From: Treponema sp.
GTDB taxonomy: Bacteria; Spirochaetota; Spirochaetia; Treponematales; Breznakiellaceae
DNA: 64,000 nucleotides
NCBI GenBank assembly: GCA_009777735.1
Contig: WRLF01000012.1
Span: 27,504-91,503, forward strand
Direction of reading: 5' to 3'
Shown: positions 1 to 64,000 of the stretch, piece by piece
How the letters are laid out: each line of letters opens with the position of its first letter
Numbering within the stretch: position 1 is the first letter of the stretch
Program-made: the position numbers and the translations under genes
Notes under the pieces: model-generated
Databases searched by the model: none
Told to the model about the DNA's origin: nothing
What the model saw: the letters and a program-made list of their open reading frames with translations, nothing else

Positions 1-1360
1 TTAATGCAGCCGCTTTTGCGTCAACCGAGTTCAGGATTATTGAAAGTTTCTCTTTTTCAATGAGGTCAATAAGACGGGCTTCGGTATAGCGTTTTGCTTC
101 ATCGGTAAAGACCCCTACTGTCATACATACACCTTTGCCTGCCTTTGCTTCTTTCAAATGAGAATGAAAATCGCGGACAATCAGTTCCCCAATGGCCCCC
201 TGTGTGCGTATAAACCTGAACATTATCAGATCTGACCACTTGGGCGTGTTTACTTCCGCCAGAATATCCGCCCATTCGTTTTTATGGACCGATATATTCG
301 TCACCTTTACCTTTGCTCTTGTAAAATAAGTCATCACTATCTTTCGGCAAAGGGCGACAAAATCGGCGGATGAAGCCATCAGGAAAATCTGAAGGTTTCT
401 GTTGGCGTTAAGTTCCTGATATTTTGTTATAAGGACATTAACATCCTTGTACGAGGGGTTATCTGCTTGCAAAAGTTTGAGAACAGCCAGAGCCTTACCC
501 ATTTCGTTCTGCTTGATGTACGTGGTTGCCAGATAATACTGAAGTTCCGCAAGAATGTCAGGTTTAATATTCTGGTGCTTAAGCCCCATCTCAAAATCCT
601 GTATTGCAAGGTCATTACGGCGAACTTCAACATGGATTGTACCGGAAATAAGGCAGGCGCTGGGGCCCATCACCGGATCTACCCGGAGATGGTTGAAAAT
701 TCGCAGCGCTTGATCGGTTTGATTCGCTTCATAATAACATTCAGCCAGGGTATACAGGGATTCTTTATCATCCGGGGCAAGCTCTATTGCCTTGCGGATA
801 AAACTCATTGCTTCTTTGGGTTTTTTCAATCTGAAATAAGCATGCCCCATGTAGCGGAGTACAGCCGGGCTTTCCGGGTTCATGGCTTGTGCCATTTTGA
901 GCAATTGAATTGCTTTTTCATAGTTTTTTCGTTCAAATTCCAGTGTCCCCAAATTGAAATTTACTTCAAAATTGTTCTGCTTCAGGCTGCGCGCCATGGT
1001 AAAGCCTTTGTAAGCCTGATCGGTCATGTTTAACTTGAGTGCGGAAAGAGCGTAACGGGAATGAACCTCAAAAGCCTCTATTCCGGGAATCTGGGTCCTT
1101 GAGATTAAATCCGACAGGGTTTCATAGGCTTTCATCGCCCTGTCCCAGGACTCATCTCCAAAATAAACATCACCAAGAACCGACAGGGCTTCTGCGTCAA
1201 GGGGATTATGAGCAAGCCGTCTGTTGGCTTCCTGTAACCTGGAATCTCGGTCTTTTGAGCGTTTTTTCCCGAAAGAAGCATCTCCCTTCCGGTTCATTAT
1301 AAAAATGAAAGCACCAACAATAAGAACGAGACATACTGCTGCAATTAAAATCGGAATCAT
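1..1360 (-). CDS. TPR protein with Mrr-like C-terminal domain, 3' end cut by window
   Basis: This gene is absent from the ORF track because it runs off the left edge. I read 453 codons on the minus strand from an ATG at 1358-1360 with no stop before base 1. The protein begins with one hydrophobic segment (residues about 2-21, IPILIAAVCLVLIVGAF), then tetratricopeptide-like helices over roughly residues 45-290, for example FNLGTLEFERKNYEKAIQLL and LRYMGHAYFRLKKPKEAM. The C-terminal 110 residues resemble an Mrr-type restriction-endonuclease fold: GAIGELIVRDF, then AGKGVCMTVGVFTDEA and RLIDLIEKEKL. The usual catalytic QxK is replaced by FIR, so nuclease activity is doubtful. It is probably anchored to the inner membrane with the repeats facing one side. 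It is divergent from the LysM gene at 1450. The TPR part is secure; the Mrr assignment is by motif only. Confidence 0.75.
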   Translation of the reverse strand, partial: MIPILIAAVCLVLIVGAFIFIMNRKGDASFGKKRSKDRDSRLQEANRRLAHNPLDAEALSVLGDVYFGDESWDRAMKAYETLSDLISRTQIPGIEAFEVHSRYALSALKLNMTDQAYKGFTMARSLKQNNFEVNFNLGTLEFERKNYEKAIQLLKMAQAMNPESPAVLRYMGHAYFRLKKPKEAMSFIRKAIELAPDDKESLYTLAECYYEANQTDQALRIFNHLRVDPVMGPSACLISGTIHVEVRRNDLAIQDFEMGLKHQNIKPDILAELQYYLATTYIKQNEMGKALAVLKLLQADNPSYKDVNVLITKYQELNANRNLQIFLMASSADFVALCRKIVMTYFTRAKVKVTNISVHKNEWADILAEVNTPKWSDLIMFRFIRTQGAIGELIVRDFHSHLKEAKAGKGVCMTVGVFTDEAKRYTEARLIDLIEKEKLSIILNSVDAKAAAL

Positions 1361-1449
1361 CTTACTTTCAAGTATCGGTTTTTTTCATCTTTTATAAACC
1401 AGTTAATTTGCCGATGATTTTAGTAATGAGTTATGAAGGAGCTTGAGTG

Positions 1450-2376
1450 ATGGCAGGGACTATCGGTATTAAGATTGCTAACGGCGATTTTTATCCAATA
1501 ATTGATGAAAATTCAACGATAAAAAAACGGCTTGTTCTTACTACAGTGCATGATCGGCAGGCCAGCGTCCAAATAGATCTCTTCAGGAGTATTTCAAAAT
1601 CCATGCTTGATGCTCAATATATGGGAACCTTGATTGTCGAGAACGTGAGGCCAAAAAGCAAAGGTGAACCATCCATTGAATTGATTCTTTCATCCGGCTC
1701 AGACGGTATTATTGCCGCTGAAGCGCGTGATCTTGATGCCGGAGCAGGGGGAGAACCCCATATACTCAATGTTTCACTTAAAACAATAGCTTCAGACGGT
1801 CTGGAAGATGACTTTTCTGATTTAGGTTTTGATAATAATGCTTCGAATATTCCTGCCGGTTTATTCAGCCAGTCTTATGAAAAAAAAGAAGAAGTGCGCA
1901 AATTCCCCTGGTTTATAATGGCTCTTTCCACATTACTTGTGGTTATTGGTATTGCTTTGCTCTGGTTTTTCTTTCTGGGCGGCAGGGATACGCTGAGACA
2001 ACTGGAATCACAATGGGCGCCGCTTTCACAGGCAAGGCAGGCTGAATTATCTGCTTCATCGTCAACATTCGGGACTTCTCCGGAACAACCACCGGTTATC
2101 AGAGCACCGGGTACTCCACCTCTGTACAGGGGCTCTGATTCGGACGAACCTGTGCGTGAACGTCCGCCGGCACCTGTATCTTCGTTCAATGTTCCCGCTG
2201 TTATACCTGCTGATGGTTTTGAATATCAGATACAGTGGGATGATACCCTTTGGGATATAGCCGAAGCCTTCTATCGGACACCCTGGCTTTTCCCGGAAAT
2301 AGCAGAATTTAATAATATTCAAAATCCCGACTTGATTTTTGCAGGAAGAAGCGTCATAATTCCTCCAATAAATTAA
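1450..2376 (+). CDS. Hsp70 substrate-binding-like domain - TM - LysM membrane protein
   Basis: The protein is 308 aa from ATG 1450. A GTG at 1447 is also possible, but AAGGAG lies about 8 bases before the ATG. Residues about 4-115 resemble the beta-sandwich substrate-binding domain of DnaK: IGIKIANGDFYPIIDENSTI, then TVHDRQASVQIDL, GEPSIEL and DGIIAAEARD, which parallel DnaK's NTTI, DNQSAVTI, GxPQIEV and DGIL.VSAKD. A single membrane span follows at about 152-175, then a Pro-rich linker, then a C-terminal LysM domain (about 258-307, WDDTLWDIAEAFYRTP to GRSVIIPP). No ATPase domain is present. The likely topology is SBD in the cytoplasm and LysM on periplasmic peptidoglycan. It sits 14 bp before a lytic transglycosylase, suggesting an envelope role. 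LysM and TM are clear; the SBD match is by eye. Confidence 0.8.
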   Translation: MAGTIGIKIANGDFYPIIDENSTIKKRLVLTTVHDRQASVQIDLFRSISKSMLDAQYMGTLIVENVRPKSKGEPSIELILSSGSDGIIAAEARDLDAGAGGEPHILNVSLKTIASDGLEDDFSDLGFDNNASNIPAGLFSQSYEKKEEVRKFPWFIMALSTLLVVIGIALLWFFFLGGRDTLRQLESQWAPLSQARQAELSASSSTFGTSPEQPPVIRAPGTPPLYRGSDSDEPVRERPPAPVSSFNVPAVIPADGFEYQIQWDDTLWDIAEAFYRTPWLFPEIAEFNNIQNPDLIFAGRSVIIPPIN

Positions 2377-2390
2377 TAGGTTGCCATTTT

Positions 2391-4502
2391 ATGTTTAAAT
2401 CTCTTGCCGCATGTTTTGTCGTGCTATTTCTGTGCTTAAATTCGTGTATGAGTGTTACAACAGTACTTTCATTAACCTCATGTGAAACAACAACAAAGGA
2501 TAGTGCTGATGAATTCTACAAAGGCCTTAAAATGAGGCATGCAGGGCAAATTACAGAAGCTATCGCTTATTTTGAACAAGCTCTGGGTGAACAAAATACC
2601 TATATTGCCGCTGCTGCAGCCACTGAACTGTTAAGTTTGTTTTCTGCCGGAGCAGAGATTTCGGCAATGGAACAGGCCAGGGAGAAAACAGCAGGAATTT
2701 GGGCGGCTGCTTTGGATGCACTGGAACAGCCTGAAAACAAGGAAAAAATTCTTGATCTGGTTCTGGGGAACGGAAGTCGCCCGCTTGATGAAGCCTCATT
2801 GTACGCACTGCGGGAATTCCGTACTTTTCATAATGCAAATGCCGGCGCTTCCGGTCCACTCAGTGCCGTGGAAAACGCTGTTGTCGACGGCCGTATTGCC
2901 GCTGCCCGTTCCAGTTACACCGACGCCCTGGCATATTTCAGAATCGCCCTGGCAGATTCACCGTTGATTTTTTTCCGTTATCCTCTCCTCATTACTGATC
3001 TGGGAAACAGTTTTCAGTACACAGCAACGGGCAGGGAAGGGATAGAGCTGTTCCAGAGATGGGAAAGAGAAATTTCTGCAAATGCGGCAATGCGGAATGC
3101 CATCCCTGCAGGTGAAGAAAACAATGTACGTTATCGGCTTGTATATCATATGGGAAGAATAGCCAGACAGCGCGGGCAGAGCGGAATTGAATTCTTTGAA
3201 CGGGCGGTACCTCTTGCACAATCGCTCCCCGGAGAAATGGCTGATCCGCAGATAAACGCCTGTATTTGGTACATTTTAGATGGTTCTCTCGAACCTTCCC
3301 GCGGCGGTAATCCCGACAGAATAATCAGGAATGTGGAAAGATACGCTCCCCAGTGGCGCAGTGACACTCATTTTGCCGATGTGTTTGACCGGCTGGCGCG
3401 TGAGCTGCTCATTGGACAGCAATGGGGAAATATGCTGCGTGTTTTTACATTGGTGCGGAATAGTTCACGTTCGGTAACAGCACGATTCGCCTGGATTATC
3501 GGCAGATCAATAGAGGATGGGCTTTTTTCCGGGGCGGATATGAGGCAGGCCAATACTATCCTGGCTTCTGAACCGGCAACGGTTCCGGGTGAACCGCCCG
3601 GAAAAGCATTTCTGCGTATTGCTTACAATGTTGCGCCCATTTCGGCAACTTTGGGCAATCAGACTCTGTATTTCCGCTGGCTGGGTGCAGTAGCCGTTGA
3701 TGAGCCTTTTCTTTCACTGCCGGTAACATCGCCGGCAGAAGTTCAACCGGAATACAGCGATGCACTGTTGTTCCTTCTGGGTTTTTTTGATAATGATGCC
3801 GTGCAATTTGCTCCCCGGTTTATTAGGGCAATGGAAAACGATATTTCCACGGATGAATTGCGCTGCATTGCCGGAGCGCTGGCCGCAGTAGGGCAATACC
3901 AGGAATCAATACGGATGGTATCTGCATATTCAAGACGGAACGGTCATCAAATTACCAGACGGGATATGGAACTGTCGTATCCAAATCCGCACAGGGAATA
4001 TGTTGAACATTATGCGCGGATTATGGGGATTGAACCGGCAGTTATGTTTGGCCTTATCCGCATAGAAAGCGCGTTTAACCCCATTGCCGTCTCCCGATCC
4101 GGAGCTGTTGGTCTTACCCAGCTTATGCCCGCCACCGCCCGTGAAGTGGCAACGCGAATCCGCAATGAGGGAGGCCCTGATTATTTCCTCGGCGAAAATG
4201 CGGAAGCTGCAGCAGATAATGATGAAGAAACCGCGAATCTTGCACGTAATATGCGTAATCCGGCGGCGAACATCCACATTGGCACCGATTATCTTGCCTA
4301 TCTCATCAACAACCGGATGCATGATCTTCTGCTTGCATTGCATGCATATAATGGTGGTTTTGGCCGTGTGAATCGCTGGCGTGCCGCTTCTCCCTTTCCG
4401 GTAGACCTGTTCGCGGAAACTATCCCGATTACCGAAACAAGAGGTTATGGCAGAAATGTTTTGGCTTCTGCCGCTGTGTACAGGGAATTGTATTACCGCT
4501 AA
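2391..4502 (+). CDS. Lytic murein transglycosylase, Slt70-like
   Basis: A 703-aa exported protein. The first 25 residues are a signal sequence with candidate lipobox cysteines (LNSC near residue 19). Residues 45-500 are helical, with TPR-like repeats (EFYKGLKMRHAGQITEAIAYF), matching the superhelical part of Slt70-type enzymes. The C-terminal SLT domain has the catalytic glutamate in GLIRIESAFNPIAVS (about residue 560), the GLTQLMPATA motif, and ALHAYNGGFGRV. It cleaves the MurNAc-GlcNAc bond of peptidoglycan with formation of 1,6-anhydroMurNAc. It follows the LysM/SBD gene by 14 bp and probably shares its transcript. The start has no strong ribosome-binding site, consistent with translation in an operon. 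Confidence 0.88.
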   Translation: MFKSLAACFVVLFLCLNSCMSVTTVLSLTSCETTTKDSADEFYKGLKMRHAGQITEAIAYFEQALGEQNTYIAAAAATELLSLFSAGAEISAMEQAREKTAGIWAAALDALEQPENKEKILDLVLGNGSRPLDEASLYALREFRTFHNANAGASGPLSAVENAVVDGRIAAARSSYTDALAYFRIALADSPLIFFRYPLLITDLGNSFQYTATGREGIELFQRWEREISANAAMRNAIPAGEENNVRYRLVYHMGRIARQRGQSGIEFFERAVPLAQSLPGEMADPQINACIWYILDGSLEPSRGGNPDRIIRNVERYAPQWRSDTHFADVFDRLARELLIGQQWGNMLRVFTLVRNSSRSVTARFAWIIGRSIEDGLFSGADMRQANTILASEPATVPGEPPGKAFLRIAYNVAPISATLGNQTLYFRWLGAVAVDEPFLSLPVTSPAEVQPEYSDALLFLLGFFDNDAVQFAPRFIRAMENDISTDELRCIAGALAAVGQYQESIRMVSAYSRRNGHQITRRDMELSYPNPHREYVEHYARIMGIEPAVMFGLIRIESAFNPIAVSRSGAVGLTQLMPATAREVATRIRNEGGPDYFLGENAEAAADNDEETANLARNMRNPAANIHIGTDYLAYLINNRMHDLLLALHAYNGGFGRVNRWRAASPFPVDLFAETIPITETRGYGRNVLASAAVYRELYYR

Positions 4503-4504
4503 CA

Positions 4505-4529
4505 CGAGACAACTAACCGAGTTGTCTCG
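4505..4529. terminator. 10-bp hairpin between convergent genes
   Basis: A perfect inverted repeat, CGAGACAACT / AGTTGTCTCG with loop AACCG, fills the 35-bp gap between the converging transglycosylase and purD genes. There is no strong T-run on either side, so it is a weak intrinsic terminator or a 3'-end stabilising hairpin serving both strands. Confidence 0.6.
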
Positions 4530-4537
4530 CAAGACTA

Positions 4538-5893
4538 TTACTCTTTTCCAATATCCTTGCGATACCCCATGCCTTCAAAACTGATTGCTTCAAGCCCCCG
4601 GTAAGCGGCGGAAAAAGCTTCTTCGGCATTGGGTCCATAAGCAGAAACGGTCAATACCCTGCCTCCCGTTGTCCGCAGCGGAGCGTCTTCGGCAGCACTT
4701 TCAGCGGCGCCGCTGATGAAAATTTTTCCGCCGGTTTTTTCCATCGCTGCCGCGTCAATGGTAATGGTATCGCCTTTACGATAGGGGCCGGGGTAGCCGC
4801 TGGATACCGCGACCGGTGCACAGACTGCGCCCGGTTTCCAGGCAAGCGAAAAATCCCTGCTTTCGAGTATTGCCGTACAGAGATCGGTCAGGTCGAAATC
4901 CATTAACGGCAGTACCGCCTGGGTTTCGGGGTCGCCAAGGCGCACATTGTATTCCAGCAGGTAACAGCGGTCTTCGTTCACCATTACCCCAAAAAAAATA
5001 AAACCCCGGTAATCCAGGTTCTCAGCTATCATGCCGTTAAGCGTAGGCTGTAAAATCGATGTTAAAAAATCATTTTGTGCTGCCTGAGAAAAATCGGGGA
5101 CAGGAGCTATGGCGCCCATGCCGCCGGTATTCGGTCCTTGTGCACCTTCAAAGCGGCGCTTGTGATCCCTGGCAGAAATGAACGGTAAAATATACCCGCC
5201 GCTGCCGGTAATGCGCCTGTCTGCCGACGGACAGGATACCGCCGCCAGCACGGATATTTCTTTCCCTGTAAGAAATTCCTCCAGCAACACCGAGTTTCCC
5301 GCATCGCCCAGACTTTTGTCCCGCATGAAAGAAACAAGTGTTTCCTCGGCCTGGGCTAAACTCTGCGCTATGACCACGCCTTTTCCCGCTGCAAGGCCGT
5401 CTGCCTTAATCACCAGGGGCGCGCCGCCCGGAGGTGGCGTGGCTTTTCCGGCATGAGCCTCAAAATGTTCAGCCGCAAAGGAAAGCGCTGCTTCAAAGCT
5501 GGTAAAGTTGCTGCTTTTCGCGGCACGCACCCCGTATTTTGCCATAAATGCCTTTGAATACATTTTGCTGGATTCAAGCTGCGCCGCCTTTTTTCCCGGT
5601 CCGACCACCGCAAGCCCTGCTTCACGGAATGTATCTGCAATGCCTTCGGCAAGGGGCAGTTCCGGACCAATGACGGTTATATCTATGTTTTCCCGCAGGG
5701 CAAATGCTTTCAGTTCTTGCTGCCCAGCCGCAGAAGCCGGATCCGCTGTGAGCGGCACATTCTCGCACCGTGCTTCCTGTGCTGTCCCCCCGTTCCCCGG
5801 CCCGACAAACACTTTTTCAGTCTTTGGCGATTGAGCAAATTTCCAGGTCAGTGCGTGTTCCCGCCCTCCTGAACCAACGATAAGAATTTTCAT
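4538..5893 (-). CDS. purD: Phosphoribosylamine-glycine ligase
   Basis: PurD joins glycine to 5-phosphoribosylamine using ATP, the second step of purine synthesis, in the cytoplasm. The track ORF is over-extended by 106 codons into gnd. The true start is ATG 5891-5893 (MKILIVGSGGREHAL), leaving 451 aa, close to the family's usual 420-450. The N-terminal domain shows GSGGREHAL; the ATP-grasp core shows VIKADGLAAGKGV and GGMGAIAPVP; the C-terminal part has VRLGDPETQAVLPL. Only one base separates it from the gnd stop, so the two are co-transcribed and probably translationally coupled. The reading frame is intact. Confidence 0.95.
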   Translation of the reverse strand: MKILIVGSGGREHALTWKFAQSPKTEKVFVGPGNGGTAQEARCENVPLTADPASAAGQQELKAFALRENIDITVIGPELPLAEGIADTFREAGLAVVGPGKKAAQLESSKMYSKAFMAKYGVRAAKSSNFTSFEAALSFAAEHFEAHAGKATPPPGGAPLVIKADGLAAGKGVVIAQSLAQAEETLVSFMRDKSLGDAGNSVLLEEFLTGKEISVLAAVSCPSADRRITGSGGYILPFISARDHKRRFEGAQGPNTGGMGAIAPVPDFSQAAQNDFLTSILQPTLNGMIAENLDYRGFIFFGVMVNEDRCYLLEYNVRLGDPETQAVLPLMDFDLTDLCTAILESRDFSLAWKPGAVCAPVAVSSGYPGPYRKGDTITIDAAAMEKTGGKIFISGAAESAAEDAPLRTTGGRVLTVSAYGPNAEEAFSAAYRGLEAISFEGMGYRKDIGKE

Positions 5894-5894
5894 C

Positions 5895-7364
5895 TTAAAC
5901 CGTATATGTCGAAGCGCTGGTCGTTCCGCCTTGTCCGGTCCAGTTCGTGTGGAAGAACTCGCCGCGGGGTTTGTCGGTACGCTCATACGTGTGCGCGCCA
6001 AAGTAATCCCGCTGGGCCTGCAGCAGGTTTGCCGGAAGCCGCTCGCTGCGGTAACCGTCAAAGTAGGCAAGTGCGCTGGAATAAGCCGGAACAGGAATCC
6101 CGTTTTGCACTGCCGCTGTAACAACCCGCCGCCACGAGGATTGGGCATCTTCAAGTACCCCGGTAAAGAAAGGATCAAGCAGCAGGTTTTCCAGGTTGGG
6201 GTTTTTATCAAAGGCCTCTTTGATTTTTCCGAGGAAGACCGACCGGATAATGCAGCCGCCGCGCCATATCATGGCAATGCCGCCGTTATTAAGGTTCCAT
6301 TTGTATTCTTTTGCCGCTTCACGCATCAGCAAATAGCCCTGGGCATACGAAACAACCTTGGATGCATACAGCGCTTTTTCCAGGTCTTTGATGAATGCGG
6401 CCTTATCCGCCGCAGCGGTGATTTTTGGCGCCGAAAACACTTTTGATGCACGTACCCGTTCATCTTTTACTGCGGAAAGGCAGCGCCCAAAAACCGCTTC
6501 TCCTATGAGGGTAAGCGGTACACCAAGGGTTAGGGCGGAAATGCCCGTCCACTTGCCCGTACCTTTCTGCCCGGCAGTGTCAAGGATTTTTTCTACAAGC
6601 GGCCCGCCATCAGTATCTTTGTACCGGAGGATGTCTCGGGTTATTTCAATCAGATAGCTGCCGAGGCTGCCGTTGTTCCACTCGTCAAAGACATCGCCCA
6701 TTGCATCACCGGAAAGACCAAGGACATTTTTCATAAGGTCGTAGGTTTCACAGATTAACTGCATGTCGCCGTATTCAATGCCGTTATGAACCATTTTAAC
6801 AAAATGCCCGGCGCCGTTTTCTCCCACCCATTCGCAGCATGGAACATTTTCTGCCCCGTCCGCGTCAACCTTGGCGGAGATTGCCTGAAACACCGGCTTT
6901 ACCGCAGGCCATGCCGCAGGGGAACCGCCGGGCATAATCGAAGGCCCTTTTAACGCGCCTTCTTCGCCGCCTGAAACGCCGGTACCTATATACAACAATC
7001 CTTTGGACTCAACATAAGCAGTGCGCCGGATTGTGTCCTCAAAATTGGAATTCCCGCCGTCAATGATAATGTCACCTTTTTCAAATACGGCAAGAAGCTG
7101 TTCAATGGCATCATCCACCGGCTGACCCGCTTTTACCATGATAAATGCCTTGCGCGGGCTGCTCAGGTTTGCCGCCAGCTCTTCCATGCTGTGGCAGCCG
7201 GTGATTTTTTTTCCGGCGCCTCTGCCCTGTACAAAATCGTCTACTTTCGAGGTAGTCCGGTTATAGACCGCCACGGAAAAGCCCTTGCTTTCCATGTTTA
7301 ATACGAGGTTTTCACCCATGACTGCCAGCCCGATAAGGCCGATGTCTGCTTTTGCATTTCCCAT
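5895..7364 (-). CDS. gnd: 6-phosphogluconate dehydrogenase, decarboxylating
   Basis: A 489-aa full-length enzyme of the oxidative pentose phosphate pathway: 6-phosphogluconate + NADP+ to ribulose 5-phosphate + CO2 + NADPH. The N-terminal Rossmann fold has GLAVMGENLVLNMESKG; the substrate site has GVSGGEEGALKGPSIMPGG; catalytic residues lie in GAGHFVKMVHNGIEYGDMQ; the C-terminal tail has RRDYFGAH-type sequence (QRDYFGAHTYERTD). AGGAG precedes the ATG by about 7 bases. It sits between the CsgG-like lipoprotein gene (19 bp upstream) and purD (1 bp downstream). The NADPH and pentose supply fits the neighbouring purine gene. Confidence 0.96.
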   Translation of the reverse strand: MGNAKADIGLIGLAVMGENLVLNMESKGFSVAVYNRTTSKVDDFVQGRGAGKKITGCHSMEELAANLSSPRKAFIMVKAGQPVDDAIEQLLAVFEKGDIIIDGGNSNFEDTIRRTAYVESKGLLYIGTGVSGGEEGALKGPSIMPGGSPAAWPAVKPVFQAISAKVDADGAENVPCCEWVGENGAGHFVKMVHNGIEYGDMQLICETYDLMKNVLGLSGDAMGDVFDEWNNGSLGSYLIEITRDILRYKDTDGGPLVEKILDTAGQKGTGKWTGISALTLGVPLTLIGEAVFGRCLSAVKDERVRASKVFSAPKITAAADKAAFIKDLEKALYASKVVSYAQGYLLMREAAKEYKWNLNNGGIAMIWRGGCIIRSVFLGKIKEAFDKNPNLENLLLDPFFTGVLEDAQSSWRRVVTAAVQNGIPVPAYSSALAYFDGYRSERLPANLLQAQRDYFGAHTYERTDKPRGEFFHTNWTGQGGTTSASTYTV

Positions 7365-7383
7365 AATTTTCTCCTTTGTATTT

Positions 7384-8706
7384 CTATAAATTCATTTCAT
7401 TCGTTTGCGGTGATTGATAGATCACGGTATTCCGCTCAAGATCGATCATCCGTACAGAAAGGCGCCTCATTGAACCAATCCCGTAAACAGAGATCAGGAC
7501 AAATGTATTTACCCCGGCTTCACGTCCTATGCTTACCAGTTCATGGTCGCTGACATATCCCATTAGCTGATAATTCCTTTCAGCATCCAGCAATGCCCTG
7601 TTACTTCTGTCAACAATGGTAACATTTCTTGATTGCAGCCCTGCAGTGATACTGTTGGTAATAAATTCGGCAAGATCCCTGTCACTTTCGGAATTGTTTA
7701 TCAGTGCAACCCTTGCCGCATTCGGTAAGTGTGCAAAAATCGTATTAATCATTAATGTGATTACTGCGTCCCGCTGGTTTTGGGTTTCCCTGAAACCGGA
7801 AACCGCATCCGCTTCACTCATTGTTCTTCTTATTCGCGCTACTTCCGCAGATGCTCTTGGATTACTGGTCTCACTAAAAATTCTTTCAAAAAATACGGCA
7901 GCTCCGTTCATATCTCCCTGCGCTTCGATGAGAATGCCGGTATTGTATGCGGCTGCAAAGCTGTTCGTATCCCGGTAAATTCCCAGAAATTCCTCCTGGG
8001 CGTTTCTGTAATTACCTGATCTTGTCAGCGACATGGCGTTTTTTGCCCGCTGCTTGACAACTTTGTCTTTGGATGTTTCTCTCATAAGCTGACGGCGCTC
8101 CGTGACCGAATACGGCGCCAAATCGCGGTTAAGGTTTGCCATGTTTCTTGATATAATAGTATCAATCATGCTTTCCGGCGTTGCCAACTTAACCTGTTCT
8201 TCATTAGAGTCTGACCGTTTGTCCGATTTTGTTATTATTCCGATTATGCTTCCGTCTCTTGCCCGGGTAAGCCGGTAATTAAACGACATTTCGACTTCCC
8301 GTTCGTAGACCGTATACTTTATTTCATTGCCGTCTCTGTCTTTTCTTGTTTGCTCACTCGAAGAATTATTTACAGTCAATGAAACAACCTGCCCGGTAAA
8401 AAGAGCGTCAACGTGATTACCGATATTCTCATTAACGGAACGAAGCCGTGCAATTTCCGGGTAAGCTATTACATTAAAATGACCCATTGCATGAATATTT
8501 GTTGTTGCCGTTGTAGTTAAGTTATTTGCAGCGATTCTTTGCAGTGCAGAATAGTCCGATACAGTAAACGGCTCTATGGAGATACTTTGCAGTCCCCTGG
8601 TATCCAGATTAGGAAGCCGCTGCACCTGTACAGGTACTGATGTTACGCATCCTCCAAGAATAACCGCCAATACAATGAGCGCCCATAATGGCATTTTTTC
8701 TTTCAT
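7384..8706 (-). CDS. CsgG/LpoB-like lipoprotein
   Basis: A 440-aa lipoprotein. The start is ATG 8704-8706, after an AGAGAGGG ribosome-binding site; the track's longer start is not supported. The signal peptide ends in VILGGC. Residues 30-180 and 330-440 resemble the alpha/beta fold of CsgG, LpoB and TolB-N proteins: ISIEPF, then VDALFTGQVVSLTV with an extended beta region, and later ITAGLQSRNVTIVDRSNRALLDAE and GREAGVNTFVLISVY. Between these lies a helical stretch with TPR character (AQEEFLGIYRDTNSFAAAYNTGILIEAQGDMNGAAVFFERI). The exact function is unknown; related proteins act at the outer membrane or periplasm. It is the first gene of the gnd-purD transcript and has a near-consensus promoter. 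Confidence 0.7.
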   Translation of the reverse strand: MKEKMPLWALIVLAVILGGCVTSVPVQVQRLPNLDTRGLQSISIEPFTVSDYSALQRIAANNLTTTATTNIHAMGHFNVIAYPEIARLRSVNENIGNHVDALFTGQVVSLTVNNSSSEQTRKDRDGNEIKYTVYEREVEMSFNYRLTRARDGSIIGIITKSDKRSDSNEEQVKLATPESMIDTIISRNMANLNRDLAPYSVTERRQLMRETSKDKVVKQRAKNAMSLTRSGNYRNAQEEFLGIYRDTNSFAAAYNTGILIEAQGDMNGAAVFFERIFSETSNPRASAEVARIRRTMSEADAVSGFRETQNQRDAVITLMINTIFAHLPNAARVALINNSESDRDLAEFITNSITAGLQSRNVTIVDRSNRALLDAERNYQLMGYVSDHELVSIGREAGVNTFVLISVYGIGSMRRLSVRMIDLERNTVIYQSPQTNEMNL

Positions 8707-8725
8707 GGAAACCCTCTCTGGCGGT

Positions 8726-8754
8726 ATTATATCATTTAGGTGTATGTATTGCAA
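8726..8754 (-). promoter_or_regulatory. Sigma-70-type promoter for the lipoprotein-gnd-purD operon
   Basis: On the minus strand TTGCAA, a 17-base spacer, and TATAAT with an extended TGA before it (TGATATAAT). The -10 box ends about 20 bases before ATG 8706, leaving a short leader with the AGAGAGGG site. Confidence 0.7.
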
Positions 8755-8808
8755 TCTTTAGAGAAACTTGTTACACTTCCACCATCTCGGTTGTTTTTCA
8801 TTGATAAA

Positions 8809-8848
8809 AGCCGGATTATTGTACATGCAGAGACACCGGCTGTTTTTT
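8809..8848 (+). promoter_or_regulatory. Leader hairpin followed by a T-run
   Basis: AGCCGG and CCGGCT are separated by 21 bases and followed by GTTTTTTATTTT, all upstream of the Ig-like lipoprotein gene. This has the outline of an attenuator or the terminator of a short upstream transcript. The stem is only 6 bp with a large loop, so the call is tentative. Confidence 0.3.
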
Positions 8849-8871
8849 ATTTTACAAAAGAGGAGTTTTTT

Positions 8872-9909
8872 ATGAAGAACCTCATATTTTTCGTACTGAT
8901 TGGTGCAGTACTGCTAACCGGAACAGTTCTGATTGGGTGTGCATCAATGCAGTTGGACTACCTGGAAGAAGGCACTGCTACAGGCCCGGCACAGGTGCGC
9001 CAGGGCATGGATATTAATCCGAGGGAAATCACCGTCTGGGGTATCTATAAAAATGGAAAACGCCAGGTGGTTAGTATCTCTCCCTCAAATATCACGTTTA
9101 ACAAGCACTCTCCGGGGCCTCAAGAAGTAAAAATCAGAGTGGGTGTCCTCACGACCCAGGAGACGAGCTTTATGACAGAAGTAATGGCGTTGCAGCAATT
9201 GACCGTTGCTACCCAACCCAGAGTCGCGATCTTCAAACAGGGACAGACACCCGACCCTGCATGGCCGGGTATTGAAATCCGGGGTACGTGGGACAGTATG
9301 GGGAGTCAAAGAGTTGACCTTTCAAGCTGCGTTGTCACGGGTTTTCTGCCAAACCAGTCTGGCAGGCAGACTATCAGGGTCACATTCGAAGGGTTACAGA
9401 CCACATTTGATATAGATGTCCGGGCCATGGCGAGCATGGAAATAACCCAACCGCCGGTAAAGCTTGATTATGCCCAGGGTGATACCCTTGATCTGACCGG
9501 CCTGAGAGTGGTGGGTATTTGGGAGGGTTTCCCCTCGGAAGAATTGACTGTTACCATGAACGACATTACCGGCTTTAATTCTAATAATGTTGGTATCCAG
9601 CGTGTTGTGATCACCAGGAACGACAGGACCGCTTTCTTTGACACTGAAGTTATGGCACTGACCAGTATTGTGGTGAGGCAAGAACCTAATAAAGTTAATT
9701 ATAGAATTGGAGAACCTCTCGACCTCTCAGGCATTATTGTAGAGGGCCGCCTTACCGGTGCAGACCCGACGAAAATCAGGGAAATAATCATCCCGATAGA
9801 TCAGCTCACTGTAGACGGCTATGATCCGAACCGCCCCGGCAGAGTGGGTGTGACGCTCAGGGTGAGGGGACAAATTGCCAACATTTTTGTGAATGTGGTG
9901 GCAGAGTGA
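8872..9909 (+). CDS. Lipoprotein with bacterial Ig-like (Big_3-type) repeats
   Basis: 345 aa from ATG 8872, preceded by an AAAGAGGAG site; the track's upstream start is not used. The signal peptide ends in TVLIGC, so it is probably lipid-anchored. The mature part is almost entirely beta sequence in four units of about 75-80 residues. The units share a pattern best seen in PPVKLDYAQGDTLDLTGLRV and QEPNKVNYRIGEPLDLSGII, typical of the Big_3 Ig-like family, where a P.K..Y..G..LDLSGL motif opens each domain. Ig-like folds of this kind are structural or adhesive modules on bacterial surfaces. No catalytic motif is visible. It is followed by a terminator-like hairpin. Confidence 0.75.
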   Translation: MKNLIFFVLIGAVLLTGTVLIGCASMQLDYLEEGTATGPAQVRQGMDINPREITVWGIYKNGKRQVVSISPSNITFNKHSPGPQEVKIRVGVLTTQETSFMTEVMALQQLTVATQPRVAIFKQGQTPDPAWPGIEIRGTWDSMGSQRVDLSSCVVTGFLPNQSGRQTIRVTFEGLQTTFDIDVRAMASMEITQPPVKLDYAQGDTLDLTGLRVVGIWEGFPSEELTVTMNDITGFNSNNVGIQRVVITRNDRTAFFDTEVMALTSIVVRQEPNKVNYRIGEPLDLSGIIVEGRLTGADPTKIREIIIPIDQLTVDGYDPNRPGRVGVTLRVRGQIANIFVNVVAE

Positions 9910-9945
9910 TGGCAAACCCCTCATAGAAAAATAGGTGCATGGAAC

Positions 9946-9995
9946 AACAGCCCTGTTATCTGGCAGAGTCGGGTAGCAAGGGCTGTTTCTTTTTT
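9946..9995 (+). terminator. Intrinsic terminator after the Ig-like lipoprotein gene
   Basis: A 9-bp stem AACAGCCCT / AGGGCTGTT with a 24-base loop, directly followed by TCTTTTTT. It ends just before the LRR gene's start, showing that the track's upstream start (9939) for that gene is an extension through a terminator. Confidence 0.65.
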
Positions 9996-10004
9996 GGGAT
10001 TGTA

Positions 10005-10790
10005 ATGAATAAAAAAACTGTTTTTCTGTTATTTTGGGTACTATCGGCATGCTTCACGGTTTCCGCGCAGCAGATTTTTGACCCTGAAAGTGATTTTCAG
10101 GTAAGATCTGTAAATAACGGCAGATCGATGGAAATAACCGATTATATTGGGGCAAGGCAGACAGTACGTATTCCCCGGCGAATTCAGGGATTGCTCGTTA
10201 CCGGTATTGGTGAAAGCGCATTTCATGATAAAGAGGTAATCAGGGTAATAATTCCCGACAGCGTTACCTCCATAGGAGACAAGGCTTTTTCTCTTTGCTC
10301 CGGTCTTACCGAAATAACCATACCCAATAGTGTTACATTCATTGGAGATATGGCTTTTTGGGGCTGCACGAGCCTTGTCGATATAATCATTCCCAATAGC
10401 GTTATAACTATTGGAGACGGGGTTTTTAGGAATAACACCAACCTTACCAGCGTCATCATTGGGAACAGTGTTACTTCAATTGGGGTTTTTACTTTTGAAG
10501 GTTGCACCAGCCTAAGATCAATTACCATAGGTAACAGCGTTACCTCAATTGGAGTAGGTGCTTTTAGCAGCTGCATCAGTTTAATCTCGATTACCATCCC
10601 TGCCGGCATTACCTCAATAGGAGTGGGTGCTTTTATTTATGATAGCCTTGCCAGCGTAACATTTAACAGGAGCAATACCACAATAGTCCATGCATTCCTT
10701 GGTAACTTAACAGACATGTATGCAAGCGGCGGCGCAGGGACATATACCACTGATAATCCGGGTTGGAATGCGGAGTGGATAAAGCAGTAG
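10005..10790 (+). CDS. BspA-type leucine-rich repeat (LRR_5) exported protein
   Basis: 261 aa from ATG 10005. The signal peptide ends in FTVSAQQ (signal peptidase I-like, no lipobox). Residues about 70-225 hold six or seven LRR_5 units of 23-24 residues, with the phrase IPNSVTSIGDxAFxxCTSLxxI repeated with small changes. The repeats are also visible in the DNA. This family is common on surfaces of treponemes and gut bacteria, where BspA-like proteins mediate attachment or coaggregation; the ligand here is unknown. The C-terminal tail (SGGAGTYTTDNPGWNAEWIKQ-like) lacks an obvious sorting signal. Confidence 0.8.
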   Translation: MNKKTVFLLFWVLSACFTVSAQQIFDPESDFQVRSVNNGRSMEITDYIGARQTVRIPRRIQGLLVTGIGESAFHDKEVIRVIIPDSVTSIGDKAFSLCSGLTEITIPNSVTFIGDMAFWGCTSLVDIIIPNSVITIGDGVFRNNTNLTSVIIGNSVTSIGVFTFEGCTSLRSITIGNSVTSIGVGAFSSCISLISITIPAGITSIGVGAFIYDSLASVTFNRSNTTIVHAFLGNLTDMYASGGAGTYTTDNPGWNAEWIKQ

Positions 10791-10798
10791 AGCTAGGC

Positions 10799-10828
10799 TT
10801 GCCGTTTTATCCCCAAATACACTAATAT
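10799..10828 (+). promoter_or_regulatory. Promoter for parA, near-leaderless
   Basis: TTGCCG, an 18-base spacer, and TAATAT. The -10 box ends 8 bases before the parA ATG at 10837, so transcription would begin within a couple of bases of the start codon. No Shine-Dalgarno sequence is present, which fits. Confidence 0.5.
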
Positions 10829-10836
10829 GCATTAAG

Positions 10837-11613
10837 ATGGGAAAAACCTTTGTTTTTGTGAATCAAAAGGGGGGGGTGGGTAAAACTACTTCTGCGCTTA
10901 ATATTGGCGCCTACCTTGCTCAGGCAGGCAGGAATGTTCTGCTGGTGGACTTTGACGCACAGGCAAACCTTTCCAGCGGCGTTGGCGCACATCCGCTTAA
11001 ACCGGGAGTTTACGAGCTGCTTTCGGGTACAACAACAATTGATAAAGCAATAAAGAAGACGGCAGTTCCCCGCCTTGATGTGATTCCGTCCGGCATAGAC
11101 CTGTCAGGCGCGGCTGTAGAGCTAATCGGGCTTACGGACCGTGATTTATTCCTGAAAAAAGCTCTTGCGCCGGTTAAAAACAACTATGACTTTATTTTAA
11201 TAGACTGCCCCCCCAGCCTTGGTGTGCTGACATTGAACGGCATGGCTGCAGCCGATTCGGTGCTTATCCCCATGCAGTGCGAGTATTTTGCCATGGAGGG
11301 TTTAAGCCTCCTCTTGCAGACCATTCAGCGTATTCAGCGTAGTTTGAATAAATCACTGGAAATAGGGGGAATTTTTTTTACCATGTACGATTCCCGTACG
11401 AAACTCGCTCATGATGTGGTAAAACAGGTTAGTGCCTATTTTAAAAACAAGGTTTTTTCGACAGTTATCCCCCGCAATGTCCGCCTGTCGGAAGCGCCTT
11501 CTCACGGTCAGCCCATTATCCTGTACGATCCCCAGTGTTCCGGAGCACGTGCTTACCAAAGTCTTTCACAGGAAATAATCCTGCGATACGGAGGTTCCGG
11601 CAGTGGTACGTAA
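10837..11613 (+). CDS. parA: Chromosome partitioning ATPase ParA/Soj
   Basis: 258 aa, the usual size of chromosomal ParA. The deviant Walker A motif is NQKGGVGKTTSALNIG at the N-terminus; Walker A' is VLLVDFDAQ; Walker B is FILIDCPPSLG. ATP-bound dimers coat the nucleoid and ParB-parS stimulates hydrolysis to drive origin segregation. The last 11 bases overlap parB. The codons for KGGVG create a run of eight Gs at 10869-10876. No matching parS (TGTTTCACGTGAAACA-like) was seen in the window. Confidence 0.95.
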   Translation: MGKTFVFVNQKGGVGKTTSALNIGAYLAQAGRNVLLVDFDAQANLSSGVGAHPLKPGVYELLSGTTTIDKAIKKTAVPRLDVIPSGIDLSGAAVELIGLTDRDLFLKKALAPVKNNYDFILIDCPPSLGVLTLNGMAAADSVLIPMQCEYFAMEGLSLLLQTIQRIQRSLNKSLEIGGIFFTMYDSRTKLAHDVVKQVSAYFKNKVFSTVIPRNVRLSEAPSHGQPIILYDPQCSGARAYQSLSQEIILRYGGSGSGT

Positions 11614-12478
11614 GACAGGACTTGGAAGGGGGTTGGATGTACTCATTCCTGTTAACGATTTCGATGAAGTGCAAAAAGGAACGGTAGCACAGCTTGCCAT
11701 TGACAGGTTTGCACCCAACCCCGATCAACCCCGAAAGTATTTTGATGAAGCAGAGCTTAAGGAATTGGCGGACTCCATTGCCGTACACGGCATCATTCAG
11801 CCGGTTATCGCGGCTGACGCACAGGACGGTTCTTATATCATCATTGCCGGTGAGCGGCGGATCAGAGCTGCCCGGCTGGCTGGCCTTTCCGAGGTTCCGG
11901 TAATTATTCGCGAATACACCGATCAGAAGCGCATGGAAATTTCACTTATCGAAAACATCCAGCGCACCGATCTTAACCCCATTGAAGAAGCTTCTGCTTA
12001 TAAAAATCTGATGGATTTTGCCCGTTTGTCGCAGGAAGAACTCGCTGCACGGGTTGGAAAAAATCGCTCTACGGTAACGAATGCCCTGCGGCTGCTGAAA
12101 CTTCCGGCAGATATGCAAAAAAGCCTTGAGAACAGGAGCATTACCTCCGGTCACGGACGCGCCCTGCTTTCGGTGGCGGATAAAAAGTTACGGGAACAAT
12201 TATTCAGGGATATTACCGCTAAAGGGCTTTCGGTTCGCGAAGCTGAAGAACGGGTGTCGGCGTTAAATACCAATCGCGGCGCAAGCACTTCGGTTGTTGA
12301 AAAAAAAACGCCGCTTCCTGCAAAACGCCCTGTGGAAATTACCGAAATGGAAGAAAAGTTCATCGAAAAGCTGGGAACAAAAGTTACCATTGACGGCGGG
12401 CTGGAAAAGGGGAAAATTCACATTGAGTATTTTTCCATGGACGACCTGGAAAGACTATATGAAATATTGGGCGGTTAG
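11603..12478 (+). CDS. parB: Chromosome partitioning protein ParB
   Basis: 291 aa from GTG 11603, preceded by GGAGG with good spacing and overlapping parA by 11 bp. The N-terminus MVRKTGLGRGLDVLIP is the typical ParB opening that contacts ParA. The CTP-binding ParB/Srx domain has GERRIRAARLAGLSEVPVII and ENIQRTDLNPIEEA; the KorB-like HTH (about 155-215) has RVGKNRSTVTNALRLLKLP; the C-terminal 40 residues are the dimerisation part. It binds parS and spreads as a CTP-dependent clamp. coaD follows after 2 bp. Confidence 0.95.
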   Translation: MVRKTGLGRGLDVLIPVNDFDEVQKGTVAQLAIDRFAPNPDQPRKYFDEAELKELADSIAVHGIIQPVIAADAQDGSYIIIAGERRIRAARLAGLSEVPVIIREYTDQKRMEISLIENIQRTDLNPIEEASAYKNLMDFARLSQEELAARVGKNRSTVTNALRLLKLPADMQKSLENRSITSGHGRALLSVADKKLREQLFRDITAKGLSVREAEERVSALNTNRGASTSVVEKKTPLPAKRPVEITEMEEKFIEKLGTKVTIDGGLEKGKIHIEYFSMDDLERLYEILGG

Positions 12479-12480
12479 CA

Positions 12481-12981
12481 ATGAAAGCGGCATTTCCCGG
12501 TTCGTTTGACCCCCCCACTTTAGGGCATCTCAATATTATCCAGCGGGCAGCAGGCATTTTTGACGAGCTTCTTGTTGTTATTGCCGAAAACCGCCAAAAA
12601 AAATACCTCTTTTCCGCAGAGGAACGGGCAGCCATGCTCCGTCAGCTTGCCGGAGAGCACAGTAATGTGTCAGTATGTGTCTGCGATATTCTGATTGTTG
12701 ATTTTTTACGGAAGGAAGGCATCAATCTTTTAATCCGCGGTGTACGGGGAATGGAAGACTTTTCCTATGAATTCGAACTTTCCATGGTATACAAGGCTCT
12801 TGATTCCGGTATTGAAACGCTTTTTATGACCACTGACCCCGAATATTTTGTCCTGCGTTCTTCATCCATTAAAGAGATTGCTGCTTTTAAGGGTAATGTT
12901 ACCGGGATGGTTCCGCCCTTGGTTGCAGAAGAGCTTGAAAAAAAGTACAGGTTACTTGGTATAACAACCCTTCAAAAGTGA
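12481..12981 (+). CDS. coaD: Pantetheine-phosphate adenylyltransferase
   Basis: 166 aa, standard length. It transfers AMP from ATP to 4'-phosphopantetheine, the penultimate step of coenzyme A synthesis. The nucleotidyltransferase motif is PGSFDPPTLGHLNI (T/HxGH class) at the N-terminus; RGVRGMEDFSYEFELS binds the substrate; the C-terminal motif is LRSSSIKEIA. It lies 2 bp after parB and is likely the last gene of a parAB-coaD transcript, since the next gene converges on it. Confidence 0.95.
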   Translation: MKAAFPGSFDPPTLGHLNIIQRAAGIFDELLVVIAENRQKKYLFSAEERAAMLRQLAGEHSNVSVCVCDILIVDFLRKEGINLLIRGVRGMEDFSYEFELSMVYKALDSGIETLFMTTDPEYFVLRSSSIKEIAAFKGNVTGMVPPLVAEELEKKYRLLGITTLQK

Positions 12982-13038
12982 CAAGTGAAAAATACCATAT
13001 CCGGTGCTCTCTGTTCACAGGGCCGGACGATTCGGGTG

Positions 13039-13965
13039 TCAGTCTTCTGTGCTTGTCCGTTGTTCAATCGGACCGCCTGCCCAGACCCAGTTAGGCCATG
13101 AACCGTTGTAGTTAAGAACACGCTGCGGCCAGCCTATAATATCAATTAGAATAAAATAGACCATGGAAGTTCTCGTCCCGCCGCTGCAATGGACAATGAT
13201 TTTGGCATCCCTGGGGATGACACTGAACAAGTCTTCATAGTGGGTTTTAGGGAAATTCATGCCGGTACCAAGATCAATAAAATAATCAGGATAACGGAAT
13301 GTTATGGCGCCGGGAATTATTCCGGCATTCTGTTCACCCTGAGTTCTGACATCCAATATAACCCAATTCTCGTTATCGAGAGCGTCCATAACATCTTTAA
13401 AATCAGCACGTACATTACCCACATTCATACGGGCAATGTATTCGCGGGGTTCTCCGGGTGCGGCAGGACGGTTATTCACTGTTCCGCCTGCGTCGAGCCA
13501 CGCTCTGGTCCCGCCTTCAAGGATCCTTGCATCTTTATGCCCATAAGCCATGAGATTCCAAACAATGCGTGTACCCCACAAACTGTTATTGTCACAATAG
13601 GCTATAACGATGGTGTTATTGCAGATGCCATGCGCTCCCAAAACAGCTTCATGGACTTCTTTGGTTTCAATATCAAACGTATTGCCTTCAAATTCCCGTA
13701 TAAAAGATCCACGCGCTATCCAGATGGCTCCGGGAATGACCTGACTGGGGTTTTCTGAAAAGTCAACCACGACAACATTGTCCTGCTGCATGAACTCCTG
13801 AAGCTCTGTCACAGAGACCCATCTTTCGGGAAATGCCCTCTCTCCGGCATCACGAGCGGGTCCGGTGACAATAACGGGGACAACGGGCGCTCTTTGGCAG
13901 CCAGGAAACAATCCAAATGAGAATATTATAATAAAAACCACAAGTACCGGCGCCGGTTTTTTCAT
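13039..13965 (-). CDS. Two-domain rhodanese (sulfurtransferase) lipoprotein
   Basis: 308 aa from ATG 13963-13965, which has GGAGG 7 bases upstream. The signal peptide ends in LFPGC, predicting a lipoprotein outside the cytoplasm. Two rhodanese domains follow. The first spans about 50-175 with VVVDF and YCDNNSLWGTR; the second about 185-300 with WVILDVRTQGE and HCSGGTRTS. Each keeps the active-site cysteine. Such proteins move sulfane sulfur, for example thiosulfate to cyanide in vitro; the physiological acceptor is not evident. The gene is monocistronic, convergent with coaD and divergent from the histidine kinase. Confidence 0.85.
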   Translation of the reverse strand: MKKPAPVLVVFIIIFSFGLFPGCQRAPVVPVIVTGPARDAGERAFPERWVSVTELQEFMQQDNVVVVDFSENPSQVIPGAIWIARGSFIREFEGNTFDIETKEVHEAVLGAHGICNNTIVIAYCDNNSLWGTRIVWNLMAYGHKDARILEGGTRAWLDAGGTVNNRPAAPGEPREYIARMNVGNVRADFKDVMDALDNENWVILDVRTQGEQNAGIIPGAITFRYPDYFIDLGTGMNFPKTHYEDLFSVIPRDAKIIVHCSGGTRTSMVYFILIDIIGWPQRVLNYNGSWPNWVWAGGPIEQRTSTED

Positions 13966-14015
13966 GTCTTTCACCTCCAAATGTTACCGGTAATTATAAA
14001 CCCCTGACCGGGGGA

Positions 14016-14045
14016 TTGTCCAGTAATCAATTATTAATATATGAT
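14016..14045 (+). promoter_or_regulatory. Possible promoter for the hybrid kinase
   Basis: TTGTCC, an 18-base spacer, and TATGAT, ending 28 bases before the TTG start at 14074. It agrees moderately with consensus. Confidence 0.45.
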
Positions 14046-14073
14046 ATTTTAAAGTGAGGAATGTACGATTTAT

Positions 14074-15702
14074 TTGAAAAATATCCGGATTGCGACTTTA
14101 ATTAAAATAATTATCCCTGTTTATTTATTTTGCGCTGTTGTCATTTTTTTTAGTTTTATTTATTATAATTCGGCAATCCAGGAAAGAAATGAAATTCTCC
14201 ACAGAACTCTGGAAGGCTTGGGCGGAGCTCTCGTCTGGCAGGCAACCCCTGCGCTGCATAACGCTCAAGTAAGAGCCGATGCGATGTATATTGTACTTAT
14301 TTTTGTCATTGGGATTAGTGTGGCTATCACACTGGCTTCCCTGTTTATAATAACCTATAAATTATTGCCCATAAGAAACCTTGTAAATACAGCCACCGAA
14401 TTGTCAAAGGAAAATATTGAAAATAATGTAATAATTCCCCATGATGAACTGGGTTTTCTTACCAGGGAACTTGCGCATAAGATACAGAGTCTTGATGCGA
14501 ATATGAAGTTATTGGAAGATGCAGTTGAAAAAGCGAATTCAGCAAGCAAAGCAAAAAGCGATTTTTTATCAAATATGAGCCATGAGATACGCACTCCGAT
14601 GAATGCGATTATTGGCATGACATCCATTGCCAAAAAAGAAAAAGACCCGGATCGAATAAACTATGCTATTGAAAAGATTGAAACCGCTTCATCACATTTG
14701 CTTGGTGTTATAAATGATATTTTAGACATATCAAAAATAGAAATGAATAAACTGGAATTATCGTGTATTCATTTTGATTTTACCAGTATGATTGACAGAG
14801 TCTGCAATGTTATTACAACTAAAATACAGGAAAAACAGCAGCATTTTTCACTTGATATAGACCCTGAAATACCAAAAATTGCATGCGGAGACGATCAGCG
14901 TTTAGCACAGGTGATTGTTAATCTTCTGTCAAACGCCTGCAAATTTACGCCTGAAAACGGTACTATCACGTTTAATGCCAAACTGATAAGCATACAGAAT
15001 GATTCTTGTATTATTCGGATGGTAATACAGGATTCCGGTATAGGCATCTCAAAAGAAGAGCAGGGAAAATTATTCAATAAGTTTCATCAGGCCGAAGCCG
15101 GTATTTCCCGAAAATACGGCGGAACCGGTTTGGGGCTGGCCATTTCGAAGAGCATTGTGGAAATGATGGGCGGTGATATTTGGGTAGAATCGGAACCGGG
15201 GAAAGGCGCAAGTTTTATCTTTACGGTAAATCTTGGAATTCCGGATAATACAGACGAAACCATCAGCATCGGAGATGCCGCCGCTGAACAGGGAGTCGGC
15301 ATAAAAATAACGGAGGAGAGTGATTTTTCCGGAAAAGTGATATTACTGGTGGATGATGTTGATATCAACCTGGAAATTGCATGCGCGCTTCTGGAACCGA
15401 CAGGAGTAACCATAGATACGGCAGTAAATGGAAATGATGCGGTTGATGCATTACTCGCCAACCCTGATCGGTATGATCTGATTTTCATGGATATTCAAAT
15501 GCCGGGAATTGACGGGATGGAAGCCACAAGGATGATCCGGCAGCTTGATATACCCAATGCCGTAACCATACCTATTATTGCCATGACAGCAAATGTGTTC
15601 AAGGAAGATATCGAAAAATGCCTGGATTCCGGAATGAACGCCCATGTAGGAAAACCCATAAACATGGACGAAGTTATGAAAATTTTATCGCACTACCTGT
15701 AA
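14074..15702 (+). CDS. Hybrid sensor histidine kinase
   Basis: 542 aa from a TTG at 14074; the nearby ATG 14061 is out of frame, and GAGGA is 13 bases upstream. Order: TM1 (about 10-32), a short extracytoplasmic loop of only some 40 residues, TM2 (about 69-92), HAMP linker (KLLPIRNLVNTATELS), HisKA with the phospho-acceptor in SNMSHEIRTPMNAIIGM (about 165-182), HATPase_c (NLLSNACKFTPENGT, GTGLGLAIS), and a C-terminal receiver with phospho-acceptor Asp in FMDIQMPGIDGMEA (about residue 472). There is no HPt domain and no cognate regulator next to it, so the partner is unknown. The small outer loop suggests sensing at the membrane or no large ligand domain. Confidence 0.92.
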   Translation: MKNIRIATLIKIIIPVYLFCAVVIFFSFIYYNSAIQERNEILHRTLEGLGGALVWQATPALHNAQVRADAMYIVLIFVIGISVAITLASLFIITYKLLPIRNLVNTATELSKENIENNVIIPHDELGFLTRELAHKIQSLDANMKLLEDAVEKANSASKAKSDFLSNMSHEIRTPMNAIIGMTSIAKKEKDPDRINYAIEKIETASSHLLGVINDILDISKIEMNKLELSCIHFDFTSMIDRVCNVITTKIQEKQQHFSLDIDPEIPKIACGDDQRLAQVIVNLLSNACKFTPENGTITFNAKLISIQNDSCIIRMVIQDSGIGISKEEQGKLFNKFHQAEAGISRKYGGTGLGLAISKSIVEMMGGDIWVESEPGKGASFIFTVNLGIPDNTDETISIGDAAAEQGVGIKITEESDFSGKVILLVDDVDINLEIACALLEPTGVTIDTAVNGNDAVDALLANPDRYDLIFMDIQMPGIDGMEATRMIRQLDIPNAVTIPIIAMTANVFKEDIEKCLDSGMNAHVGKPINMDEVMKILSHYL

Positions 15703-15756
15703 AATAGTGCCTGTCCCCGGAATTTGACAAAATTGCCGAAAATGTCAACGTCCATC

Positions 15757-15785
15757 TTGACAATAATTACTGCTTTTGCTATTCT
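15757..15785 (+). promoter_or_regulatory. Promoter for rpmF-acpP-rnc
   Basis: TTGACA, exactly 17 bases, TATTCT. The -35 box matches consensus. It sits 64 bases upstream of rpmF in the 146-bp gap after the kinase gene. Confidence 0.75.
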
Positions 15786-15848
15786 CATATCCAGAAAAGG
15801 AAATGTAAAACTAACCGGGTTTTACAAAATGCACAAGAGAGGTTAGAT

Positions 15849-16037
15849 ATGGCTGTACCCAAATTTAAAACATCAAAAGCACGGACCCGCCGTCGGCGGT
15901 CTATTAACATGAAGCTTACCGCTCCCAATCTGATCCAATGCAGCACCTGCGGAAACAAGGTTCTTCTGCACCGGGTCTGCCAAAAATGCGGATTCTACCG
16001 GGGGCGGCAGGTAATAATTCCCGATTCTAAAGTTTAA
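15849..16037 (+). CDS. rpmF: 50S ribosomal protein L32
   Basis: 62 aa. It opens with the family signature MAVPKFKTSKARTRRRRS and carries the zinc-ribbon pairs CSTC and CQKC, so this is the zinc-binding C+ form. AGAGAGG precedes the ATG. L32 lies next to acpP as in many bacteria, tying ribosome synthesis to lipid synthesis. Confidence 0.97.
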   Translation: MAVPKFKTSKARTRRRRSINMKLTAPNLIQCSTCGNKVLLHRVCQKCGFYRGRQVIIPDSKV

Positions 16038-16055
16038 TACCAAAGAGAGGAAAAA

Positions 16056-16292
16056 ATGGACGAATTGTTTGAAAAAATGAAAAAACTCATTGCCGAGAAG
16101 CTTGAGGTCGATGAGGGAAAGATCACCATGGAGGCATCTTTCCGCCAGGATCTTGGCGCAGACAGCCTGGACACTTATGAGCTGGTCTATGCCATTGAGG
16201 AGGAAATGGGCATTTCCATTCCTGACGAGAAGGCCAATGAATTCGAAACAGTCAAGGACGCTTACGAATTTATCAAATCCCAGCAAAAATAG
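16056..16292 (+). CDS. acpP: Acyl carrier protein
   Basis: 78 aa, acidic, four-helix carrier of fatty-acid synthesis. The 4'-phosphopantetheine attachment serine is in GADSLDTYELVYAIEEEMG (about residue 36). GAGAGGA precedes the ATG. It lies 18 bp after rpmF and about 40 bp before rnc. Confidence 0.97.
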   Translation: MDELFEKMKKLIAEKLEVDEGKITMEASFRQDLGADSLDTYELVYAIEEEMGISIPDEKANEFETVKDAYEFIKSQQK

Positions 16293-16332
16293 CCAGGGCG
16301 ATCCGGCTCTGGGACCGGAAAGAAAGAAACAG

Positions 16333-17031
16333 TTGGCGGCTTTTCAAAAGACCGCAAAGATAAGGTTCAAAAGTCTTGCGCTTTTGAACCTGTCTTTTGT
16401 TCACCGTTCCCTGTCCAATGAAACATGCATTTATTGTACCGTAGATTCATTAAACAACGAACGGCTGGAATTCCTCGGTGATTCCATTTTGGGCGCTTCC
16501 TGCGCTACTCTGTTATATAAAATGTATCCCAATATAACAGAAGGTGAGCTGGCTAAAATAAAGTCTGTTACTGTTTCCGAAGAAGTGCTGTCAGAAGTTG
16601 CAAAACACCTGCAGCTTGACGCTATGCTGCTGTTGGGCAAAGGAGAGGAACTTTCAGGCGGGCGCGGGAAAAAAGCAATCCTCGCCGATGCTCTTGAAGC
16701 TCTTATCGGCGCGCTGTACCTTGACAGCGGTTATAATGCCGCTTTTGCCTTTGTCAGCCGATACTTTACTCCCGAAATTAACCGGGTTACAGAGAACGAT
16801 TACCATCGTGATTACAAATCGCTGCTGCAGGAATTTTGTCAGCGTCATTTCCGTACCTATCCGCAATACCGTCTTGCCAAACTATCCGGCCCGGATCATG
16901 AGCGTATATTCCGAATGGAAGTCAGCGTGAATGGAACTGTTTACGGGCCGGGTTCCGGCCGCAATAAAAAAACCGCCGAGCGGGAAGCGGCAAAAATGGC
17001 ATATATGGCGCTGGATGGATTAATTAAATAA
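16333..17031 (+). CDS. rnc: Ribonuclease III
   Basis: The track ORF starts inside acpP in another frame and is too long. The most likely start is TTG 16333 (LAAFQKTAKIRF), giving 232 aa, normal for the family; a CTG slightly upstream is possible. The nuclease domain has the signature NERLEFLGDSILG and the second metal cluster DALEALIGALYLD. A C-terminal double-stranded RNA-binding domain follows (DYKSLLQEFCQ to KKTAEREAAKMAYMAL). It cuts double-stranded RNA during rRNA and mRNA processing. The rpmF-acpP-rnc order forms one transcript. Its 3' end overlaps the convergent HD gene by 8 bp. Confidence 0.93.
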   Translation: MAAFQKTAKIRFKSLALLNLSFVHRSLSNETCIYCTVDSLNNERLEFLGDSILGASCATLLYKMYPNITEGELAKIKSVTVSEEVLSEVAKHLQLDAMLLLGKGEELSGGRGKKAILADALEALIGALYLDSGYNAAFAFVSRYFTPEINRVTENDYHRDYKSLLQEFCQRHFRTYPQYRLAKLSGPDHERIFRMEVSVNGTVYGPGSGRNKKTAEREAAKMAYMALDGLIK

Positions 17032-17617
17032 AATGACTTGTGTCGATTTCCAGATCTTTCAATGTGATTTTTTCATAGTCTGCCAGGTACCTGCGTCTGG
17101 AATCAACGAGGGTTTGCAATTCTGTCAGCATGTGTTTATTTGCCTTTTCTGCAATGGGATAAATATATCGTTCTGTTTCATCGGTATACCGTTTGACGAA
17201 ATCCATTTTGTTGACAAAGCCAAGAGAGATCATGTTCGATATTCTGTCCGCCACTTTTAGAATTTGGGCGTTTTCGGATCCATGTTCAAAAATGCGGACA
17301 AGAAATGCAACTTTCGGTTCATCAGGATTCCGGGTAACTTCCCTGACAAGCTCATACACCTGATGGCTTTCGTAGTCAATGGAAAGAAGCAGGTTATGGT
17401 TAAAATCGGGAATATCTTCCAGAATATCGTGGACAACCGAAGCTTTTAATAAAACAGAATCTATATAACCGTAGTCAATGAGAATTGACATTGTATCCAG
17501 CTGATGCCTGAACATGTTGCCGCCGCCTTCTCTCGATTTTCCGATGAGGAAAGTAGAAAGCTGTATATACGGGGCAAGACGGGTTTCTCTCAGTTGGTAC
17601 ATTTGCTCAGTAGTCAT
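17024..17617 (-). CDS. HD-domain phosphohydrolase, SpoT/MESH1-like
   Basis: 197 aa. It resembles the stand-alone hydrolase half of RelA/SpoT enzymes: FRHQLDTMSIL for the first His, ASVVHDILED for the metal-binding HD and ED pair, and LKVADRISNM for the distal Asp. It could hydrolyse (p)ppGpp or a related nucleotide; the substrate is not determined by sequence. There is no synthetase domain. It is convergent with rnc (8-bp overlap) and 12 bp downstream of valS, probably on the valS transcript, which would link it to the aminoacylation state. Confidence 0.8.
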   Translation of the reverse strand: MTTEQMYQLRETRLAPYIQLSTFLIGKSREGGGNMFRHQLDTMSILIDYGYIDSVLLKASVVHDILEDIPDFNHNLLLSIDYESHQVYELVREVTRNPDEPKVAFLVRIFEHGSENAQILKVADRISNMISLGFVNKMDFVKRYTDETERYIYPIAEKANKHMLTELQTLVDSRRRYLADYEKITLKDLEIDTSHFI

Positions 17618-17629
17618 AAATTCCCCATG

Positions 17630-20446
17630 CTATAAATCACGTAAATACGATTCGATCTTGCCGGTACGGGCAAGCCCTTCTTCCAGTTTTGTTTTTTCTG
17701 CGGCAACCAGTTCCGGCGGCGCGTTTTTTACAAATTGATCGTTTGCCAGCTTTGTTTGCAGACTCCGGATATAGGCGCGGTCACGATCAAGGTCTTTTTC
17801 AAATTTACGTTTTAGCGCTGTTATGTCAACAGCTTCGGCAATAAAAACAAAAACCTCAAAACCGGAACCTGCCATTCCTATGGAACCGGGCGGCCGGCCA
17901 TTCGCTGCGTCAGCCGTAATTTCCAGTTCCCCAATTCCCGCAAGGAGTTTTACGAGCCCTTCGTTTTGCTTTAGCACCTGTTCCTGCTCACCGTCCAATC
18001 TGACCAGAACACGAAGCTTTTTATCCTGGGTAATGGTACACTCGGCGCGGAGGGTCCGTATCAAACGGACAAATTCCCGGAGGAAGGCAAAATGACGTAT
18101 TTCATCGGAGGAGTTGCGCCGCTCGTCAAACTCCGGATAGGGAGCGGTGATCAGCAGCCCTTCAGTGTTGGGCAGTTTGCTGTATATTTCCTCGGTAACA
18201 AAGGGCAATAGCGGATGTAACAACCTAAGAGATTCCGCCAGCACATCAAGCAGTACCGTAGTTGCGCGGTTTTTTTCCGCTGCATTTACCGCAGAATCCT
18301 CACCTGTTTTCATGGACAGCTTTGTAGCTTCAACATACCAGTCGCAAAAATCATTCCAGAAATATTCATAAGCGGTAAGGGCTGCGTCATTGTAGCGGTA
18401 CGATAGGAACGCATCTTTCATTGCCTGCGCCGCGTTGTTCAGCCGCGAATAGATCCATTTGTCAACCGGAAGCAAATCGGGGTTGTTCACCAATTCCCTG
18501 CCTTCCAGATTCATCAAAATATAGCGGCTGGCATTCCAGACTTTATTGGCAAATCGTGAACCCATTTTGAATGATTCCCTGTCAACAAGCACGTCTTGTC
18601 CCTGAGCGCACATAAACGCAAGGGTAAACTTCAATGCGTCTCCGCCGAATTCATCCACCAGTTCCAGCGGGTCAAGCCCATTGCCCAGGCTTTTGCTCAT
18701 TTTACGTCCCTGTTTGTCCCGTACCAGCCCATGAATGTAGATGTCCCTGAACGGTGCCTTGCCGGTAAACTCAAGCCCCGCCATTATCATCCGCGCCACC
18801 CAGAAAAAGATTATGTCGTAAGCGGTAATGAGCGCCGTAGTGGGATAAAACCGATCAAGATCGGGGACTGGGGACCGGGGACCGGGGACCGGGGATTGAG
18901 GGCTGGGAGTAGAGGACGGGGGCGTTGCGGGGGTGTCCCCCGCTGAGGGGGGTAGCGAAAAAGCCGAAGGCTTTGAAGCGAGGGGGGAGACTTCCCCCCC
19001 TTCTCTGATCCCTGATCCCTGATCCCCGATCCCCGATCCCCAACCAAGAGTGCTAAACGGCCATAGCCAGCTTGAGAACCAGGTGTCCAATACGTCGGGG
19101 TCTTGCTCAATGTTTACCGATCCGCAGTGGGAGCAGGCGGAAATGTCGCTGCGTGATACAGAGATTTTTCCGCAGTCTGCACAATCCCATGCGGGGATTC
19201 TGTGTCCCCACCAGAGCTGGCGGCTGACGCACCAATCACGGATATTTTCCAGCCAGTGCCGGTAAGTATGTTCCCATTTGCGGGGGTAAAAAATTATTTC
19301 TCCGTTCCGCCAGCAGGCTAAAGCTTTTTCCGCCAAAGGCTGCATCCTGACAAACCATTGTTTGGAAAGGAACGGCTCGATAATGGTACGGCAGCGGTAA
19401 CAATGCCCCACCGCATGGTTGATGGGTTCTTCCTTAATGTACCAGCCGCCTGCCTTGAGATCTTCAAGCACTGCGGCACGGGCTTTTTTTACCGTCAGCC
19501 CCCGGTATTTTTCGGGAACTTCGCTGTTAAGGGTGCCGTCGGGGTTGAGGATGTTGAGTACGGGAAGATCGTGCCGCTGTGCCACTTCCCAGTCGTTGGG
19601 GTCGTGGGCAGGAGTGATCTTCACCACGCCGGTTCCGAAAGCCCGGTCAACATAGGTGTCACACACTACGGGGATCTCCCGTCCGGCAAGGGGCAGCTTG
19701 ACCGATTTTCCAATAAGATTTGCATACCGTTCGTCTTCCGGGTGAACCGCCACAGCGGTGTCACCAAGTAATGTTTCGGGCCGGGTGGTGGCAAGTTCAA
19801 TAAAGCCATCCTCTTCAGTATGATAATACCGCAGGTGGTACATCCTGCCCGACATATCTTCGTGTTCAACTTCATCATCAGAAAGGGCTGTGCTGCAGGA
19901 TGTACACCAGTTTACCAGATAATTTCCCTTGTACAGCAAATCCCGCTCGTACAGGGTGACAAATACTTCCCGCACGGCATGGGCAAGTCCCTCGTCCAGC
20001 GTAAAGCGCTCGCGGTCCCAGTCAACGCTTGCTCCGATTCGGGCAAGCTGCTCGACAATAATGGCATGATGTTCGTTTTTGACTTTCCAGGTTTCATCGA
20101 GGAATTTATCCCTGCCCAGTTCGTGGCGGCTCTTTCCCTGCTCCTTCAGCTTGCGTTCCACCACATTCTGCGTGGCAATCCCCGCATGATCGGTGCCTGG
20201 CACCCACAGGGTGGGCACGCCGCGCATCCTGTGGTAACGGACAATAATATCCTGGAGGCTGTTGTTCAGCCCGTGTCCCAGGTGCAGTACGCCGGTAACA
20301 TTGGGCGGAGGTATAGTTATTACATAAGGTTTTCCGTCACATTTTGCCGATTCAGGTTTAAACGCGCCTTGTTCTTTCCAGGCGGTATAAATCCTGGTTT
20401 CAAAAGTTTTTGGGTCATACGCTTTTGCAAGTTCAATTGCCTTCAT
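17630..20446 (-). CDS. valS: Valyl-tRNA synthetase with a 59-residue repeat-derived insertion
   Basis: 938 aa from ATG 20444-20446 (MKAIELAKAYDPKTFETRIY). The track start lies 69 codons upstream, but a promoter within that extension would place the transcript start at this ATG. Catalytic motif PPNVTGVLHLGHGL, a CxxC zinc ribbon (DCADCGK and CSHCGS), the editing domain, KMSKSLGNG, the anticodon domain and the C-terminal coiled-coil arm (KRKFEKDLDRDRAYIRSL) are all present. Between FSTLGW and DLDRFYP, where relatives have a few residues, lie 59 extra residues rich in Gly, Pro and Ser. They are encoded by a palindromic repeat element (separate entry). The frame is kept, and the site is a surface loop before the KMSKS half, so the enzyme is probably active. 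Confidence 0.96.
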   Translation of the reverse strand: MKAIELAKAYDPKTFETRIYTAWKEQGAFKPESAKCDGKPYVITIPPPNVTGVLHLGHGLNNSLQDIIVRYHRMRGVPTLWVPGTDHAGIATQNVVERKLKEQGKSRHELGRDKFLDETWKVKNEHHAIIVEQLARIGASVDWDRERFTLDEGLAHAVREVFVTLYERDLLYKGNYLVNWCTSCSTALSDDEVEHEDMSGRMYHLRYYHTEEDGFIELATTRPETLLGDTAVAVHPEDERYANLIGKSVKLPLAGREIPVVCDTYVDRAFGTGVVKITPAHDPNDWEVAQRHDLPVLNILNPDGTLNSEVPEKYRGLTVKKARAAVLEDLKAGGWYIKEEPINHAVGHCYRCRTIIEPFLSKQWFVRMQPLAEKALACWRNGEIIFYPRKWEHTYRHWLENIRDWCVSRQLWWGHRIPAWDCADCGKISVSRSDISACSHCGSVNIEQDPDVLDTWFSSWLWPFSTLGWGSGIGDQGSGIREGGEVSPLASKPSAFSLPPSAGDTPATPPSSTPSPQSPVPGPRSPVPDLDRFYPTTALITAYDIIFFWVARMIMAGLEFTGKAPFRDIYIHGLVRDKQGRKMSKSLGNGLDPLELVDEFGGDALKFTLAFMCAQGQDVLVDRESFKMGSRFANKVWNASRYILMNLEGRELVNNPDLLPVDKWIYSRLNNAAQAMKDAFLSYRYNDAALTAYEYFWNDFCDWYVEATKLSMKTGEDSAVNAAEKNRATTVLLDVLAESLRLLHPLLPFVTEEIYSKLPNTEGLLITAPYPEFDERRNSSDEIRHFAFLREFVRLIRTLRAECTITQDKKLRVLVRLDGEQEQVLKQNEGLVKLLAGIGELEITADAANGRPPGSIGMAGSGFEVFVFIAEAVDITALKRKFEKDLDRDRAYIRSLQTKLANDQFVKNAPPELVAAEKTKLEEGLARTGKIESYLRDL
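18863..19039 (-). repeat. In-frame palindromic heptamer element inside valS
   Basis: 177 bp, a multiple of three, replacing a short loop in ValRS. On the coding strand it opens with five heptamers (three GGGGATC, two AGGGATC) and closes with five (AATCCCC, three GGTCCCC, AGTCCCC). The arms can pair as RNA over 35 positions using U-G wobbles; the same positions on the opposite strand give C-A mismatches. Between the arms are three small hairpins: GGGGGG/CCCCCC around AAGTCT, AAAGCC/GGCTTT around TTC, and GCGGGGG/CCCCCGC around ACA. It resembles in principle the palindromic elements of Rickettsia that insert in frame into genes, but the sequence is different. No other copy is in this window. 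Confidence 0.85.
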
Positions 20447-20452
20447 GTCTAA

Positions 20453-20481
20453 AATATAGCTATTTTTTACAAAGGATTCAA
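20453..20481 (-). promoter_or_regulatory. Promoter for valS, leaderless arrangement
   Basis: On the minus strand TTGAAT, 17 bases, TATATT. The -10 box ends 6 bases before ATG 20446. Transcription would start at or next to the ATG, and no Shine-Dalgarno is present before it. Confidence 0.65.
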
Positions 20482-20509
20482 TGAACTCTAGCTCCATGCC
20501 TGTTTTTCC

Positions 20510-20518
20510 TGATATAAT
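20510..20518 (+). promoter_or_regulatory. Extended -10 promoter for the flavodoxin-like gene
   Basis: TGATATAAT is a perfect extended -10. It lies 18 bases before ATG 20537 and just ahead of the AGGAG site, giving a very short leader. No good -35 is visible, as is usual with extended -10 promoters. Confidence 0.6.
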
Positions 20519-20536
20519 GACAATCAGGAGAAAAAC

Positions 20537-21010
20537 ATGAAAACAGCAGTAGTATTTTATTCCCTTGACGGGAACTGTGCCTTTGTTGCAAAAGAGCTTA
20601 TTGCTCTGCTTGATGCCGATTTGATCCGGCTGCATACGGCAGATGAAAAACAACGGAAAGGCCTTACTAAAGGTATTTGGGGATTCAAGCTGATGTTCTC
20701 AAAGAAAAATCCCCCGCTTAAACCGTATAGTTTCAATCCGGCGGCTTATGACATGGTTATTATCGGAGCGCCTGTTTGGGCTGCCTCTCCTGCACCGCCG
20801 GTACGAACTTTTCTTTCCGAAGCCGAAATAACCGGAAAAAAAATCGCCCTCTTTGTCACCCATGCCGGCGGTAAGGGAAAAGCCCTGGAGAAGTTCCGGG
20901 AAATGCTTGCCGGGAATACGATTATTGCCGAAGCGGACTTCAACGGCCCTGCCAAGAACAGCGAAGATGCTAAACGGCAAATTGGCGATTGGGTGAAAGG
21001 GTTTAATTAA
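20537..21010 (+). CDS. Flavodoxin-like protein
   Basis: 157 aa. The flavodoxin fold is shown by the N-terminal strand and phosphate-binding loop region KTAVVFYSLDGNCAFVAKEL, the strand YDMVIIGAPVWAASPAPPVRTFL, and GKKIALFVTHAGGKGKALE. It probably binds FMN and acts as an electron carrier or small NAD(P)H:quinone-type reductase; the partner is not evident. The loop has SLDGN in place of the canonical S/T-rich T/SxTGxT, so FMN binding is likely but modified. It is divergent from valS, with an AGGAG site. Confidence 0.75.
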   Translation: MKTAVVFYSLDGNCAFVAKELIALLDADLIRLHTADEKQRKGLTKGIWGFKLMFSKKNPPLKPYSFNPAAYDMVIIGAPVWAASPAPPVRTFLSEAEITGKKIALFVTHAGGKGKALEKFREMLAGNTIIAEADFNGPAKNSEDAKRQIGDWVKGFN

Positions 21011-21044
21011 AAACCGGTAATATTTCAAATATTGCAATATCTTA

Positions 21045-21073
21045 TTGACTCACATCGAAAATAGTGCTATATT
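21045..21073 (+). promoter_or_regulatory. Promoter for the half-hsdS gene, leaderless arrangement
   Basis: TTGACT, 17 bases, TATATT. The -10 box ends 6 bases before ATG 21080, predicting a transcript that starts at the ATG. It rules out the upstream TTG 21074 used in the ORF track. Confidence 0.7.
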
Positions 21074-21079
21074 TTGTAT

Positions 21080-21664
21080 ATGGCAGTATTTCGCTTAGGC
21101 GATATTTCTACAATTCAAACAGGTCTTATCCTGGCACGGAAAAGGTCAGGTAGTAACTGTGGGCATATTTACAAGCAGCTTACTTTAAAATCTCTGGGGG
21201 ATAATACTATCGATCCAGAAGCCGTTACGTTTTTTTATACTGAAGAACTTCTGCAAAATGAATATCTCACCAGGGCAGGAACTATCGTGATGAAACTATC
21301 CGCTCCCTTTCACCCGACAATTATTACACAAGAAACAGAAGGTTATCTCATCCCTTCCCAGATGGTAAGTATCAAACCGAAAAAGTCGGCTTTGGTGGAA
21401 TACCTGCGTTTTTATTTATCTCAAGATTTTGTTGCTGAACATTTACTGGCACATTATGTCTGCATAGCACAAAAATCCATAACGGTTGAGTTATTATCCA
21501 ATTTGGAGATCAGGCTTCCATCCCTCAAAAATCAACAACGAATGTGCGAATACTATCAAAACTATCGTCATCTCTGCCGGTTGAGGGAAAAGCTGGAAAT
21601 AGAAGAAAAAACCATGATGCAGTATGTTTTTTCGGTATTGAGTAAGGGCAAGGAGTTACCATAA
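21080..21664 (+). CDS. Half-length type I restriction specificity (HsdS-like) protein
   Basis: 194 aa from ATG 21080. It has one target-recognition-domain-like unit (RLGDISTIQTGLILARK at the start, AGTIVMKLSAPFHPTII in the middle, LSNLEIRLPSLKNQQRM before the end) and one C-terminal helix (YYQNYRHLCRLREKLEIEEKTMM). A normal HsdS has two such units; a complete one is encoded at 25329. Half-S proteins can dimerise to replace a full S subunit, so this may be a second specificity, a decoy, or a module with the next gene. The stop overlaps the next start as TAATG, so translation is coupled. Confidence 0.75.
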   Translation: MAVFRLGDISTIQTGLILARKRSGSNCGHIYKQLTLKSLGDNTIDPEAVTFFYTEELLQNEYLTRAGTIVMKLSAPFHPTIITQETEGYLIPSQMVSIKPKKSALVEYLRFYLSQDFVAEHLLAHYVCIAQKSITVELLSNLEIRLPSLKNQQRMCEYYQNYRHLCRLREKLEIEEKTMMQYVFSVLSKGKELP

Positions 21665-23112
21665 TGAAACATAATGATAAAGAACTATATTATAACCGCG
21701 ATACATTGTACACAGAAGTTTGGGAATATACCACACTAAAACTGTGCAGGCAATATGGGGTTTCCCTTTCGGCGCTGGAAAACGCCTGTAAAATACTGAA
21801 TGTTCCCCGCCCTTCCACCAATTATTGGATGAAAAAAGAATTGGGGAGAGCTCCGCCGCCACCTGTATTGCCTCCATTTGATAACCCGCCGCGTCTGCCC
21901 ATCCGTCTGCGAAAGATAAAGGAAGATACTAATCCATTGCCCGATAAAAAACCCCAGTCAAAGAAGCCAGAGACAAAACCCAAGCCAAACAAAAAACAAG
22001 CGAAGATAGAACAAGTCGTTTTACCAGTTGAAGCAGACAGTGAAAACGAACCCATACAAAAAACAACCAAAAGCAGGAAAACACCATTTTTCAAATGGAA
22101 AGATATCGTCCCCCAAGAGGGGGTAGAATTACCGCAGGCTTTTGAAGATGCTGTCAGGCTTATAGAAAAGGAAACCTTGCCGGAAATGGCAATAACCATA
22201 CCTCAAAGAACCGAAGATGAACATACCTTAATAAAAAACACCCGTTTTGCTCTTGAAAAAAAGATGAATAATCATAAAGTCTTCTCTTCAACGAATACAT
22301 ATGGGCGGATTCGATTTTATGGAAAAGATCTTTTTTATATTGATGTGGGAAAAAATTCTGTACAACGGGCATTGAGTATTCTTCAGGCTCTCTGTGATGC
22401 CTTTGAAAAGCGGGGCTTTGATATTGTAAGTGAATGGAATGAAAACAGCAGGGATGGCTATAATTATGTAGTAATAATGGGAGAAAAAATCGCTTTTTCA
22501 ATTACGGAAAGTTCTAAAAAAGTACAGATAGAAAAAAATGAAAAGCATACTTATTTAGACTATGAACATATTCTGACAGGAAGATTAACATTGCAAAATG
22601 TACATCCTCCATATAAAACAGGAGGTCAATACCGGTGGAACGATACAAATTATTCTACTTTGGAAGAAAAATTGAATGATTTTGTTGCAGGATGCATATT
22701 TGCTTCCGCCTGGGAGAAAGAAAATGAAGCACAGAGAAAAAAAAGAGAAGAAGAGTGGAAGCAACGGGAGGCAATAAGAAAAGAAAATGAACGGCTTGCG
22801 CGGATTGAAAAACAGCGAATAGAAAATTTTAAAAAAGCTACCGAATATTGGGAACACTATCAGAGCATGAAGGCGTTTTTGGCAATGGTTAGGAAATCCT
22901 ATAGAAAATCAGCAAATAAGAATAATGACACGGCACGATGGATACAATGGGCCAGAGAATATTTAACAAAATACAAGTCCAAGTGTGAAAATTTGGTGCG
23001 GTATGAGGTCGAAGAATATAAAGAAGAAACAAGAAGTTTCGTTCAAACATATAATATACCACAGGAAGAACCGTATAACTACTGGAAAAAACCCTGGTAT
23101 CTAAAGCGATAA
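21664..23112 (+). CDS. Unknown protein with N-terminal HTH-like and coiled-coil regions
   Basis: 482 aa. Residues about 8-55 (TLYTEVWEYTTLKLCRQYGVSLSALENACKILNVPRPSTNYW) look like a sequence-specific HTH seen at the start of several mobile-element proteins. Residues 60-130 are Pro- and Lys-rich and probably disordered. Residues 150-340 form a mixed domain I do not recognise (NTYGRIRFYGKDLFYIDV). Residues 350-400 are a charged coiled coil. There is no catalytic motif I can name. It is coupled to the half-hsdS by TAATG and lies 20 bp before hsdM, which places it in the restriction operon. Possible roles are a regulator or an effector that works with the half-S. Confidence 0.6.
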   Translation: MKHNDKELYYNRDTLYTEVWEYTTLKLCRQYGVSLSALENACKILNVPRPSTNYWMKKELGRAPPPPVLPPFDNPPRLPIRLRKIKEDTNPLPDKKPQSKKPETKPKPNKKQAKIEQVVLPVEADSENEPIQKTTKSRKTPFFKWKDIVPQEGVELPQAFEDAVRLIEKETLPEMAITIPQRTEDEHTLIKNTRFALEKKMNNHKVFSSTNTYGRIRFYGKDLFYIDVGKNSVQRALSILQALCDAFEKRGFDIVSEWNENSRDGYNYVVIMGEKIAFSITESSKKVQIEKNEKHTYLDYEHILTGRLTLQNVHPPYKTGGQYRWNDTNYSTLEEKLNDFVAGCIFASAWEKENEAQRKKREEEWKQREAIRKENERLARIEKQRIENFKKATEYWEHYQSMKAFLAMVRKSYRKSANKNNDTARWIQWAREYLTKYKSKCENLVRYEVEEYKEETRSFVQTYNIPQEEPYNYWKKPWYLKR

Positions 23113-23131
23113 AATTAAGATAGGAGTTATT

Positions 23132-24697
23132 ATGACCACCAGAAGAGACATTGAAAACGCCCTCATGCGGGGAGCAGATTCCCTGCGGGATACCCTGGAT
23201 GCGGCAAACTACAAAGATTATGTATTGCCCATAATGTTCTTTAAGTACCTGTGCGATTCCTATCTGGATGAACTGGAAAAATTAGCCAAGCAATACCCCG
23301 ATACCCAGCGTTTCAATCGACAGAAACGCTATCTTGCTTTTACAGTCGCTGAGGAAGCATCGTTTGCTAAACTGTTTGAACAGCGAAATAGCCAAAACCT
23401 GGGGCAGCTTATCAATACCACGCTGCGAAAAATTGAAGATGACAATCATCAGCAGTTAGCCGGAGTGCTTTCTGCGGTGGACTATAACAGCGAAACAAAT
23501 CTGGGAAATAGGAATCACCGCAATGCCATACTCCGGGACCTGCTTGAGGATTTTGTCAATCTTGATCTGCGGCCTTCGCAGATTGAGGTCAAAGAAAACC
23601 AAATCCCTGCCGACGTTATCGGCGATGCCTATGAGTACATGATCGGCGAATTTGCCGGCATGGCGGGGAAAAAGGCAGGTTCATTTTACACTCCGGCGGC
23701 TGTCTCGGAAATCATGGCCCGTATAATGGATGCTAAAACCGGCGAGCGTATTTACGATCCCACCTGCGGCTCAGGTTCCCTGCTTATCAAGGCGGCTAAA
23801 CGGCTGGATAAAACCAACATGACCATTTACGGCCAGGAAGTCAACGGTTCATCGGTGTCAATGGCAAAAATGAATATGTTTATTCACCAGATTAACGATG
23901 CCCAGATTGCCTGGGGTGATACGCTGGCTAATCCGCTCTTTCTTGATGCCGACGGCAACCTGATGCTTTTTGATGTCATCGTCGCCAATATGCCCTTTTC
24001 TAAAGACAAGTGGGCGGCGGGTTTTAACACCGGCGGAGAGTCTTCGGGCAAGGGCAGGAAAGAATTCAAAATGGAAGCATCCCTTGACAAGCATCATCGT
24101 TTTGACTGGTGCGTCCCGCCCGCAAGCAAGGGGGACTGGGCCTTCCTGCTTCACATGATCGCCAGCTGCGCCCCTCATGGCAGAATTGCCGCTGTCGCCC
24201 CGCACGGCGTTCTGTTTCGGGGCGGCGCCGAGGGGATTATCCGCAAACGCGTTATTGATGAAAACCTTCTGGATGCGGTCATCGGCCTGCCGGAAAATGT
24301 TTTTTTTGGAACCAGTATTCCCGCCTGCATTTTGATTTTCAGGAAAGACCGCAAGAATAAGGATGTGGTATTCATCGATGCCAGTAAAAAAGACAAAGAC
24401 GGAAAACTCCGCTACATAAAAGGTAAAAATCAGAATATCCTGGAAGAAAAGCATATCAATGCTATTGTCCAGGCCTGGCAAAAACGGAAAAACAGCAGCC
24501 GCTTTGTCCATGTTGCGTCTCTCAAGGAAATTATAACAAACGATTACAATCTCAATATTCCCCGCTATGTGGATACTTTTGAAGAAGAGGCAATCATTGA
24601 CATTGAGGAAGTCCGGCGGAATATCAAGCGGCTTAAAGGAGAAATCGCCAAAGCCGAGTCGAAAATGGACTGGTATTTGAAGGAATTGGGTTTGTGA
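23132..24697 (+). CDS. hsdM: Type I restriction-modification methyltransferase subunit
   Basis: 521 aa. An N-terminal HsdM helical domain (RGADSLRDTLDAANYKDYVLPIMFFKYL) is followed by an N6-adenine methyltransferase domain. SAM motif I is YDPTCGSGSLL (about 208-218). Catalytic motif IV is VANMPFS (about 285-291); NMPF instead of NPPF is a known variant. With HsdS it methylates adenine at the host's recognition site and protects against HsdR. AGGAG precedes the ATG. The last 4 bases overlap the next gene as GTGA. Confidence 0.95.
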   Translation: MTTRRDIENALMRGADSLRDTLDAANYKDYVLPIMFFKYLCDSYLDELEKLAKQYPDTQRFNRQKRYLAFTVAEEASFAKLFEQRNSQNLGQLINTTLRKIEDDNHQQLAGVLSAVDYNSETNLGNRNHRNAILRDLLEDFVNLDLRPSQIEVKENQIPADVIGDAYEYMIGEFAGMAGKKAGSFYTPAAVSEIMARIMDAKTGERIYDPTCGSGSLLIKAAKRLDKTNMTIYGQEVNGSSVSMAKMNMFIHQINDAQIAWGDTLANPLFLDADGNLMLFDVIVANMPFSKDKWAAGFNTGGESSGKGRKEFKMEASLDKHHRFDWCVPPASKGDWAFLLHMIASCAPHGRIAAVAPHGVLFRGGAEGIIRKRVIDENLLDAVIGLPENVFFGTSIPACILIFRKDRKNKDVVFIDASKKDKDGKLRYIKGKNQNILEEKHINAIVQAWQKRKNSSRFVHVASLKEIITNDYNLNIPRYVDTFEEEAIIDIEEVRRNIKRLKGEIAKAESKMDWYLKELGL

Positions 24698-25332
24698 ATA
24701 TTTTTATCAAGTGGATCAGAAAAAAATGGTTAGCGGTTTTGCTTAAAAAAATACATGGTGCCGAAAAAAAATGGTTTAAGCATACATTAAGCAATGCGGA
24801 ATTAAACCGGTTTATTGATGAGGCACGAAATGGGAAATCAGGAAATGCTTTAGTTGGAAAAATTTCCTGCAAGACAGTAAAGAAAATAAAATGGCTCATT
24901 GGAGCTAATATTACAAAAATTATTCTTGAAAGCTCGGCTGTTATCCATGCAGAAAAGAATGCAAGACATCAGCTCAGAAAGGATGATATTATTAAACGTA
25001 CTGAGGTAATCAATAATCCCATAAATGTGATAAAATCATCCCGAAAAAACAGAGGAAGCCCCGTTCTCTTATTTGAAGGATATATTAATGGCCCTTTAGT
25101 TTTTGTTGAGAGTGTACATGTAAAACATGGTGAATTATCTATGATTACCGCATATCGAAAAAAAGAGGCTGGGCAGGGTTCCACTGGTTTAGAAAACCCA
25201 GGAACATACGTCCGAAACGGGCTGCCTCCTACCCCAACTTTAAGTATAATTCAATCTAAAATAATGTCAACCCCTAAATTGCTGAATACATGTAATTTTG
25301 CTGTAATCTCTGCGAAAAGGATATACGCATGA
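24694..25332 (+). CDS. Putative BECR-fold (PBECR-like) nuclease inside the hsd operon
   Basis: 212 aa from GTG 24694, overlapping hsdM by 4 bp and hsdS by 4 bp (ATGA), so it is tightly coupled. The N-terminal third is basic. Residues about 75-165 fit the barnase/EndoU/colicin E5/RelE superfamily pattern found in phage-associated PBECR domains: VIHAEKNARHQ, a loop with VINNPINVI, a strand pair SPVLLFEGYINGPLVFVESV, and the closing strand GELSMITAYRKK. Such domains usually cleave RNA. A free nuclease between hsdM and hsdS is unexpected; it could act as a suicide effector when restriction fails. I cannot confirm the fold without a profile search. Confidence 0.5.
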   Translation: MNIFIKWIRKKWLAVLLKKIHGAEKKWFKHTLSNAELNRFIDEARNGKSGNALVGKISCKTVKKIKWLIGANITKIILESSAVIHAEKNARHQLRKDDIIKRTEVINNPINVIKSSRKNRGSPVLLFEGYINGPLVFVESVHVKHGELSMITAYRKKEAGQGSTGLENPGTYVRNGLPPTPTLSIIQSKIMSTPKLLNTCNFAVISAKRIYA

Positions 25333-26597
25333 AAACGGAAGTAAAAAAACGGCTTGAGGCGATAAAGCGGGGGGAAGTGCCGCAGGGGTATAAAAAGACA
25401 AAAGTTGGTATTGTGCCGGAAGAGTGGGAAGAAGGATTATTGCAAGATGTTTTACATCTCGAAACCCGTCCTGTTCCCAAGCCTGATAAACCCTATTGGC
25501 GGCTGGGACTTCTCAGCCACGCCAAGGGCACTTTTCATGAATTGGTTGAAAACCCTGAAACAGTGCAAATGGACGAACTATATCAAGTAAAAGATAAAGA
25601 CCTTGTTGTAAATATAACCTTTGCCTGGGAACACGCAATCGCGCTTGCGGGAAAAAAGGATGAAGGAATGCTGGTTTCACACCGGTTTCCTACTTTTGTT
25701 TTTAAGAAAAAAATGTCCCCGGTTTTTTTTGGGGCAATAGTCATGCAAAAATGGTTCAAAGAACTCCTGGTGAATATTTCCCCCGGAGGCGCTGGACGGA
25801 ATCGGGTCATGAGTAAACCGGCATTTTTAAAACTACCGTGTTTTATTCCTTCCTATTCCGAACAGCAAAAAATCGCAGAGATTATTGGTGTTTGCGACAA
25901 GGTTATTCAACTAAAGGAAAGTTTGCTTGCGGAAAAACGTAATTTGAAAAAATGGCTTTTGGAAAATTTGCTAAATCCGAATAGGGGTGTGAGGCTGCCG
26001 GGGTTTAAGGGGGAATGGGAGGAGAAAAATCTTTGTGTTCTCTGCAATATTAATTTATCTACCTTGAATGAAAACACAGATAAAAATTTTCAGTTTTATT
26101 ATTTAGATCTATCTTCAGTAAATGATGGAAACATTTCATTTCCAAATGCTCAAATTTCTTTTGAGAATGCGCCGGTAAGAGCCAGGAAGCTATTTAAGAA
26201 AAATGATATTTTAATGAGTACTGTAAGACCTTATCTTCACGGTTTTGCTATAGCTGATTTTGATACCGTTGAATTCGTTGCTTCAACTGGGTTTTGTATT
26301 TTATCAGCGAAAAAGGGAATATCGCCGTATTTTATTTATTATCAGCTATATTCAAATAAATTGGATATTCAATATAATAATTGTCTGGTAGGAACTAACT
26401 ACCCAGCTCTAAACAGCTCTGATATTGAACGATTAAATTTTTTCATCCCAATGGAGCTTAAAGAACAAGAAGCCATTGCAAACATCCTGTTTCAGGCAGA
26501 TGATGAGATTAATTTGCTTGACAAGGAGTTGCTGAAATGGAATATAATGAAGAAAGCCCTAATGCAGGTTTTGCTGATGGGGATTGTGAGGGTGTAA
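25329..26597 (+). CDS. hsdS: Type I restriction-modification specificity subunit
   Basis: 422 aa with two target-recognition domains (about 20-180 and 225-400), each followed by a long conserved helix (EQQKIAEIIGVCDKVIQLKESLLAEKRNLKKWLLENLL and EQEAIANILFQADDEINLLDKELLKWNIMKKALMQVLL). A repeat-like PEEWEEGLL and GEWEEKNL opens each half. It sets the bipartite DNA target for HsdM and HsdR. The N-terminal lead KRLEAIKRGEVPQGYKKTKVGIVPEEW is typical. GC content falls in the second TRD, consistent with TRD exchange. Confidence 0.93.
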   Translation: MKTEVKKRLEAIKRGEVPQGYKKTKVGIVPEEWEEGLLQDVLHLETRPVPKPDKPYWRLGLLSHAKGTFHELVENPETVQMDELYQVKDKDLVVNITFAWEHAIALAGKKDEGMLVSHRFPTFVFKKKMSPVFFGAIVMQKWFKELLVNISPGGAGRNRVMSKPAFLKLPCFIPSYSEQQKIAEIIGVCDKVIQLKESLLAEKRNLKKWLLENLLNPNRGVRLPGFKGEWEEKNLCVLCNINLSTLNENTDKNFQFYYLDLSSVNDGNISFPNAQISFENAPVRARKLFKKNDILMSTVRPYLHGFAIADFDTVEFVASTGFCILSAKKGISPYFIYYQLYSNKLDIQYNNCLVGTNYPALNSSDIERLNFFIPMELKEQEAIANILFQADDEINLLDKELLKWNIMKKALMQVLLMGIVRV

Positions 26598-26607
26598 GGA
26601 GGATAAT

Positions 26608-28212
26608 ATGTCGGAACCGATGTTTATTTCAGAATTGATAGATAAAATCCAAAGTGGAAACATCAGGATTCCTAGCTTTCAACGGGGGTTTGTTTGGGAT
26701 TCTGATAGAGTAGCTCACTTGATGGATTCAATTTTTAAAGGATTTCCGTTTGGATCATTATTGCTCTGGCGAACAAGATCATCTCTTAATAGCGAGAAAA
26801 ATCTTGGTCCTTATCAATTACCTACAAGAGATCCTGAGTATCCTATTGACTATATTTTAGATGGTCAACAAAGAGCAACATCAATTTTTGGAGTCTTTCA
26901 AACAAAATTATTGCCGTCTCCAGATTCCGACACTAGTTGCTTTGATATTTATTTTGATCTCATCCAAAGTGATAGCATTCAAGATTCTAATTTTTTATAT
27001 GTTCCTTTGACAGAAATCGATAACAAACGACATTTTCCGCTAAAAATATTATTTAATTCATCAGAATATCGAAATTATTTAAAAAATATGGATGATGATA
27101 TTGCAGAAAAAGTTGACTATTTGTATAAAAAATTTACAACAGCACGTATACCTGTTGAAATATTTAACTCTGATGATAGAAATGCAGTTGCTATAGTATT
27201 TGAAAGGATTAATAGATTAGGCATTGAATTAGATACTCTTCAGTTATTATCCGCTTGGACATGGAATGAAGATTTTGATTTACAAGAAGAATTTATCTCG
27301 TTATCTGAAGAATTAGAACCCTTTGGATTTAAAGGGGTTGGGGAAGATAGCAATTTAATATTACGTTGTTGTTCTGCGATTATCTCATCAGATGCTTCTC
27401 CCGCTTCTATTATGGAATTAAAAGGCAAAGAGGTAAGAGAAAGATTTAAAGAAATTAAAAAGGGAATATTTGGAGCTATAGATTTTTTGCGCAACTCATT
27501 AAAAATAGTTAATACAGAACTATTACCATTTTCAACAATTATTGTGCCTCTGTCTGTATTTTTTGCTACAAATTTAGAGCAAGATACTAACCCGTCAGAA
27601 TATCAGCAAAATATACTTGTCAAATGGATTTGGAGAACATTTTTTTCAAAAAGATACTCAAAAAGGCTAGAACAGTTAAATCGTGATATTATTGAAATAA
27701 GAAAATTAAAGAATGGACAAAAATCTTCATTAGGAGATTTTGATGTTGGTATTTCTGATAAATATTTCACAGAAAACCAATTTAACATTACTACCGTTAA
27801 TACGAAAACATTTATTCTTTTGTTAGCTAATAATGAGCCTTTGAATTTTATTTCAGGAAGCCCTGTTGCCCTTGATGAAGTATTACGTTCATTTAATAAA
27901 AAAGAGTTTCATCATGTTTTTCCAAAACAATATTTAAAATCACTTAATGTTAGAAATGATAGAATTAATTGTTTATGTAATTTTGTAATCATAGCAAAAT
28001 CAGATAATAATACCCTTGGCGGAAATCCCCCATCAATATACAAGAAATATTTACCGAATAATAAAGAATCAATAAGGTTAATATTAAAAAAAGCACTATG
28101 TCCAGAAAATATATTTCAAGACGACTATGACAAATTCTTAGAAGATCGTGTCGAAATATTAATTAAACAAGCAAAAAAATTAATGCAATTTGATAAAAAA
28201 ACTAGCAAATAA
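26608..28212 (+). CDS. GmrSD-like type IV restriction enzyme (DUF262 + HNH-type C-terminus)
   Basis: 534 aa with an AGGAGGA site. The N-terminal DUF262 (ParB/Srx-like NTPase) shows IPSFQRGFVWD and the signature YILDGQQRATS (about 85-100). The C-terminal part has EFHHVFPKQYL and later CLCNFVIIAKSDN, matching the DUF1524-type His-Me-finger nuclease. Single-chain proteins of this layout (GmrSD, BrxU, SspE relatives) cut DNA with modified bases or phosphorothioate. The gene is markedly more AT-rich than hsdM and hsdR, suggesting later acquisition. It sits between hsdS and the toxin-antitoxin pair on the same strand. Confidence 0.82.
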   Translation: MSEPMFISELIDKIQSGNIRIPSFQRGFVWDSDRVAHLMDSIFKGFPFGSLLLWRTRSSLNSEKNLGPYQLPTRDPEYPIDYILDGQQRATSIFGVFQTKLLPSPDSDTSCFDIYFDLIQSDSIQDSNFLYVPLTEIDNKRHFPLKILFNSSEYRNYLKNMDDDIAEKVDYLYKKFTTARIPVEIFNSDDRNAVAIVFERINRLGIELDTLQLLSAWTWNEDFDLQEEFISLSEELEPFGFKGVGEDSNLILRCCSAIISSDASPASIMELKGKEVRERFKEIKKGIFGAIDFLRNSLKIVNTELLPFSTIIVPLSVFFATNLEQDTNPSEYQQNILVKWIWRTFFSKRYSKRLEQLNRDIIEIRKLKNGQKSSLGDFDVGISDKYFTENQFNITTVNTKTFILLLANNEPLNFISGSPVALDEVLRSFNKKEFHHVFPKQYLKSLNVRNDRINCLCNFVIIAKSDNNTLGGNPPSIYKKYLPNNKESIRLILKKALCPENIFQDDYDKFLEDRVEILIKQAKKLMQFDKKTSK

Positions 28213-28213
28213 T

Positions 28214-28226
28214 TGTAAACATTACA
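28214..28226 (+). promoter_or_regulatory. Small palindrome before the antitoxin gene
   Basis: TGTAA-ACA-TTACA lies 10 bases before ATG 28237, just ahead of the AGGAGG site. It could be the operator bound by the antitoxin. It shares the TGTAA half-site with the second palindrome before hsdR. Confidence 0.35.
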
Positions 28227-28236
28227 GGAGGCCACT

Positions 28237-28923
28237 ATGACCTATTTCGGAAAAGGCATTTATTCACTAACAACCGCCGCAAAAATCCTCAAAATGAATC
28301 CTCAAAAAATGCACCGCTGGATTAAGGGGTATACCTATTATAAGAATACAGAATGCCGTTCTATAAAACCAATTTTCAAGACTGAATTTGATTATGATTC
28401 TGATGATATGATCATCAGCTTCCTTGACTTGACGGAGTTATTATTTATTAATGCCTTTATCGACTATGATATCAGTATTCAGAAAATAAGAAAAGCAGCA
28501 ATTGCCGCATCAAAAATACTTCAAACACGTCACCCCTTTGCTATGCGGAAAATATATACTGACGGTAAATCAATATTTGGAAAAATTGCAGAAGAAGTAA
28601 ATGATCCATCTCTTTTAGATCTAATAAATAGCCAATATCAATTTGCGAAAATTATCGAACCAACATTATACAAATGTATAGATTTCAACAAGCATGAAGA
28701 ATTTGCAGAAAGATGGTGGCCTTTAGGGAAAAAGATGGGCATAGTACTTGACCCATCTCGAAATATGGGTCAACCCATCCTGAATAAATACAATGTTAGA
28801 ACTGAATTGATTTATGAGCTACATAAGACAAACCACAGCATTGATGAAATTAGTGATTGGTATGAGCTTGATAAAAACACAATAGATATGGCTATTAGCT
28901 TTGAAAAAGGCTTAGCTGCATGA
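28237..28923 (+). CDS. DUF433-type HTH antitoxin
   Basis: 228 aa with AGGAGG. The N-terminus YSLTTAAKILKMNPQKMHRWIKGYTY is a MerR-like winged HTH. The C-terminal part (RNMGQPILNKYNVRTELIYELHKTNHSIDEISDWYELDKNTIDMAISFE) is the DUF433 pattern, which in many genomes precedes a PIN-like toxin. It probably neutralises the 131-aa partner and represses their promoter. The stop overlaps the toxin start (ATGA). Composition is AT-rich, like the preceding gene. Confidence 0.82.
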   Translation: MTYFGKGIYSLTTAAKILKMNPQKMHRWIKGYTYYKNTECRSIKPIFKTEFDYDSDDMIISFLDLTELLFINAFIDYDISIQKIRKAAIAASKILQTRHPFAMRKIYTDGKSIFGKIAEEVNDPSLLDLINSQYQFAKIIEPTLYKCIDFNKHEEFAERWWPLGKKMGIVLDPSRNMGQPILNKYNVRTELIYELHKTNHSIDEISDWYELDKNTIDMAISFEKGLAA

Positions 28924-29315
28924 ACTGTCTATTTGATAACAATATGCCGATAAAACTGGCTAAAACTCTCAGTTTTCTTGAAGGTGATGAGGGTATTACT
29001 GTAAAGCATCTTAGAGAAAAATATCCTGCCAATACTCCCGATGTTGAATGGATAACAAGTCTGTCAAAAGAAGACGGCTGGTTTATTATAACGCAAGACA
29101 TCCAGATAAGAAACAAGCCTCATGAAAAAAAAGCATGGAAAGAATCCAATATTCCCATTGTATTTCTTCCCAAATCATGGACAAAAGCAGAGCTGTGGGA
29201 AAAAGCCTGGAGACTTATAAAATATTGGCCAAAATTAAAGGATAGTATTATCCATAATAGAAAAACTCAATCTTTTGAATTAACAATCAATGGGAAAATA
29301 ACTGCAATTGAATGA
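28920..29315 (+). CDS. DUF5615/PIN-like toxin
   Basis: 131 aa. CLFDNNMPIKLAKTLSFL at the start carries the first acidic residue; the central acidic motif is NTPDVEWITSL; then GWFIITQDIQIRNKP. This is the layout of PIN-like (VapC-superfamily) nucleases of the DUF5615 group. Such toxins usually cleave RNA. It overlaps the DUF433 antitoxin by 4 bp, so the pair is a type II toxin-antitoxin module placed between the restriction genes. Confidence 0.78.
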   Translation: MNCLFDNNMPIKLAKTLSFLEGDEGITVKHLREKYPANTPDVEWITSLSKEDGWFIITQDIQIRNKPHEKKAWKESNIPIVFLPKSWTKAELWEKAWRLIKYWPKLKDSIIHNRKTQSFELTINGKITAIE

Positions 29316-29343
29316 ATTGGATGTTCAAAGTACGATTTTACCC

Positions 29344-29401
29344 AACTATTAAGCAATCCTTAATAGTTCAACCGGCAACTGTAAAGGATTACTTTACAGT
29401 T
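29344..29401 (+). promoter_or_regulatory. Tandem palindromes upstream of hsdR
   Basis: Two perfect 10-bp inverted repeats lie side by side in the 103-bp gap before hsdR: AACTATTAAG/CTTAATAGTT (29344-29368, loop CAATC) and AACTGTAAAG/CTTTACAGTT (29377-29401, loop GATTA). Their centres are 33 bp apart, about three helical turns. Each is flanked by the same C..TCA bases. The differences between copies are matched on both arms. The second ends 6 bases before the GGAGG of hsdR. They may be a dimeric repressor operator, or RNA hairpins limiting HsdR translation. Confidence 0.7.
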
Positions 29402-29418
29402 CAATATGGAGGTTGCCC

Positions 29419-32400
29419 ATGACCCATACCATTTTCAACGAGCGCCCTGAATCACAGGACAGGGCCTTAAAGGTGCTGGAAAAATTGGGTTATACCTATG
29501 TTTCCCGCAGCGATGCAGAGCTTAAACGCGGTTCGCGCAGCCGGGTGCTTTTTGAAGATGAATTACAGAAGTTTCTCAGTCGGCAGCAGTTTACATTTGG
29601 TTCAAAACAATTCTTTTTTTCATCCGGTTCTGTGGGCAAGGCCATACGGGCGCTGGATGTTCCCATTACATCGGGGCTTTCGCTCTGTAACAAAGGTATA
29701 TACGACCTGTTGTGCGGGGGCAAAAGCCTGGAAGAAACCCTGCCGGACGGAAGCCTCCAGTCTTTTGATATTTCCTATATTGATTTTGATAATCCGGAAA
29801 ATAATATTTTTCAGATAAGCGATGAATTTGAAGTTGAACGGGCCAATGGCAAATATGCCCGTCCCGATATTGTGGTTTTGATTAACGGTATTCCCCTTGC
29901 CGTCATTGAATGTAAACGATCCGGCATTGATGTCTGGCAGGGGGTCAGACAGCATATCAGAAATTGGGGGAACGATTATATACCTAACCTGTTTAAGTTC
30001 AGCCAAATAGTGATAGCCGCCAATCCCTACAAGCTGATGTACGGCACTGTCGGAACGCCGGAAAGCCAGTTTGTTTCCTGGCGTGAAGAAGACAAGGTCT
30101 GGCTCAAAGACTTTTGCCGCAAGTGCAGTCCCGACGGTGAAATGGTTGAACAGGATCGCTCTCTTGTTTCCCTCCTTGAGCCGAAGCGTTTTTTGGAGCT
30201 TATCCGGCATTTTATTATCTATGACAATAATGTTAAAAAAATAGCCCGGTACAAACAGTTTTTTTCGGTAAAAAAATGTTTGAAGCGGATCAGGCAGGAA
30301 GATGCTAGCCGTACCACAAGCGGTGTTCTCTGGCATACCCAGGGGACGGGAAAAACCATCATCATGATAATGCTGACCAAGCTGATATTGAGCGATACTA
30401 AATATTTTAGTAACCCCCGGTTTATTATGGTTACCGACCGGATCAACCTGGATAAACAAATTAGGGATAATTTTATCAATACGAAAATGAATCCCCGGCG
30501 GGCGGCAACCGGCAAGGGGCTGGTTGAGCTTCTGCAGAACAGCGAAAATACCGTTATTACCGCGCTGGTTAATAAATTTGAAACGGCAATAAAAATGGAT
30601 TATGCCAATCCAGCGGATAATATTTTTGTGTTTATTGACGAGGGACACCGCAGCCATTATGGCAGCCTCAACATGTACATGAGCGAAACCCTGCCCAATG
30701 CGGTTAAAATTGCTTTTACCGGAACGCCGCTGTTCAAAAAACGCGGCGGTGCTTTTGCAAAAAATACCTATGAAAAATTCGGCCCCCTCATTGACCGTTA
30801 TTCCCTGGAAGATGCCATTGAGGATCGTGTTATTGTACCTATTCTGTACGAAGGCAGGGTGATACAACAGGAAGTTAGCAGCAAGAGCATTAACGACCAT
30901 CTGCACTACCTTACGGTAGGGTTAAGCAAAAAGGAAGCGCAGGATCTGGAGCAAAAATGGAGCCGTTTTTTTGCCCTGGCCCAAACCAGGGAACGGCTTG
31001 CCATGGTAGCGTATAACGTATACGAGCACTTTATCCGTTATGTCAAACCCAAAAAGTTTAAGGCCATACTTACCTGTTCGTCCCGCGCCGCCTGTGTGGA
31101 AATATATTATTACCTAAAAAAACTTGCCGACATTACAGCAGCGGTAGTAATTTCGCCTAACGACCAAAGGGAAGGGGATGACGAAACCAATACCACTGAA
31201 TCCCTGCGGTACATCGGGCGCTTCTTTGCGGCGGAAATTGACCCGCTCTATAAAGGAGACTATGCACACTATGAAGATACGGTTACTGCCCAATTTGTCG
31301 ATCCCGATGGTGCAATCGATCTGCTTATCGTAAAAGACAAGCTCCTTACTGGATTCGACGCTCCGGTTGCTACCGTTCTCTATGTTGATAAAAAAATGCA
31401 GGATCATACATTGCTGCAGGCTATTGCACGGGTTAACCGTGTTTACCCAACCAAGGAATTCGGCCTTATCGTTGATTATTACGGTGTTTTCAAACAGCTT
31501 AATTGTGCATTGGACCTTTACGGTGATGAACAGTCCGGTATGAACGGATTTGATCCTGGTGATATTAAAAGCAGCATTATCAGTCCGGAGGAAGGAAAGG
31601 CAGACATTGAATCCAGGCACCGCGCCCTTTGGGAAATATTTTCCGGCATCAGCAAAAACGAAAAACGCCCTAATGTTTGGCATGAATGTCTGAAGGACGA
31701 TACTACCAGAAAACATTTTTATACTGCGCTGGCATCTTTTGGCAAACGTCTTGATTTTCTTTTTACCAGTTTTCAATTGTTTAGAGTGGTAGGTAAAAAA
31801 CAGGCAGAGCAGTACCGGCAGGATTATCTTTTTTTCAAAAAACTCAAAGACGGCGTTACCTTACGCTTTAACGAGCGGATTCTATTCAGCGATTATGAGG
31901 ACGGCATCAGGCAGCTTCTGGATACCTATGTCAAGGCAGGTGATCCGAAAATACTGATAGACCCTCTGGATATCCTGAACAAAAGTAAAATGCGGCAGCA
32001 GCTTGCCATACTCGGTTCAAAAGAAGCGCGGGCCGATGCCATAAAAACCAGGCAGATTGCGGAACTGGAAACAAAGCGTTATGAAGATCCGGTTGTGTAC
32101 ATGACATTTATGGACAAGATCAACGAAACGCTGGAAATGTATCTCCATGACCGCAACGAAGAATCTTACCTGGCTAACATGGAATCCCTGGCGGACGATT
32201 ACCGGGAAGGCCGCAGTTTTATCGAATACCCCGATTCGATCAAGGACGACAGTGATGCCAAGGCATTCTACGGCGCCATTCTGTCAGTTACCGATTCCCC
32301 AACAGAGGCATTGGCTGATTTGGCGCTTGAGGTAAAAAAAGTGATAAAGGAAAACTCCAAGCGAGACTGGCGGGAAAATATAATGGTTCACCGGAACATA

Positions 32401-32520
32401 CAATCAAAACTTGATGATCTGCTTTTTGATTATATTGAACAACACGATCTCCAATGGAACGAAGAGATCATCGATCTTGCCATCGAAAAAATTATGCTTA
32501 CCGCTCTCAAGAGATTCTGA
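29419..32520 (+). CDS. hsdR: Type I restriction endonuclease motor subunit
   Basis: 1033 aa from ATG 29419 (GGAGG, 6-base spacing; the track's TTG 29413 is less likely). The N-terminal nuclease domain has RPDIVVLINGIPLAVIECKRSG (D...ExK, about 150-168). The SF2 translocase has Walker A HTQGTGKTIIMIMLTK (about 308), the DEAD-like box IDEGHRSHYG (about 406) and FTGTPL. The C-terminal helical domain binds HsdM. It translocates and cuts unmethylated DNA. It is separated from hsdMS by the GmrSD-like gene and the toxin-antitoxin pair, and has its own upstream palindromes, so it may be controlled separately. It overlaps the next gene by one base. Confidence 0.95.
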   Translation: MTHTIFNERPESQDRALKVLEKLGYTYVSRSDAELKRGSRSRVLFEDELQKFLSRQQFTFGSKQFFFSSGSVGKAIRALDVPITSGLSLCNKGIYDLLCGGKSLEETLPDGSLQSFDISYIDFDNPENNIFQISDEFEVERANGKYARPDIVVLINGIPLAVIECKRSGIDVWQGVRQHIRNWGNDYIPNLFKFSQIVIAANPYKLMYGTVGTPESQFVSWREEDKVWLKDFCRKCSPDGEMVEQDRSLVSLLEPKRFLELIRHFIIYDNNVKKIARYKQFFSVKKCLKRIRQEDASRTTSGVLWHTQGTGKTIIMIMLTKLILSDTKYFSNPRFIMVTDRINLDKQIRDNFINTKMNPRRAATGKGLVELLQNSENTVITALVNKFETAIKMDYANPADNIFVFIDEGHRSHYGSLNMYMSETLPNAVKIAFTGTPLFKKRGGAFAKNTYEKFGPLIDRYSLEDAIEDRVIVPILYEGRVIQQEVSSKSINDHLHYLTVGLSKKEAQDLEQKWSRFFALAQTRERLAMVAYNVYEHFIRYVKPKKFKAILTCSSRAACVEIYYYLKKLADITAAVVISPNDQREGDDETNTTESLRYIGRFFAAEIDPLYKGDYAHYEDTVTAQFVDPDGAIDLLIVKDKLLTGFDAPVATVLYVDKKMQDHTLLQAIARVNRVYPTKEFGLIVDYYGVFKQLNCALDLYGDEQSGMNGFDPGDIKSSIISPEEGKADIESRHRALWEIFSGISKNEKRPNVWHECLKDDTTRKHFYTALASFGKRLDFLFTSFQLFRVVGKKQAEQYRQDYLFFKKLKDGVTLRFNERILFSDYEDGIRQLLDTYVKAGDPKILIDPLDILNKSKMRQQLAILGSKEARADAIKTRQIAELETKRYEDPVVYMTFMDKINETLEMYLHDRNEESYLANMESLADDYREGRSFIEYPDSIKDDSDAKAFYGAILSVTDSPTEALADLALEVKKVIKENSKRDWRENIMVHRNIQSKLDDLLFDYIEQHDLQWNEEIIDLAIEKIMLTALKRF

Positions 32521-33254
32521 TGCGGCAGGAAACATGTGTAATGGAAATACCCGGCTATGGTACGGTTTCCGTAATTATTAAACGAAAAAAAATAGCAAGC
32601 TGCCGCCTGAAAATATTTCCTTCTGCACAAATAACATTTTCGGTTCCCCATGATGCTTTGCCCGAATGGATAACCCGGTATCTGCACAGCAAACAGGACT
32701 GGATAGCCAAAAAGCTCCAGCATTTTGCACAAACAAAAAACCATGATGCAGCCGCAGTGATAAACAACGGCATGTCTGTGCGTATGCTGGGTCAGGATAT
32801 GGTTTTTTCGATTTACCGATCGGAACGCACACAGGTTTATACCGAGGATCGTTCCATTCGCATCGGCCTGCCGGACATTGCTGCCGTACAGGAAATCCAG
32901 CGCCTCTTTGAATCATGGTGGCGGAAACAGGCTCTTTCGGTATACGGCGAAATTCTGGATGCTCTGTATCCGATTATCGAAAAGCACCATGTTACCAAGC
33001 CAAGACTGTTAATCAGAAAAATGAAAACCCTGTGGGGAAGTTCGAGCCCGCACAGGGGCACTATTACGATCAATGAATATTTGCTAAAGGCACGAAAGCC
33101 CTGTATCGAATATGTTATCCTGCATGAAATAATCCATTTTTTGTACCCGCATCACAATCAGCAGTTTACTGATTTTTTAACATTGTATATGCCCGACTGG
33201 AAAGGCAGGAAAAAAATTCTGGATACCGAAGTAGTGCAGGGGTTGGTATGGTAA
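32520..33254 (+). CDS. YgjP/DUF45-type zinc metallopeptidase
   Basis: 244 aa from ATG 32520, sharing one base with the hsdR stop (TGATG); the track start is inside hsdR. The family signature is clear: a beta-rich N-terminal half, KMKTLWGSSSPHRGTITINEYLLKA, and the zinc site EYVILHEIIHFLYPHHNQQF (HExxH plus a third His). Members are often the last gene of type I restriction operons, where they may process or recycle HsdR; the substrate is not proven. It ends the rightward island. Confidence 0.88.
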   Translation: MRQETCVMEIPGYGTVSVIIKRKKIASCRLKIFPSAQITFSVPHDALPEWITRYLHSKQDWIAKKLQHFAQTKNHDAAAVINNGMSVRMLGQDMVFSIYRSERTQVYTEDRSIRIGLPDIAAVQEIQRLFESWWRKQALSVYGEILDALYPIIEKHHVTKPRLLIRKMKTLWGSSSPHRGTITINEYLLKARKPCIEYVILHEIIHFLYPHHNQQFTDFLTLYMPDWKGRKKILDTEVVQGLVW

Positions 33255-33322
33255 TGATTAAGGTGTATGCAACCTACTCAGCAAAAACAGGCGCCAGTTC
33301 TTGAGTCCAATGGTGCATTCTC

Positions 33323-35509
33323 TCAAGACTCGAAATATAACATTTCCGCAGGGTAATCTCCGGCAAAACCGGGTAACACAAAGCCTCCGTGCATGAGCGC
33401 TGCGCCGGTGTAGGATCGGTCATTGCAGAAATATGTTTTGTTTGCATCCAGGCCTTTGAGTGCAATTCGCAGGTTTTGGGGGTTTGCCTGCACATCAGAA
33501 GCGGCGGTACAAAGCAGGGTGCATGATTTGTCCGGTGAAACGAATTGCCAGGCGCTAATGCCATGAGGTTCAAAGGGACTGAGCAGCCGGTAGTACAAGC
33601 CTTCATAAATTAATGGCTGTAGTTTTTTATATTGAGCAGTCCAAAAACTGACGGTCTGAACTTCTTCGGCATCTAATGCAGTAATGTCAAGTTCATATCC
33701 GAAGCTGCCGGGCAAGGCGGTGATACAGCGGGTTTTTAACGGTGTAGTTCTGCCGTTCTGGTGATTAGGTACGGCTGAAACATGCGAGCCAACGGTTGAA
33801 GCAGGATAAAAGAAGCTGGTTCCGTACTGGATTTTCAGACGGGCTACCGCATCGGTATTGTCGCTGCACCATATCTGGGGATGATAATGCAGCATTCCGG
33901 GATCAAAGCGTCCTCCGCCGCCGCTGCACCCCTCGAACATTATATGGGGATATTTTTTCGTGAGCTTTTCAAGAAGCTCGTATAAACCAAGCATATAACG
34001 GTGAGGAAGCTCGCCTTGCCGTTCGGCGGAAAGGGAGGGTGAATACCAGCCGTTTATACTCCGGTTCATGTCCCATTTTACATATTCAATATTGGCACTG
34101 TCCAGAATTGCGCATATCCGCTCAAACAGATAATTTCTCACCTGCTCCTGTGACATATCCAGGACAAGCTGATTTCTGCTGCGCACCGGCCGGCGATCCG
34201 GAGGAAGAATAACCCAGCGGGGGTTTTTCCGGTACAGGTCACTGTCTTCGCTTATCATTTCCGGTTCCAGCCACAGGCCGAATTTCAACCCCCGTTTATT
34301 GACCTCTTCCGCCAGGGTTTTCAGGCTCATTCCCAGCTTTTTTTCATTGACAAACCAGTCGCCCAATGAACTGTTGTCGCAGTTCCGTCCTCCGAACCAG
34401 CCGTCGTCCATAACCAGCATATCAATGCCCAGTTTTGCAGCTTTGGCGGCTATTTGAATTAATTTTTGGCCGTCAAAATTAAAATAGGTCGCTTCCCAGT
34501 TATTTACCAAAACCGGTCTTGGGCCAAACTGGTAGCGCCCCCTGCACAGGTTGTGCCGATACACCCGGTGAAAACGATGTGACAGGGCGGCGAAACCCCG
34601 GCTGCTATGACACATAACAGCTTCGGGACTTGTAAACGATTCTCCTTCGCCCAAAGAAAAGCAAAAGCCTTCATAATCCATGCCCATGCTGACCCGTGTT
34701 TGACCGGTCTGATCTACTTCGGCCCGGGCAGAAAAATTGCCGCTGTAGACAAGGTTAAATCCATAGCAGTCGCCGTGGTCTTCGCCGGTGTTTTTCCCGC
34801 AGAGGATTATGCCGGGGTTATGCTGGTGGCTGCTTGTTCCCCTGTTACTGGAGATGCTCTGAGTTCCCTGCATAAGGGGGATGCGTTCAAATTGGCGCTC
34901 CATGTTATGCCTGCCGTGAAAATGGACAAAATCAAATTCCCCGTAGAGAAAATCCACGTTCAGCGACAATGCCTTCGTCAGCCTGATGGTATTGCTGCCC
35001 CGGTTAGTAAATATCACCGCCCTGGTGATAATATCTTTTTCGGCAAACACGCCGTACAGCAGTTGTATTTCCAGGCCACAGACCGAATCAAGCAGGGTAA
35101 CAGCCAGGGTTTCAGCCTCGCCTTCCTGTTCTTCATACAATGCCGGAAGGCCTTTCAGTGAATATTTGCCTTTGTGTATCGTGTAACCTGAATACCGGGG
35201 ATCCAGTACCAGGCTGCCATCGGGATTAATGACACTGGCGGCACATGTCCGAAAGTCGCCGGTACCTGCTGCAGGGTATTCAAGAGGCAGGGTATCCAGT
35301 GAAAAAGTACGGTCACATCCGGCATCATAAGGGTTGCCGCTGAAACCTCTGTCCCTGTTTATGATCAGGTAACTCATGTCCTGATTTTCAATTCGTTTTC
35401 CGTAATACAGGTGCAGGAGGAAGCCGTAAGGCCCCGCCATAAACTGATACGTTGTATTCGCCGTGTGGATAGTGAACAGTTTTTTTCCGTCGTCAAACAA
35501 TATGGGCAT
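33323..35509 (-). CDS. Alpha-galactosidase, GH36
   Basis: 728 aa from ATG 35507-35509; the track start extends 106 codons upstream through the permease end. There is no signal peptide, so it is cytoplasmic. An N-terminal beta-supersandwich, a central TIM barrel and a C-terminal beta domain match bacterial GH36 subgroup I. DDGWFGGR is the substrate loop; the nucleophile Asp is in YVKWDMNRSI (about residue 478); the acid/base Asp is in CSDNTDA (about 548); CSGGGGRFDPG lies between. It removes terminal alpha-1,6-galactose from raffinose, melibiose or manno-oligosaccharides imported by the adjacent ABC system. It is the last gene of the leftward operon. Confidence 0.93.
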   Translation of the reverse strand: MPILFDDGKKLFTIHTANTTYQFMAGPYGFLLHLYYGKRIENQDMSYLIINRDRGFSGNPYDAGCDRTFSLDTLPLEYPAAGTGDFRTCAASVINPDGSLVLDPRYSGYTIHKGKYSLKGLPALYEEQEGEAETLAVTLLDSVCGLEIQLLYGVFAEKDIITRAVIFTNRGSNTIRLTKALSLNVDFLYGEFDFVHFHGRHNMERQFERIPLMQGTQSISSNRGTSSHQHNPGIILCGKNTGEDHGDCYGFNLVYSGNFSARAEVDQTGQTRVSMGMDYEGFCFSLGEGESFTSPEAVMCHSSRGFAALSHRFHRVYRHNLCRGRYQFGPRPVLVNNWEATYFNFDGQKLIQIAAKAAKLGIDMLVMDDGWFGGRNCDNSSLGDWFVNEKKLGMSLKTLAEEVNKRGLKFGLWLEPEMISEDSDLYRKNPRWVILPPDRRPVRSRNQLVLDMSQEQVRNYLFERICAILDSANIEYVKWDMNRSINGWYSPSLSAERQGELPHRYMLGLYELLEKLTKKYPHIMFEGCSGGGGRFDPGMLHYHPQIWCSDNTDAVARLKIQYGTSFFYPASTVGSHVSAVPNHQNGRTTPLKTRCITALPGSFGYELDITALDAEEVQTVSFWTAQYKKLQPLIYEGLYYRLLSPFEPHGISAWQFVSPDKSCTLLCTAASDVQANPQNLRIALKGLDANKTYFCNDRSYTGAALMHGGFVLPGFAGDYPAEMLYFES

Positions 35510-35523
35510 GAGCGTCCTCAAAA

Positions 35524-36375
35524 TTATGCTTTTGTGCCGGTAAGGGCTATCCCTTCTACAAAGTGTTTTTGAAAGAAAATATACAGCAGTATCATGGGCC
35601 ACATGGCAAGTAAAGAACCGGCCATCAGCACCGGAAAGTTCGTAGTGAATTGTCCGCGCAGGCTGCTTAAGCCAGCCGAAAGAGTCATCATATTCAAATC
35701 GGTATTGACAATGAGCGGCCACATGAGATCGGTGTAGGCAAACACAGCGGTAAAAACAGAAAGGGCCGCAAGGAATGTCTTTGTCAGCGGTAAGTATATG
35801 AGCACGAATGTCTGCCCCTGGTTGCACCCGTCAAGCCGGGCCGCTTCCATAAGTTCGGCGGGGAGAGTCATATACGCCTGGCGGAGGAAAAATACCCCAA
35901 AAGCGCTGACGAGGCCGGGAAACACGAGCGCCGGGATGGTGTTAAGCAGGCTCAGTCTGGCCAGCATGAGATACTGGGGGATGATGAAAATCTGACTGGG
36001 CATGAGCAGTTGTGAAACGATCAATGTAAAACAAATCGCCTTGCCGGGGAAACGAAGCTTGGCAAATGCAAAAGCCGCGGCAGAACTGAAAATGGCGGCA
36101 AATATAATACGGAAAATAACCAACAGGGCGGTATTGTAATACAGCCTTGGAAACGGTACCTGGCTTGTGGCGGAAGTGAAACTCGTCAATAGCCACCTTG
36201 AGGGGAAAAATACCGGCGGAACCCGCATGGTCTCGGAGATCGTCTTGAAACTTGTCAGTACCATCCATACAAACGGAAAGACCATGATAACCGACCCGGC
36301 TGCAAGCGCTGCATATACCACTGTTTTGATCATGACGCTGTGGGAGGCCTGCCCGATGCCGCTGTTAAGTGTCAT
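35524..36375 (-). CDS. Carbohydrate ABC transporter permease, MalG-type
   Basis: 283 aa from ATG 36373-36375 (a TTG at 36402 is possible). Six membrane segments, with the inner-membrane permease motif EAARLDGCNQGQTFVLIYLPL (EAAxxxG...P) that docks onto the ATPase. It forms a heterodimer with the next protein in the inner membrane. The start overlaps the MalF-type gene by 11 bp, supporting this start. No ATPase gene is present in the locus, so a shared MsmK/UgpC-type ATPase elsewhere is expected. Confidence 0.92.
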   Translation of the reverse strand: MTLNSGIGQASHSVMIKTVVYAALAAGSVIMVFPFVWMVLTSFKTISETMRVPPVFFPSRWLLTSFTSATSQVPFPRLYYNTALLVIFRIIFAAIFSSAAAFAFAKLRFPGKAICFTLIVSQLLMPSQIFIIPQYLMLARLSLLNTIPALVFPGLVSAFGVFFLRQAYMTLPAELMEAARLDGCNQGQTFVLIYLPLTKTFLAALSVFTAVFAYTDLMWPLIVNTDLNMMTLSAGLSSLRGQFTTNFPVLMAGSLLAMWPMILLYIFFQKHFVEGIALTGTKA

Positions 36376-37270
36376 AGACAACCCACTTTTTCTGGCCGAC
36401 AAACTGAATAAATGTTATTAAACCGATTAACAATACCGTCCAGACGGCAAGAGCCGAACCGTACCCTCTGTCGCCCACAATAAAAGATTCCCGGTAAAAC
36501 AGGTACATGAGGGGTTGAACGTCAAGCAGTACAGGGTTTGCCTGATCTACCATCATCCAGATAAGATCATACACTTTAAGGGAAGCCATAATCCGCATGA
36601 TAACGACAAAAAACAGCGTAGGTGACAGCATGGGGAGTGTAATGGAAAAAAACTGCCTGGCTTTTGATGCGCCGTCAATTTCTGATGCTTCATAATAGTT
36701 CCTTGGTATACTCTGGATACCGGAAAGCAAAAGGACTGCATCATACCCTACCGCGCTCCAAATTGCCACAATTGCACAGGCGTACATAACCAAACCGGGG
36801 CTCGTCAGCCAGAAAATTCTGATATTAAGCAGGGCATTGATAAAGCCGTATTCGGCATTGAACATCCAGCGCCAAACGAGAGCGACTGCGGCGCCGGGTA
36901 CGACCATGGGCAGGAAGTACAGGGCGCGGAAAAACCCCCGCCCGGCAATTTTTGTATTGAGCAGGGCGGCAGTACCTATGGAAATTGCAATGCCGGGAAC
37001 AACGGTCAATAGCGTAAACACAAATGTATTTCTCGTGGCCCGCCAGAATTCCGCGTTCGTGAACATGGTGACATAGTTGTGTAAGCCGGTAAATTCAAAC
37101 TGGCCGAACGGCCGTGCCGATGACAGGCTGAGGATCATGGTTTGCACAAAGGGGTAAAAGTTCAGAACCAATACCCCTAACACAGTGGGGCCGATTAACA
37201 GCCAGCCCCAAAAAACGTCACCTTTAACGTACAGACCGCCGGAGCGGCGGAGTGTTTTTACGGCAGTCAA
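36365..37270 (-). CDS. Carbohydrate ABC transporter permease, MalF-type
   Basis: 301 aa from TTG 37268-37270, supported by AGGAG 8 bases upstream. Six membrane segments (WGWLLIGPTVLGVLVLNFYPF first) and the docking motif EASEIDGASKARQFFSITLPM. It partners the MalG-type gene downstream and the binding protein upstream, importing an oligosaccharide. Confidence 0.93.
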   Translation of the reverse strand: MTAVKTLRRSGGLYVKGDVFWGWLLIGPTVLGVLVLNFYPFVQTMILSLSSARPFGQFEFTGLHNYVTMFTNAEFWRATRNTFVFTLLTVVPGIAISIGTAALLNTKIAGRGFFRALYFLPMVVPGAAVALVWRWMFNAEYGFINALLNIRIFWLTSPGLVMYACAIVAIWSAVGYDAVLLLSGIQSIPRNYYEASEIDGASKARQFFSITLPMLSPTLFFVVIMRIMASLKVYDLIWMMVDQANPVLLDVQPLMYLFYRESFIVGDRGYGSALAVWTVLLIGLITFIQFVGQKKWVVYDT

Positions 37271-37284
37271 TTGCGCTGCTCCTG

Positions 37285-38565
37285 TTATTGCGTTGCGGCG
37301 ATTGCTTCTTCTACAATTCTCTGCATATTCTCCAGAGCTGCATCAAGGGTTTCCCGGCCTGAGTACAGTCTGAGCATTTCATCCTGGACTCTGGGTTTCC
37401 ATACCGGGCGGGATTCATTGTTTACCGACTGTACCCCGTATTCAAACATGTCAAAGTATTTTTCTACGGCGATCCGGAAAGGATACCCGTCAAAGGCAGT
37501 AAAAAATGACGGCTCAGTCCCGATAAATGCGGGTATTGCCGCTCCGCTTTGCCCCTGTATGATCATGGCTTCTTCACTGCCAAGGAATTTTAAAAAGTCC
37601 AGCGAGGCTTCCAGGTTTCTGCCCCGTGCGGGGGTGGAGTAGGCGAGGCCGTTGGAAATTGAAGCCCTGCCGTCACCCCTGACCGGATTGGGGCTCCGCG
37701 GCAGTACTGCCACATCCCATTTGCCGACCATTTCTGGGTGGTTGTCAAGCAGTTGTTTCAAACTCCAACTGCCTTCCAGGTACATTGCCCCGCGTTCGGA
37801 GAAAAATGAAGCGCCCGGCGACACTTCGGCAAAATACCGCTGGTCAGGGCAAAAATCTTCTTCCTGTATGCGCCAGTAAAATTCAATGCCCATTCTTGTT
37901 CCCGGATCGGTAAAACCGGCCTCTGTTCCGTCTTCGTTAAGGATAAAACCGCCGGCCTGGTACACAAAATTCCAGTAGCCAATCTGGTCGTCAAGGTAGG
38001 CCATGAATCCAAAATTGCCGGTGGCCTCGTGGATTCTCCGGGATGCGTCAATCAAGTCATCCCATGTCCAGCTTTCGTCGGGGTAGGCTACCCCTGCGGC
38101 GTCAAACATTTCCCGGTTGTACACCAGGCCGATGGTATCCTTGTCTTTGGGTACGCCGTAGAGTCTGCCGTCCGCGCCGCTGGCATTTTTGATGGAAACA
38201 TCGGAAAAATGCTGCTGGTAGTAACCGGGGTCTATGTCATCGTAGAGATTTGTTACATCGGCAAGGATGCCGGCCCGTGCGTACCGCAGCAGTTCGTTTG
38301 TGTGCATCCAGAAAATGTCCGGCAGCGTGTTGCCGGTGGCGGCAGCTTCCAGTTTTGTCCAGTATTCATCCCAGCCGGATGTCTGTACGGAAATGGAAAC
38401 ATCGGGATTTTGCGCCGTGTATGCGGCAATCATGGCTTCCATGCCGGGGGTCTGGAAACGATCCCACGTTAAAAAAACCAGGTTTGTACCCGATTGCTGA
38501 TTGCATCCGGCAAACAGGGCAACTGCTGCCAGAGCCAATATAACAAAGCGTAATGGTAATTTCAT
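37285..38565 (-). CDS. Carbohydrate ABC transporter substrate-binding lipoprotein
   Basis: 426 aa from ATG 38563-38565 with AGGAGG. The signal peptide ends in ALFAGC. The family-1 solute-binding fold is shown by VFLTWDRFQTPGMEAMIAAY, DIFWMHTNELLRYA, GVPKDKDTIGLVYNREMFDAAG and the C-terminal ALENMQRIVEEAI. It delivers the sugar to the two permeases encoded next to it. In the context of two alpha-galactosidase-like enzymes the ligand is probably an alpha-galactoside. Confidence 0.93.
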   Translation of the reverse strand: MKLPLRFVILALAAVALFAGCNQQSGTNLVFLTWDRFQTPGMEAMIAAYTAQNPDVSISVQTSGWDEYWTKLEAAATGNTLPDIFWMHTNELLRYARAGILADVTNLYDDIDPGYYQQHFSDVSIKNASGADGRLYGVPKDKDTIGLVYNREMFDAAGVAYPDESWTWDDLIDASRRIHEATGNFGFMAYLDDQIGYWNFVYQAGGFILNEDGTEAGFTDPGTRMGIEFYWRIQEEDFCPDQRYFAEVSPGASFFSERGAMYLEGSWSLKQLLDNHPEMVGKWDVAVLPRSPNPVRGDGRASISNGLAYSTPARGRNLEASLDFLKFLGSEEAMIIQGQSGAAIPAFIGTEPSFFTAFDGYPFRIAVEKYFDMFEYGVQSVNNESRPVWKPRVQDEMLRLYSGRETLDAALENMQRIVEEAIAATQ

Positions 38566-38609
38566 CCTTTTTCCTCCATGAATAATATACTGCACAGGCG
38601 CATTACCGG

Positions 38610-40505
38610 CTAGGGGTTGGGGTTGCGCGACAGGCGGTAGATTCTTGAATCGGTGACGTTAGTGCTGCCGTTACTGGGTAGATAAATAGCAAACCGGTCT
38701 TCTGTTAAGCTAAAACTAGCAGTTCTCGCAGGTGCGGTGGTTCCGCCAGCAGTTCCGGCACCGGTAGTCAAACCCCACAGTTCCCTTGCGTACAGAGGGT
38801 TTTCTGCATTTACAACAATACCGACATCTTCAAGAAAATTGATATACCGGGTCCTAGTTCCAGTACCCTCGCGGTGAAAAAACGCAATTATATAGTCGCC
38901 GTTTGCCGTCTCGCCCCACCATGTATGGCTGTAATTCTCATGTTCTACCACGGTCAATTGTGGAGCGCGAAGAACTTCTGGAAGCTGGAATTCACCGTCC
39001 ACTACAATATAGTCTGTGTTTAAAACATACTGATTGTTGCGGTTGTCAGTAGGAGGATCAGTATCATTATGAATAAAATTGCCGTCTTTATCCAAGTACG
39101 AATTACCCCACCAGTTCAGCGGGTTTCCGTTTGTATCGGTGGCATATTCCGCAGACCTTGTTTCACCGTTAGGGCCGGCTCTCCACAGAGTCTGATTACG
39201 GGTAGTGCCGGTACCATTGACGAAGCGCAACCTGGGTTCAAGGTTTGGGTATTTTATGGTACTCAACGGTTTGCCGACAAAACTTTCCCTGGCCAGACCG
39301 GTAAGATCCGGGTTCTGATATGCCCACAGCATGCTTGTTGTAGAGTTATTTTGCAATGTTGTATTATACTGCTCGGTAAAACTCACGGCGCCGCCGCCCA
39401 CGGTATGGAGGTTAACTGTCGCCCTTCTCAACCTTTCATCGGGCATATTATTCCACCATGTGTCGTTGAGCCACATATAGTCGCCGTCCAGCATGACTTT
39501 TCCCCTTCCGCTTAAAGCAGAATAGTATAACATGCCGTCATATTGATTTGACAACATGGGAAAAAGCGGATTATCGAATTGATCCCTGCGTTCGGTACTC
39601 CTCCCGTCAATAAATGTTCTTGTGCGGCTTTCTGACCATACATCATCGCTGATGCGGATCATGTGGCAGTATTTTGCCTCTATTTCCGCAAAGTTGTTGA
39701 GGTTTGCCATTGCCAGGCTGATAAACACCCCTTGTTTGTCCGCTTCTTCCCGAATCCAGCGCATGGCTGTCTCATAATGTTCCCGAGGGCGATCCCTCCT
39801 TCCCGTTGTGCCAAGGAATTTGTCCTCACCTGATTCGTACCATGACATAAAGTCAATTTTTAAGTAATCGACATCCATGTCTGCCCAATGCCGGATATTA
39901 CCTTTGATAAATTCTTCCGCCCCCGGCTTCGTAACATCCACCCACCGAAACCATGTTGCCGGGTACGGGCAGGTTATATCCCTTATGTAAATGTCCGTTC
40001 CCTGCACTTTGGCGTTCGGGTCTGCGCCGTTTAACCACAGGGGGTTGTCATACATGCCCAGTTTCATACCCCGCTGGCGGAGCATGTGGGACCATTCCTT
40101 ATACGTATAGTTCCATTCTATGTCATGCTTAATGCGATAGCCGTACTGGTTGTATTCCCCGCGCCCCCAGCCGTCTATGGCAACATAGTTGTAACCGTAG
40201 CGGAGCATATTGGCCTCCAGCCAGTCGATATTGGCGCGCCACTCGATCTCCCGGATCCAGTTTGGCGGGTCATAATCCTTGTCTTTGTAGTCTTCCTGGT
40301 GCCGGTGATTCTCATATACCGACCATAACATGGGCGTGGGCCACGTATTTACCGGATTAAAATCGGCGGCTGTTGACAATACGGGCTTGTCGGCATTATC
40401 AATCTCGTCCCATGCCGCGGGGCAGCCGGGTATGAGCAGTATAATGATACAAACGGTTATGATCCTTACAAGCCATGCGCCACATGTTTTTTTGTTGTAT
40501 TTCAT
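38610..40505 (-). CDS. Secreted lipoprotein glycosidase, GH27/GH36-like (clan GH-D)
   Basis: 631 aa with AAGGAGG before ATG 40505. The signal peptide ends in LLIPGC, so the enzyme is lipid-anchored outside the cytoplasm. The TIM barrel resembles alpha-galactosidases: GYNYVAIDGWGRG at strand 1-2, GMKLGMYDNP, the putative nucleophile in DVDYLKIDFMSWY (about residue 217), and the putative acid/base in RISDDVW (about 285). The C-terminal third is a beta domain. It probably trims alpha-linked galactose from polymer or oligosaccharide at the surface before import. It is more divergent than the GH36 gene, so the exact family is uncertain. Confidence 0.75.
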   Translation of the reverse strand: MKYNKKTCGAWLVRIITVCIIILLIPGCPAAWDEIDNADKPVLSTAADFNPVNTWPTPMLWSVYENHRHQEDYKDKDYDPPNWIREIEWRANIDWLEANMLRYGYNYVAIDGWGRGEYNQYGYRIKHDIEWNYTYKEWSHMLRQRGMKLGMYDNPLWLNGADPNAKVQGTDIYIRDITCPYPATWFRWVDVTKPGAEEFIKGNIRHWADMDVDYLKIDFMSWYESGEDKFLGTTGRRDRPREHYETAMRWIREEADKQGVFISLAMANLNNFAEIEAKYCHMIRISDDVWSESRTRTFIDGRSTERRDQFDNPLFPMLSNQYDGMLYYSALSGRGKVMLDGDYMWLNDTWWNNMPDERLRRATVNLHTVGGGAVSFTEQYNTTLQNNSTTSMLWAYQNPDLTGLARESFVGKPLSTIKYPNLEPRLRFVNGTGTTRNQTLWRAGPNGETRSAEYATDTNGNPLNWWGNSYLDKDGNFIHNDTDPPTDNRNNQYVLNTDYIVVDGEFQLPEVLRAPQLTVVEHENYSHTWWGETANGDYIIAFFHREGTGTRTRYINFLEDVGIVVNAENPLYARELWGLTTGAGTAGGTTAPARTASFSLTEDRFAIYLPSNGSTNVTDSRIYRLSRNPNP

Positions 40506-40522
40506 TGTATTCCTCCTTGCCC

Positions 40523-42907
40523 TTAAAATCGTGGAATTAATTCAAGGTAATTTAGCTCTATCCAGCCAGTATTTGCTCCCTGTACCCTGAGTGTGTCACC
40601 GGGGCCCAGTTCAAGTTCATCCTGAAGCACAATAAACCTGGGAACACCACTGATAAAAGCAGCACTGGCACTCAACCAGGTAATATCGGTGGCAACCACA
40701 GCCGAAAAAACAGTTTCGCCGGCTTTTCTAACCGAGGCGGTCAACCCTCCTGGGTTACTTGCGCCGGTATACATGTGTCTCATTGCAAAGCTGACCAGGT
40801 GTCTGCCCTGCGTTACAGTCTGAGGCACTGTAAATTCCACATGACCGCGGGCAGCGTTCATGTCAGCTATCACATTTTGATTAGTAGTGCTGCTGTCACT
40901 GGCGTTGGTGGTATGAACAAAACGGACAGGGTCAGAACCTCCAGGGAACAATGTCCCATCCCTTGCGTTGATTCTAATGGGTGACGGGCCAAGAACAATA
41001 CAACTCAACTGGGTTAAGCTTTGACTTGCTCCCGTTGTGCCCGTTGTATTGTTTGAAGCAAGGCTTGTGGCAACTCTGATATCAGAAGCGTTGCCGGTAG
41101 TAATAGTAAGTCTCGGTGAAAGCAGTAACAACTCAAGCCCTCTGTAGGCGTTTGCTGCCGGGTAAGAATAAAGGACATTATTGTAGTTAGCTGTGCCTCG
41201 CAGGACCCTGCCTTCCCATGCGCCGGTAGTGGTACCGCTGTTCGTAATATAACCGTACATATACAGGGAATAATCCCCTGCTGGTACGCTGCTCACATTA
41301 AAGCTAAAATAACCCCCGGCGGCGGCAGTTTTTTGCCAGGCACTCCAGCCGTACAGCCAGGGATTATTATTATACGCTGCAGGGGAATTGCTCGTGTTGT
41401 TGCTCCCTATGTTGTTGGGCGTAAACACACCCCTGCTAAACGATGGTACTTCCCAAAAGCTTTTTTTCTCACTCGTGGATGCGGTTCCGGCAGGGTCGGC
41501 TGTCATGAGGTAAAAATAGTCAATGCCGACATTTGCCATCTGGCTTTCAACAACCGTTTGTACGGTGTTTCCGGCGGCAAGGTTAATTTTGCGGAACACC
41601 AACTCTTCCGGGACAAAACCGCCTGAATTATCAGTCGCTTCGCTTATTTCATAATACGTCGTTGTTGCGCCGCTGGTGACGGTAATTCCCAATACATTCC
41701 GTTCATCGTACACATACCCTGCGAAAATATCGTACTCGCCGGTGGTGAATCCGGCAGGAAGGGTAAATCGAACGGCCCCTCTTTCCAGCCCGTTTACAAA
41801 TTTTCCGCCCGATGCGCCTTCCGTTATTAACGCCCGTGGTAAAGCTGTTCCCGAAATAAAATCGCAATCTTCAGCCTCAATGGACCAAGAGGCGTTTGCC
41901 GGGATTAAATCCGTGATTGAGCCGGGAATAACCGGTGTTATGTAAAAGAAATCCATGTTTATATTTGCCATTGTACTGTCAACTATGGTCCGTACCGTGT
42001 CTCCCCCTCCAAGGGTCATCATGGGGAGGGTTACTGTTCCCGGTATAAAATTTTCCGGGGTATGGGTAGGAGCGCAGTAGATATAAAAATCGGACTGCTG
42101 CCCGCCTGCTCTTACCACAGTGAACCCGACGGTACTCCCAGCCGCTGCAAAATACCCAATATGAATATCGTATTCATTTTCGGGAAAATTGCCGGGAAGG
42201 GTGAATTCAACACTGCCATTGTTCAGCCGGGACACAAAATTTCCGTCGGAAGCGTCTTTGCTTATAATTATTCTTGGGCCGGTTGGCGGATTAAACGTAC
42301 AGTCCTCGGCTTCGATGGACCAGAGTGCATTTGCCGGAACTAATGATACGGATTCGCCGGGATTGGCGCGGGTAATGTAGAAAAAATCCATATATACATT
42401 TGCCATTGCGCTTTCACTGATCGTTCGTATAGTGTAACCTCCTTCACTGGGTACACCGGGAATGGTTACCACTCCCGGCATAAAATCGCCGGGGGAATGG
42501 GTTGGGGGACAGTTTACATAATAATCGGTCCACACCCCGTCTTTTTCCACACGGAACCCCACCGTACTCAGGACCGCAGATGCATAACCTATATGAAGAT
42601 CGTACTCAATTTCGGGAAACCCGTCGGGAAAGGTGAATCTGACAAAGCCAATGTTCAGTTGAGATACATATTTTCCATTGGAGGCTGCATTGTTATGTAA
42701 TACCCTTGGGATAGTCCTGTTGTCATTCGCTACAATTTCAGCGTCTTCGGCTTCGATGGACCAGACCACGTTTGCGGGAATTCGTGCCGGAATGCGGGAA
42801 TCCCTGCCCGGATTAAATGTTCTCTCCATTTCGACTGCGCATCCTGACAGCGCTGCCGCAAAAATGACCGCCAGTAGTACTGACAATATAATTCGATAGT
42901 TTTTCAT
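40523..42907 (-). CDS. Lipoprotein with three tandem carbohydrate-binding-like repeats
   Basis: 794 aa from ATG 42905-42907 with AGGAGG. The signal peptide ends in AALSGC. Three repeats of about 135 residues each open with A..WSIEAEDxxF/I and contain SxGKFVSxLNxGxVRFTxPxxFPExEYDIHIGY, followed by a segment ending MANVxMDFFYI. This is the pattern of CBM6/CBM35-like beta-sandwiches. The C-terminal 350 residues contain a fourth, different beta region and a last module with RHLVSFAMRHMYTG. No catalytic motif is seen. It is likely a surface glycan-binding protein that holds substrate for the glycosidase encoded downstream. Confidence 0.75.
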   Translation of the reverse strand: MKNYRIILSVLLAVIFAAALSGCAVEMERTFNPGRDSRIPARIPANVVWSIEAEDAEIVANDNRTIPRVLHNNAASNGKYVSQLNIGFVRFTFPDGFPEIEYDLHIGYASAVLSTVGFRVEKDGVWTDYYVNCPPTHSPGDFMPGVVTIPGVPSEGGYTIRTISESAMANVYMDFFYITRANPGESVSLVPANALWSIEAEDCTFNPPTGPRIIISKDASDGNFVSRLNNGSVEFTLPGNFPENEYDIHIGYFAAAGSTVGFTVVRAGGQQSDFYIYCAPTHTPENFIPGTVTLPMMTLGGGDTVRTIVDSTMANINMDFFYITPVIPGSITDLIPANASWSIEAEDCDFISGTALPRALITEGASGGKFVNGLERGAVRFTLPAGFTTGEYDIFAGYVYDERNVLGITVTSGATTTYYEISEATDNSGGFVPEELVFRKINLAAGNTVQTVVESQMANVGIDYFYLMTADPAGTASTSEKKSFWEVPSFSRGVFTPNNIGSNNTSNSPAAYNNNPWLYGWSAWQKTAAAGGYFSFNVSSVPAGDYSLYMYGYITNSGTTTGAWEGRVLRGTANYNNVLYSYPAANAYRGLELLLLSPRLTITTGNASDIRVATSLASNNTTGTTGASQSLTQLSCIVLGPSPIRINARDGTLFPGGSDPVRFVHTTNASDSSTTNQNVIADMNAARGHVEFTVPQTVTQGRHLVSFAMRHMYTGASNPGGLTASVRKAGETVFSAVVATDITWLSASAAFISGVPRFIVLQDELELGPGDTLRVQGANTGWIELNYLELIPRF

Positions 42908-42917
42908 TGTTTCCTCC

Positions 42918-44171
42918 TCATCTAACCGGAATAAAATGTACATAATCTAGAATAGCCCTGGCACCAATGGTGAACATTTTAACGGTATCACCGGCGCTCA
43001 GCGGTATTCTTGCCGCCACGTTATCATCGGGATATGTATAATTTGTCAGGACAGGCGGGTCAGCATCGGAATATACCGGTATAACATCGTTCATTATGCT
43101 AAAATGAACAACTGTTTCAAATGCCCAGGGGTTACTTCCCCATTGAAGGAAGTTATTTTCATACGTGGGAATAAGATTACCGGGATTGTACCCGTTTGGG
43201 ACGATACTCCGGCAGGCATAGGGATGGCCGAATTCCGCTTCGCCCGATTTTTTTACTGCAATGGCTACTCTGGCGGCATTAGACTGGCCGGCGCTGCGTA
43301 CCTGTATATTGTACAGATTTGCGGGAAAATTCAGTGGCAGGACATATTCAAACCACCCCTGGTTATTATTATTACCGGTTAAATTATTAAAACCAGTGCC
43401 GACGGTAAATGTCATTTGACCGTAATCAACCCATTTCCCCTGTGATGCGTGGCGTATGCCTATGGGCCACCGGTTATAACTATTGACATTGGTAGGCGGG
43501 TTATCGATAAAGTTCCTGATTTGGGCTTGTGTAGCTGCCGATGACGGGCCCGGAACCGGCGTAAATGTCTCGGCCTCTACATGTATTGTTGAGAACTTGG
43601 GCATGGCGATAATGACCGAATCAATATGGATAGAGCCGCTGAGGTTCCGTATGCGGATGACATCATTAGGCTCCATATATGAAAATGTAAATGTTTCCAG
43701 CAATTTGGGGAACTTCATTACCCAGTCATCCACAAGCGGGGTGTCCGGGTCGAATCGTTTTTCCGCCGGGTAGGAGAATCTGCCAATCCATTCTTCTTTG
43801 CCCGGATCGGGGTTAATCGCTACGGTAACGACGCCGGTTGCCGAACCGCTGTACCGCAGCCAGACAGCGTAATGGCCCGGTGTTACTCCAAGGGGGACAA
43901 CCACTTCCAGATAGCCCTGGTCAAGACCAATGTTTTTTATAAACTGGCCTTTACTTGCATTGCTGCTGAAGGCGATTTGCGGATATTCATCAGCCCTGTA
44001 TACCCGGTCGGTTTGTCCCAGAAAACTGAGAAACCCTTCCTGGGCTTCCATTACTGCGACTATTTCGCCCATCATGTCCATTCTGCTTTCCAGATCTTCG
44101 AAAGCAGTCGGACAGCCTGCAAGCAGCAGAAACAGCGCCGTGCATGCAGTCAATCGATACATGTTTTTCAT
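42918..44171 (-). CDS. Surface lipoprotein with CBM-like domains
   Basis: 417 aa from ATG 44169-44171 with AGGAG; the track start is upstream of this. The signal peptide ends in LLLAGC. Two beta-sandwich modules resemble those of the next gene: QIAFSSNASKGQFIKNIGLDQGYLEVVVPLGVTPGHYAVWLRYSG, and IHVEAETF to GWFEYVLPLNFPANLYNIQVRSAG. The EAE/TF motif and ligand loops again recall CBM6/35. It lies 10 bp before the three-repeat lipoprotein gene and 16 bp after the barrel gene, so it is probably part of a surface glycan-capture complex. Confidence 0.7.
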   Translation of the reverse strand: MKNMYRLTACTALFLLLAGCPTAFEDLESRMDMMGEIVAVMEAQEGFLSFLGQTDRVYRADEYPQIAFSSNASKGQFIKNIGLDQGYLEVVVPLGVTPGHYAVWLRYSGSATGVVTVAINPDPGKEEWIGRFSYPAEKRFDPDTPLVDDWVMKFPKLLETFTFSYMEPNDVIRIRNLSGSIHIDSVIIAMPKFSTIHVEAETFTPVPGPSSAATQAQIRNFIDNPPTNVNSYNRWPIGIRHASQGKWVDYGQMTFTVGTGFNNLTGNNNNQGWFEYVLPLNFPANLYNIQVRSAGQSNAARVAIAVKKSGEAEFGHPYACRSIVPNGYNPGNLIPTYENNFLQWGSNPWAFETVVHFSIMNDVIPVYSDADPPVLTNYTYPDDNVAARIPLSAGDTVKMFTIGARAILDYVHFIPVR

Positions 44172-44187
44172 AATTTCGCTCCTGTTT

Positions 44188-46242
44188 TTAAAATTCCCAT
44201 GACAAGCCAAAACGCAGCGCGGCATAACCGTTATTATTTTCCGCTACGCCTCTGGAAGGCAAACTGCCGTCCAGATCAAATTGGCTTTGACCGTCATTAA
44301 ACGACTGGTAGGGGTCCATATTCCAGATAAACTGGCTGAATACGGCAGGACCTCTTTCTTCCCTAAATCTCTTGACCGCTCCCACAGAAAAACCTGTCAA
44401 TGTGTAGTCAACTTCCTGCGGGGGCGGAATTGCCATCTCGTAGGGATTGTCTTTGTCAACTCCCTTGTGAGGCGTTCGTACCATAAATCCTAACTGTGCA
44501 TCAAGGTTCCAGGGAAATTTTATTGTCCCTAAAACACTGTTGTACAGAAATTTTTCATCCTGGTTGTCAAAACCATAATGCAGTTCAAACCCCCGGAATG
44601 TATTGTTAAGCGCGCCTGTTTCAAATTTCAATCCAATTACGGGTATCACAAAATTGCTTACCGTATTGCCGCGAATGTACCGATCGTCATCGGCGGTATT
44701 GACGGTAAACTCGGCATACGCGGAAACAGAGGATTCCAATCCCAGAATATCGCTCAGATCATAGGAAATATTTGGTTTCAAATAAAATTCCTTGTTGGAG
44801 TTGTCATAATAGGGGAGCCATGTTCCATCGGGAGTAAACAGGAAATCTACGCCCAACTCCGCGCCAAACGACAGGGTTTCATTGGGCCTCATGCCGCCGT
44901 ACAGATACAGGCGCTGGGTGTTGCGGATACCCAACTGGTCGGAAAGGTGGGTGTCGTTGCCGTCTTCTTTAATATACATCATGTTTGCCTGGGCGCCCCG
45001 AAAGCGGTAACCTGCGGCAACATCAAAAATATCGGCAGTATATTCGCCGCGCAGAGCAAAGGCCATATTGTTTATGGCATCCGCGTCCGGTTCTGCCCAT
45101 AACACATCGGAGTACGAAGGGGAATAGTACTCGCGGATTTCGATCAAGGTTCCATCGGGCAGTACAAACAATGCCCTTTGCGCGCCCCATGAATTCCACA
45201 GAAAGTTTGTTTTTACGCCAAAAGGTCCAAACCGGCCTTCATAGCCGAAAATTAAATCGGCCTCGTATATTTCTTCAAAAATTTTGTCAAATTCAAAGCC
45301 GTATGCTCCGTTATACTGGAAACCGATGAGCTGGTTATACATTTCGGCGGTGAGGAATGAAAAGAAACCATACTGGGTCCCCGCCCGGTCGGCAGTACGG
45401 TTCGGGCCTATGGATGCGTTTATTGTCAACGGGCCTGCCTGTTGCAGCTTTTCTCCAAGCCGAATGACTGAAAATCCTCCCGTACCCAAATATCCGGCAT
45501 CCCAGTCATCATCGTCTATGGTCAGCCAGTTGGCAATCCGGTGAGTGGGAAGCTTGGCCTGCCCATACCCCAGTTCAACCTCTACCCAGGGGCTGCCAAG
45601 AACCAGGTGTACATTGCCAACGCCGATGCTGGATTCACCGTTGGGGCCGTCAGAGGAAAAATAGTAAAGAGGGCTGGAGAATAAATCACTTCCCAAACGC
45701 CTCCAGCCGTCAGCGAATGTGAGATTCGAATGCCGGTCATAAAGGTTATTAAGACTGTTTGTTTCGGCCAGAACAATCTCTGAAGATAAATAAAAATTCG
45801 GCGAAAAAAATGCAATAAAATCTAACGATGCCTTAAATCCCAGACCGGCGCTTGCAAGCTCCATATCGTTTGTACTAAACCGGTGTTCATACCCAAAAAC
45901 AGTGCTGAAACCAATTTTTGCATTAGCGGTAAAAAGTTCTGCGGGTTCTGCCTGCATTTCGGTTTCTTGCTGTTCCACAGAGGGTGTTTCTTCTTCAACC
46001 TCTGTCTGTTCGGCTATTTCCGGCTCCGGATCGGGAGTTACCGGTGTTTCTTCCTGCCGGGGAATTCTCGATGGCACAACTCTTCGCGGGAGCGGAGCGG
46101 TTGGGGTAACAGACGGTCTTGGCGGTATGGTTGGTGTGATTTCCGGCTGCGATTGCGGCGTTGTTTCACAGGCGCTAAACAGCACAAAGCTTAAAACCAT
46201 AGCCATAAAGCTGAAAATAAGAATGAAAACTGGTTTTTTCAT
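44188..46242 (-). CDS. Putative outer-membrane beta-barrel protein, first gene of the operon
   Basis: 684 aa with AGGAG. The signal peptide ends in VLFSAC, a lipobox-like site. Residues 27-100 are a Pro/Thr/Glu-rich linker. The remaining 580 residues are alternating amphipathic strands with many aromatic belts (YGFFSFLTAEMYNQLIGFQYNGAYGFEF) and end in RFGLSWEF, a terminal aromatic typical of barrels inserted by BamA. It may be a porin for the sugar or a scaffold for the lipoproteins encoded next. A lipidated barrel would be unusual. No SusC/TonB-box features are present. Confidence 0.7.
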   Translation of the reverse strand: MKKPVFILIFSFMAMVLSFVLFSACETTPQSQPEITPTIPPRPSVTPTAPLPRRVVPSRIPRQEETPVTPDPEPEIAEQTEVEEETPSVEQQETEMQAEPAELFTANAKIGFSTVFGYEHRFSTNDMELASAGLGFKASLDFIAFFSPNFYLSSEIVLAETNSLNNLYDRHSNLTFADGWRRLGSDLFSSPLYYFSSDGPNGESSIGVGNVHLVLGSPWVEVELGYGQAKLPTHRIANWLTIDDDDWDAGYLGTGGFSVIRLGEKLQQAGPLTINASIGPNRTADRAGTQYGFFSFLTAEMYNQLIGFQYNGAYGFEFDKIFEEIYEADLIFGYEGRFGPFGVKTNFLWNSWGAQRALFVLPDGTLIEIREYYSPSYSDVLWAEPDADAINNMAFALRGEYTADIFDVAAGYRFRGAQANMMYIKEDGNDTHLSDQLGIRNTQRLYLYGGMRPNETLSFGAELGVDFLFTPDGTWLPYYDNSNKEFYLKPNISYDLSDILGLESSVSAYAEFTVNTADDDRYIRGNTVSNFVIPVIGLKFETGALNNTFRGFELHYGFDNQDEKFLYNSVLGTIKFPWNLDAQLGFMVRTPHKGVDKDNPYEMAIPPPQEVDYTLTGFSVGAVKRFREERGPAVFSQFIWNMDPYQSFNDGQSQFDLDGSLPSRGVAENNNGYAALRFGLSWEF

Positions 46243-46343
46243 ATTTTCTCCTAATTAATCTTAATACATGAACAATAAAATCAGTGCAGAAAAAACCATA
46301 TTTTTCCGCAGATTTCCCTATCTTATAAATATATCTTTACAAT

Positions 46344-46349
46344 ATTATA
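46344..46349 (-). promoter_or_regulatory. Possible -10 box for the sugar operon
   Basis: TATAAT on the minus strand within GATATAATATTG, about 100 bases upstream of ATG 46242. No good -35 is seen, which would fit activation by the divergent AraC-type protein. Confidence 0.4.
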
Positions 46350-46407
46350 TCGTACATATCGAAAAACAGAGAAAAAAATGTCATTTTTAGATATTTCTCT
46401 TTTTTTG

Positions 46408-46435
46408 TTGACAATATGACGTAAAATGATATAAT
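46408..46435 (+). promoter_or_regulatory. Near-consensus promoter for the araC-type gene
   Basis: TTGACA, 16 bases, TATAAT, with an extended TGA before the -10. The AGGAGG site and ATG 46456 follow within 21 bases. It should be strong and constitutive unless repressed. Confidence 0.8.
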
Positions 46436-46455
46436 TATGGCAAACAGGAGGATAT

Positions 46456-47301
46456 ATGTCCAAATTTACATTTGGAATCTTCCAGAATGAAACATTTATA
46501 GATCTTTCATTGTACCAGTTTGGTTATGAGGAATGCGCCCCTCTGCATTCTTTTGGGCCGGCTGCACGCAACCACTTTTTATTTCATTACATTTTTTCTG
46601 GAAAAGGCCAGCTTATGTCAACTGACGACAAGGGAAGGGTTAATGAATACCAACTTGAAGCCGGACAGGGGTTTCTTATCTGGCCCATGCAGCATAATTT
46701 TTACAGTGCAAATGAAAAATTTCCCTGGGTATACGGCTGGGTAGAGTTTGACGGCCTTAAAGCCAGGGAACTGGTAACCCAGGCCGGTTTGACTTTTAAC
46801 AGTCCTGTTTACACCAGTAGCGATAACGAAGAACGGGAAAAAATGAAAAAAGAGCTTTCTGCGATAATAAACAATAAAAACAGTCCGCCCCTGACCCTTA
46901 TCGGACATTTATACTTGTTCCTCAGCAGCCTCATTACATCATCGTCTTTGCGCGAAAAAGCGCAAGGCGGCAGTCTGCGGGATTTTTATATCCGGGAAGC
47001 TATCAGTTTTATTGAACAGCATTATCATGAAGATATAAGCGTGGAATCCATCGCATCCTTTTGCAGCCTTGACCGCAGTTATTTAGGAAAAATATTTAAA
47101 AATAAACTTAACACATCTCCCCAGGAGTTTCTTATCCACTACCGGATGAACAAAGCATGTGAACTGATGAAAATAACAAACTACACCATCGGAGAAATAA
47201 GCGGACTGGTCGGCTATTCCAACCAGTTTAATTTCTCGCGGGTATTCAAACACACGATAGGCAAATCTCCAAGAGAATGGAAAAACGAGCAAAAAAAATA
47301 G
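46456..47301 (+). CDS. AraC-family transcriptional regulator
   Basis: 281 aa with AGGAGG. The N-terminal cupin-like sugar-sensing domain (NHFLFHYIFSGKGQLM, EAGQGFLIWPMQHNFYSAN) is followed by two C-terminal HTH motifs (about 180-281): ISVESIASFCSLDRSYLGKIFKNKL and YTIGEISGLVGYSNQFNFSRVFKHTIGKSPREW. It is divergent from the eight-gene sugar operon and is its probable local activator, responding to an alpha-galactoside or galactose. The type matches RafR/MsmR regulators. Confidence 0.9.
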   Translation: MSKFTFGIFQNETFIDLSLYQFGYEECAPLHSFGPAARNHFLFHYIFSGKGQLMSTDDKGRVNEYQLEAGQGFLIWPMQHNFYSANEKFPWVYGWVEFDGLKARELVTQAGLTFNSPVYTSSDNEEREKMKKELSAIINNKNSPPLTLIGHLYLFLSSLITSSSLREKAQGGSLRDFYIREAISFIEQHYHEDISVESIASFCSLDRSYLGKIFKNKLNTSPQEFLIHYRMNKACELMKITNYTIGEISGLVGYSNQFNFSRVFKHTIGKSPREWKNEQKK

Positions 47302-47321
47302 CGCAACTGGCGTAAGACCGA

Positions 47322-47786
47322 TTAAAGATATTCTTCGCTCCAACCATGTCCGATTTCCCAGTGAGTATCTATGTTTACTTCCAGTGTAACATCCCACAGG
47401 TTGAATTCATCCTTAACAAGCTCGACGATATGGTCATTTATCCAACTGCCGCACATGAGTTCAAAGTGCCCGTCTTCAAACTGGAATATCCTTCCCTGCG
47501 GGATCATCATATAGTCATGTGCATAAATCCCCAGCGGCAAACTTTTTGATGTAAGCCTGTGCTGCTGTTTCTGCCACCAGGCTTTATGGAGAGTTCTCTC
47601 GGTTTTTACCCCATTGTGATTAAACAGAACCTGGTCTGCATAAGAAGAAGATACTCCAAAAAGCCGGCCTTCAGTTGCATCGTACCAAAATATCCCCAGC
47701 TTTGGCTGATCTTGATACTCTAATGATTTTACCATTACTTCGATTACATCTTTTCTTTCGGAATCAGACAGTACGGTTGAATACAT
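47322..47786 (-). CDS. Hypothetical protein, 154 aa
   Basis: A cytoplasmic, mixed alpha/beta protein with no signal or membrane segment. GGGGGA precedes ATG 47784-47786. Notable runs are LGIFWYDATEGRLFGV, YMMIPQGRIFQFEDGHFELMCGSWI and the end HWEIGHGWSEE. The first part may resemble a small stress- or restriction-associated domain, but I do not recognise a named family. It converges on the araC gene. A short candidate ORF lies directly upstream. Confidence 0.65.
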   Translation of the reverse strand: MYSTVLSDSERKDVIEVMVKSLEYQDQPKLGIFWYDATEGRLFGVSSSYADQVLFNHNGVKTERTLHKAWWQKQQHRLTSKSLPLGIYAHDYMMIPQGRIFQFEDGHFELMCGSWINDHIVELVKDEFNLWDVTLEVNIDTHWEIGHGWSEEYL

Positions 47787-47797
47787 ACATTTCCCCC

Positions 47798-47899
47798 CTA
47801 CTCCAAAGCCGCCATTGCAGCGTTAACTTCCGCCTCGCAGGAGCGCATGGCAAGTATAGTCTTTTCGTGTTCATACGTTTTACAATCCAATGCTGACAT
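47798..47899 (-). CDS. Candidate small ORF, 33 aa
   Basis: From ATG 47897-47899 to TAG; too short for the track. The peptide (MSALDCKTYEHEKTIL..., ending AAMAALE) is helical and protein-like. Its stop lies just ahead of the GGGGGA site of the 154-aa gene, as expected for a coupled small gene. The ribosome-binding site is weak, so it may be fortuitous. Confidence 0.3.
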   Translation of the reverse strand: MSALDCKTYEHEKTILAMRSCEAEVNAAMAALE

Positions 47900-47939
47900 T
47901 ATTATCCGCAGGAGGCAGGTCTGTCCAGAGACCGTGTTA

Positions 47940-49385
47940 TTATTCTTTGCATGATTCTAAATCCTTCAATCGTTTCTCATCAAATTTGATGTGCAGGTTT
48001 TTTTCCTGTGTGGGGATTACACGCCACCTCCGGGTGGCGAGCCCTTTGGGACCATTTTTGGCGCGGCGCAGGTATTTTACCGGGGTGTAGAACAGATCCC
48101 CTTCGCCGTTATTGCGCCCCTTCGAATAAAAAAGCGCTAAATTGCCCGCGTCCAGAAGTATGTCCAGGGGGACAGTCTTACCGGTACGCTGCCTGATGAA
48201 CACATGCGATCCGGGAAAGTCCCTGGCATGGAGCCATAAGTCATTTCCCTTAACGTGGCGGCGCAGCAGTTCGTCGTTCTCCCCGGCATCCCTGCCAACC
48301 ATGATGATCCATTCACCGCGTTTGAAAGTTAGACCTGGCCATCTTCGGATGGCACGACGTTTATTATCACTGCCTGCTGCGGGCTTGGGTTTTCCAGACT
48401 GACTTTTAGCCAGCAGCTTTGCCAGAACCAGGGGGTTCTCTTCGGTAAGCAGCATTGCAAGCCTTTTTTCGACAGCATCAAGCTCCCGCTCGCCGGCTGC
48501 AATTTCCGCTCTTAGATCCGTAATGCCTTTTTTCGCTTTTGAATACTTTTCGTAATATACTTTTGCCTGCTCCGGAGGGCTTTTGTCCGGATTCAGTTGT
48601 ATCCGTATTTTTCCGCCGGTTCCTTCCGCCTCAAGCCATGTATCACCCGGTTTTATTGCCGTAATATTTGCGAGGATGATATCGCCGTATTCCCTCAGCC
48701 GGTCCGCTGAAGCAAACGCCGCTTCTTTCGCCCTTAGCCGATCCAGCGCCGCCTGCAAACGCCCCATGCTGCCTTCGCAGTTCTGCTTTGCCTGTTCCCG
48801 CAGAGCCTCCAGCGAAAGAGCGCCGCCTTTTTCCGTGTAAAAAGCATCGATTTTCGCATTGAAAGAATCGCCGCCGGGCAGTTCCCTGACTTCATATTCA
48901 CTGCTCTTTTCGGTGTTTCTGCTTTTGCCTTCCGGCATGTAATGCCCGCCGGTTATTTCTCCTTTTTTCGGCTGGCGGCGCATTGCGTCCAGTACTATCC
49001 CGTTTTCATCGGTGACAATGCAATTTGCCGCATTGGACCACAGCCTGATGTACAGGCGGTACTGGTTTTCTCCCCTGCTCACCAGCAGCCGGATAATGCG
49101 GTTGTCCCCCAACTGTACCGCTTCCGTTATCCATCCGTTGACAATTCTTGACTTGAGGAACTGGGCAAACCGCAGTGGTTTTTCGCTTTTGGGAAGAGGC
49201 CGAAATGTTTCATGTATGCGACATGCGCCGGGGGTTAATGCTATGAGCAGTTGCCTGGTAACGCCTCTGTTATGCACCCGCAGCCCGATGACATCAAAGG
49301 CGCTTTGGATAGCACCCTGTATCTGAGCCCCCGGCAAGTCAAGTTCTTCGAGAATAAGGTTAATTTCTTTCCAGTTCAGGGACAT
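47940..49385 (-). CDS. rqcH: NFACT-family ribosome quality control protein (RqcH/FbpA-like)
   Basis: 481 aa. NFACT-N opens with the helix MSLNWKEINLILEELDLPGAQI and continues to about 190. A coiled coil lies at about 235-330 (AKVYYEKYSKAKKGITDLRAEIAAGERELDAVEKRL). The NFACT-R domain follows (about 370-470: GRDAGENDELLRRHVKGNDLWLHARDFPGSHVFIR, then AGNLALFYSKGRNNGEGDLFYTPVKYLRR). In bacteria RqcH binds the obstructed 50S subunit and adds alanine tails; older annotations call it fibronectin-binding. It is shorter than the usual 550-570 aa, mainly in the middle helical part. A palindromic element separates it from tatD upstream. Confidence 0.85.
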   Translation of the reverse strand: MSLNWKEINLILEELDLPGAQIQGAIQSAFDVIGLRVHNRGVTRQLLIALTPGACRIHETFRPLPKSEKPLRFAQFLKSRIVNGWITEAVQLGDNRIIRLLVSRGENQYRLYIRLWSNAANCIVTDENGIVLDAMRRQPKKGEITGGHYMPEGKSRNTEKSSEYEVRELPGGDSFNAKIDAFYTEKGGALSLEALREQAKQNCEGSMGRLQAALDRLRAKEAAFASADRLREYGDIILANITAIKPGDTWLEAEGTGGKIRIQLNPDKSPPEQAKVYYEKYSKAKKGITDLRAEIAAGERELDAVEKRLAMLLTEENPLVLAKLLAKSQSGKPKPAAGSDNKRRAIRRWPGLTFKRGEWIIMVGRDAGENDELLRRHVKGNDLWLHARDFPGSHVFIRQRTGKTVPLDILLDAGNLALFYSKGRNNGEGDLFYTPVKYLRRAKNGPKGLATRRWRVIPTQEKNLHIKFDEKRLKDLESCKE

Positions 49386-49412
49386 AGTGGCTCTTGCAAG
49401 ACTATACCAAAA

Positions 49413-49531
49413 CAGAAATGTATACCTCTAAAGACCTGCAATGTGGGGCCCGCCTGTGGCCAAACGCACCGCTTTGCGGCACGCTTGCCACAGGCACCCA
49501 GCGTTGTTGTCATTTCAGGCATACATTTCTG
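49413..49531. repeat. Palindromic intergenic element, copy A
   Basis: 119 bp with nested inverted repeats: outer CAGAAATGTAT/ATACATTTCTG (11 bp), then CCTGCAATG/CATTTCAGG (one mismatch), GCCTGTGGC/GCCACAGGC (9 bp), and a tip CCGC-TTT-GCGG. It shares conserved blocks with copy B at 63902: GGGGCCCG, CGCACCGCTT, CGCTT.CCAC and the left end CAG.AATGTA. It fills the gap between tatD and rqcH and contains no ORF. It may act as an mRNA-processing hairpin or be a non-autonomous mobile repeat. Confidence 0.8.
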
Positions 49532-49559
49532 AATTTCTACAATTGTACATCGCTGATAG

Positions 49560-50336
49560 TTAATCATTCGGCAGGCCGAAAAACCGGTTGGAATTTTTCC
49601 ATAATTGTGCCGTAATGGCTTCCGGTTCCATTTCCAGCATCTTTGCAAGGTATAGAGCGGTTTCCGGCAGGTATTTGGGCATATTCCGCTTGCCTTTTTG
49701 CCCGGAAGGTACCATAAACGGGCTTTCTGATTCAATGAGGATGCGGTCCAAAGGCAGTTCGGGAATTGTTTCGTGGAGATTGCGGGCGTTTTTGTACGTA
49801 AGGTTGCCGGCAAAGGAAAAATACAGGTTTAATTTTTGTGCTTCCCGTGCATAAGCGGCGTCTTCGGAGTAGCAGTGCAATACCCCGCCTTTTGGCGGGA
49901 GGCGGTCGCGGAGAATATCCAGCACGTCATGGCCGGCATCCCGGTTGTGGATGATTACCGGCATATTAAGCTTGGTTGCAAGATCCAACTGGGTGATAAA
50001 CAGCTCGATTTGGGATTTTTTATCCCCAAACTTGCGGAAATAGTCCAGGCCGATTTCTCCAATAGCGACGACTCTGGGCAGATGAACGCCCTGCTCAATG
50101 GTTTGTTGCCAGTTTCTGCCGGGATTCTGCACTTCTGACGGGCTTACACCGACTGCATGGTACACACTGGTCGTTGATTTCAGGTTCTCGTATACCCGTG
50201 TAAAGTCATGGAGACTGTTGCAGATAGAGACAACCCGGTTAACTGAAGCCTGGCGGGCTTCCTGTATGACAATGAGCTGTTCAATGGGGTCATCAATAAT
50301 AAGCCCCAAATGGGCATGGGTATCAAAATACTGCAT
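49560..50336 (-). CDS. tatD: TatD-family hydrolase
   Basis: 258 aa from ATG 50334-50336 (a TTG 12 bases upstream is possible). Metal-dependent TIM-barrel deoxyribonuclease: YFDTHAHLGL, AIGEIGLDYFRKFGDKKSQ, VIIHNRDAGHDVLDIL and VLHCYSEDAAYA are all present. The C-terminal ETDAPY motif reads IESESPFMVP, with Glu where the metal-ligand Asp is expected, so activity may be changed. The family acts as 3'-5' DNA/RNA exonuclease in repair. It is transcribed leftward towards rqcH. Confidence 0.88.
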   Translation of the reverse strand: MQYFDTHAHLGLIIDDPIEQLIVIQEARQASVNRVVSICNSLHDFTRVYENLKSTTSVYHAVGVSPSEVQNPGRNWQQTIEQGVHLPRVVAIGEIGLDYFRKFGDKKSQIELFITQLDLATKLNMPVIIHNRDAGHDVLDILRDRLPPKGGVLHCYSEDAAYAREAQKLNLYFSFAGNLTYKNARNLHETIPELPLDRILIESESPFMVPSGQKGKRNMPKYLPETALYLAKMLEMEPEAITAQLWKNSNRFFGLPND

Positions 50337-50475
50337 CGCTTTGTCCAAAAGATATGATAGGCTACCACTTGACCATGTACAAGACGCATATTAAGCCGGC
50401 AAGCAGTATTTTCCAAACTGGATACAATGATCTTACCACAGCTCTTATACGGTGTCAACTAAAAAATGATTAGTT

Positions 50476-51756
50476 TTAAAAATCACTGAAACGGTAAAAT
50501 CGCAGTCCCAAATCCCTCGCTGTCCGCAGCACAAATTCCAGCCGCCGGGGGGTAATGCCCCATGCTGCGCTTGAAATTTCATGAGTAGTAAGGGGCAAAA
50601 CCCAGTTGCTGTCCAGAAATTTAACAGTCCTGAGCATTGACGTGACGATTCTGTTAAAATTCGCATCTCCGGGGATAACGGTATTGTCAATGGCGCGGGA
50701 AGAAATGTAAGCCGACTTGATTTCATGAGCCCGGTACAACCGGAATGTTACTCCATATCCCCGCAGGACGCCAAATGTCCGTAAAAGAACGCCATGCATC
50801 CATGATTCGGAAAAACCATACGGATAGGCAAATGATGACAGGGGAACTCCTGCCTGTCTGAATGTTTCTGCCTGGTCAATGGTTTCCCGGTTAAAAGTTG
50901 CCCTTGAAACTCCCCGCAGATCCGTATGATTCAGGCTATGGTAGCCTATGTCATGCCCGCGGTTTATGGCTCTTGCGGCAAAAGAATTTAAACGGCCCTG
51001 TATGAAAAAGGTAACCTTGGCTCCGTACCGGTCAAATAGGTCAAAGTGCTGTTCCCATGACTGGAAATAATCATCATCAAAAGAGAGGAGTATCCCGGCA
51101 TTTCCGGCACGGGGCCTCCACATAAGAGTGTCCTCAATGACTGTCCCTGTTCTCGTATTTCGAAGGGTAAAACGTACTTCATAGGCAGAATTTCCTGTAT
51201 CCCTGGCATTATCCAGATTATAGGTAACTTCAAAATTGCCGGCATCATCACGTATGTCCGCTTTGACACTAATTTGCCCGCCTGCCCCCAGAACAAAATG
51301 TTTGGTAATGTCTTCATTGCGTTTTATCCGCTGAACCAGGCGTTCAATGGGAGTAGGTATTATTTCCGGTGGTTGAGCGGGAGGAGTTGCTGCCATTGCC
51401 ATTTCTGCAATTGCAGTCAATTCCGCAGGTTGCTCCGGTTCAATAATTACTGCTGCTTCTGTGACATCCGCAGTTTCAGCAATTTCTGCAACTTCCGTGA
51501 TTTCGGTGATTTCTGCAATTTCCGGTATTTCAATCACTTCTTCGATTTCGATTACTTCGGTGATTTCAGGAACTTCTTCGACTTCGGTTATTTCTGTGAT
51601 TTCAGGAACTTCTTCAATTTCGGTAACTTCCGGAATTTCAATTACCTCTTCTATTCGGGGTGCTTCTTCAACAGGCCGATGCGGACGGCTTGCGCATGCG
51701 GCTATCAACAGAAATGTCAGTATATACAGGCAGAACAATCGCAATGCTTTTTTCAT
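50476..51756 (-). CDS. Polysaccharide deacetylase-like (NodB) lipoprotein with a repetitive acidic stalk
   Basis: 426 aa. The signal peptide ends in LLIAAC. Residues about 33-105 are a low-complexity stalk built of EI/EV/PEI/TEV units. The NodB-type domain follows (about 215-400): LLSFDDDYFQSW gives the metal-binding Asp pair, HDIGYHSLNHTDL gives the two His, and SSFAYPYGF is motif 3. CE4 enzymes remove N-acetyl groups from chitin, peptidoglycan or other glycans. The lipid anchor and stalk would hold the enzyme away from the membrane. The C-terminal RTARDLGLRFYRFSDF is typical. Substrate unknown. Confidence 0.82.
   Translation of the reverse strand: MKKALRLFCLYILTFLLIAACASRPHRPVEEAPRIEEVIEIPEVTEIEEVPEITEITEVEEVPEITEVIEIEEVIEIPEIAEITEITEVAEIAETADVTEAAVIIEPEQPAELTAIAEMAMAATPPAQPPEIIPTPIERLVQRIKRNEDITKHFVLGAGGQISVKADIRDDAGNFEVTYNLDNARDTGNSAYEVRFTLRNTRTGTVIEDTLMWRPRAGNAGILLSFDDDYFQSWEQHFDLFDRYGAKVTFFIQGRLNSFAARAINRGHDIGYHSLNHTDLRGVSRATFNRETIDQAETFRQAGVPLSSFAYPYGFSESWMHGVLLRTFGVLRGYGVTFRLYRAHEIKSAYISSRAIDNTVIPGDANFNRIVTSMLRTVKFLDSNWVLPLTTHEISSAAWGITPRRLEFVLRTARDLGLRFYRFSDF
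51445..51658 (-). repeat. Low-complexity tandem repeat coding for the deacetylase stalk
   Basis: Degenerate short repeats of the type GAAGTTCCTGAAATCAC / GAAATAACCGAAGTC encode alternating Glu-Ile/Val, Pro and Thr residues. Variation in copy number between strains is likely. Its antisense ORF in the track (Phe/Asn/Cys-rich) is a shadow. Confidence 0.75.
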
Positions 51757-51792
51757 TGGTTCATTGTGTGTCAGGTTTTTACCTGCTTCCCC

Positions 51793-54636
51793 CTACTCAG
51801 GCAGCAGAACCACCAGTGCCGGGCCGTTTGGCAGGAGCAGTGTGCAGAGCCGCTGGATATCAGCGGGTGTGACAGCATTGATGTACTGAGGCCGGCGGTG
51901 CAGGCGCGCAAGGGGCAATTCCAGCAGCGCCGCAGAGTTCATGTAACTCTGGGCAATAAAGAAATTGCTTTGCATTGAAGTTTCCAATTCCATTCTTAAA
52001 GCATTTACCGCTTTATCAAAAGCATCCTGATCAATACTTCTTGCTGTCTCGTTTAAAAGACTTATTACTGCGTTTGTTAGCTCTTCCACTCGCTCCGGAT
52101 TCGTGGTAAAGGACACCAGCATGGAAAGCTCTCCGCGAGGTGCAGGCGACAGTGCGACACCCACTCCAATCGAATATACCCCGCCAAGTTTTTCGCGTAT
52201 TTCATCGGTCATTATTATGTCAAGATATTCGTTTAATGCCTGTGCCGTGATGTTCAATTCTTCGCTGAAGGAGGCCGGCGTATACCAGGCCATGTATATC
52301 CTGCTTTGATCTTCCATGCCGCGGCGGACGGTACTTTCCACCCTTCCCGGACGGACAATGTTCAGGTCAGTCCACGTATTCCAGCTTTCGCTGCGGGGGA
52401 TGGACGCAAGGTATGTTTCAACATACGGACGCATCATATCCGGTGTTAAATTGCCGGTAAACACAAACGTAAAATCTGCGGGGTTCAGGCTCCTTTTGAT
52501 AAAGGCAAGAGCGGCGTCAATGTTGGCACGGGGAAGATCGTCCAGTTCCAGGGGTTTAAAGCGGGGATGGCTGCCGGTGATTATCCGGTTAACCTCATCG
52601 GAAAAAACCACACGAGGATTTTCACCGCGCAGGGCAAGGGAGGTGGCATAGGTATCCATCATGGCGCGTACCGCTTCGGTGTCGATGCGCGGGTCGGTAA
52701 AATTCAGGTGAAGCATTTCAAAAAATGTCTGTAAGTCACCCGATGTGGATGATCCCTGGAATGTCCGCTGATATCTGCCAATCGAATACCCAAGAGAAAC
52801 CTGTTTGTCGGCAAGCTGCCGGGTCAATTCGGGGCGTGACCAGGGGCCAAGACCGGAAACCTGCAGCATTTCGGCTGCGAGGCCGGCTGATATGTCGTCT
52901 TCTGCAGCGGCGCTGGTAGTTCCGCCTCGGGCCATTGCCATTAACACTATCTCATCATTTCTGTTGGCGGTTGACTGGAGGATAATCCGTGCGCCATTGC
53001 TCAGTTCCCACAGAACGGCGCCGGTTTCGGTATCGGATGACTCGGCAATTATCGCGCCCTGCTGGGGAATGGTTGAAAGAAGACTGTCTCTCACCGTGAT
53101 CGTTCGGGGCGGGGTAACGTGCAATCTCCGGCTCTGCGCTACCATCTGCCTGATGTGTGCTTCGCTGGGCAGGTTTTCCATTTCAGAATCGGGTGCAAAG
53201 ATAAACACCATTATGTCGCCTGAAGCGAAATAATCTTTTATAACAGCATTGATGTCCCGCGCGCTGATATGAGGTAATAATTGCTGTGCCGCTTCCAGAT
53301 TCCACTCCAGGCTGGGGAAACTCCCCCCGTCAATGTAAAAAGAGGTAAGCGAACTGATAAATCTGCCTGATTGCTGACGGTCTTTTTCCGTCACCATTTG
53401 CTGCAAGCTTGAAAGCATGGCATTTTTTGCCAGGGATAGTTCTGCTTCGGTAAACCCGTGACGAATCATTGATTGCTGCATTCGCAGTAATTCCTCAAGG
53501 CTTGCCTCGGCAGCCCCCATTTTTGCCTCTGCCTGCATCACATAAAACCGCGAGGATGCCGCATAAGATTCAGGCCATGCGCCGGCCCACGTGAAAGGAG
53601 TATCCGGATCTGTCTGTGCGTCATCGAAACGGAAATCAAGCATATTTTCAATAAGCTGATTGATCAAATAGCTCCGATGAAACGAGAGGTCATTGCGCGG
53701 CGCTTCCCGGCTGCGTCTGAAATACAGCATGGTATAAGTGCTGGTTAGTTCCGGATCGTTAACAATCAAAGTTTCGATACCCCTTCGCGGCCGGGGCAAA
53801 TCGTGCTGCGGAACCTCGGTGGCAACCGCGGGGCGTTCAATTAAAAAATGCTCATGCAGCGAAGCCTCAAGTGCAGCTCCGTCAAAATCGCCCACGATGA
53901 TCAGCGCCATGTTATCCGCACGGTACCATCTTTCGTAAAATCCCTGGAGGCGCTCAGGAGGCGCAGTCTCGAGGACTTCCGGCGACCCAATCGGCATTCG
54001 ATTGGCATAGGGTGATCCCTGAAACAAGACAGGCAGCCAATGCCGGCGAATCCTTTGAAATGCGCCCAGCCCCCAGCGGTATTCTTCCAATACAACGAGC
54101 CGCTCGTTTTCCACCGCTTCGGGGTGAAATGTGACTGCCCGTGACCACTCGTCAATGACCGCAAGGGCCATGCCGGGAATACGCCGTATCCCGTCCTCAC
54201 CGGTTTCCACCGGCACTTCGATCCCGTAAACGGTTCTGTCGAAAGAAGTATACGCATTGACATCCGGGCCAAAGCGCATTCCCAGTGAACGCAGATAAGC
54301 AATCAGCTCTGCCTCGGGAAAACGCTCTGTACCATTGAATGCCATGTGTTCAACAAAATGAGCAAGGCCCTGTTCATTATCTTCCTCAAGTACCGAACCG
54401 GCTTTGACAGCCAGTGTCAGACTTGCGCGGTTTTCCGGCATGGAATTTTCGAGAATAAAATATTGTAAACCGCTGGGCAGGGTTCCGGTCCTCACATCTT
54501 CCATGAATGGAACGGGGTCTGCCGGAAGCCCCAGGTTGCCCCATACTGCGGGACTGACATTTGGGGTACCGGAACAACCGCAAAACAAAACAGCTATGAG
54601 AGCCGCTGATAAAAACAGGATTTTTTGCATTTTCAT
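51793..54636 (-). CDS. M16 (pitrilysin-type) zinc metallopeptidase lipoprotein
   Basis: 947 aa. The signal peptide ends in LFCGC. The N-terminal M16 unit has the inverted zinc motif HFVEHMAFNG (about residue 97, HxxEH) and the distal Glu in NERLVVLEEYRWG. The substrate-binding unit follows. The second, catalytically silent half spans about 480-940, as in two-repeat pitrilysins. It degrades short peptides, here probably in the periplasm or on the outer membrane. It sits 37 bp upstream of the deacetylase lipoprotein gene and is probably co-transcribed with it. Confidence 0.93.
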   Translation of the reverse strand: MKMQKILFLSAALIAVLFCGCSGTPNVSPAVWGNLGLPADPVPFMEDVRTGTLPSGLQYFILENSMPENRASLTLAVKAGSVLEEDNEQGLAHFVEHMAFNGTERFPEAELIAYLRSLGMRFGPDVNAYTSFDRTVYGIEVPVETGEDGIRRIPGMALAVIDEWSRAVTFHPEAVENERLVVLEEYRWGLGAFQRIRRHWLPVLFQGSPYANRMPIGSPEVLETAPPERLQGFYERWYRADNMALIIVGDFDGAALEASLHEHFLIERPAVATEVPQHDLPRPRRGIETLIVNDPELTSTYTMLYFRRSREAPRNDLSFHRSYLINQLIENMLDFRFDDAQTDPDTPFTWAGAWPESYAASSRFYVMQAEAKMGAAEASLEELLRMQQSMIRHGFTEAELSLAKNAMLSSLQQMVTEKDRQQSGRFISSLTSFYIDGGSFPSLEWNLEAAQQLLPHISARDINAVIKDYFASGDIMVFIFAPDSEMENLPSEAHIRQMVAQSRRLHVTPPRTITVRDSLLSTIPQQGAIIAESSDTETGAVLWELSNGARIILQSTANRNDEIVLMAMARGGTTSAAAEDDISAGLAAEMLQVSGLGPWSRPELTRQLADKQVSLGYSIGRYQRTFQGSSTSGDLQTFFEMLHLNFTDPRIDTEAVRAMMDTYATSLALRGENPRVVFSDEVNRIITGSHPRFKPLELDDLPRANIDAALAFIKRSLNPADFTFVFTGNLTPDMMRPYVETYLASIPRSESWNTWTDLNIVRPGRVESTVRRGMEDQSRIYMAWYTPASFSEELNITAQALNEYLDIIMTDEIREKLGGVYSIGVGVALSPAPRGELSMLVSFTTNPERVEELTNAVISLLNETARSIDQDAFDKAVNALRMELETSMQSNFFIAQSYMNSAALLELPLARLHRRPQYINAVTPADIQRLCTLLLPNGPALVVLLPE

Positions 54637-54696
54637 AATTCCCAGTATAGAATAAAAACGGCAATATGTGTAAGATAATCATTAAGGCGGTAAATA

Positions 54697-55602
54697 ATGA
54701 GATTATTGACAAGATCGGATTTTGACGGATTGGCCTGCAGCGCATTATTTGTATACCTGGGCCTTGTTGATGAATGGAAATTCGTACATCCCAAAGATAT
54801 CCAGGACGGCCTGGTTGATGCTACCGATAATGATATTCTGGCTAATATTCCTTATATCAATGGCTGCAAGCTGTGGTTTGACCATCACTCAAGTGAAAGC
54901 GAACGGCTGGGGAGTAAAGCTCATTTTGAGGGCGTGTCCCGCAAGGCTCCAAGCTGCGCCCGTGTCGTTTATGAGTATTACGGCGGTGATGAGAAAATAG
55001 GCCGTTTCTCGGAGATGATCCGCTATACGGATAAAATTGACTCGGCTAACCTGTCATCTGATGATATTCTAAACCCCTACGGCTGGGTTCTTTTGGGATT
55101 TATCATGGATCCCCGTACAGGGCTTGGCCGTTTTCGCAACTTTACTATCAGTAATTATGATCTGATGAAAAATCTTGCACGCGCCTGCGCCGAAAAAAAC
55201 ATTGATGAAATAATGAGCATGCCTGATGTTAAAGAACGGGTGGCTGTGTACCATGAGCAAAACGAATTATTCCGTGAAATGGTAAAAAAACATACCAGGG
55301 TTGAAGGCAATGCCATAATTGCCGATCTTCGCGGTGTAGAAACAATATATGCCGGAAACCGCTTCCTCATCTACACCCTCTTTCCGGAGCAAAACATCTC
55401 CCTGTGGATAGTTGACGGGCGGAACAAGGCAAATGCCGTCATCACCGTGGGCTACAGTGTAATCAACCGCAGCGCCACAGTGGATGTCGGCAGCCTGATG
55501 CTCAATTACGGCGGCGGCGGCCATACCCAGGTGGGTACTTGTCAGGTGCCTTACGAAGATGCCGACAGGATCATCGCTGAAATCCTGGAAAAAGTCCGAT
55601 AA
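54697..55602 (+). CDS. DHH/DHHA1 phosphoesterase family protein
   Basis: 301 aa. RSDFDGLACSALF is the first metal motif (Ser in place of the usual His/Thr before DxDG), WFDHHSSE is the DHH motif, and the C-terminal DHHA1 signature is LMLNYGGGGHTQVGTC. The family includes NrnA oligoribonucleases, pAp phosphatases and exopolyphosphatases, all manganese-dependent; the substrate cannot be assigned here. AAGGCGG lies upstream of the ATG. It is divergent from the M16 gene and ends 15 bp from the convergent EEP gene. Confidence 0.85.
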   Translation: MRLLTRSDFDGLACSALFVYLGLVDEWKFVHPKDIQDGLVDATDNDILANIPYINGCKLWFDHHSSESERLGSKAHFEGVSRKAPSCARVVYEYYGGDEKIGRFSEMIRYTDKIDSANLSSDDILNPYGWVLLGFIMDPRTGLGRFRNFTISNYDLMKNLARACAEKNIDEIMSMPDVKERVAVYHEQNELFREMVKKHTRVEGNAIIADLRGVETIYAGNRFLIYTLFPEQNISLWIVDGRNKANAVITVGYSVINRSATVDVGSLMLNYGGGGHTQVGTCQVPYEDADRIIAEILEKVR

Positions 55603-55617
55603 AATTGCTTTTTAAAA

Positions 55618-56802
55618 CTAAAGCCTTTTCAGAAATAACAACAGCGGCAGATGGTCACTCATACCGGAACCGGTACGGTTGTTATACATGACCGGGTATC
55701 CGTTTACGTTGGCAAAAGGTGGAGTATTTATTACAAGACAGGTATCGAATTCCCAGCCGGTCTCGTCAAATAACTGACCGGAAAGCAGAAAATGATCGAT
55801 TGTTTCCCAGGCATTGCGATAATAGTAAGAACCGTCCCGGAGTTCCGCCGACCAGGGCGAGTACAGGATAATGGCTCCCGAAGGAAAATGCTTCGGTTCG
55901 GGAGGGGAATTTCTGCTCAGAACAATAAAATCTTTTTGCAGTTGGGCTATTACCGCAGCAGATTCCGGGGCGCTCCCGTCAATACCATACATATTGACAT
56001 CTTCCGCCGCCCGTGGATCATCGGGTAAAAGCGCACAGATAATGGAACCGCTGCGGCGATAAAAGTCGTCATGGTTTTCATTCAGGTCGCCCATTACAAT
56101 CACGGGAATATCCGGTTCGCTTTCCGCCAATTCCCGGATCCTGCGGACAATGATCCGTGCCGATGCCCTGCGGGTACTTTCGGTGGCATCATCGCCACCA
56201 AGCTTTGATTTCCAGTGGCAGACAAAAAGTATCATCGCATTATTCGTTTCGTTGCCTGTTTCACTGTCTGCTGTCTGCGGCGGTACATCAATCCGGGCTT
56301 CCAGCATGGGCCGGGGGGCAATATCGCCGTCAATGTACACTGTATGGGATTTTACTTCGAGCAGCGGAAAACGGCTTAACAAGCCAATGCCCAATGCCAT
56401 TCCGGGAATGATGGAAAAACCGGTCCATCCATACCCCTGTGCCGATAATGCAAAAGCCAGATCCTCCAATACCTGGGCCGATTCAACTTCCTGGAGGGCA
56501 ATAATGTCCGGTTTTCGCTCCATTCCTCCAATGGCATTAGCTATGACATTCAACCGTCCCCGGTATTTTTCCCGGGTCCAGCCTGCCGTTTCCCGGTAGT
56601 CATCATATTCTGTCCCGTTTTCAACCCCGTCAAACAGTGTCTGTATATTCCATGTCATAATGGCCATGGAATCCCATTTTCCGGATGTGCTTTCCTCTGA
56701 TCCGGGAATTGTGCACCCGGTGCACCCCGTAGACAGTACCAGCAGCAGTACGGCGTAAAGCAATAACCGCATACTTTTTAACCCCGCAATACATCTTTTC
56801 AT
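55618..56802 (-). CDS. Endonuclease/exonuclease/phosphatase (EEP) family lipoprotein
   Basis: 394 aa from ATG 56800-56802 with AAGGAG. The signal peptide ends in LVLSTGC. The EEP fold shows IMTWNIQTLFDG, DIIALQEVES (catalytic Glu), the His-rich LFVCHWKSKLGGD, VIVMGDLNENHDDF, and the C-terminal GMSDHLPLLLFL (catalytic Asp-His). Extracytoplasmic EEP enzymes include DNases and phosphodiesterases; a role in nucleic-acid scavenging is plausible but not shown. The full catalytic set appears intact. Confidence 0.87.
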   Translation of the reverse strand: MKRCIAGLKSMRLLLYAVLLLVLSTGCTGCTIPGSEESTSGKWDSMAIMTWNIQTLFDGVENGTEYDDYRETAGWTREKYRGRLNVIANAIGGMERKPDIIALQEVESAQVLEDLAFALSAQGYGWTGFSIIPGMALGIGLLSRFPLLEVKSHTVYIDGDIAPRPMLEARIDVPPQTADSETGNETNNAMILFVCHWKSKLGGDDATESTRRASARIIVRRIRELAESEPDIPVIVMGDLNENHDDFYRRSGSIICALLPDDPRAAEDVNMYGIDGSAPESAAVIAQLQKDFIVLSRNSPPEPKHFPSGAIILYSPWSAELRDGSYYYRNAWETIDHFLLSGQLFDETGWEFDTCLVINTPPFANVNGYPVMYNNRTGSGMSDHLPLLLFLKRL

Positions 56803-56828
56803 ACATATCTCCTTAGCATATATATGGC

Positions 56829-56858
56829 TTGAAAATGGGTTTTGCTTTATAATATAAT
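56829..56858 (+). promoter_or_regulatory. Promoter for the GGDEF gene
   Basis: TTGAAA, 18 bases, TATAAT, ending 55 bases before ATG 56914. It is divergent from the EEP lipoprotein gene, whose promoter must overlap this 111-bp gap. Confidence 0.55.
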
Positions 56859-56913
56859 CTATGAAATTTGAAAAAAATCCTGTTTGCAGCATAAAGGGCA
56901 GGAGGAGTAGCTC

Positions 56914-58404
56914 ATGCATGATTATTCTGCAGAGCAGGAGAAAAATATGATCGAACGGCGCGCCGAATTGGTTAAAGCTTTGGATAAGGCTCTTGAAATT
57001 TTTTGCTCCCATGAAAAAAAGACATTTGAAGAGACAATGGCATACGGCCTGCGTCCCATAGCAGATGCTTCAGGGGTAACCCGTATCATTATTTTCCGCC
57101 ATATTGAGATAAACGGGGAGAAGTGCTTTAGGCAATTGTACCGTTGGGACAAGATCGAAGGCGGGTTGACCGATAAAAGCCCGGTTTTTTTTCCTGTTAA
57201 TCAGATAACAACAGAATGGCTGAATATCCTCCTGGAGAATATATGTGTAAATCAACAGTTGAGCGGTAAATCCAAAGATGATAAAACTTTTGCGGACATG
57301 TTTGGTAAAAAATCGGTATTCATAGTGCCCGTATTTTCTTACAGTGCATTATGGGGAGGCGTTGCTTATCTGGATAATCGCAGCGATCGGCTTTTCGACG
57401 AAGACTGCATGGGTTTTATGCGTTCTGCCGCACGTCTCTGTGCCAATGCCGTTATTCATAATGAAATGGAACGGGAGATTGCCGAAGAGAGCGAGATTGC
57501 CCGTACTGTGATGGAATCAAGCCCTGTTTCTTATATTCTGTTTGACAAGGATCTGCAGGCTATTGACTGTAATAACATTGCACATCAGGTTTTTAACTGC
57601 TCTGACAAGCAATATCTTTTACATAACTTTTGGAAAAACTTTTCACCGGTTTATCAGCCGGACGGAAGAAAATCGTTTGAAAAAGCACACTCCATGAAAG
57701 ACGACGCATTTACGAAAAGGAAAATTGTTTTTGACTGGGTTCATAAAACATTTGATGATGAAGTGCTTCCCGTTGAAAATACATTAACGGCCATTGTTAA
57801 TAACAACGAAAAATACCTTATTTGTTATATGTATGATTTACGGAGCATTAAACAAATGGAAGAAAACATCCGGTGGCTTGAAACTGAAGCGGAGAAGGTA
57901 TATTACGATGCGCTGACATGTATATACAACAGACGTTATTTTGATGAAAATCTGAGCCGCATATTAAAACTTCTGTCCCGTACAGAAAGTACGATCAGCC
58001 TGATGATGATTGACATAGACTTTTTCAAGAAATACAACGACACATACGGTCACAGTGAAGGAGATGTCTGTCTGAAAGCTGTTGCAAATACGCTTTCAAA
58101 AACCCTTACCAGAGGTGATGATTTTGTTGCACGGTACGGAGGTGAGGAATTTGCCGTTGTTCTTCCCAATACCGATGAAGCCGGTGCACGATTCCTGGCG
58201 GGAAAACTGCTTGAAAACATTCAAAACTGTAAAATATTGCATGAAAACAGCGACATAGCCGATCATGTTACCATCTCCATTGGGATAACGACCGGTAAAA
58301 CGGATTATACCCGAAACCCAGATGATTACATCAAAAGAGCGGATGAGATGCTCTATGCATCAAAGCAAAATGGACGTAACAGGTATACATTTGGTGCCAT
58401 GTGA
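56914..58404 (+). CDS. GAF-PAS-GGDEF diguanylate cyclase
   Basis: 496 aa with GGAGGAG. An N-terminal GAF-like domain (about 15-190, including VFIVPVFSYSALWGGVAYLDN) is followed by a PAS domain (about 195-310, SPVSYILFDKDLQAIDCNN) and a GGDEF domain. The active-site loop is RYGGEEFAVVLP (about residue 408), with the inhibitory RxxD site RGDD 5 residues upstream, so it should make c-di-GMP and be product-inhibited. No membrane segment is present; it is cytoplasmic and probably senses a small molecule or redox cue through GAF/PAS. The AKR gene follows after 30 bp on the same strand. Confidence 0.93.
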   Translation: MHDYSAEQEKNMIERRAELVKALDKALEIFCSHEKKTFEETMAYGLRPIADASGVTRIIIFRHIEINGEKCFRQLYRWDKIEGGLTDKSPVFFPVNQITTEWLNILLENICVNQQLSGKSKDDKTFADMFGKKSVFIVPVFSYSALWGGVAYLDNRSDRLFDEDCMGFMRSAARLCANAVIHNEMEREIAEESEIARTVMESSPVSYILFDKDLQAIDCNNIAHQVFNCSDKQYLLHNFWKNFSPVYQPDGRKSFEKAHSMKDDAFTKRKIVFDWVHKTFDDEVLPVENTLTAIVNNNEKYLICYMYDLRSIKQMEENIRWLETEAEKVYYDALTCIYNRRYFDENLSRILKLLSRTESTISLMMIDIDFFKKYNDTYGHSEGDVCLKAVANTLSKTLTRGDDFVARYGGEEFAVVLPNTDEAGARFLAGKLLENIQNCKILHENSDIADHVTISIGITTGKTDYTRNPDDYIKRADEMLYASKQNGRNRYTFGAM

Positions 58405-58434
58405 GTATCTGCAAGTAGATTCCGGAGGAGCATT

Positions 58435-59589
58435 ATGCAGTATGTAGATTTTGGTAAAACCGGTGCAAGAGTGTCCCGGCTGGGTATGGGCTGTATGCGG
58501 CTGCCCGTGACAGAGAAAGACGACAAGACGGTTATTAACGAGGAAAAGAGCATAGCGCTTATCCACAGAGCAATGGAATTGGGGGTGAACTTTTTTGATA
58601 CAGCTCCATATTATTGCGATAAACTGAGCGAAGTTATTTTGGGAAAGGCTCTTCGGGGCGGCAGACGGGAAAAAGTGTATATTTCCACGAAAAACCCCAT
58701 CGAAAACGATTCCGGAGATGATTACGAGAAACGGCTGGAAACTTCCCTTAAAAACCTGGGCGTAACATCCATTGATTTCTACCATTTCTGGGGCATATCC
58801 ATGCAGTCTTTTACAGAAAAAGTAAAAGCCAAAGACGGCCCCTTTGAGCGGGCAAAAAAGCTAAAAGAACAAGGGGTTATAAAGCACATTTCCTTTTCTT
58901 TTCATGACGGCGGCGCGAAAGAAAAAGAAGGTGATAAACTCATTGAGGTTCTCAAAAATGGGGAAGGGGTTCTGGAATCCGTTCTCTGCCAGTATAACCT
59001 TATGGATCGTAACAAGGAGCCTGGAATTGCCCTGGCTAATCAAATGGGGCTGGGGACGGTGGTAATGGGTCCCGTTGGCGGCGGACGCCTGGGCGCACCG
59101 ACAAAAGTAATCCAGGATATGCTCCCCGGAAAAGTGCAAAGTTCCGCCGAGCTGGCCCTTCGTTTTGTGCTGAGTAATCCGCATGTGCATATTGCCTTGT
59201 CCGGAATGTCCGACATGGAACAGCTTGAGGAAAATGTCAGGATAGCAGACAATATCTCTCCCCTCAATTCCGGTGAGCTTATGCAAATTGAAGCCATGAT
59301 GAAGGAGAATGAGCGTCTGGCAGGGCTTTACTGTACAGGCTGCAATTATTGTATGCCCTGTCCACGGGGGATTAATATTCCCGCTGTGTTTAATATTATG
59401 AACTATCACCGGATCTACAAAATCACCGACTACGCGAAAAAAAACTATGCCGAAATAGGCCAGTCTCCATGGATGAAATTCGAGAATGCATCGGCTTGCA
59501 ACGCATGCGGTGAGTGTGAATCTAAATGCCCCCAAAGCATTCCCATCAGGGAGCAGATGAAGGAAACCCACAAAACCCTGGCAAGCTAA
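58435..59589 (+). CDS. Aldo/keto reductase with C-terminal 4Fe-4S ferredoxin domain
   Basis: 384 aa with GGAG. The AKR barrel has GMGCMRLPVT, NFFDTAPYY (catalytic Asp/Tyr), the catalytic Lys in VYISTKNPI, and the His in DFYHFWG. The C-terminal part carries two cysteine groups, CTGCNYCMPCPRG (about 300) and CNACGECESKCPQ (about 355), for iron-sulfur clusters. This group is common in anaerobes; substrates are mostly unknown. The stop codon overlaps the convergent pheT stop by 4 bases. Confidence 0.92.
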   Translation: MQYVDFGKTGARVSRLGMGCMRLPVTEKDDKTVINEEKSIALIHRAMELGVNFFDTAPYYCDKLSEVILGKALRGGRREKVYISTKNPIENDSGDDYEKRLETSLKNLGVTSIDFYHFWGISMQSFTEKVKAKDGPFERAKKLKEQGVIKHISFSFHDGGAKEKEGDKLIEVLKNGEGVLESVLCQYNLMDRNKEPGIALANQMGLGTVVMGPVGGGRLGAPTKVIQDMLPGKVQSSAELALRFVLSNPHVHIALSGMSDMEQLEENVRIADNISPLNSGELMQIEAMMKENERLAGLYCTGCNYCMPCPRGINIPAVFNIMNYHRIYKITDYAKKNYAEIGQSPWMKFENASACNACGECESKCPQSIPIREQMKETHKTLAS

Positions 59590-61388
59590 CTATACAGCAT
59601 ATCCAGATCAATTTCACCGGCGGTGCAGGGTACCGTTATATCCCAATTTTCAAGCACTTTGGGATGTATTTCGCCAAACACGCCGATGCGCCTGCCTTTG
59701 TACAGCACTGCTGCTGCCCGCCCCGGGATAAAGCGTTGATCACCGGATTCTTCGACATCGTATTCGCGGGAAAGGTAGTAGAATAGCGTCTGTAAAAGAC
59801 CTGCGGCTGTGTTGAAATTTGCTTCCTTGTCCGCATGGAGAAACCCGGCATACTGGCGGGTAATTGTACCAGTGGAATCTTTGGGATTTTTCTCAGAATT
59901 ATCCCGGTAGGCGATCTTTCCAATCTCGAAAATTTTATGAGGGTACACCGAATGGCTTGATACGGATTCACTTTCCATCAACGAGGCAATAACCGAATCA
60001 CGGACATATTCATAGTTTTCTGTCATGGGGTTCGCTATGCGGATGATGCGTCTGACCACTTCGTCTGTTATCTGTTGTCCTGCTTTTGAAGTGGTCGGAC
60101 ACATGTTATCAACCAGATGTTTTCGTGAACCAAGGTAGTTGTAGATCATTTCCTGATAACCCATGCCAATAAAAATTTCCTTTACCTGACGGCTGAACAA
60201 TGTGACGGGCAGCAGACGGCCAACAGTAGAGTCGGCGGGACGCTCCGGCTTGAACGAACTTAGTCTCCGGCCTATCATCACATCTTCTGCAACATCGGCG
60301 GCGTGGAGAAAATCATTGCGGTACTCCGGCGGCCATGCAGTAATCCCTTCGTCCTCAACCGTCTGCCTGCGCTCGGTGCCTTTTCCCTTTTCGGCCTTCA
60401 CGCCCATGCGGGCAAGAGCCTGTACACATTCATCTGCGTTGAGTTTTTCGCCGAGAAATTTTTCGATGCGGGCCAGCGAGCAAAAAACCGGCTCCTGAAA
60501 ATAATACGGGTACACAATATTCCTGCCAAATGGCGTGTCGTACTCATACTGTATTTCCACCGGCTCAATGGTAAAACCGTTGTCGGCAAGGTCGCATGCA
60601 ACGATTGAAGCGGCCAGCGTTACCAGGGTAATGTCCGTTCCGGTAAGCTCTACAAATATTTCCGAATCGCCAACCTGGACTGCGCCAATATCGGCGGAAT
60701 TGATAATCGGCGGATAGGAAAGCACACCGCCTTGTGAATCGGTAAGGAATGGATGCACCGGCTTGTGTTCCAGAATAAATGCAAACTCTTTGCCTTTGGG
60801 GTGCTGCCGGAGAATTTCTGTCGGGGTAAGCGGGACATCCCATTGCAGCGGCACAAATGAAACACTGTTGGGATCAACACCTTTGTAGATAATCGGCCAT
60901 TTGACCGGCGAAACGCGGTACAGACCCATCGAAATAGAGCGCCGTTTGCGGCCGAAATTCCAGGCAAGTTTTTCCTGCGTCTGAATCATGTCGCGTAACA
61001 ACGGGTCGGAAATTGATTTTCCTTTGGCGATAAATCCCGCGAGGTAGGGGCGAACCTGTTGAACGCTTTTTTCAACCTTTACCGTGTACGCTGCTTTTTG
61101 TGTTGTACAGGGCAGCGAAAAAAACGGATATTCTGGTTTTGCCCCGCTGCTATACACCCGGAGTTGGCGGGCGCATCCGGCGGTTCCCCATAAATCGGGG
61201 CGGTTTGTATCGTTAAGTTCTATCTTGAGAACCCTTTCTGATTCGGGCAGGTTTTTGTCGCTGTCTTCATCAAGTTCTGCTTTGGCGCAGGTGAGGGCGT
61301 CTTCAAATTCTTCTCTGGTTTTCCAGCCTTTTCCATTTGTGCCGGCCAGTTCGTAAAACATTGTTTCGTTAACTTCTATTTTAGGCAT
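59586..61388 (-). CDS. pheT: Phenylalanyl-tRNA synthetase beta subunit, archaeal-like type
   Basis: 600 aa from ATG 61386-61388 (MPKIEVNETMFYELAG) with GGGAGAG; the track start extends upstream into pheS. It is shorter than the usual bacterial PheT (about 800 aa), lacking the tRNA-binding EMAP-like and FDX-ACB ends, and matches the archaeal/eukaryal form known in spirochaetes. B3/B4 and B5 regions are present (ELNDTNRPDLWGTAGCARQL; PTEILRQHPKG is in the first half). It forms an alpha2beta2 enzyme with PheS. It overlaps the pheS stop by 8 bases. Confidence 0.94.
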   Translation of the reverse strand: MPKIEVNETMFYELAGTNGKGWKTREEFEDALTCAKAELDEDSDKNLPESERVLKIELNDTNRPDLWGTAGCARQLRVYSSGAKPEYPFFSLPCTTQKAAYTVKVEKSVQQVRPYLAGFIAKGKSISDPLLRDMIQTQEKLAWNFGRKRRSISMGLYRVSPVKWPIIYKGVDPNSVSFVPLQWDVPLTPTEILRQHPKGKEFAFILEHKPVHPFLTDSQGGVLSYPPIINSADIGAVQVGDSEIFVELTGTDITLVTLAASIVACDLADNGFTIEPVEIQYEYDTPFGRNIVYPYYFQEPVFCSLARIEKFLGEKLNADECVQALARMGVKAEKGKGTERRQTVEDEGITAWPPEYRNDFLHAADVAEDVMIGRRLSSFKPERPADSTVGRLLPVTLFSRQVKEIFIGMGYQEMIYNYLGSRKHLVDNMCPTTSKAGQQITDEVVRRIIRIANPMTENYEYVRDSVIASLMESESVSSHSVYPHKIFEIGKIAYRDNSEKNPKDSTGTITRQYAGFLHADKEANFNTAAGLLQTLFYYLSREYDVEESGDQRFIPGRAAAVLYKGRRIGVFGEIHPKVLENWDITVPCTAGEIDLDMLYS

Positions 61389-63021
61389 TGCGGCTCTCCC
61401 TGGCACGTCGTAAGCGCACATCTTCAATGTCGTAACTGAACAACTCCCGCAGGTCGTTGAGGCCGAGCGCCATCAATGCCATGCGGTCAATACCGATACC
61501 CCATGCGGCAACCGGTACAGAAACACCAAGGCTTTCCGTTACTTCCGGCCGGAAAATACCCGAACCGCCAAGCTCAAACCAGCCCAAGGCAGGATGTTTC
61601 ACATGCATTTCTACCGAAGGTTCGGTAAAGGGGAAATAGCCGGGAACATATTTTACTTCTTTCGCGCCGGCAACTTCGACGGCAAACATCTCCAACATTC
61701 CCAGCAGGGTGCGGAGGTTGACATTTTCGCCTAACACAATGCCTTCGGTTTGGTAAAAATCCGGCAGGTGGGTTGCATCAACACGGTCATAACGGAAACA
61801 ACGGGCAATGCCAAAGTACTTGCCGGGCACTTTTGCTGTGGGCAGTGTTCTTGCGGAAAGCGCTGTCCCCTGGGAACGGAGAATCAACCGCCGGGTAAAC
61901 TCACGGTCAAAGGCATAGTTCCAGCCGCGGCTGCCTGTTGCACCGCCATTTTCGTGAGCGGCGGCGACATTGGAAAGCCAGGGCTCTTCGATTGCCGCAG
62001 CATGGGAATAGCTGCCGGCGTTTGTCGGATCGGCAACTCGATATGCATCGTGGATATCACGGGCAGAATGGAACTGCGGCATAAACAGGGCATCTGAATT
62101 CCAGAATTCGGTTTCTACGAGAGGGCCGTCAAATTCCTCAAACCCCAGCGAAGCAAGTTTGTCTTTAACATCTTCAAGGAATTTTGCGTAAGGGTTGCTG
62201 CGTCCGGGAACAAGCCGTATCGGTGGTGTCTTGACATTGTACGGCCTGAATGTCTTGTCCTTCCAGCTTCCCGTCTCAAGCATCTGCTGAGTCAGCGTGC
62301 CAAGCTCATCGCCGGTAATACCCGCCGCTGTAAGCATTGCCGCCGCCGCCTCTGCGGAAGTGTTGAGGCCGTATACTACGGTTTCGCGATCAAACTGGCG
62401 GAATGCGGCATTGTCGGCGCCGCGTTTTTTTGCTATACCGGAGATGAATTGCTTTTCCTCTTCATTAAGCGAGGCTTCCGCAAGCAGGCCGCCTTCGGTT
62501 ACAATTTTTTTGAAAATCCCCCGCAAAAGAGCAAAATGGGCAAGCACCGGATTTTTTGACGGGTCATCAAGCGGAATGGTGACAGTCACCTTTTTGTCGC
62601 TGTCCATCGACAATACGCCAAGTTTGGAAAGGTGCCCAAAAGCGCTGCCGATGTCCTTGTTCTCCATATGGAGCGCCTGGGCGATCTCGGTCAGTAAAGG
62701 CCTGTCCTGCGCTGATTTCATTCTGTTCCGTATCATTTCAAGGATACGTTCTTCGGGGCTTCCTTTTTCTTTCCATTCCTGTCCCAGCCCGGTTATTTCG
62801 TAAAAAATAGCCGTTTCACGCCGTATTTCGCCGATCAACCCTTTACCGAACAGCCATGAAAGCGCCTGGTTTCCATTACCCGTCTTAAATCCCAGATCTT
62901 TTTCAACTTTTTCGATGGTCAGTTCATCGCCTTTTTTGTATGCCAACAGTATCCGTATTTCAAGGGGATGTAAATTTTTTACAATGCCGGATATATCCGC
63001 GGCGGAGGTATCAGTTCCCAT
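61381..63021 (-). CDS. pheS: Phenylalanyl-tRNA synthetase alpha subunit, archaeal-like type
   Basis: 546 aa, much longer than typical bacterial PheS (about 330-350). The N-terminal part is winged-helix-like (HPLEIRILLAYKKGDELTIEKVEKDLGFK), as in the archaeal and eukaryal enzymes. The class II core has motif 2 FGIARCFRYDRVDATHLPDFYQTEG, and motif 3 GWGIGIDRMALMALG-type sequence (AAWGIGIDRMALMALGLNDLRELF). It charges tRNA-Phe. It overlaps proC by 11 bases and pheT by 8 bases, so the three are one operon. Confidence 0.95.
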   Translation of the reverse strand: MGTDTSAADISGIVKNLHPLEIRILLAYKKGDELTIEKVEKDLGFKTGNGNQALSWLFGKGLIGEIRRETAIFYEITGLGQEWKEKGSPEERILEMIRNRMKSAQDRPLLTEIAQALHMENKDIGSAFGHLSKLGVLSMDSDKKVTVTIPLDDPSKNPVLAHFALLRGIFKKIVTEGGLLAEASLNEEEKQFISGIAKKRGADNAAFRQFDRETVVYGLNTSAEAAAAMLTAAGITGDELGTLTQQMLETGSWKDKTFRPYNVKTPPIRLVPGRSNPYAKFLEDVKDKLASLGFEEFDGPLVETEFWNSDALFMPQFHSARDIHDAYRVADPTNAGSYSHAAAIEEPWLSNVAAAHENGGATGSRGWNYAFDREFTRRLILRSQGTALSARTLPTAKVPGKYFGIARCFRYDRVDATHLPDFYQTEGIVLGENVNLRTLLGMLEMFAVEVAGAKEVKYVPGYFPFTEPSVEMHVKHPALGWFELGGSGIFRPEVTESLGVSVPVAAWGIGIDRMALMALGLNDLRELFSYDIEDVRLRRARESRNA

Positions 63022-63841
63022 TTTTTGTCAACTCCTCTGCCCGTTTCCAGGCAGCGTTTACTGCCTGTATTACCGTAGATTTAAATGCGCATGATTCAAG
63101 AGCAGCAACCCCGGCAATGGTTGTGCCACCGGGAGAACAAACCATGTCTTTAAGCTGGCTGGTATGCATGTTTGTTTCTATAGTCATTGCTGTTGCGCCA
63201 AGCACAGTCTGGGTTGCATAATACATAGCCTTGTTGCGGGGCAACCCGGAAAGGACACCTCCGTCTGCAAGCGCTTCAATAAACATATATACGAAGGCCG
63301 GGCCGGAACCGGAAAGAGCGGTTACCGCATTAAAATAATGCTCTTCAATACGGTCAACTTCACCGGTTTCTTCGAGCAATGTTTCCAACTCGGCGGCTTT
63401 TATTGCAGACATTTGCGGCGAGACGGCAAGCGCAGTTATTCCTTCAGAAACAAGAGCCGGCGTATTGGGCATGATGCGTGCCACAGGGATATCACTGCCT
63501 ATAACAGCCTGGATTTCAGCAATTGTCCAGCCTGCTGCCATTGAAACCACTACCGGCGCATTGCCGCCTGCCAGCCGTTTTTGCACAACGGGTGCTATCT
63601 CTTCCAGTATACCTTTCATTGCCGGCGGCTTGACCGCAAGAAAAATATACGCCGCTTTTTCGGCGGCTTTTACGTTTGAGCTAAATACCTCTGCTCCAAT
63701 TGCCTCCGCTGTAATTTCTGCTTTTTCCCTGTCCGTATCAGTTATACCAATTTTTATCTTCGTGTTTTTACCTGAATCACCAATACCTGCCATCAAAGTA
63801 AAACCCATATTTCCGCTGCCAATACATGCAATTTTAGTCAT
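63011..63841 (-). CDS. proC: Pyrroline-5-carboxylate reductase
   Basis: 276 aa from ATG 63839-63841 with AGAGG. The NAD(P)H-binding start is MTKIACIGSGNMGFTLMAGI; VARIMPNTPALVSEGITAL lies in the middle; the C-terminal signature is ALSGSGPAFVYMFIEALADGGV and MVCSPGGTTIAG. It makes proline from pyrroline-5-carboxylate. It is first in the proC-pheS-pheT operon. Confidence 0.95.
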   Translation of the reverse strand: MTKIACIGSGNMGFTLMAGIGDSGKNTKIKIGITDTDREKAEITAEAIGAEVFSSNVKAAEKAAYIFLAVKPPAMKGILEEIAPVVQKRLAGGNAPVVVSMAAGWTIAEIQAVIGSDIPVARIMPNTPALVSEGITALAVSPQMSAIKAAELETLLEETGEVDRIEEHYFNAVTALSGSGPAFVYMFIEALADGGVLSGLPRNKAMYYATQTVLGATAMTIETNMHTSQLKDMVCSPGGTTIAGVAALESCAFKSTVIQAVNAAWKRAEELTKNGN

Positions 63842-63859
63842 CGTTTCCTCTTTATGCAT

Positions 63860-63888
63860 ACCATATCACTTTTTTTACATGGTGTCAG
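63860..63888 (-). promoter_or_regulatory. Promoter for proC-pheS-pheT
   Basis: CTGACA, 17 bases, TATGGT on the minus strand, ending 18 bases before ATG 63841. It lies between the gene and palindromic element copy B. Confidence 0.5.
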
Positions 63889-63901
63889 CATGGAATTACA
63901 C

Positions 63902-64000
63902 CAGCAATGTAATACCCGCAAGACTTGAGCGGGGCCCGTCGGCTGGTCAAGCGCACCGCTTGCGCGGCCCGCTTACCACCGACACCCCCCCCAATCAAGC
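63902..64000. repeat. Palindromic intergenic element, copy B, cut by window end
   Basis: It begins CAGCAATGTAATACCCGCAA and carries the family blocks GGGGCCCG, CGCACCGCTT and CGCTTACCACCGACACCC. Inner pairs are CTTGA/TCAAG, GTCGG..TGG/CCA.CCGAC, AAGCG/CGCTT and the tip CCGC-TTGC-GCGG. The right outer arm lies beyond base 64000. Relative to copy A the stems differ in sequence but keep pairing. Confidence 0.75.

Follow-up and report, generated by a model that had tools for sequence, protein, structure and literature searches.

The question raised by this locus is what kind of element forms the long palindrome located between a tatD-type nuclease gene and an rqcH-type gene in a draft genome of Treponema sp. 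The analysed window is a stretch of 64,000 nucleotides (contig C12:27504-91503) from this 2.69-Mb assembly, which consists of 39 contigs and is approximately 83% complete. A sequence-only reading of the window had described the palindrome as copy A of a dispersed family with covarying stems, with a second copy, B, at the end of the window, and had suggested a REP/BIME-like or non-autonomous mobile element or a structured RNA processing signal. The position of copy A between tatD and rqcH was confirmed by Pfam matches to the flanking genes, which are an rqcH-type (NFACT) gene (47940-49385, minus strand; NFACT_N, E 3.6e-41, and NFACT-R_1) and a tatD-type gene (50348 to 49560, minus strand; TatD_DNase, E 1e-70). 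The full element spans positions 49391-49562 of the plus strand, an extent judged from homologous copies of two other species (74-75% identity to copies G009:C11 and G001:C20). Its outer stem P0 is formed by the inverted repeats CAGAAATGTATACC (49413-49426, plus strand) and GGCATACATTTCTG (49518-49531, plus strand), which enclose a conserved core hairpin reading GGGGCCCG...CACCC (49445-49499, plus strand; placed by the core alignment and by covariance model R1 at G000:C12:76948-77002, 72.2 bits, E 1.3e-16). In silico, the segment 49413-49531 forms a single long hairpin of -60.6 kcal/mol, with a z-score of -7.4 relative to 200 shuffled sequences. The hairpin itself is thus real, but some of the stem pairs originally listed are not true partners, as the middle stem of copy A pairs GCAATGTGGG with CCCAGCGTTG. 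The left end of copy A, GGCTCTTG, raised the possibility of ISL3-type ends.

Copy B comprises a left arm and a core (63902-64000, plus strand), including the conserved core hairpin at 63931-63987 (plus strand; model R1, G000:C12:91434-91490, 72.3 bits, E 1.2e-16), and it shares sequence blocks and the CCGC/GCGG tip with copy A. Its right arm is missing because the end of the window is also the end of the contig. Since copy B and the beginning of contig C17 (locus L019) overlap, the two probably represent one physical copy, inside which contigs C12 and C17 probably meet. The stretches GCGGCCCG and CCCCCCCC in copy B look like contig-end errors, as contig C17 has GCGGCACG and CCCGCCC at these places. 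Copies A and B are the only ones within the window. Elsewhere in the window, a polysaccharide deacetylase gene (50476-51756) was seen to encode a long Glu/Ile/Thr/Val-rich repeat in the N-terminal part of its product.

A DNA search of the draft genome returned about 30 further matches, the best E-value (6e-57) being that of copy A itself. The covariance model R1, built from 47 cores, yielded 39 matches in the same genome at E < 1e-6, one of which is probably the duplicate at the junction of copy B and contig C17. Two high-GC matches of a pattern scan (L066 and L070) were discarded as chance hits that do not have the fold of the family. Within the genus, matches were detected in 23 of 40 genomes (E<=0.001). 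A search of the order gave matches in 23 of 294 genomes (E<=1e-5), belonging to the genus, to other genera of its family and, in two cases, to a second family, and an even draw of 393 genomes from the phylum gave four (E<=1e-6), all from those same two families of the order. The family thus becomes sparser beyond the genus, and the order- and phylum-scale counts are lower bounds, since the filters are stricter whenever more than 40 genomes are searched. Named carriers besides the draft genome include Treponema Nl494_bin32, Th196P3bin31, Crp329_bin9 and Pal332_bin4, which we take from the sample names to be termite-gut samples; the host of the window is accordingly assigned, as a likely placement, to this group. 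No Rfam family matched the window at the gathering score, and six loci searched at E<=1 gave tRNAs only. A search of titles and abstracts in a limited literature collection brought up no relevant description of the family from Treponema or Breznakiellaceae, and as far as could be checked the family is undescribed.

Every copy is built as an imperfect palindrome with nested parts, namely terminal arms, the outer stem P0, a linker and the asymmetric core hairpin; the core measures 55-66 nt and the whole element 120-230 nt. The core follows the pattern GGG-KCCY-GNC...GNC-A-CCC. Its stems have, in order, three, five, three and five pairs; a 4x1 internal loop separates the first from the second, a mismatch the second from the third and a bulged base the third from the fourth, after which come two CA/CA positions and a variable tip. 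Beyond the core follow the linker, P0 and then further arms. Stem P0 reads CAG.AATGTATGCC in many copies, but its sequence is of another kind in other genera. Of 22 copies tested, 10 had a tail resembling GATRGGGAAGA on their right side, at a distance of 70-74 nt from the core in nine cases, and none had it on the left. Some copies are nested in the apex of another, and partial right halves trail full copies in tandem.

Several variants of this architecture were also recorded. In three copies (L028, L141 and L154) a small hairpin CGCCTGC..GCAGGCG is inserted near the core tip, and an exact pattern for this hairpin had no match in the window. In three copies of genome G290 (L298, L303 and L308) a further small hairpin takes the place of the right-hand side of the loop, so that a three-way junction may form. 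Another nested palindrome lies beside two copies on contig C6 of the draft genome (L178, approximately 18660-18890 of G000:C6); it has 23-nt ends, GGCGGCGGGCTGGGAGCGGGGTG and CACCCCGCTCCCAGCCCGCCGCC, and its inner part resembles a P0 arm minus its core.

Covariation of the stems was evident in a core alignment (47 cores, 45 of them distinct) that was built by sequence, with structure not used in the fitting. Paired bases occupied 96.9% of the cells, and 11 of 20 pairs changed on both sides, with 93 two-sided cells observed against 25 in shuffled alignments and 0-7 with slid partners. The proposed dispersed family with covarying stems is therefore borne out. Outside the core, the sequence of the outer stem varies from copy to copy while the two arms within one copy match. 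Among 27 copies of the draft genome, for which the P0 arms were chosen by pattern and in eight cases by hand, each left arm agreed much more closely with the right arm of its own copy than with the right arms of other copies (z 10.8; 0 of 50,000 permutations reached the observed value), and 13 copies were perfect over 14 nt.

Matched arms may also arise during replication. Template switching is able to generate a paired stem, and to maintain one, in a single event (PMC8794818), and it has to be regarded as a serious alternative source of the matching. It forms part of a reading of the family as ordinary MITEs, in which a DDE transposase would read only the double-stranded terminal repeats, the inner palindrome would be passive cargo, and the arms would be matched by template switching and gene conversion rather than by selection on the fold. 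The changes in the stems are two-sided with almost no one-sided intermediates, as template switching predicts (PMC8794818). On the other hand, the asymmetric features KCCY/A and CA/CA are kept across genera, although template switching would be expected to remove such imperfections, and P0 varies within a single genome (19 distinct left 14-mers in the 27 copies), unlike a fixed terminal repeat. We regard the ordinary MITE as rather doubtful.

The conserved mismatches provided information on the strand that folds. On the strand used by the sequence-only reading, 97 distinct cores contained 35 A.C but only 8 G.U cells (p 4e-5 on the assumption of independent cells, which does not hold, the bias being one of cells and not of independent events). 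At the first CA/CA position, 11 of 17 changes became Watson-Crick pairs (CG 6, TA 5; one further AT cell was left uncounted), as did 23 of 25 at the second (AT 12, GC 10, CG 1), and the other strand therefore carries a tandem G.U there. Because the apparent CA/CA loop is a tandem G.U pair on the opposite strand, the reverse complement of the strand first considered is more likely to be the one selected in the core. The opposite strand also folded better in 95 of the 97 cores, which is largely a consequence of the same CA/CA positions. The outer arms of 73 copies showed no strand bias (88 G.T vs 91 A.C), so that the evidence for a single folded strand concerns the core only and not the arms.

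The family may alternatively be read as a cis-acting RNA element, such as a 3' UTR stabiliser, processing site or terminator, on the opposite strand, spread by mobility and kept for its effect on the transcript. Both the tandem G.U positions and the A.C/G.U bias of the core indicate one folded strand, and in the draft genome the right-hand gene points its 3' end at the copy in 21 of 26 cases. In other genomes the orientation of the neighbours was even (convergent 12, ++ 12, divergent 10, -- 10); the genes in both counts came from a simple open-frame caller that makes crude calls. This inconsistent orientation, the outer arms with G.T and A.C mismatches equally common, and the missing Rfam match weaken the RNA processing signal put forward initially, and we consider a cis-acting RNA element unlikely. 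According to the same gene calls, the copies are mostly intergenic, occur in either orientation and have unrelated neighbours. A total of 90 neighbouring proteins matched 139 Pfam families, none of them common to more than four, and there is therefore no single gene context; a gene-linked element was rejected on these grounds.

Mobility was deduced from sites with and without a copy. The rqcH-tatD interval measures 174 nt in the draft genome but 11 nt in G009 and 18 nt in G017, both of which have no copy at this site. On contig C6, the interval between a gene and a tRNA is 613 nt long and contains two copies and another palindrome, whereas G017 has 49 nt there and G035 has 68 nt. The tRNA of G035 matches on the strand opposite to the gene, which leaves G017 as the one strictly colinear genome at this site. 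Copies were thus gained or lost at two sites, where no outgroup polarises the direction and deletions are possible in principle. In G035 (contig C29, within L161) the tatD-rqcH interval was 170 nt long and held a different palindromic insert rich in CTTTGCG. Moreover, near-identical copies are located at unrelated flanks in G290 (93-97% identity), G030 (93-95%) and G013 (92% over 119 nt). The copy number, the two empty sites and the recent copies at unrelated sites agree with the non-autonomous mobile element suggested at the outset, and the mobility of the family is well supported.

The elements of G290 carry a perfect terminal inverted repeat of 16 bp with 84 occurrences within two mismatches, compared with one for a reversed control. 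Two unrelated kinds of core are found between the ends formed by this repeat, which is also the case in MITE families that share a mobiliser. No target-site duplication was seen by eye in the recent copies of G290, G030 and G013, whose ends are not exactly fixed, and no autonomous relative with the same ends was recognised among the G290 places examined. Two candidates for an autonomous copy in G290 were rejected: on contig C46 the 1.2-kb spacing results from two separate elements on either side of an LPD3-domain protein, and on contig C15 the longer interval is due to an ISAs1-type IS inserted into an element. This IS (L306, approximately 1226-2494 of G290:C15) encodes DDE_Tnp_1 and an associated domain, lies in the terminal repeat of the element and is accompanied by an apparent duplication of CCCCCTGCAA. 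A gene for a Transposase_31/YhgA-like protein (L292:1467-2366, G290:C46) adjoins copies, and two other scanned neighbouring proteins match PDDEXK_2.

The family was compared with known classes of palindromic repeats. MITEs are shorter than 500 bp and have terminal repeats and, when young, direct repeats (PMC10969869). The family shares with prokaryotic MITEs (PMC10969869) a length below 500 bp, terminal inverted repeats, a non-coding and dispersed nature and, in G290, identical ends around different interiors; insertion at previously empty sites was seen at two loci, with the direction unpolarised. Unlike in MITEs, the ends vary among the copies of one genome yet match within a copy, the asymmetric core is conserved and the palindromes are nested. 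Within this comparison, the ordinary MITE reading accounts well for the terminal repeats of G290, which match and have interchangeable cores between them, and for the outer arms without wobble bias, and less well for the fact that no target duplication was seen by eye in the recent copies.

REP elements are 20-40 bp long and end in a GTAG or CGTC tag, the GTAG families being tied to a transposase (PMC3733652). REPs and REPINs with their RAYT (PMC3733652, PMC3116915) resemble the family as dispersed intergenic palindromes of both orientations with variable stem sequences, but in the latter the core alone exceeds the length of a REP. Within 75 nt of 34 cores, neither GTAG (4 and 3; shuffled 6.6 and 7.4) nor CGTC (0 and 2; shuffled 5.6 and 4.8) was enriched. 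A Y1 transposase was present in 10 of 23 carrier genomes and in 8 of 17 non-carriers, all counted in incomplete drafts; none was found in the incomplete draft of G030 with its 43 family matches, and seven Y1 loci checked contained no R1 match. Membership in the REP/RAYT class was rejected by these data, namely the missing end tag, the missing association with Y1 and the excessive length, and the REP/BIME-like assignment is not supported in the sense of membership.

Recombination sites of the attC type fold, as single strands, into long hairpins in which unpaired features are conserved and the stem sequence is free. The family resembles this general form, and an attC-like site folded from one strand was considered; the box pair RYYYAAC/GTTRRRY surrounded none of 34 copies on either strand, and the copies are dispersed beside unrelated, often housekeeping genes and not in cassette arrays. 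With the boxes absent, membership in attC was rejected, and an attC-like site is very improbable. ERIC and Correia-type sequences are imperfect palindromes of about 100-170 bp in intergenic regions. The family has this general design in common with ERIC, RU and Correia-type sequences (PMC2229807, PMC2759123) and differs in its core motif, its nested arms and its spirochaete range, the comparison being one of descriptions and not of sequences.

The explanation that we favour, and which is probable rather than certain, is that of small non-autonomous, MITE-like mobile elements (approximately 120-230 bp) that are spread by DNA transposition in trans, with a single strand of the core folding for recognition. 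The elements would move by means of an enzyme supplied in trans, and a single strand of the core would have to fold to be recognised by it, as in single-strand transposition. Hairpin-driven template switching together with gene conversion between copies may help to keep the arms matched and to swap the cores. The mobiliser and the role of the folding are what we infer from this pattern. A further version, offered tentatively as one possibility, is an element class of the Treponematales in which the core, with its conserved tandem wobble and 4x1 internal loop, would be read as a folded single strand by a putative enzyme and the outer arms would be rewritten in step, each copy having its private stem.

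The hairpin between tatD and rqcH is a member of a real family, widespread in one lineage, of small, folded and apparently mobile elements of termite-gut spirochaetes with an unusual conserved core. For this abundant and mostly uncultured lineage, the data bring a widespread family of repeats that, as far as could be checked, had not been described. Many contig ends are located within copies; the family appears to break assemblies, which matters to users of these genomes. With many copies per genome, matched arms in each copy and conserved mismatches in the core, it also represents a natural experiment on stem pairing, which offers a way to tell selection on the fold from the effects of template switching or gene conversion.
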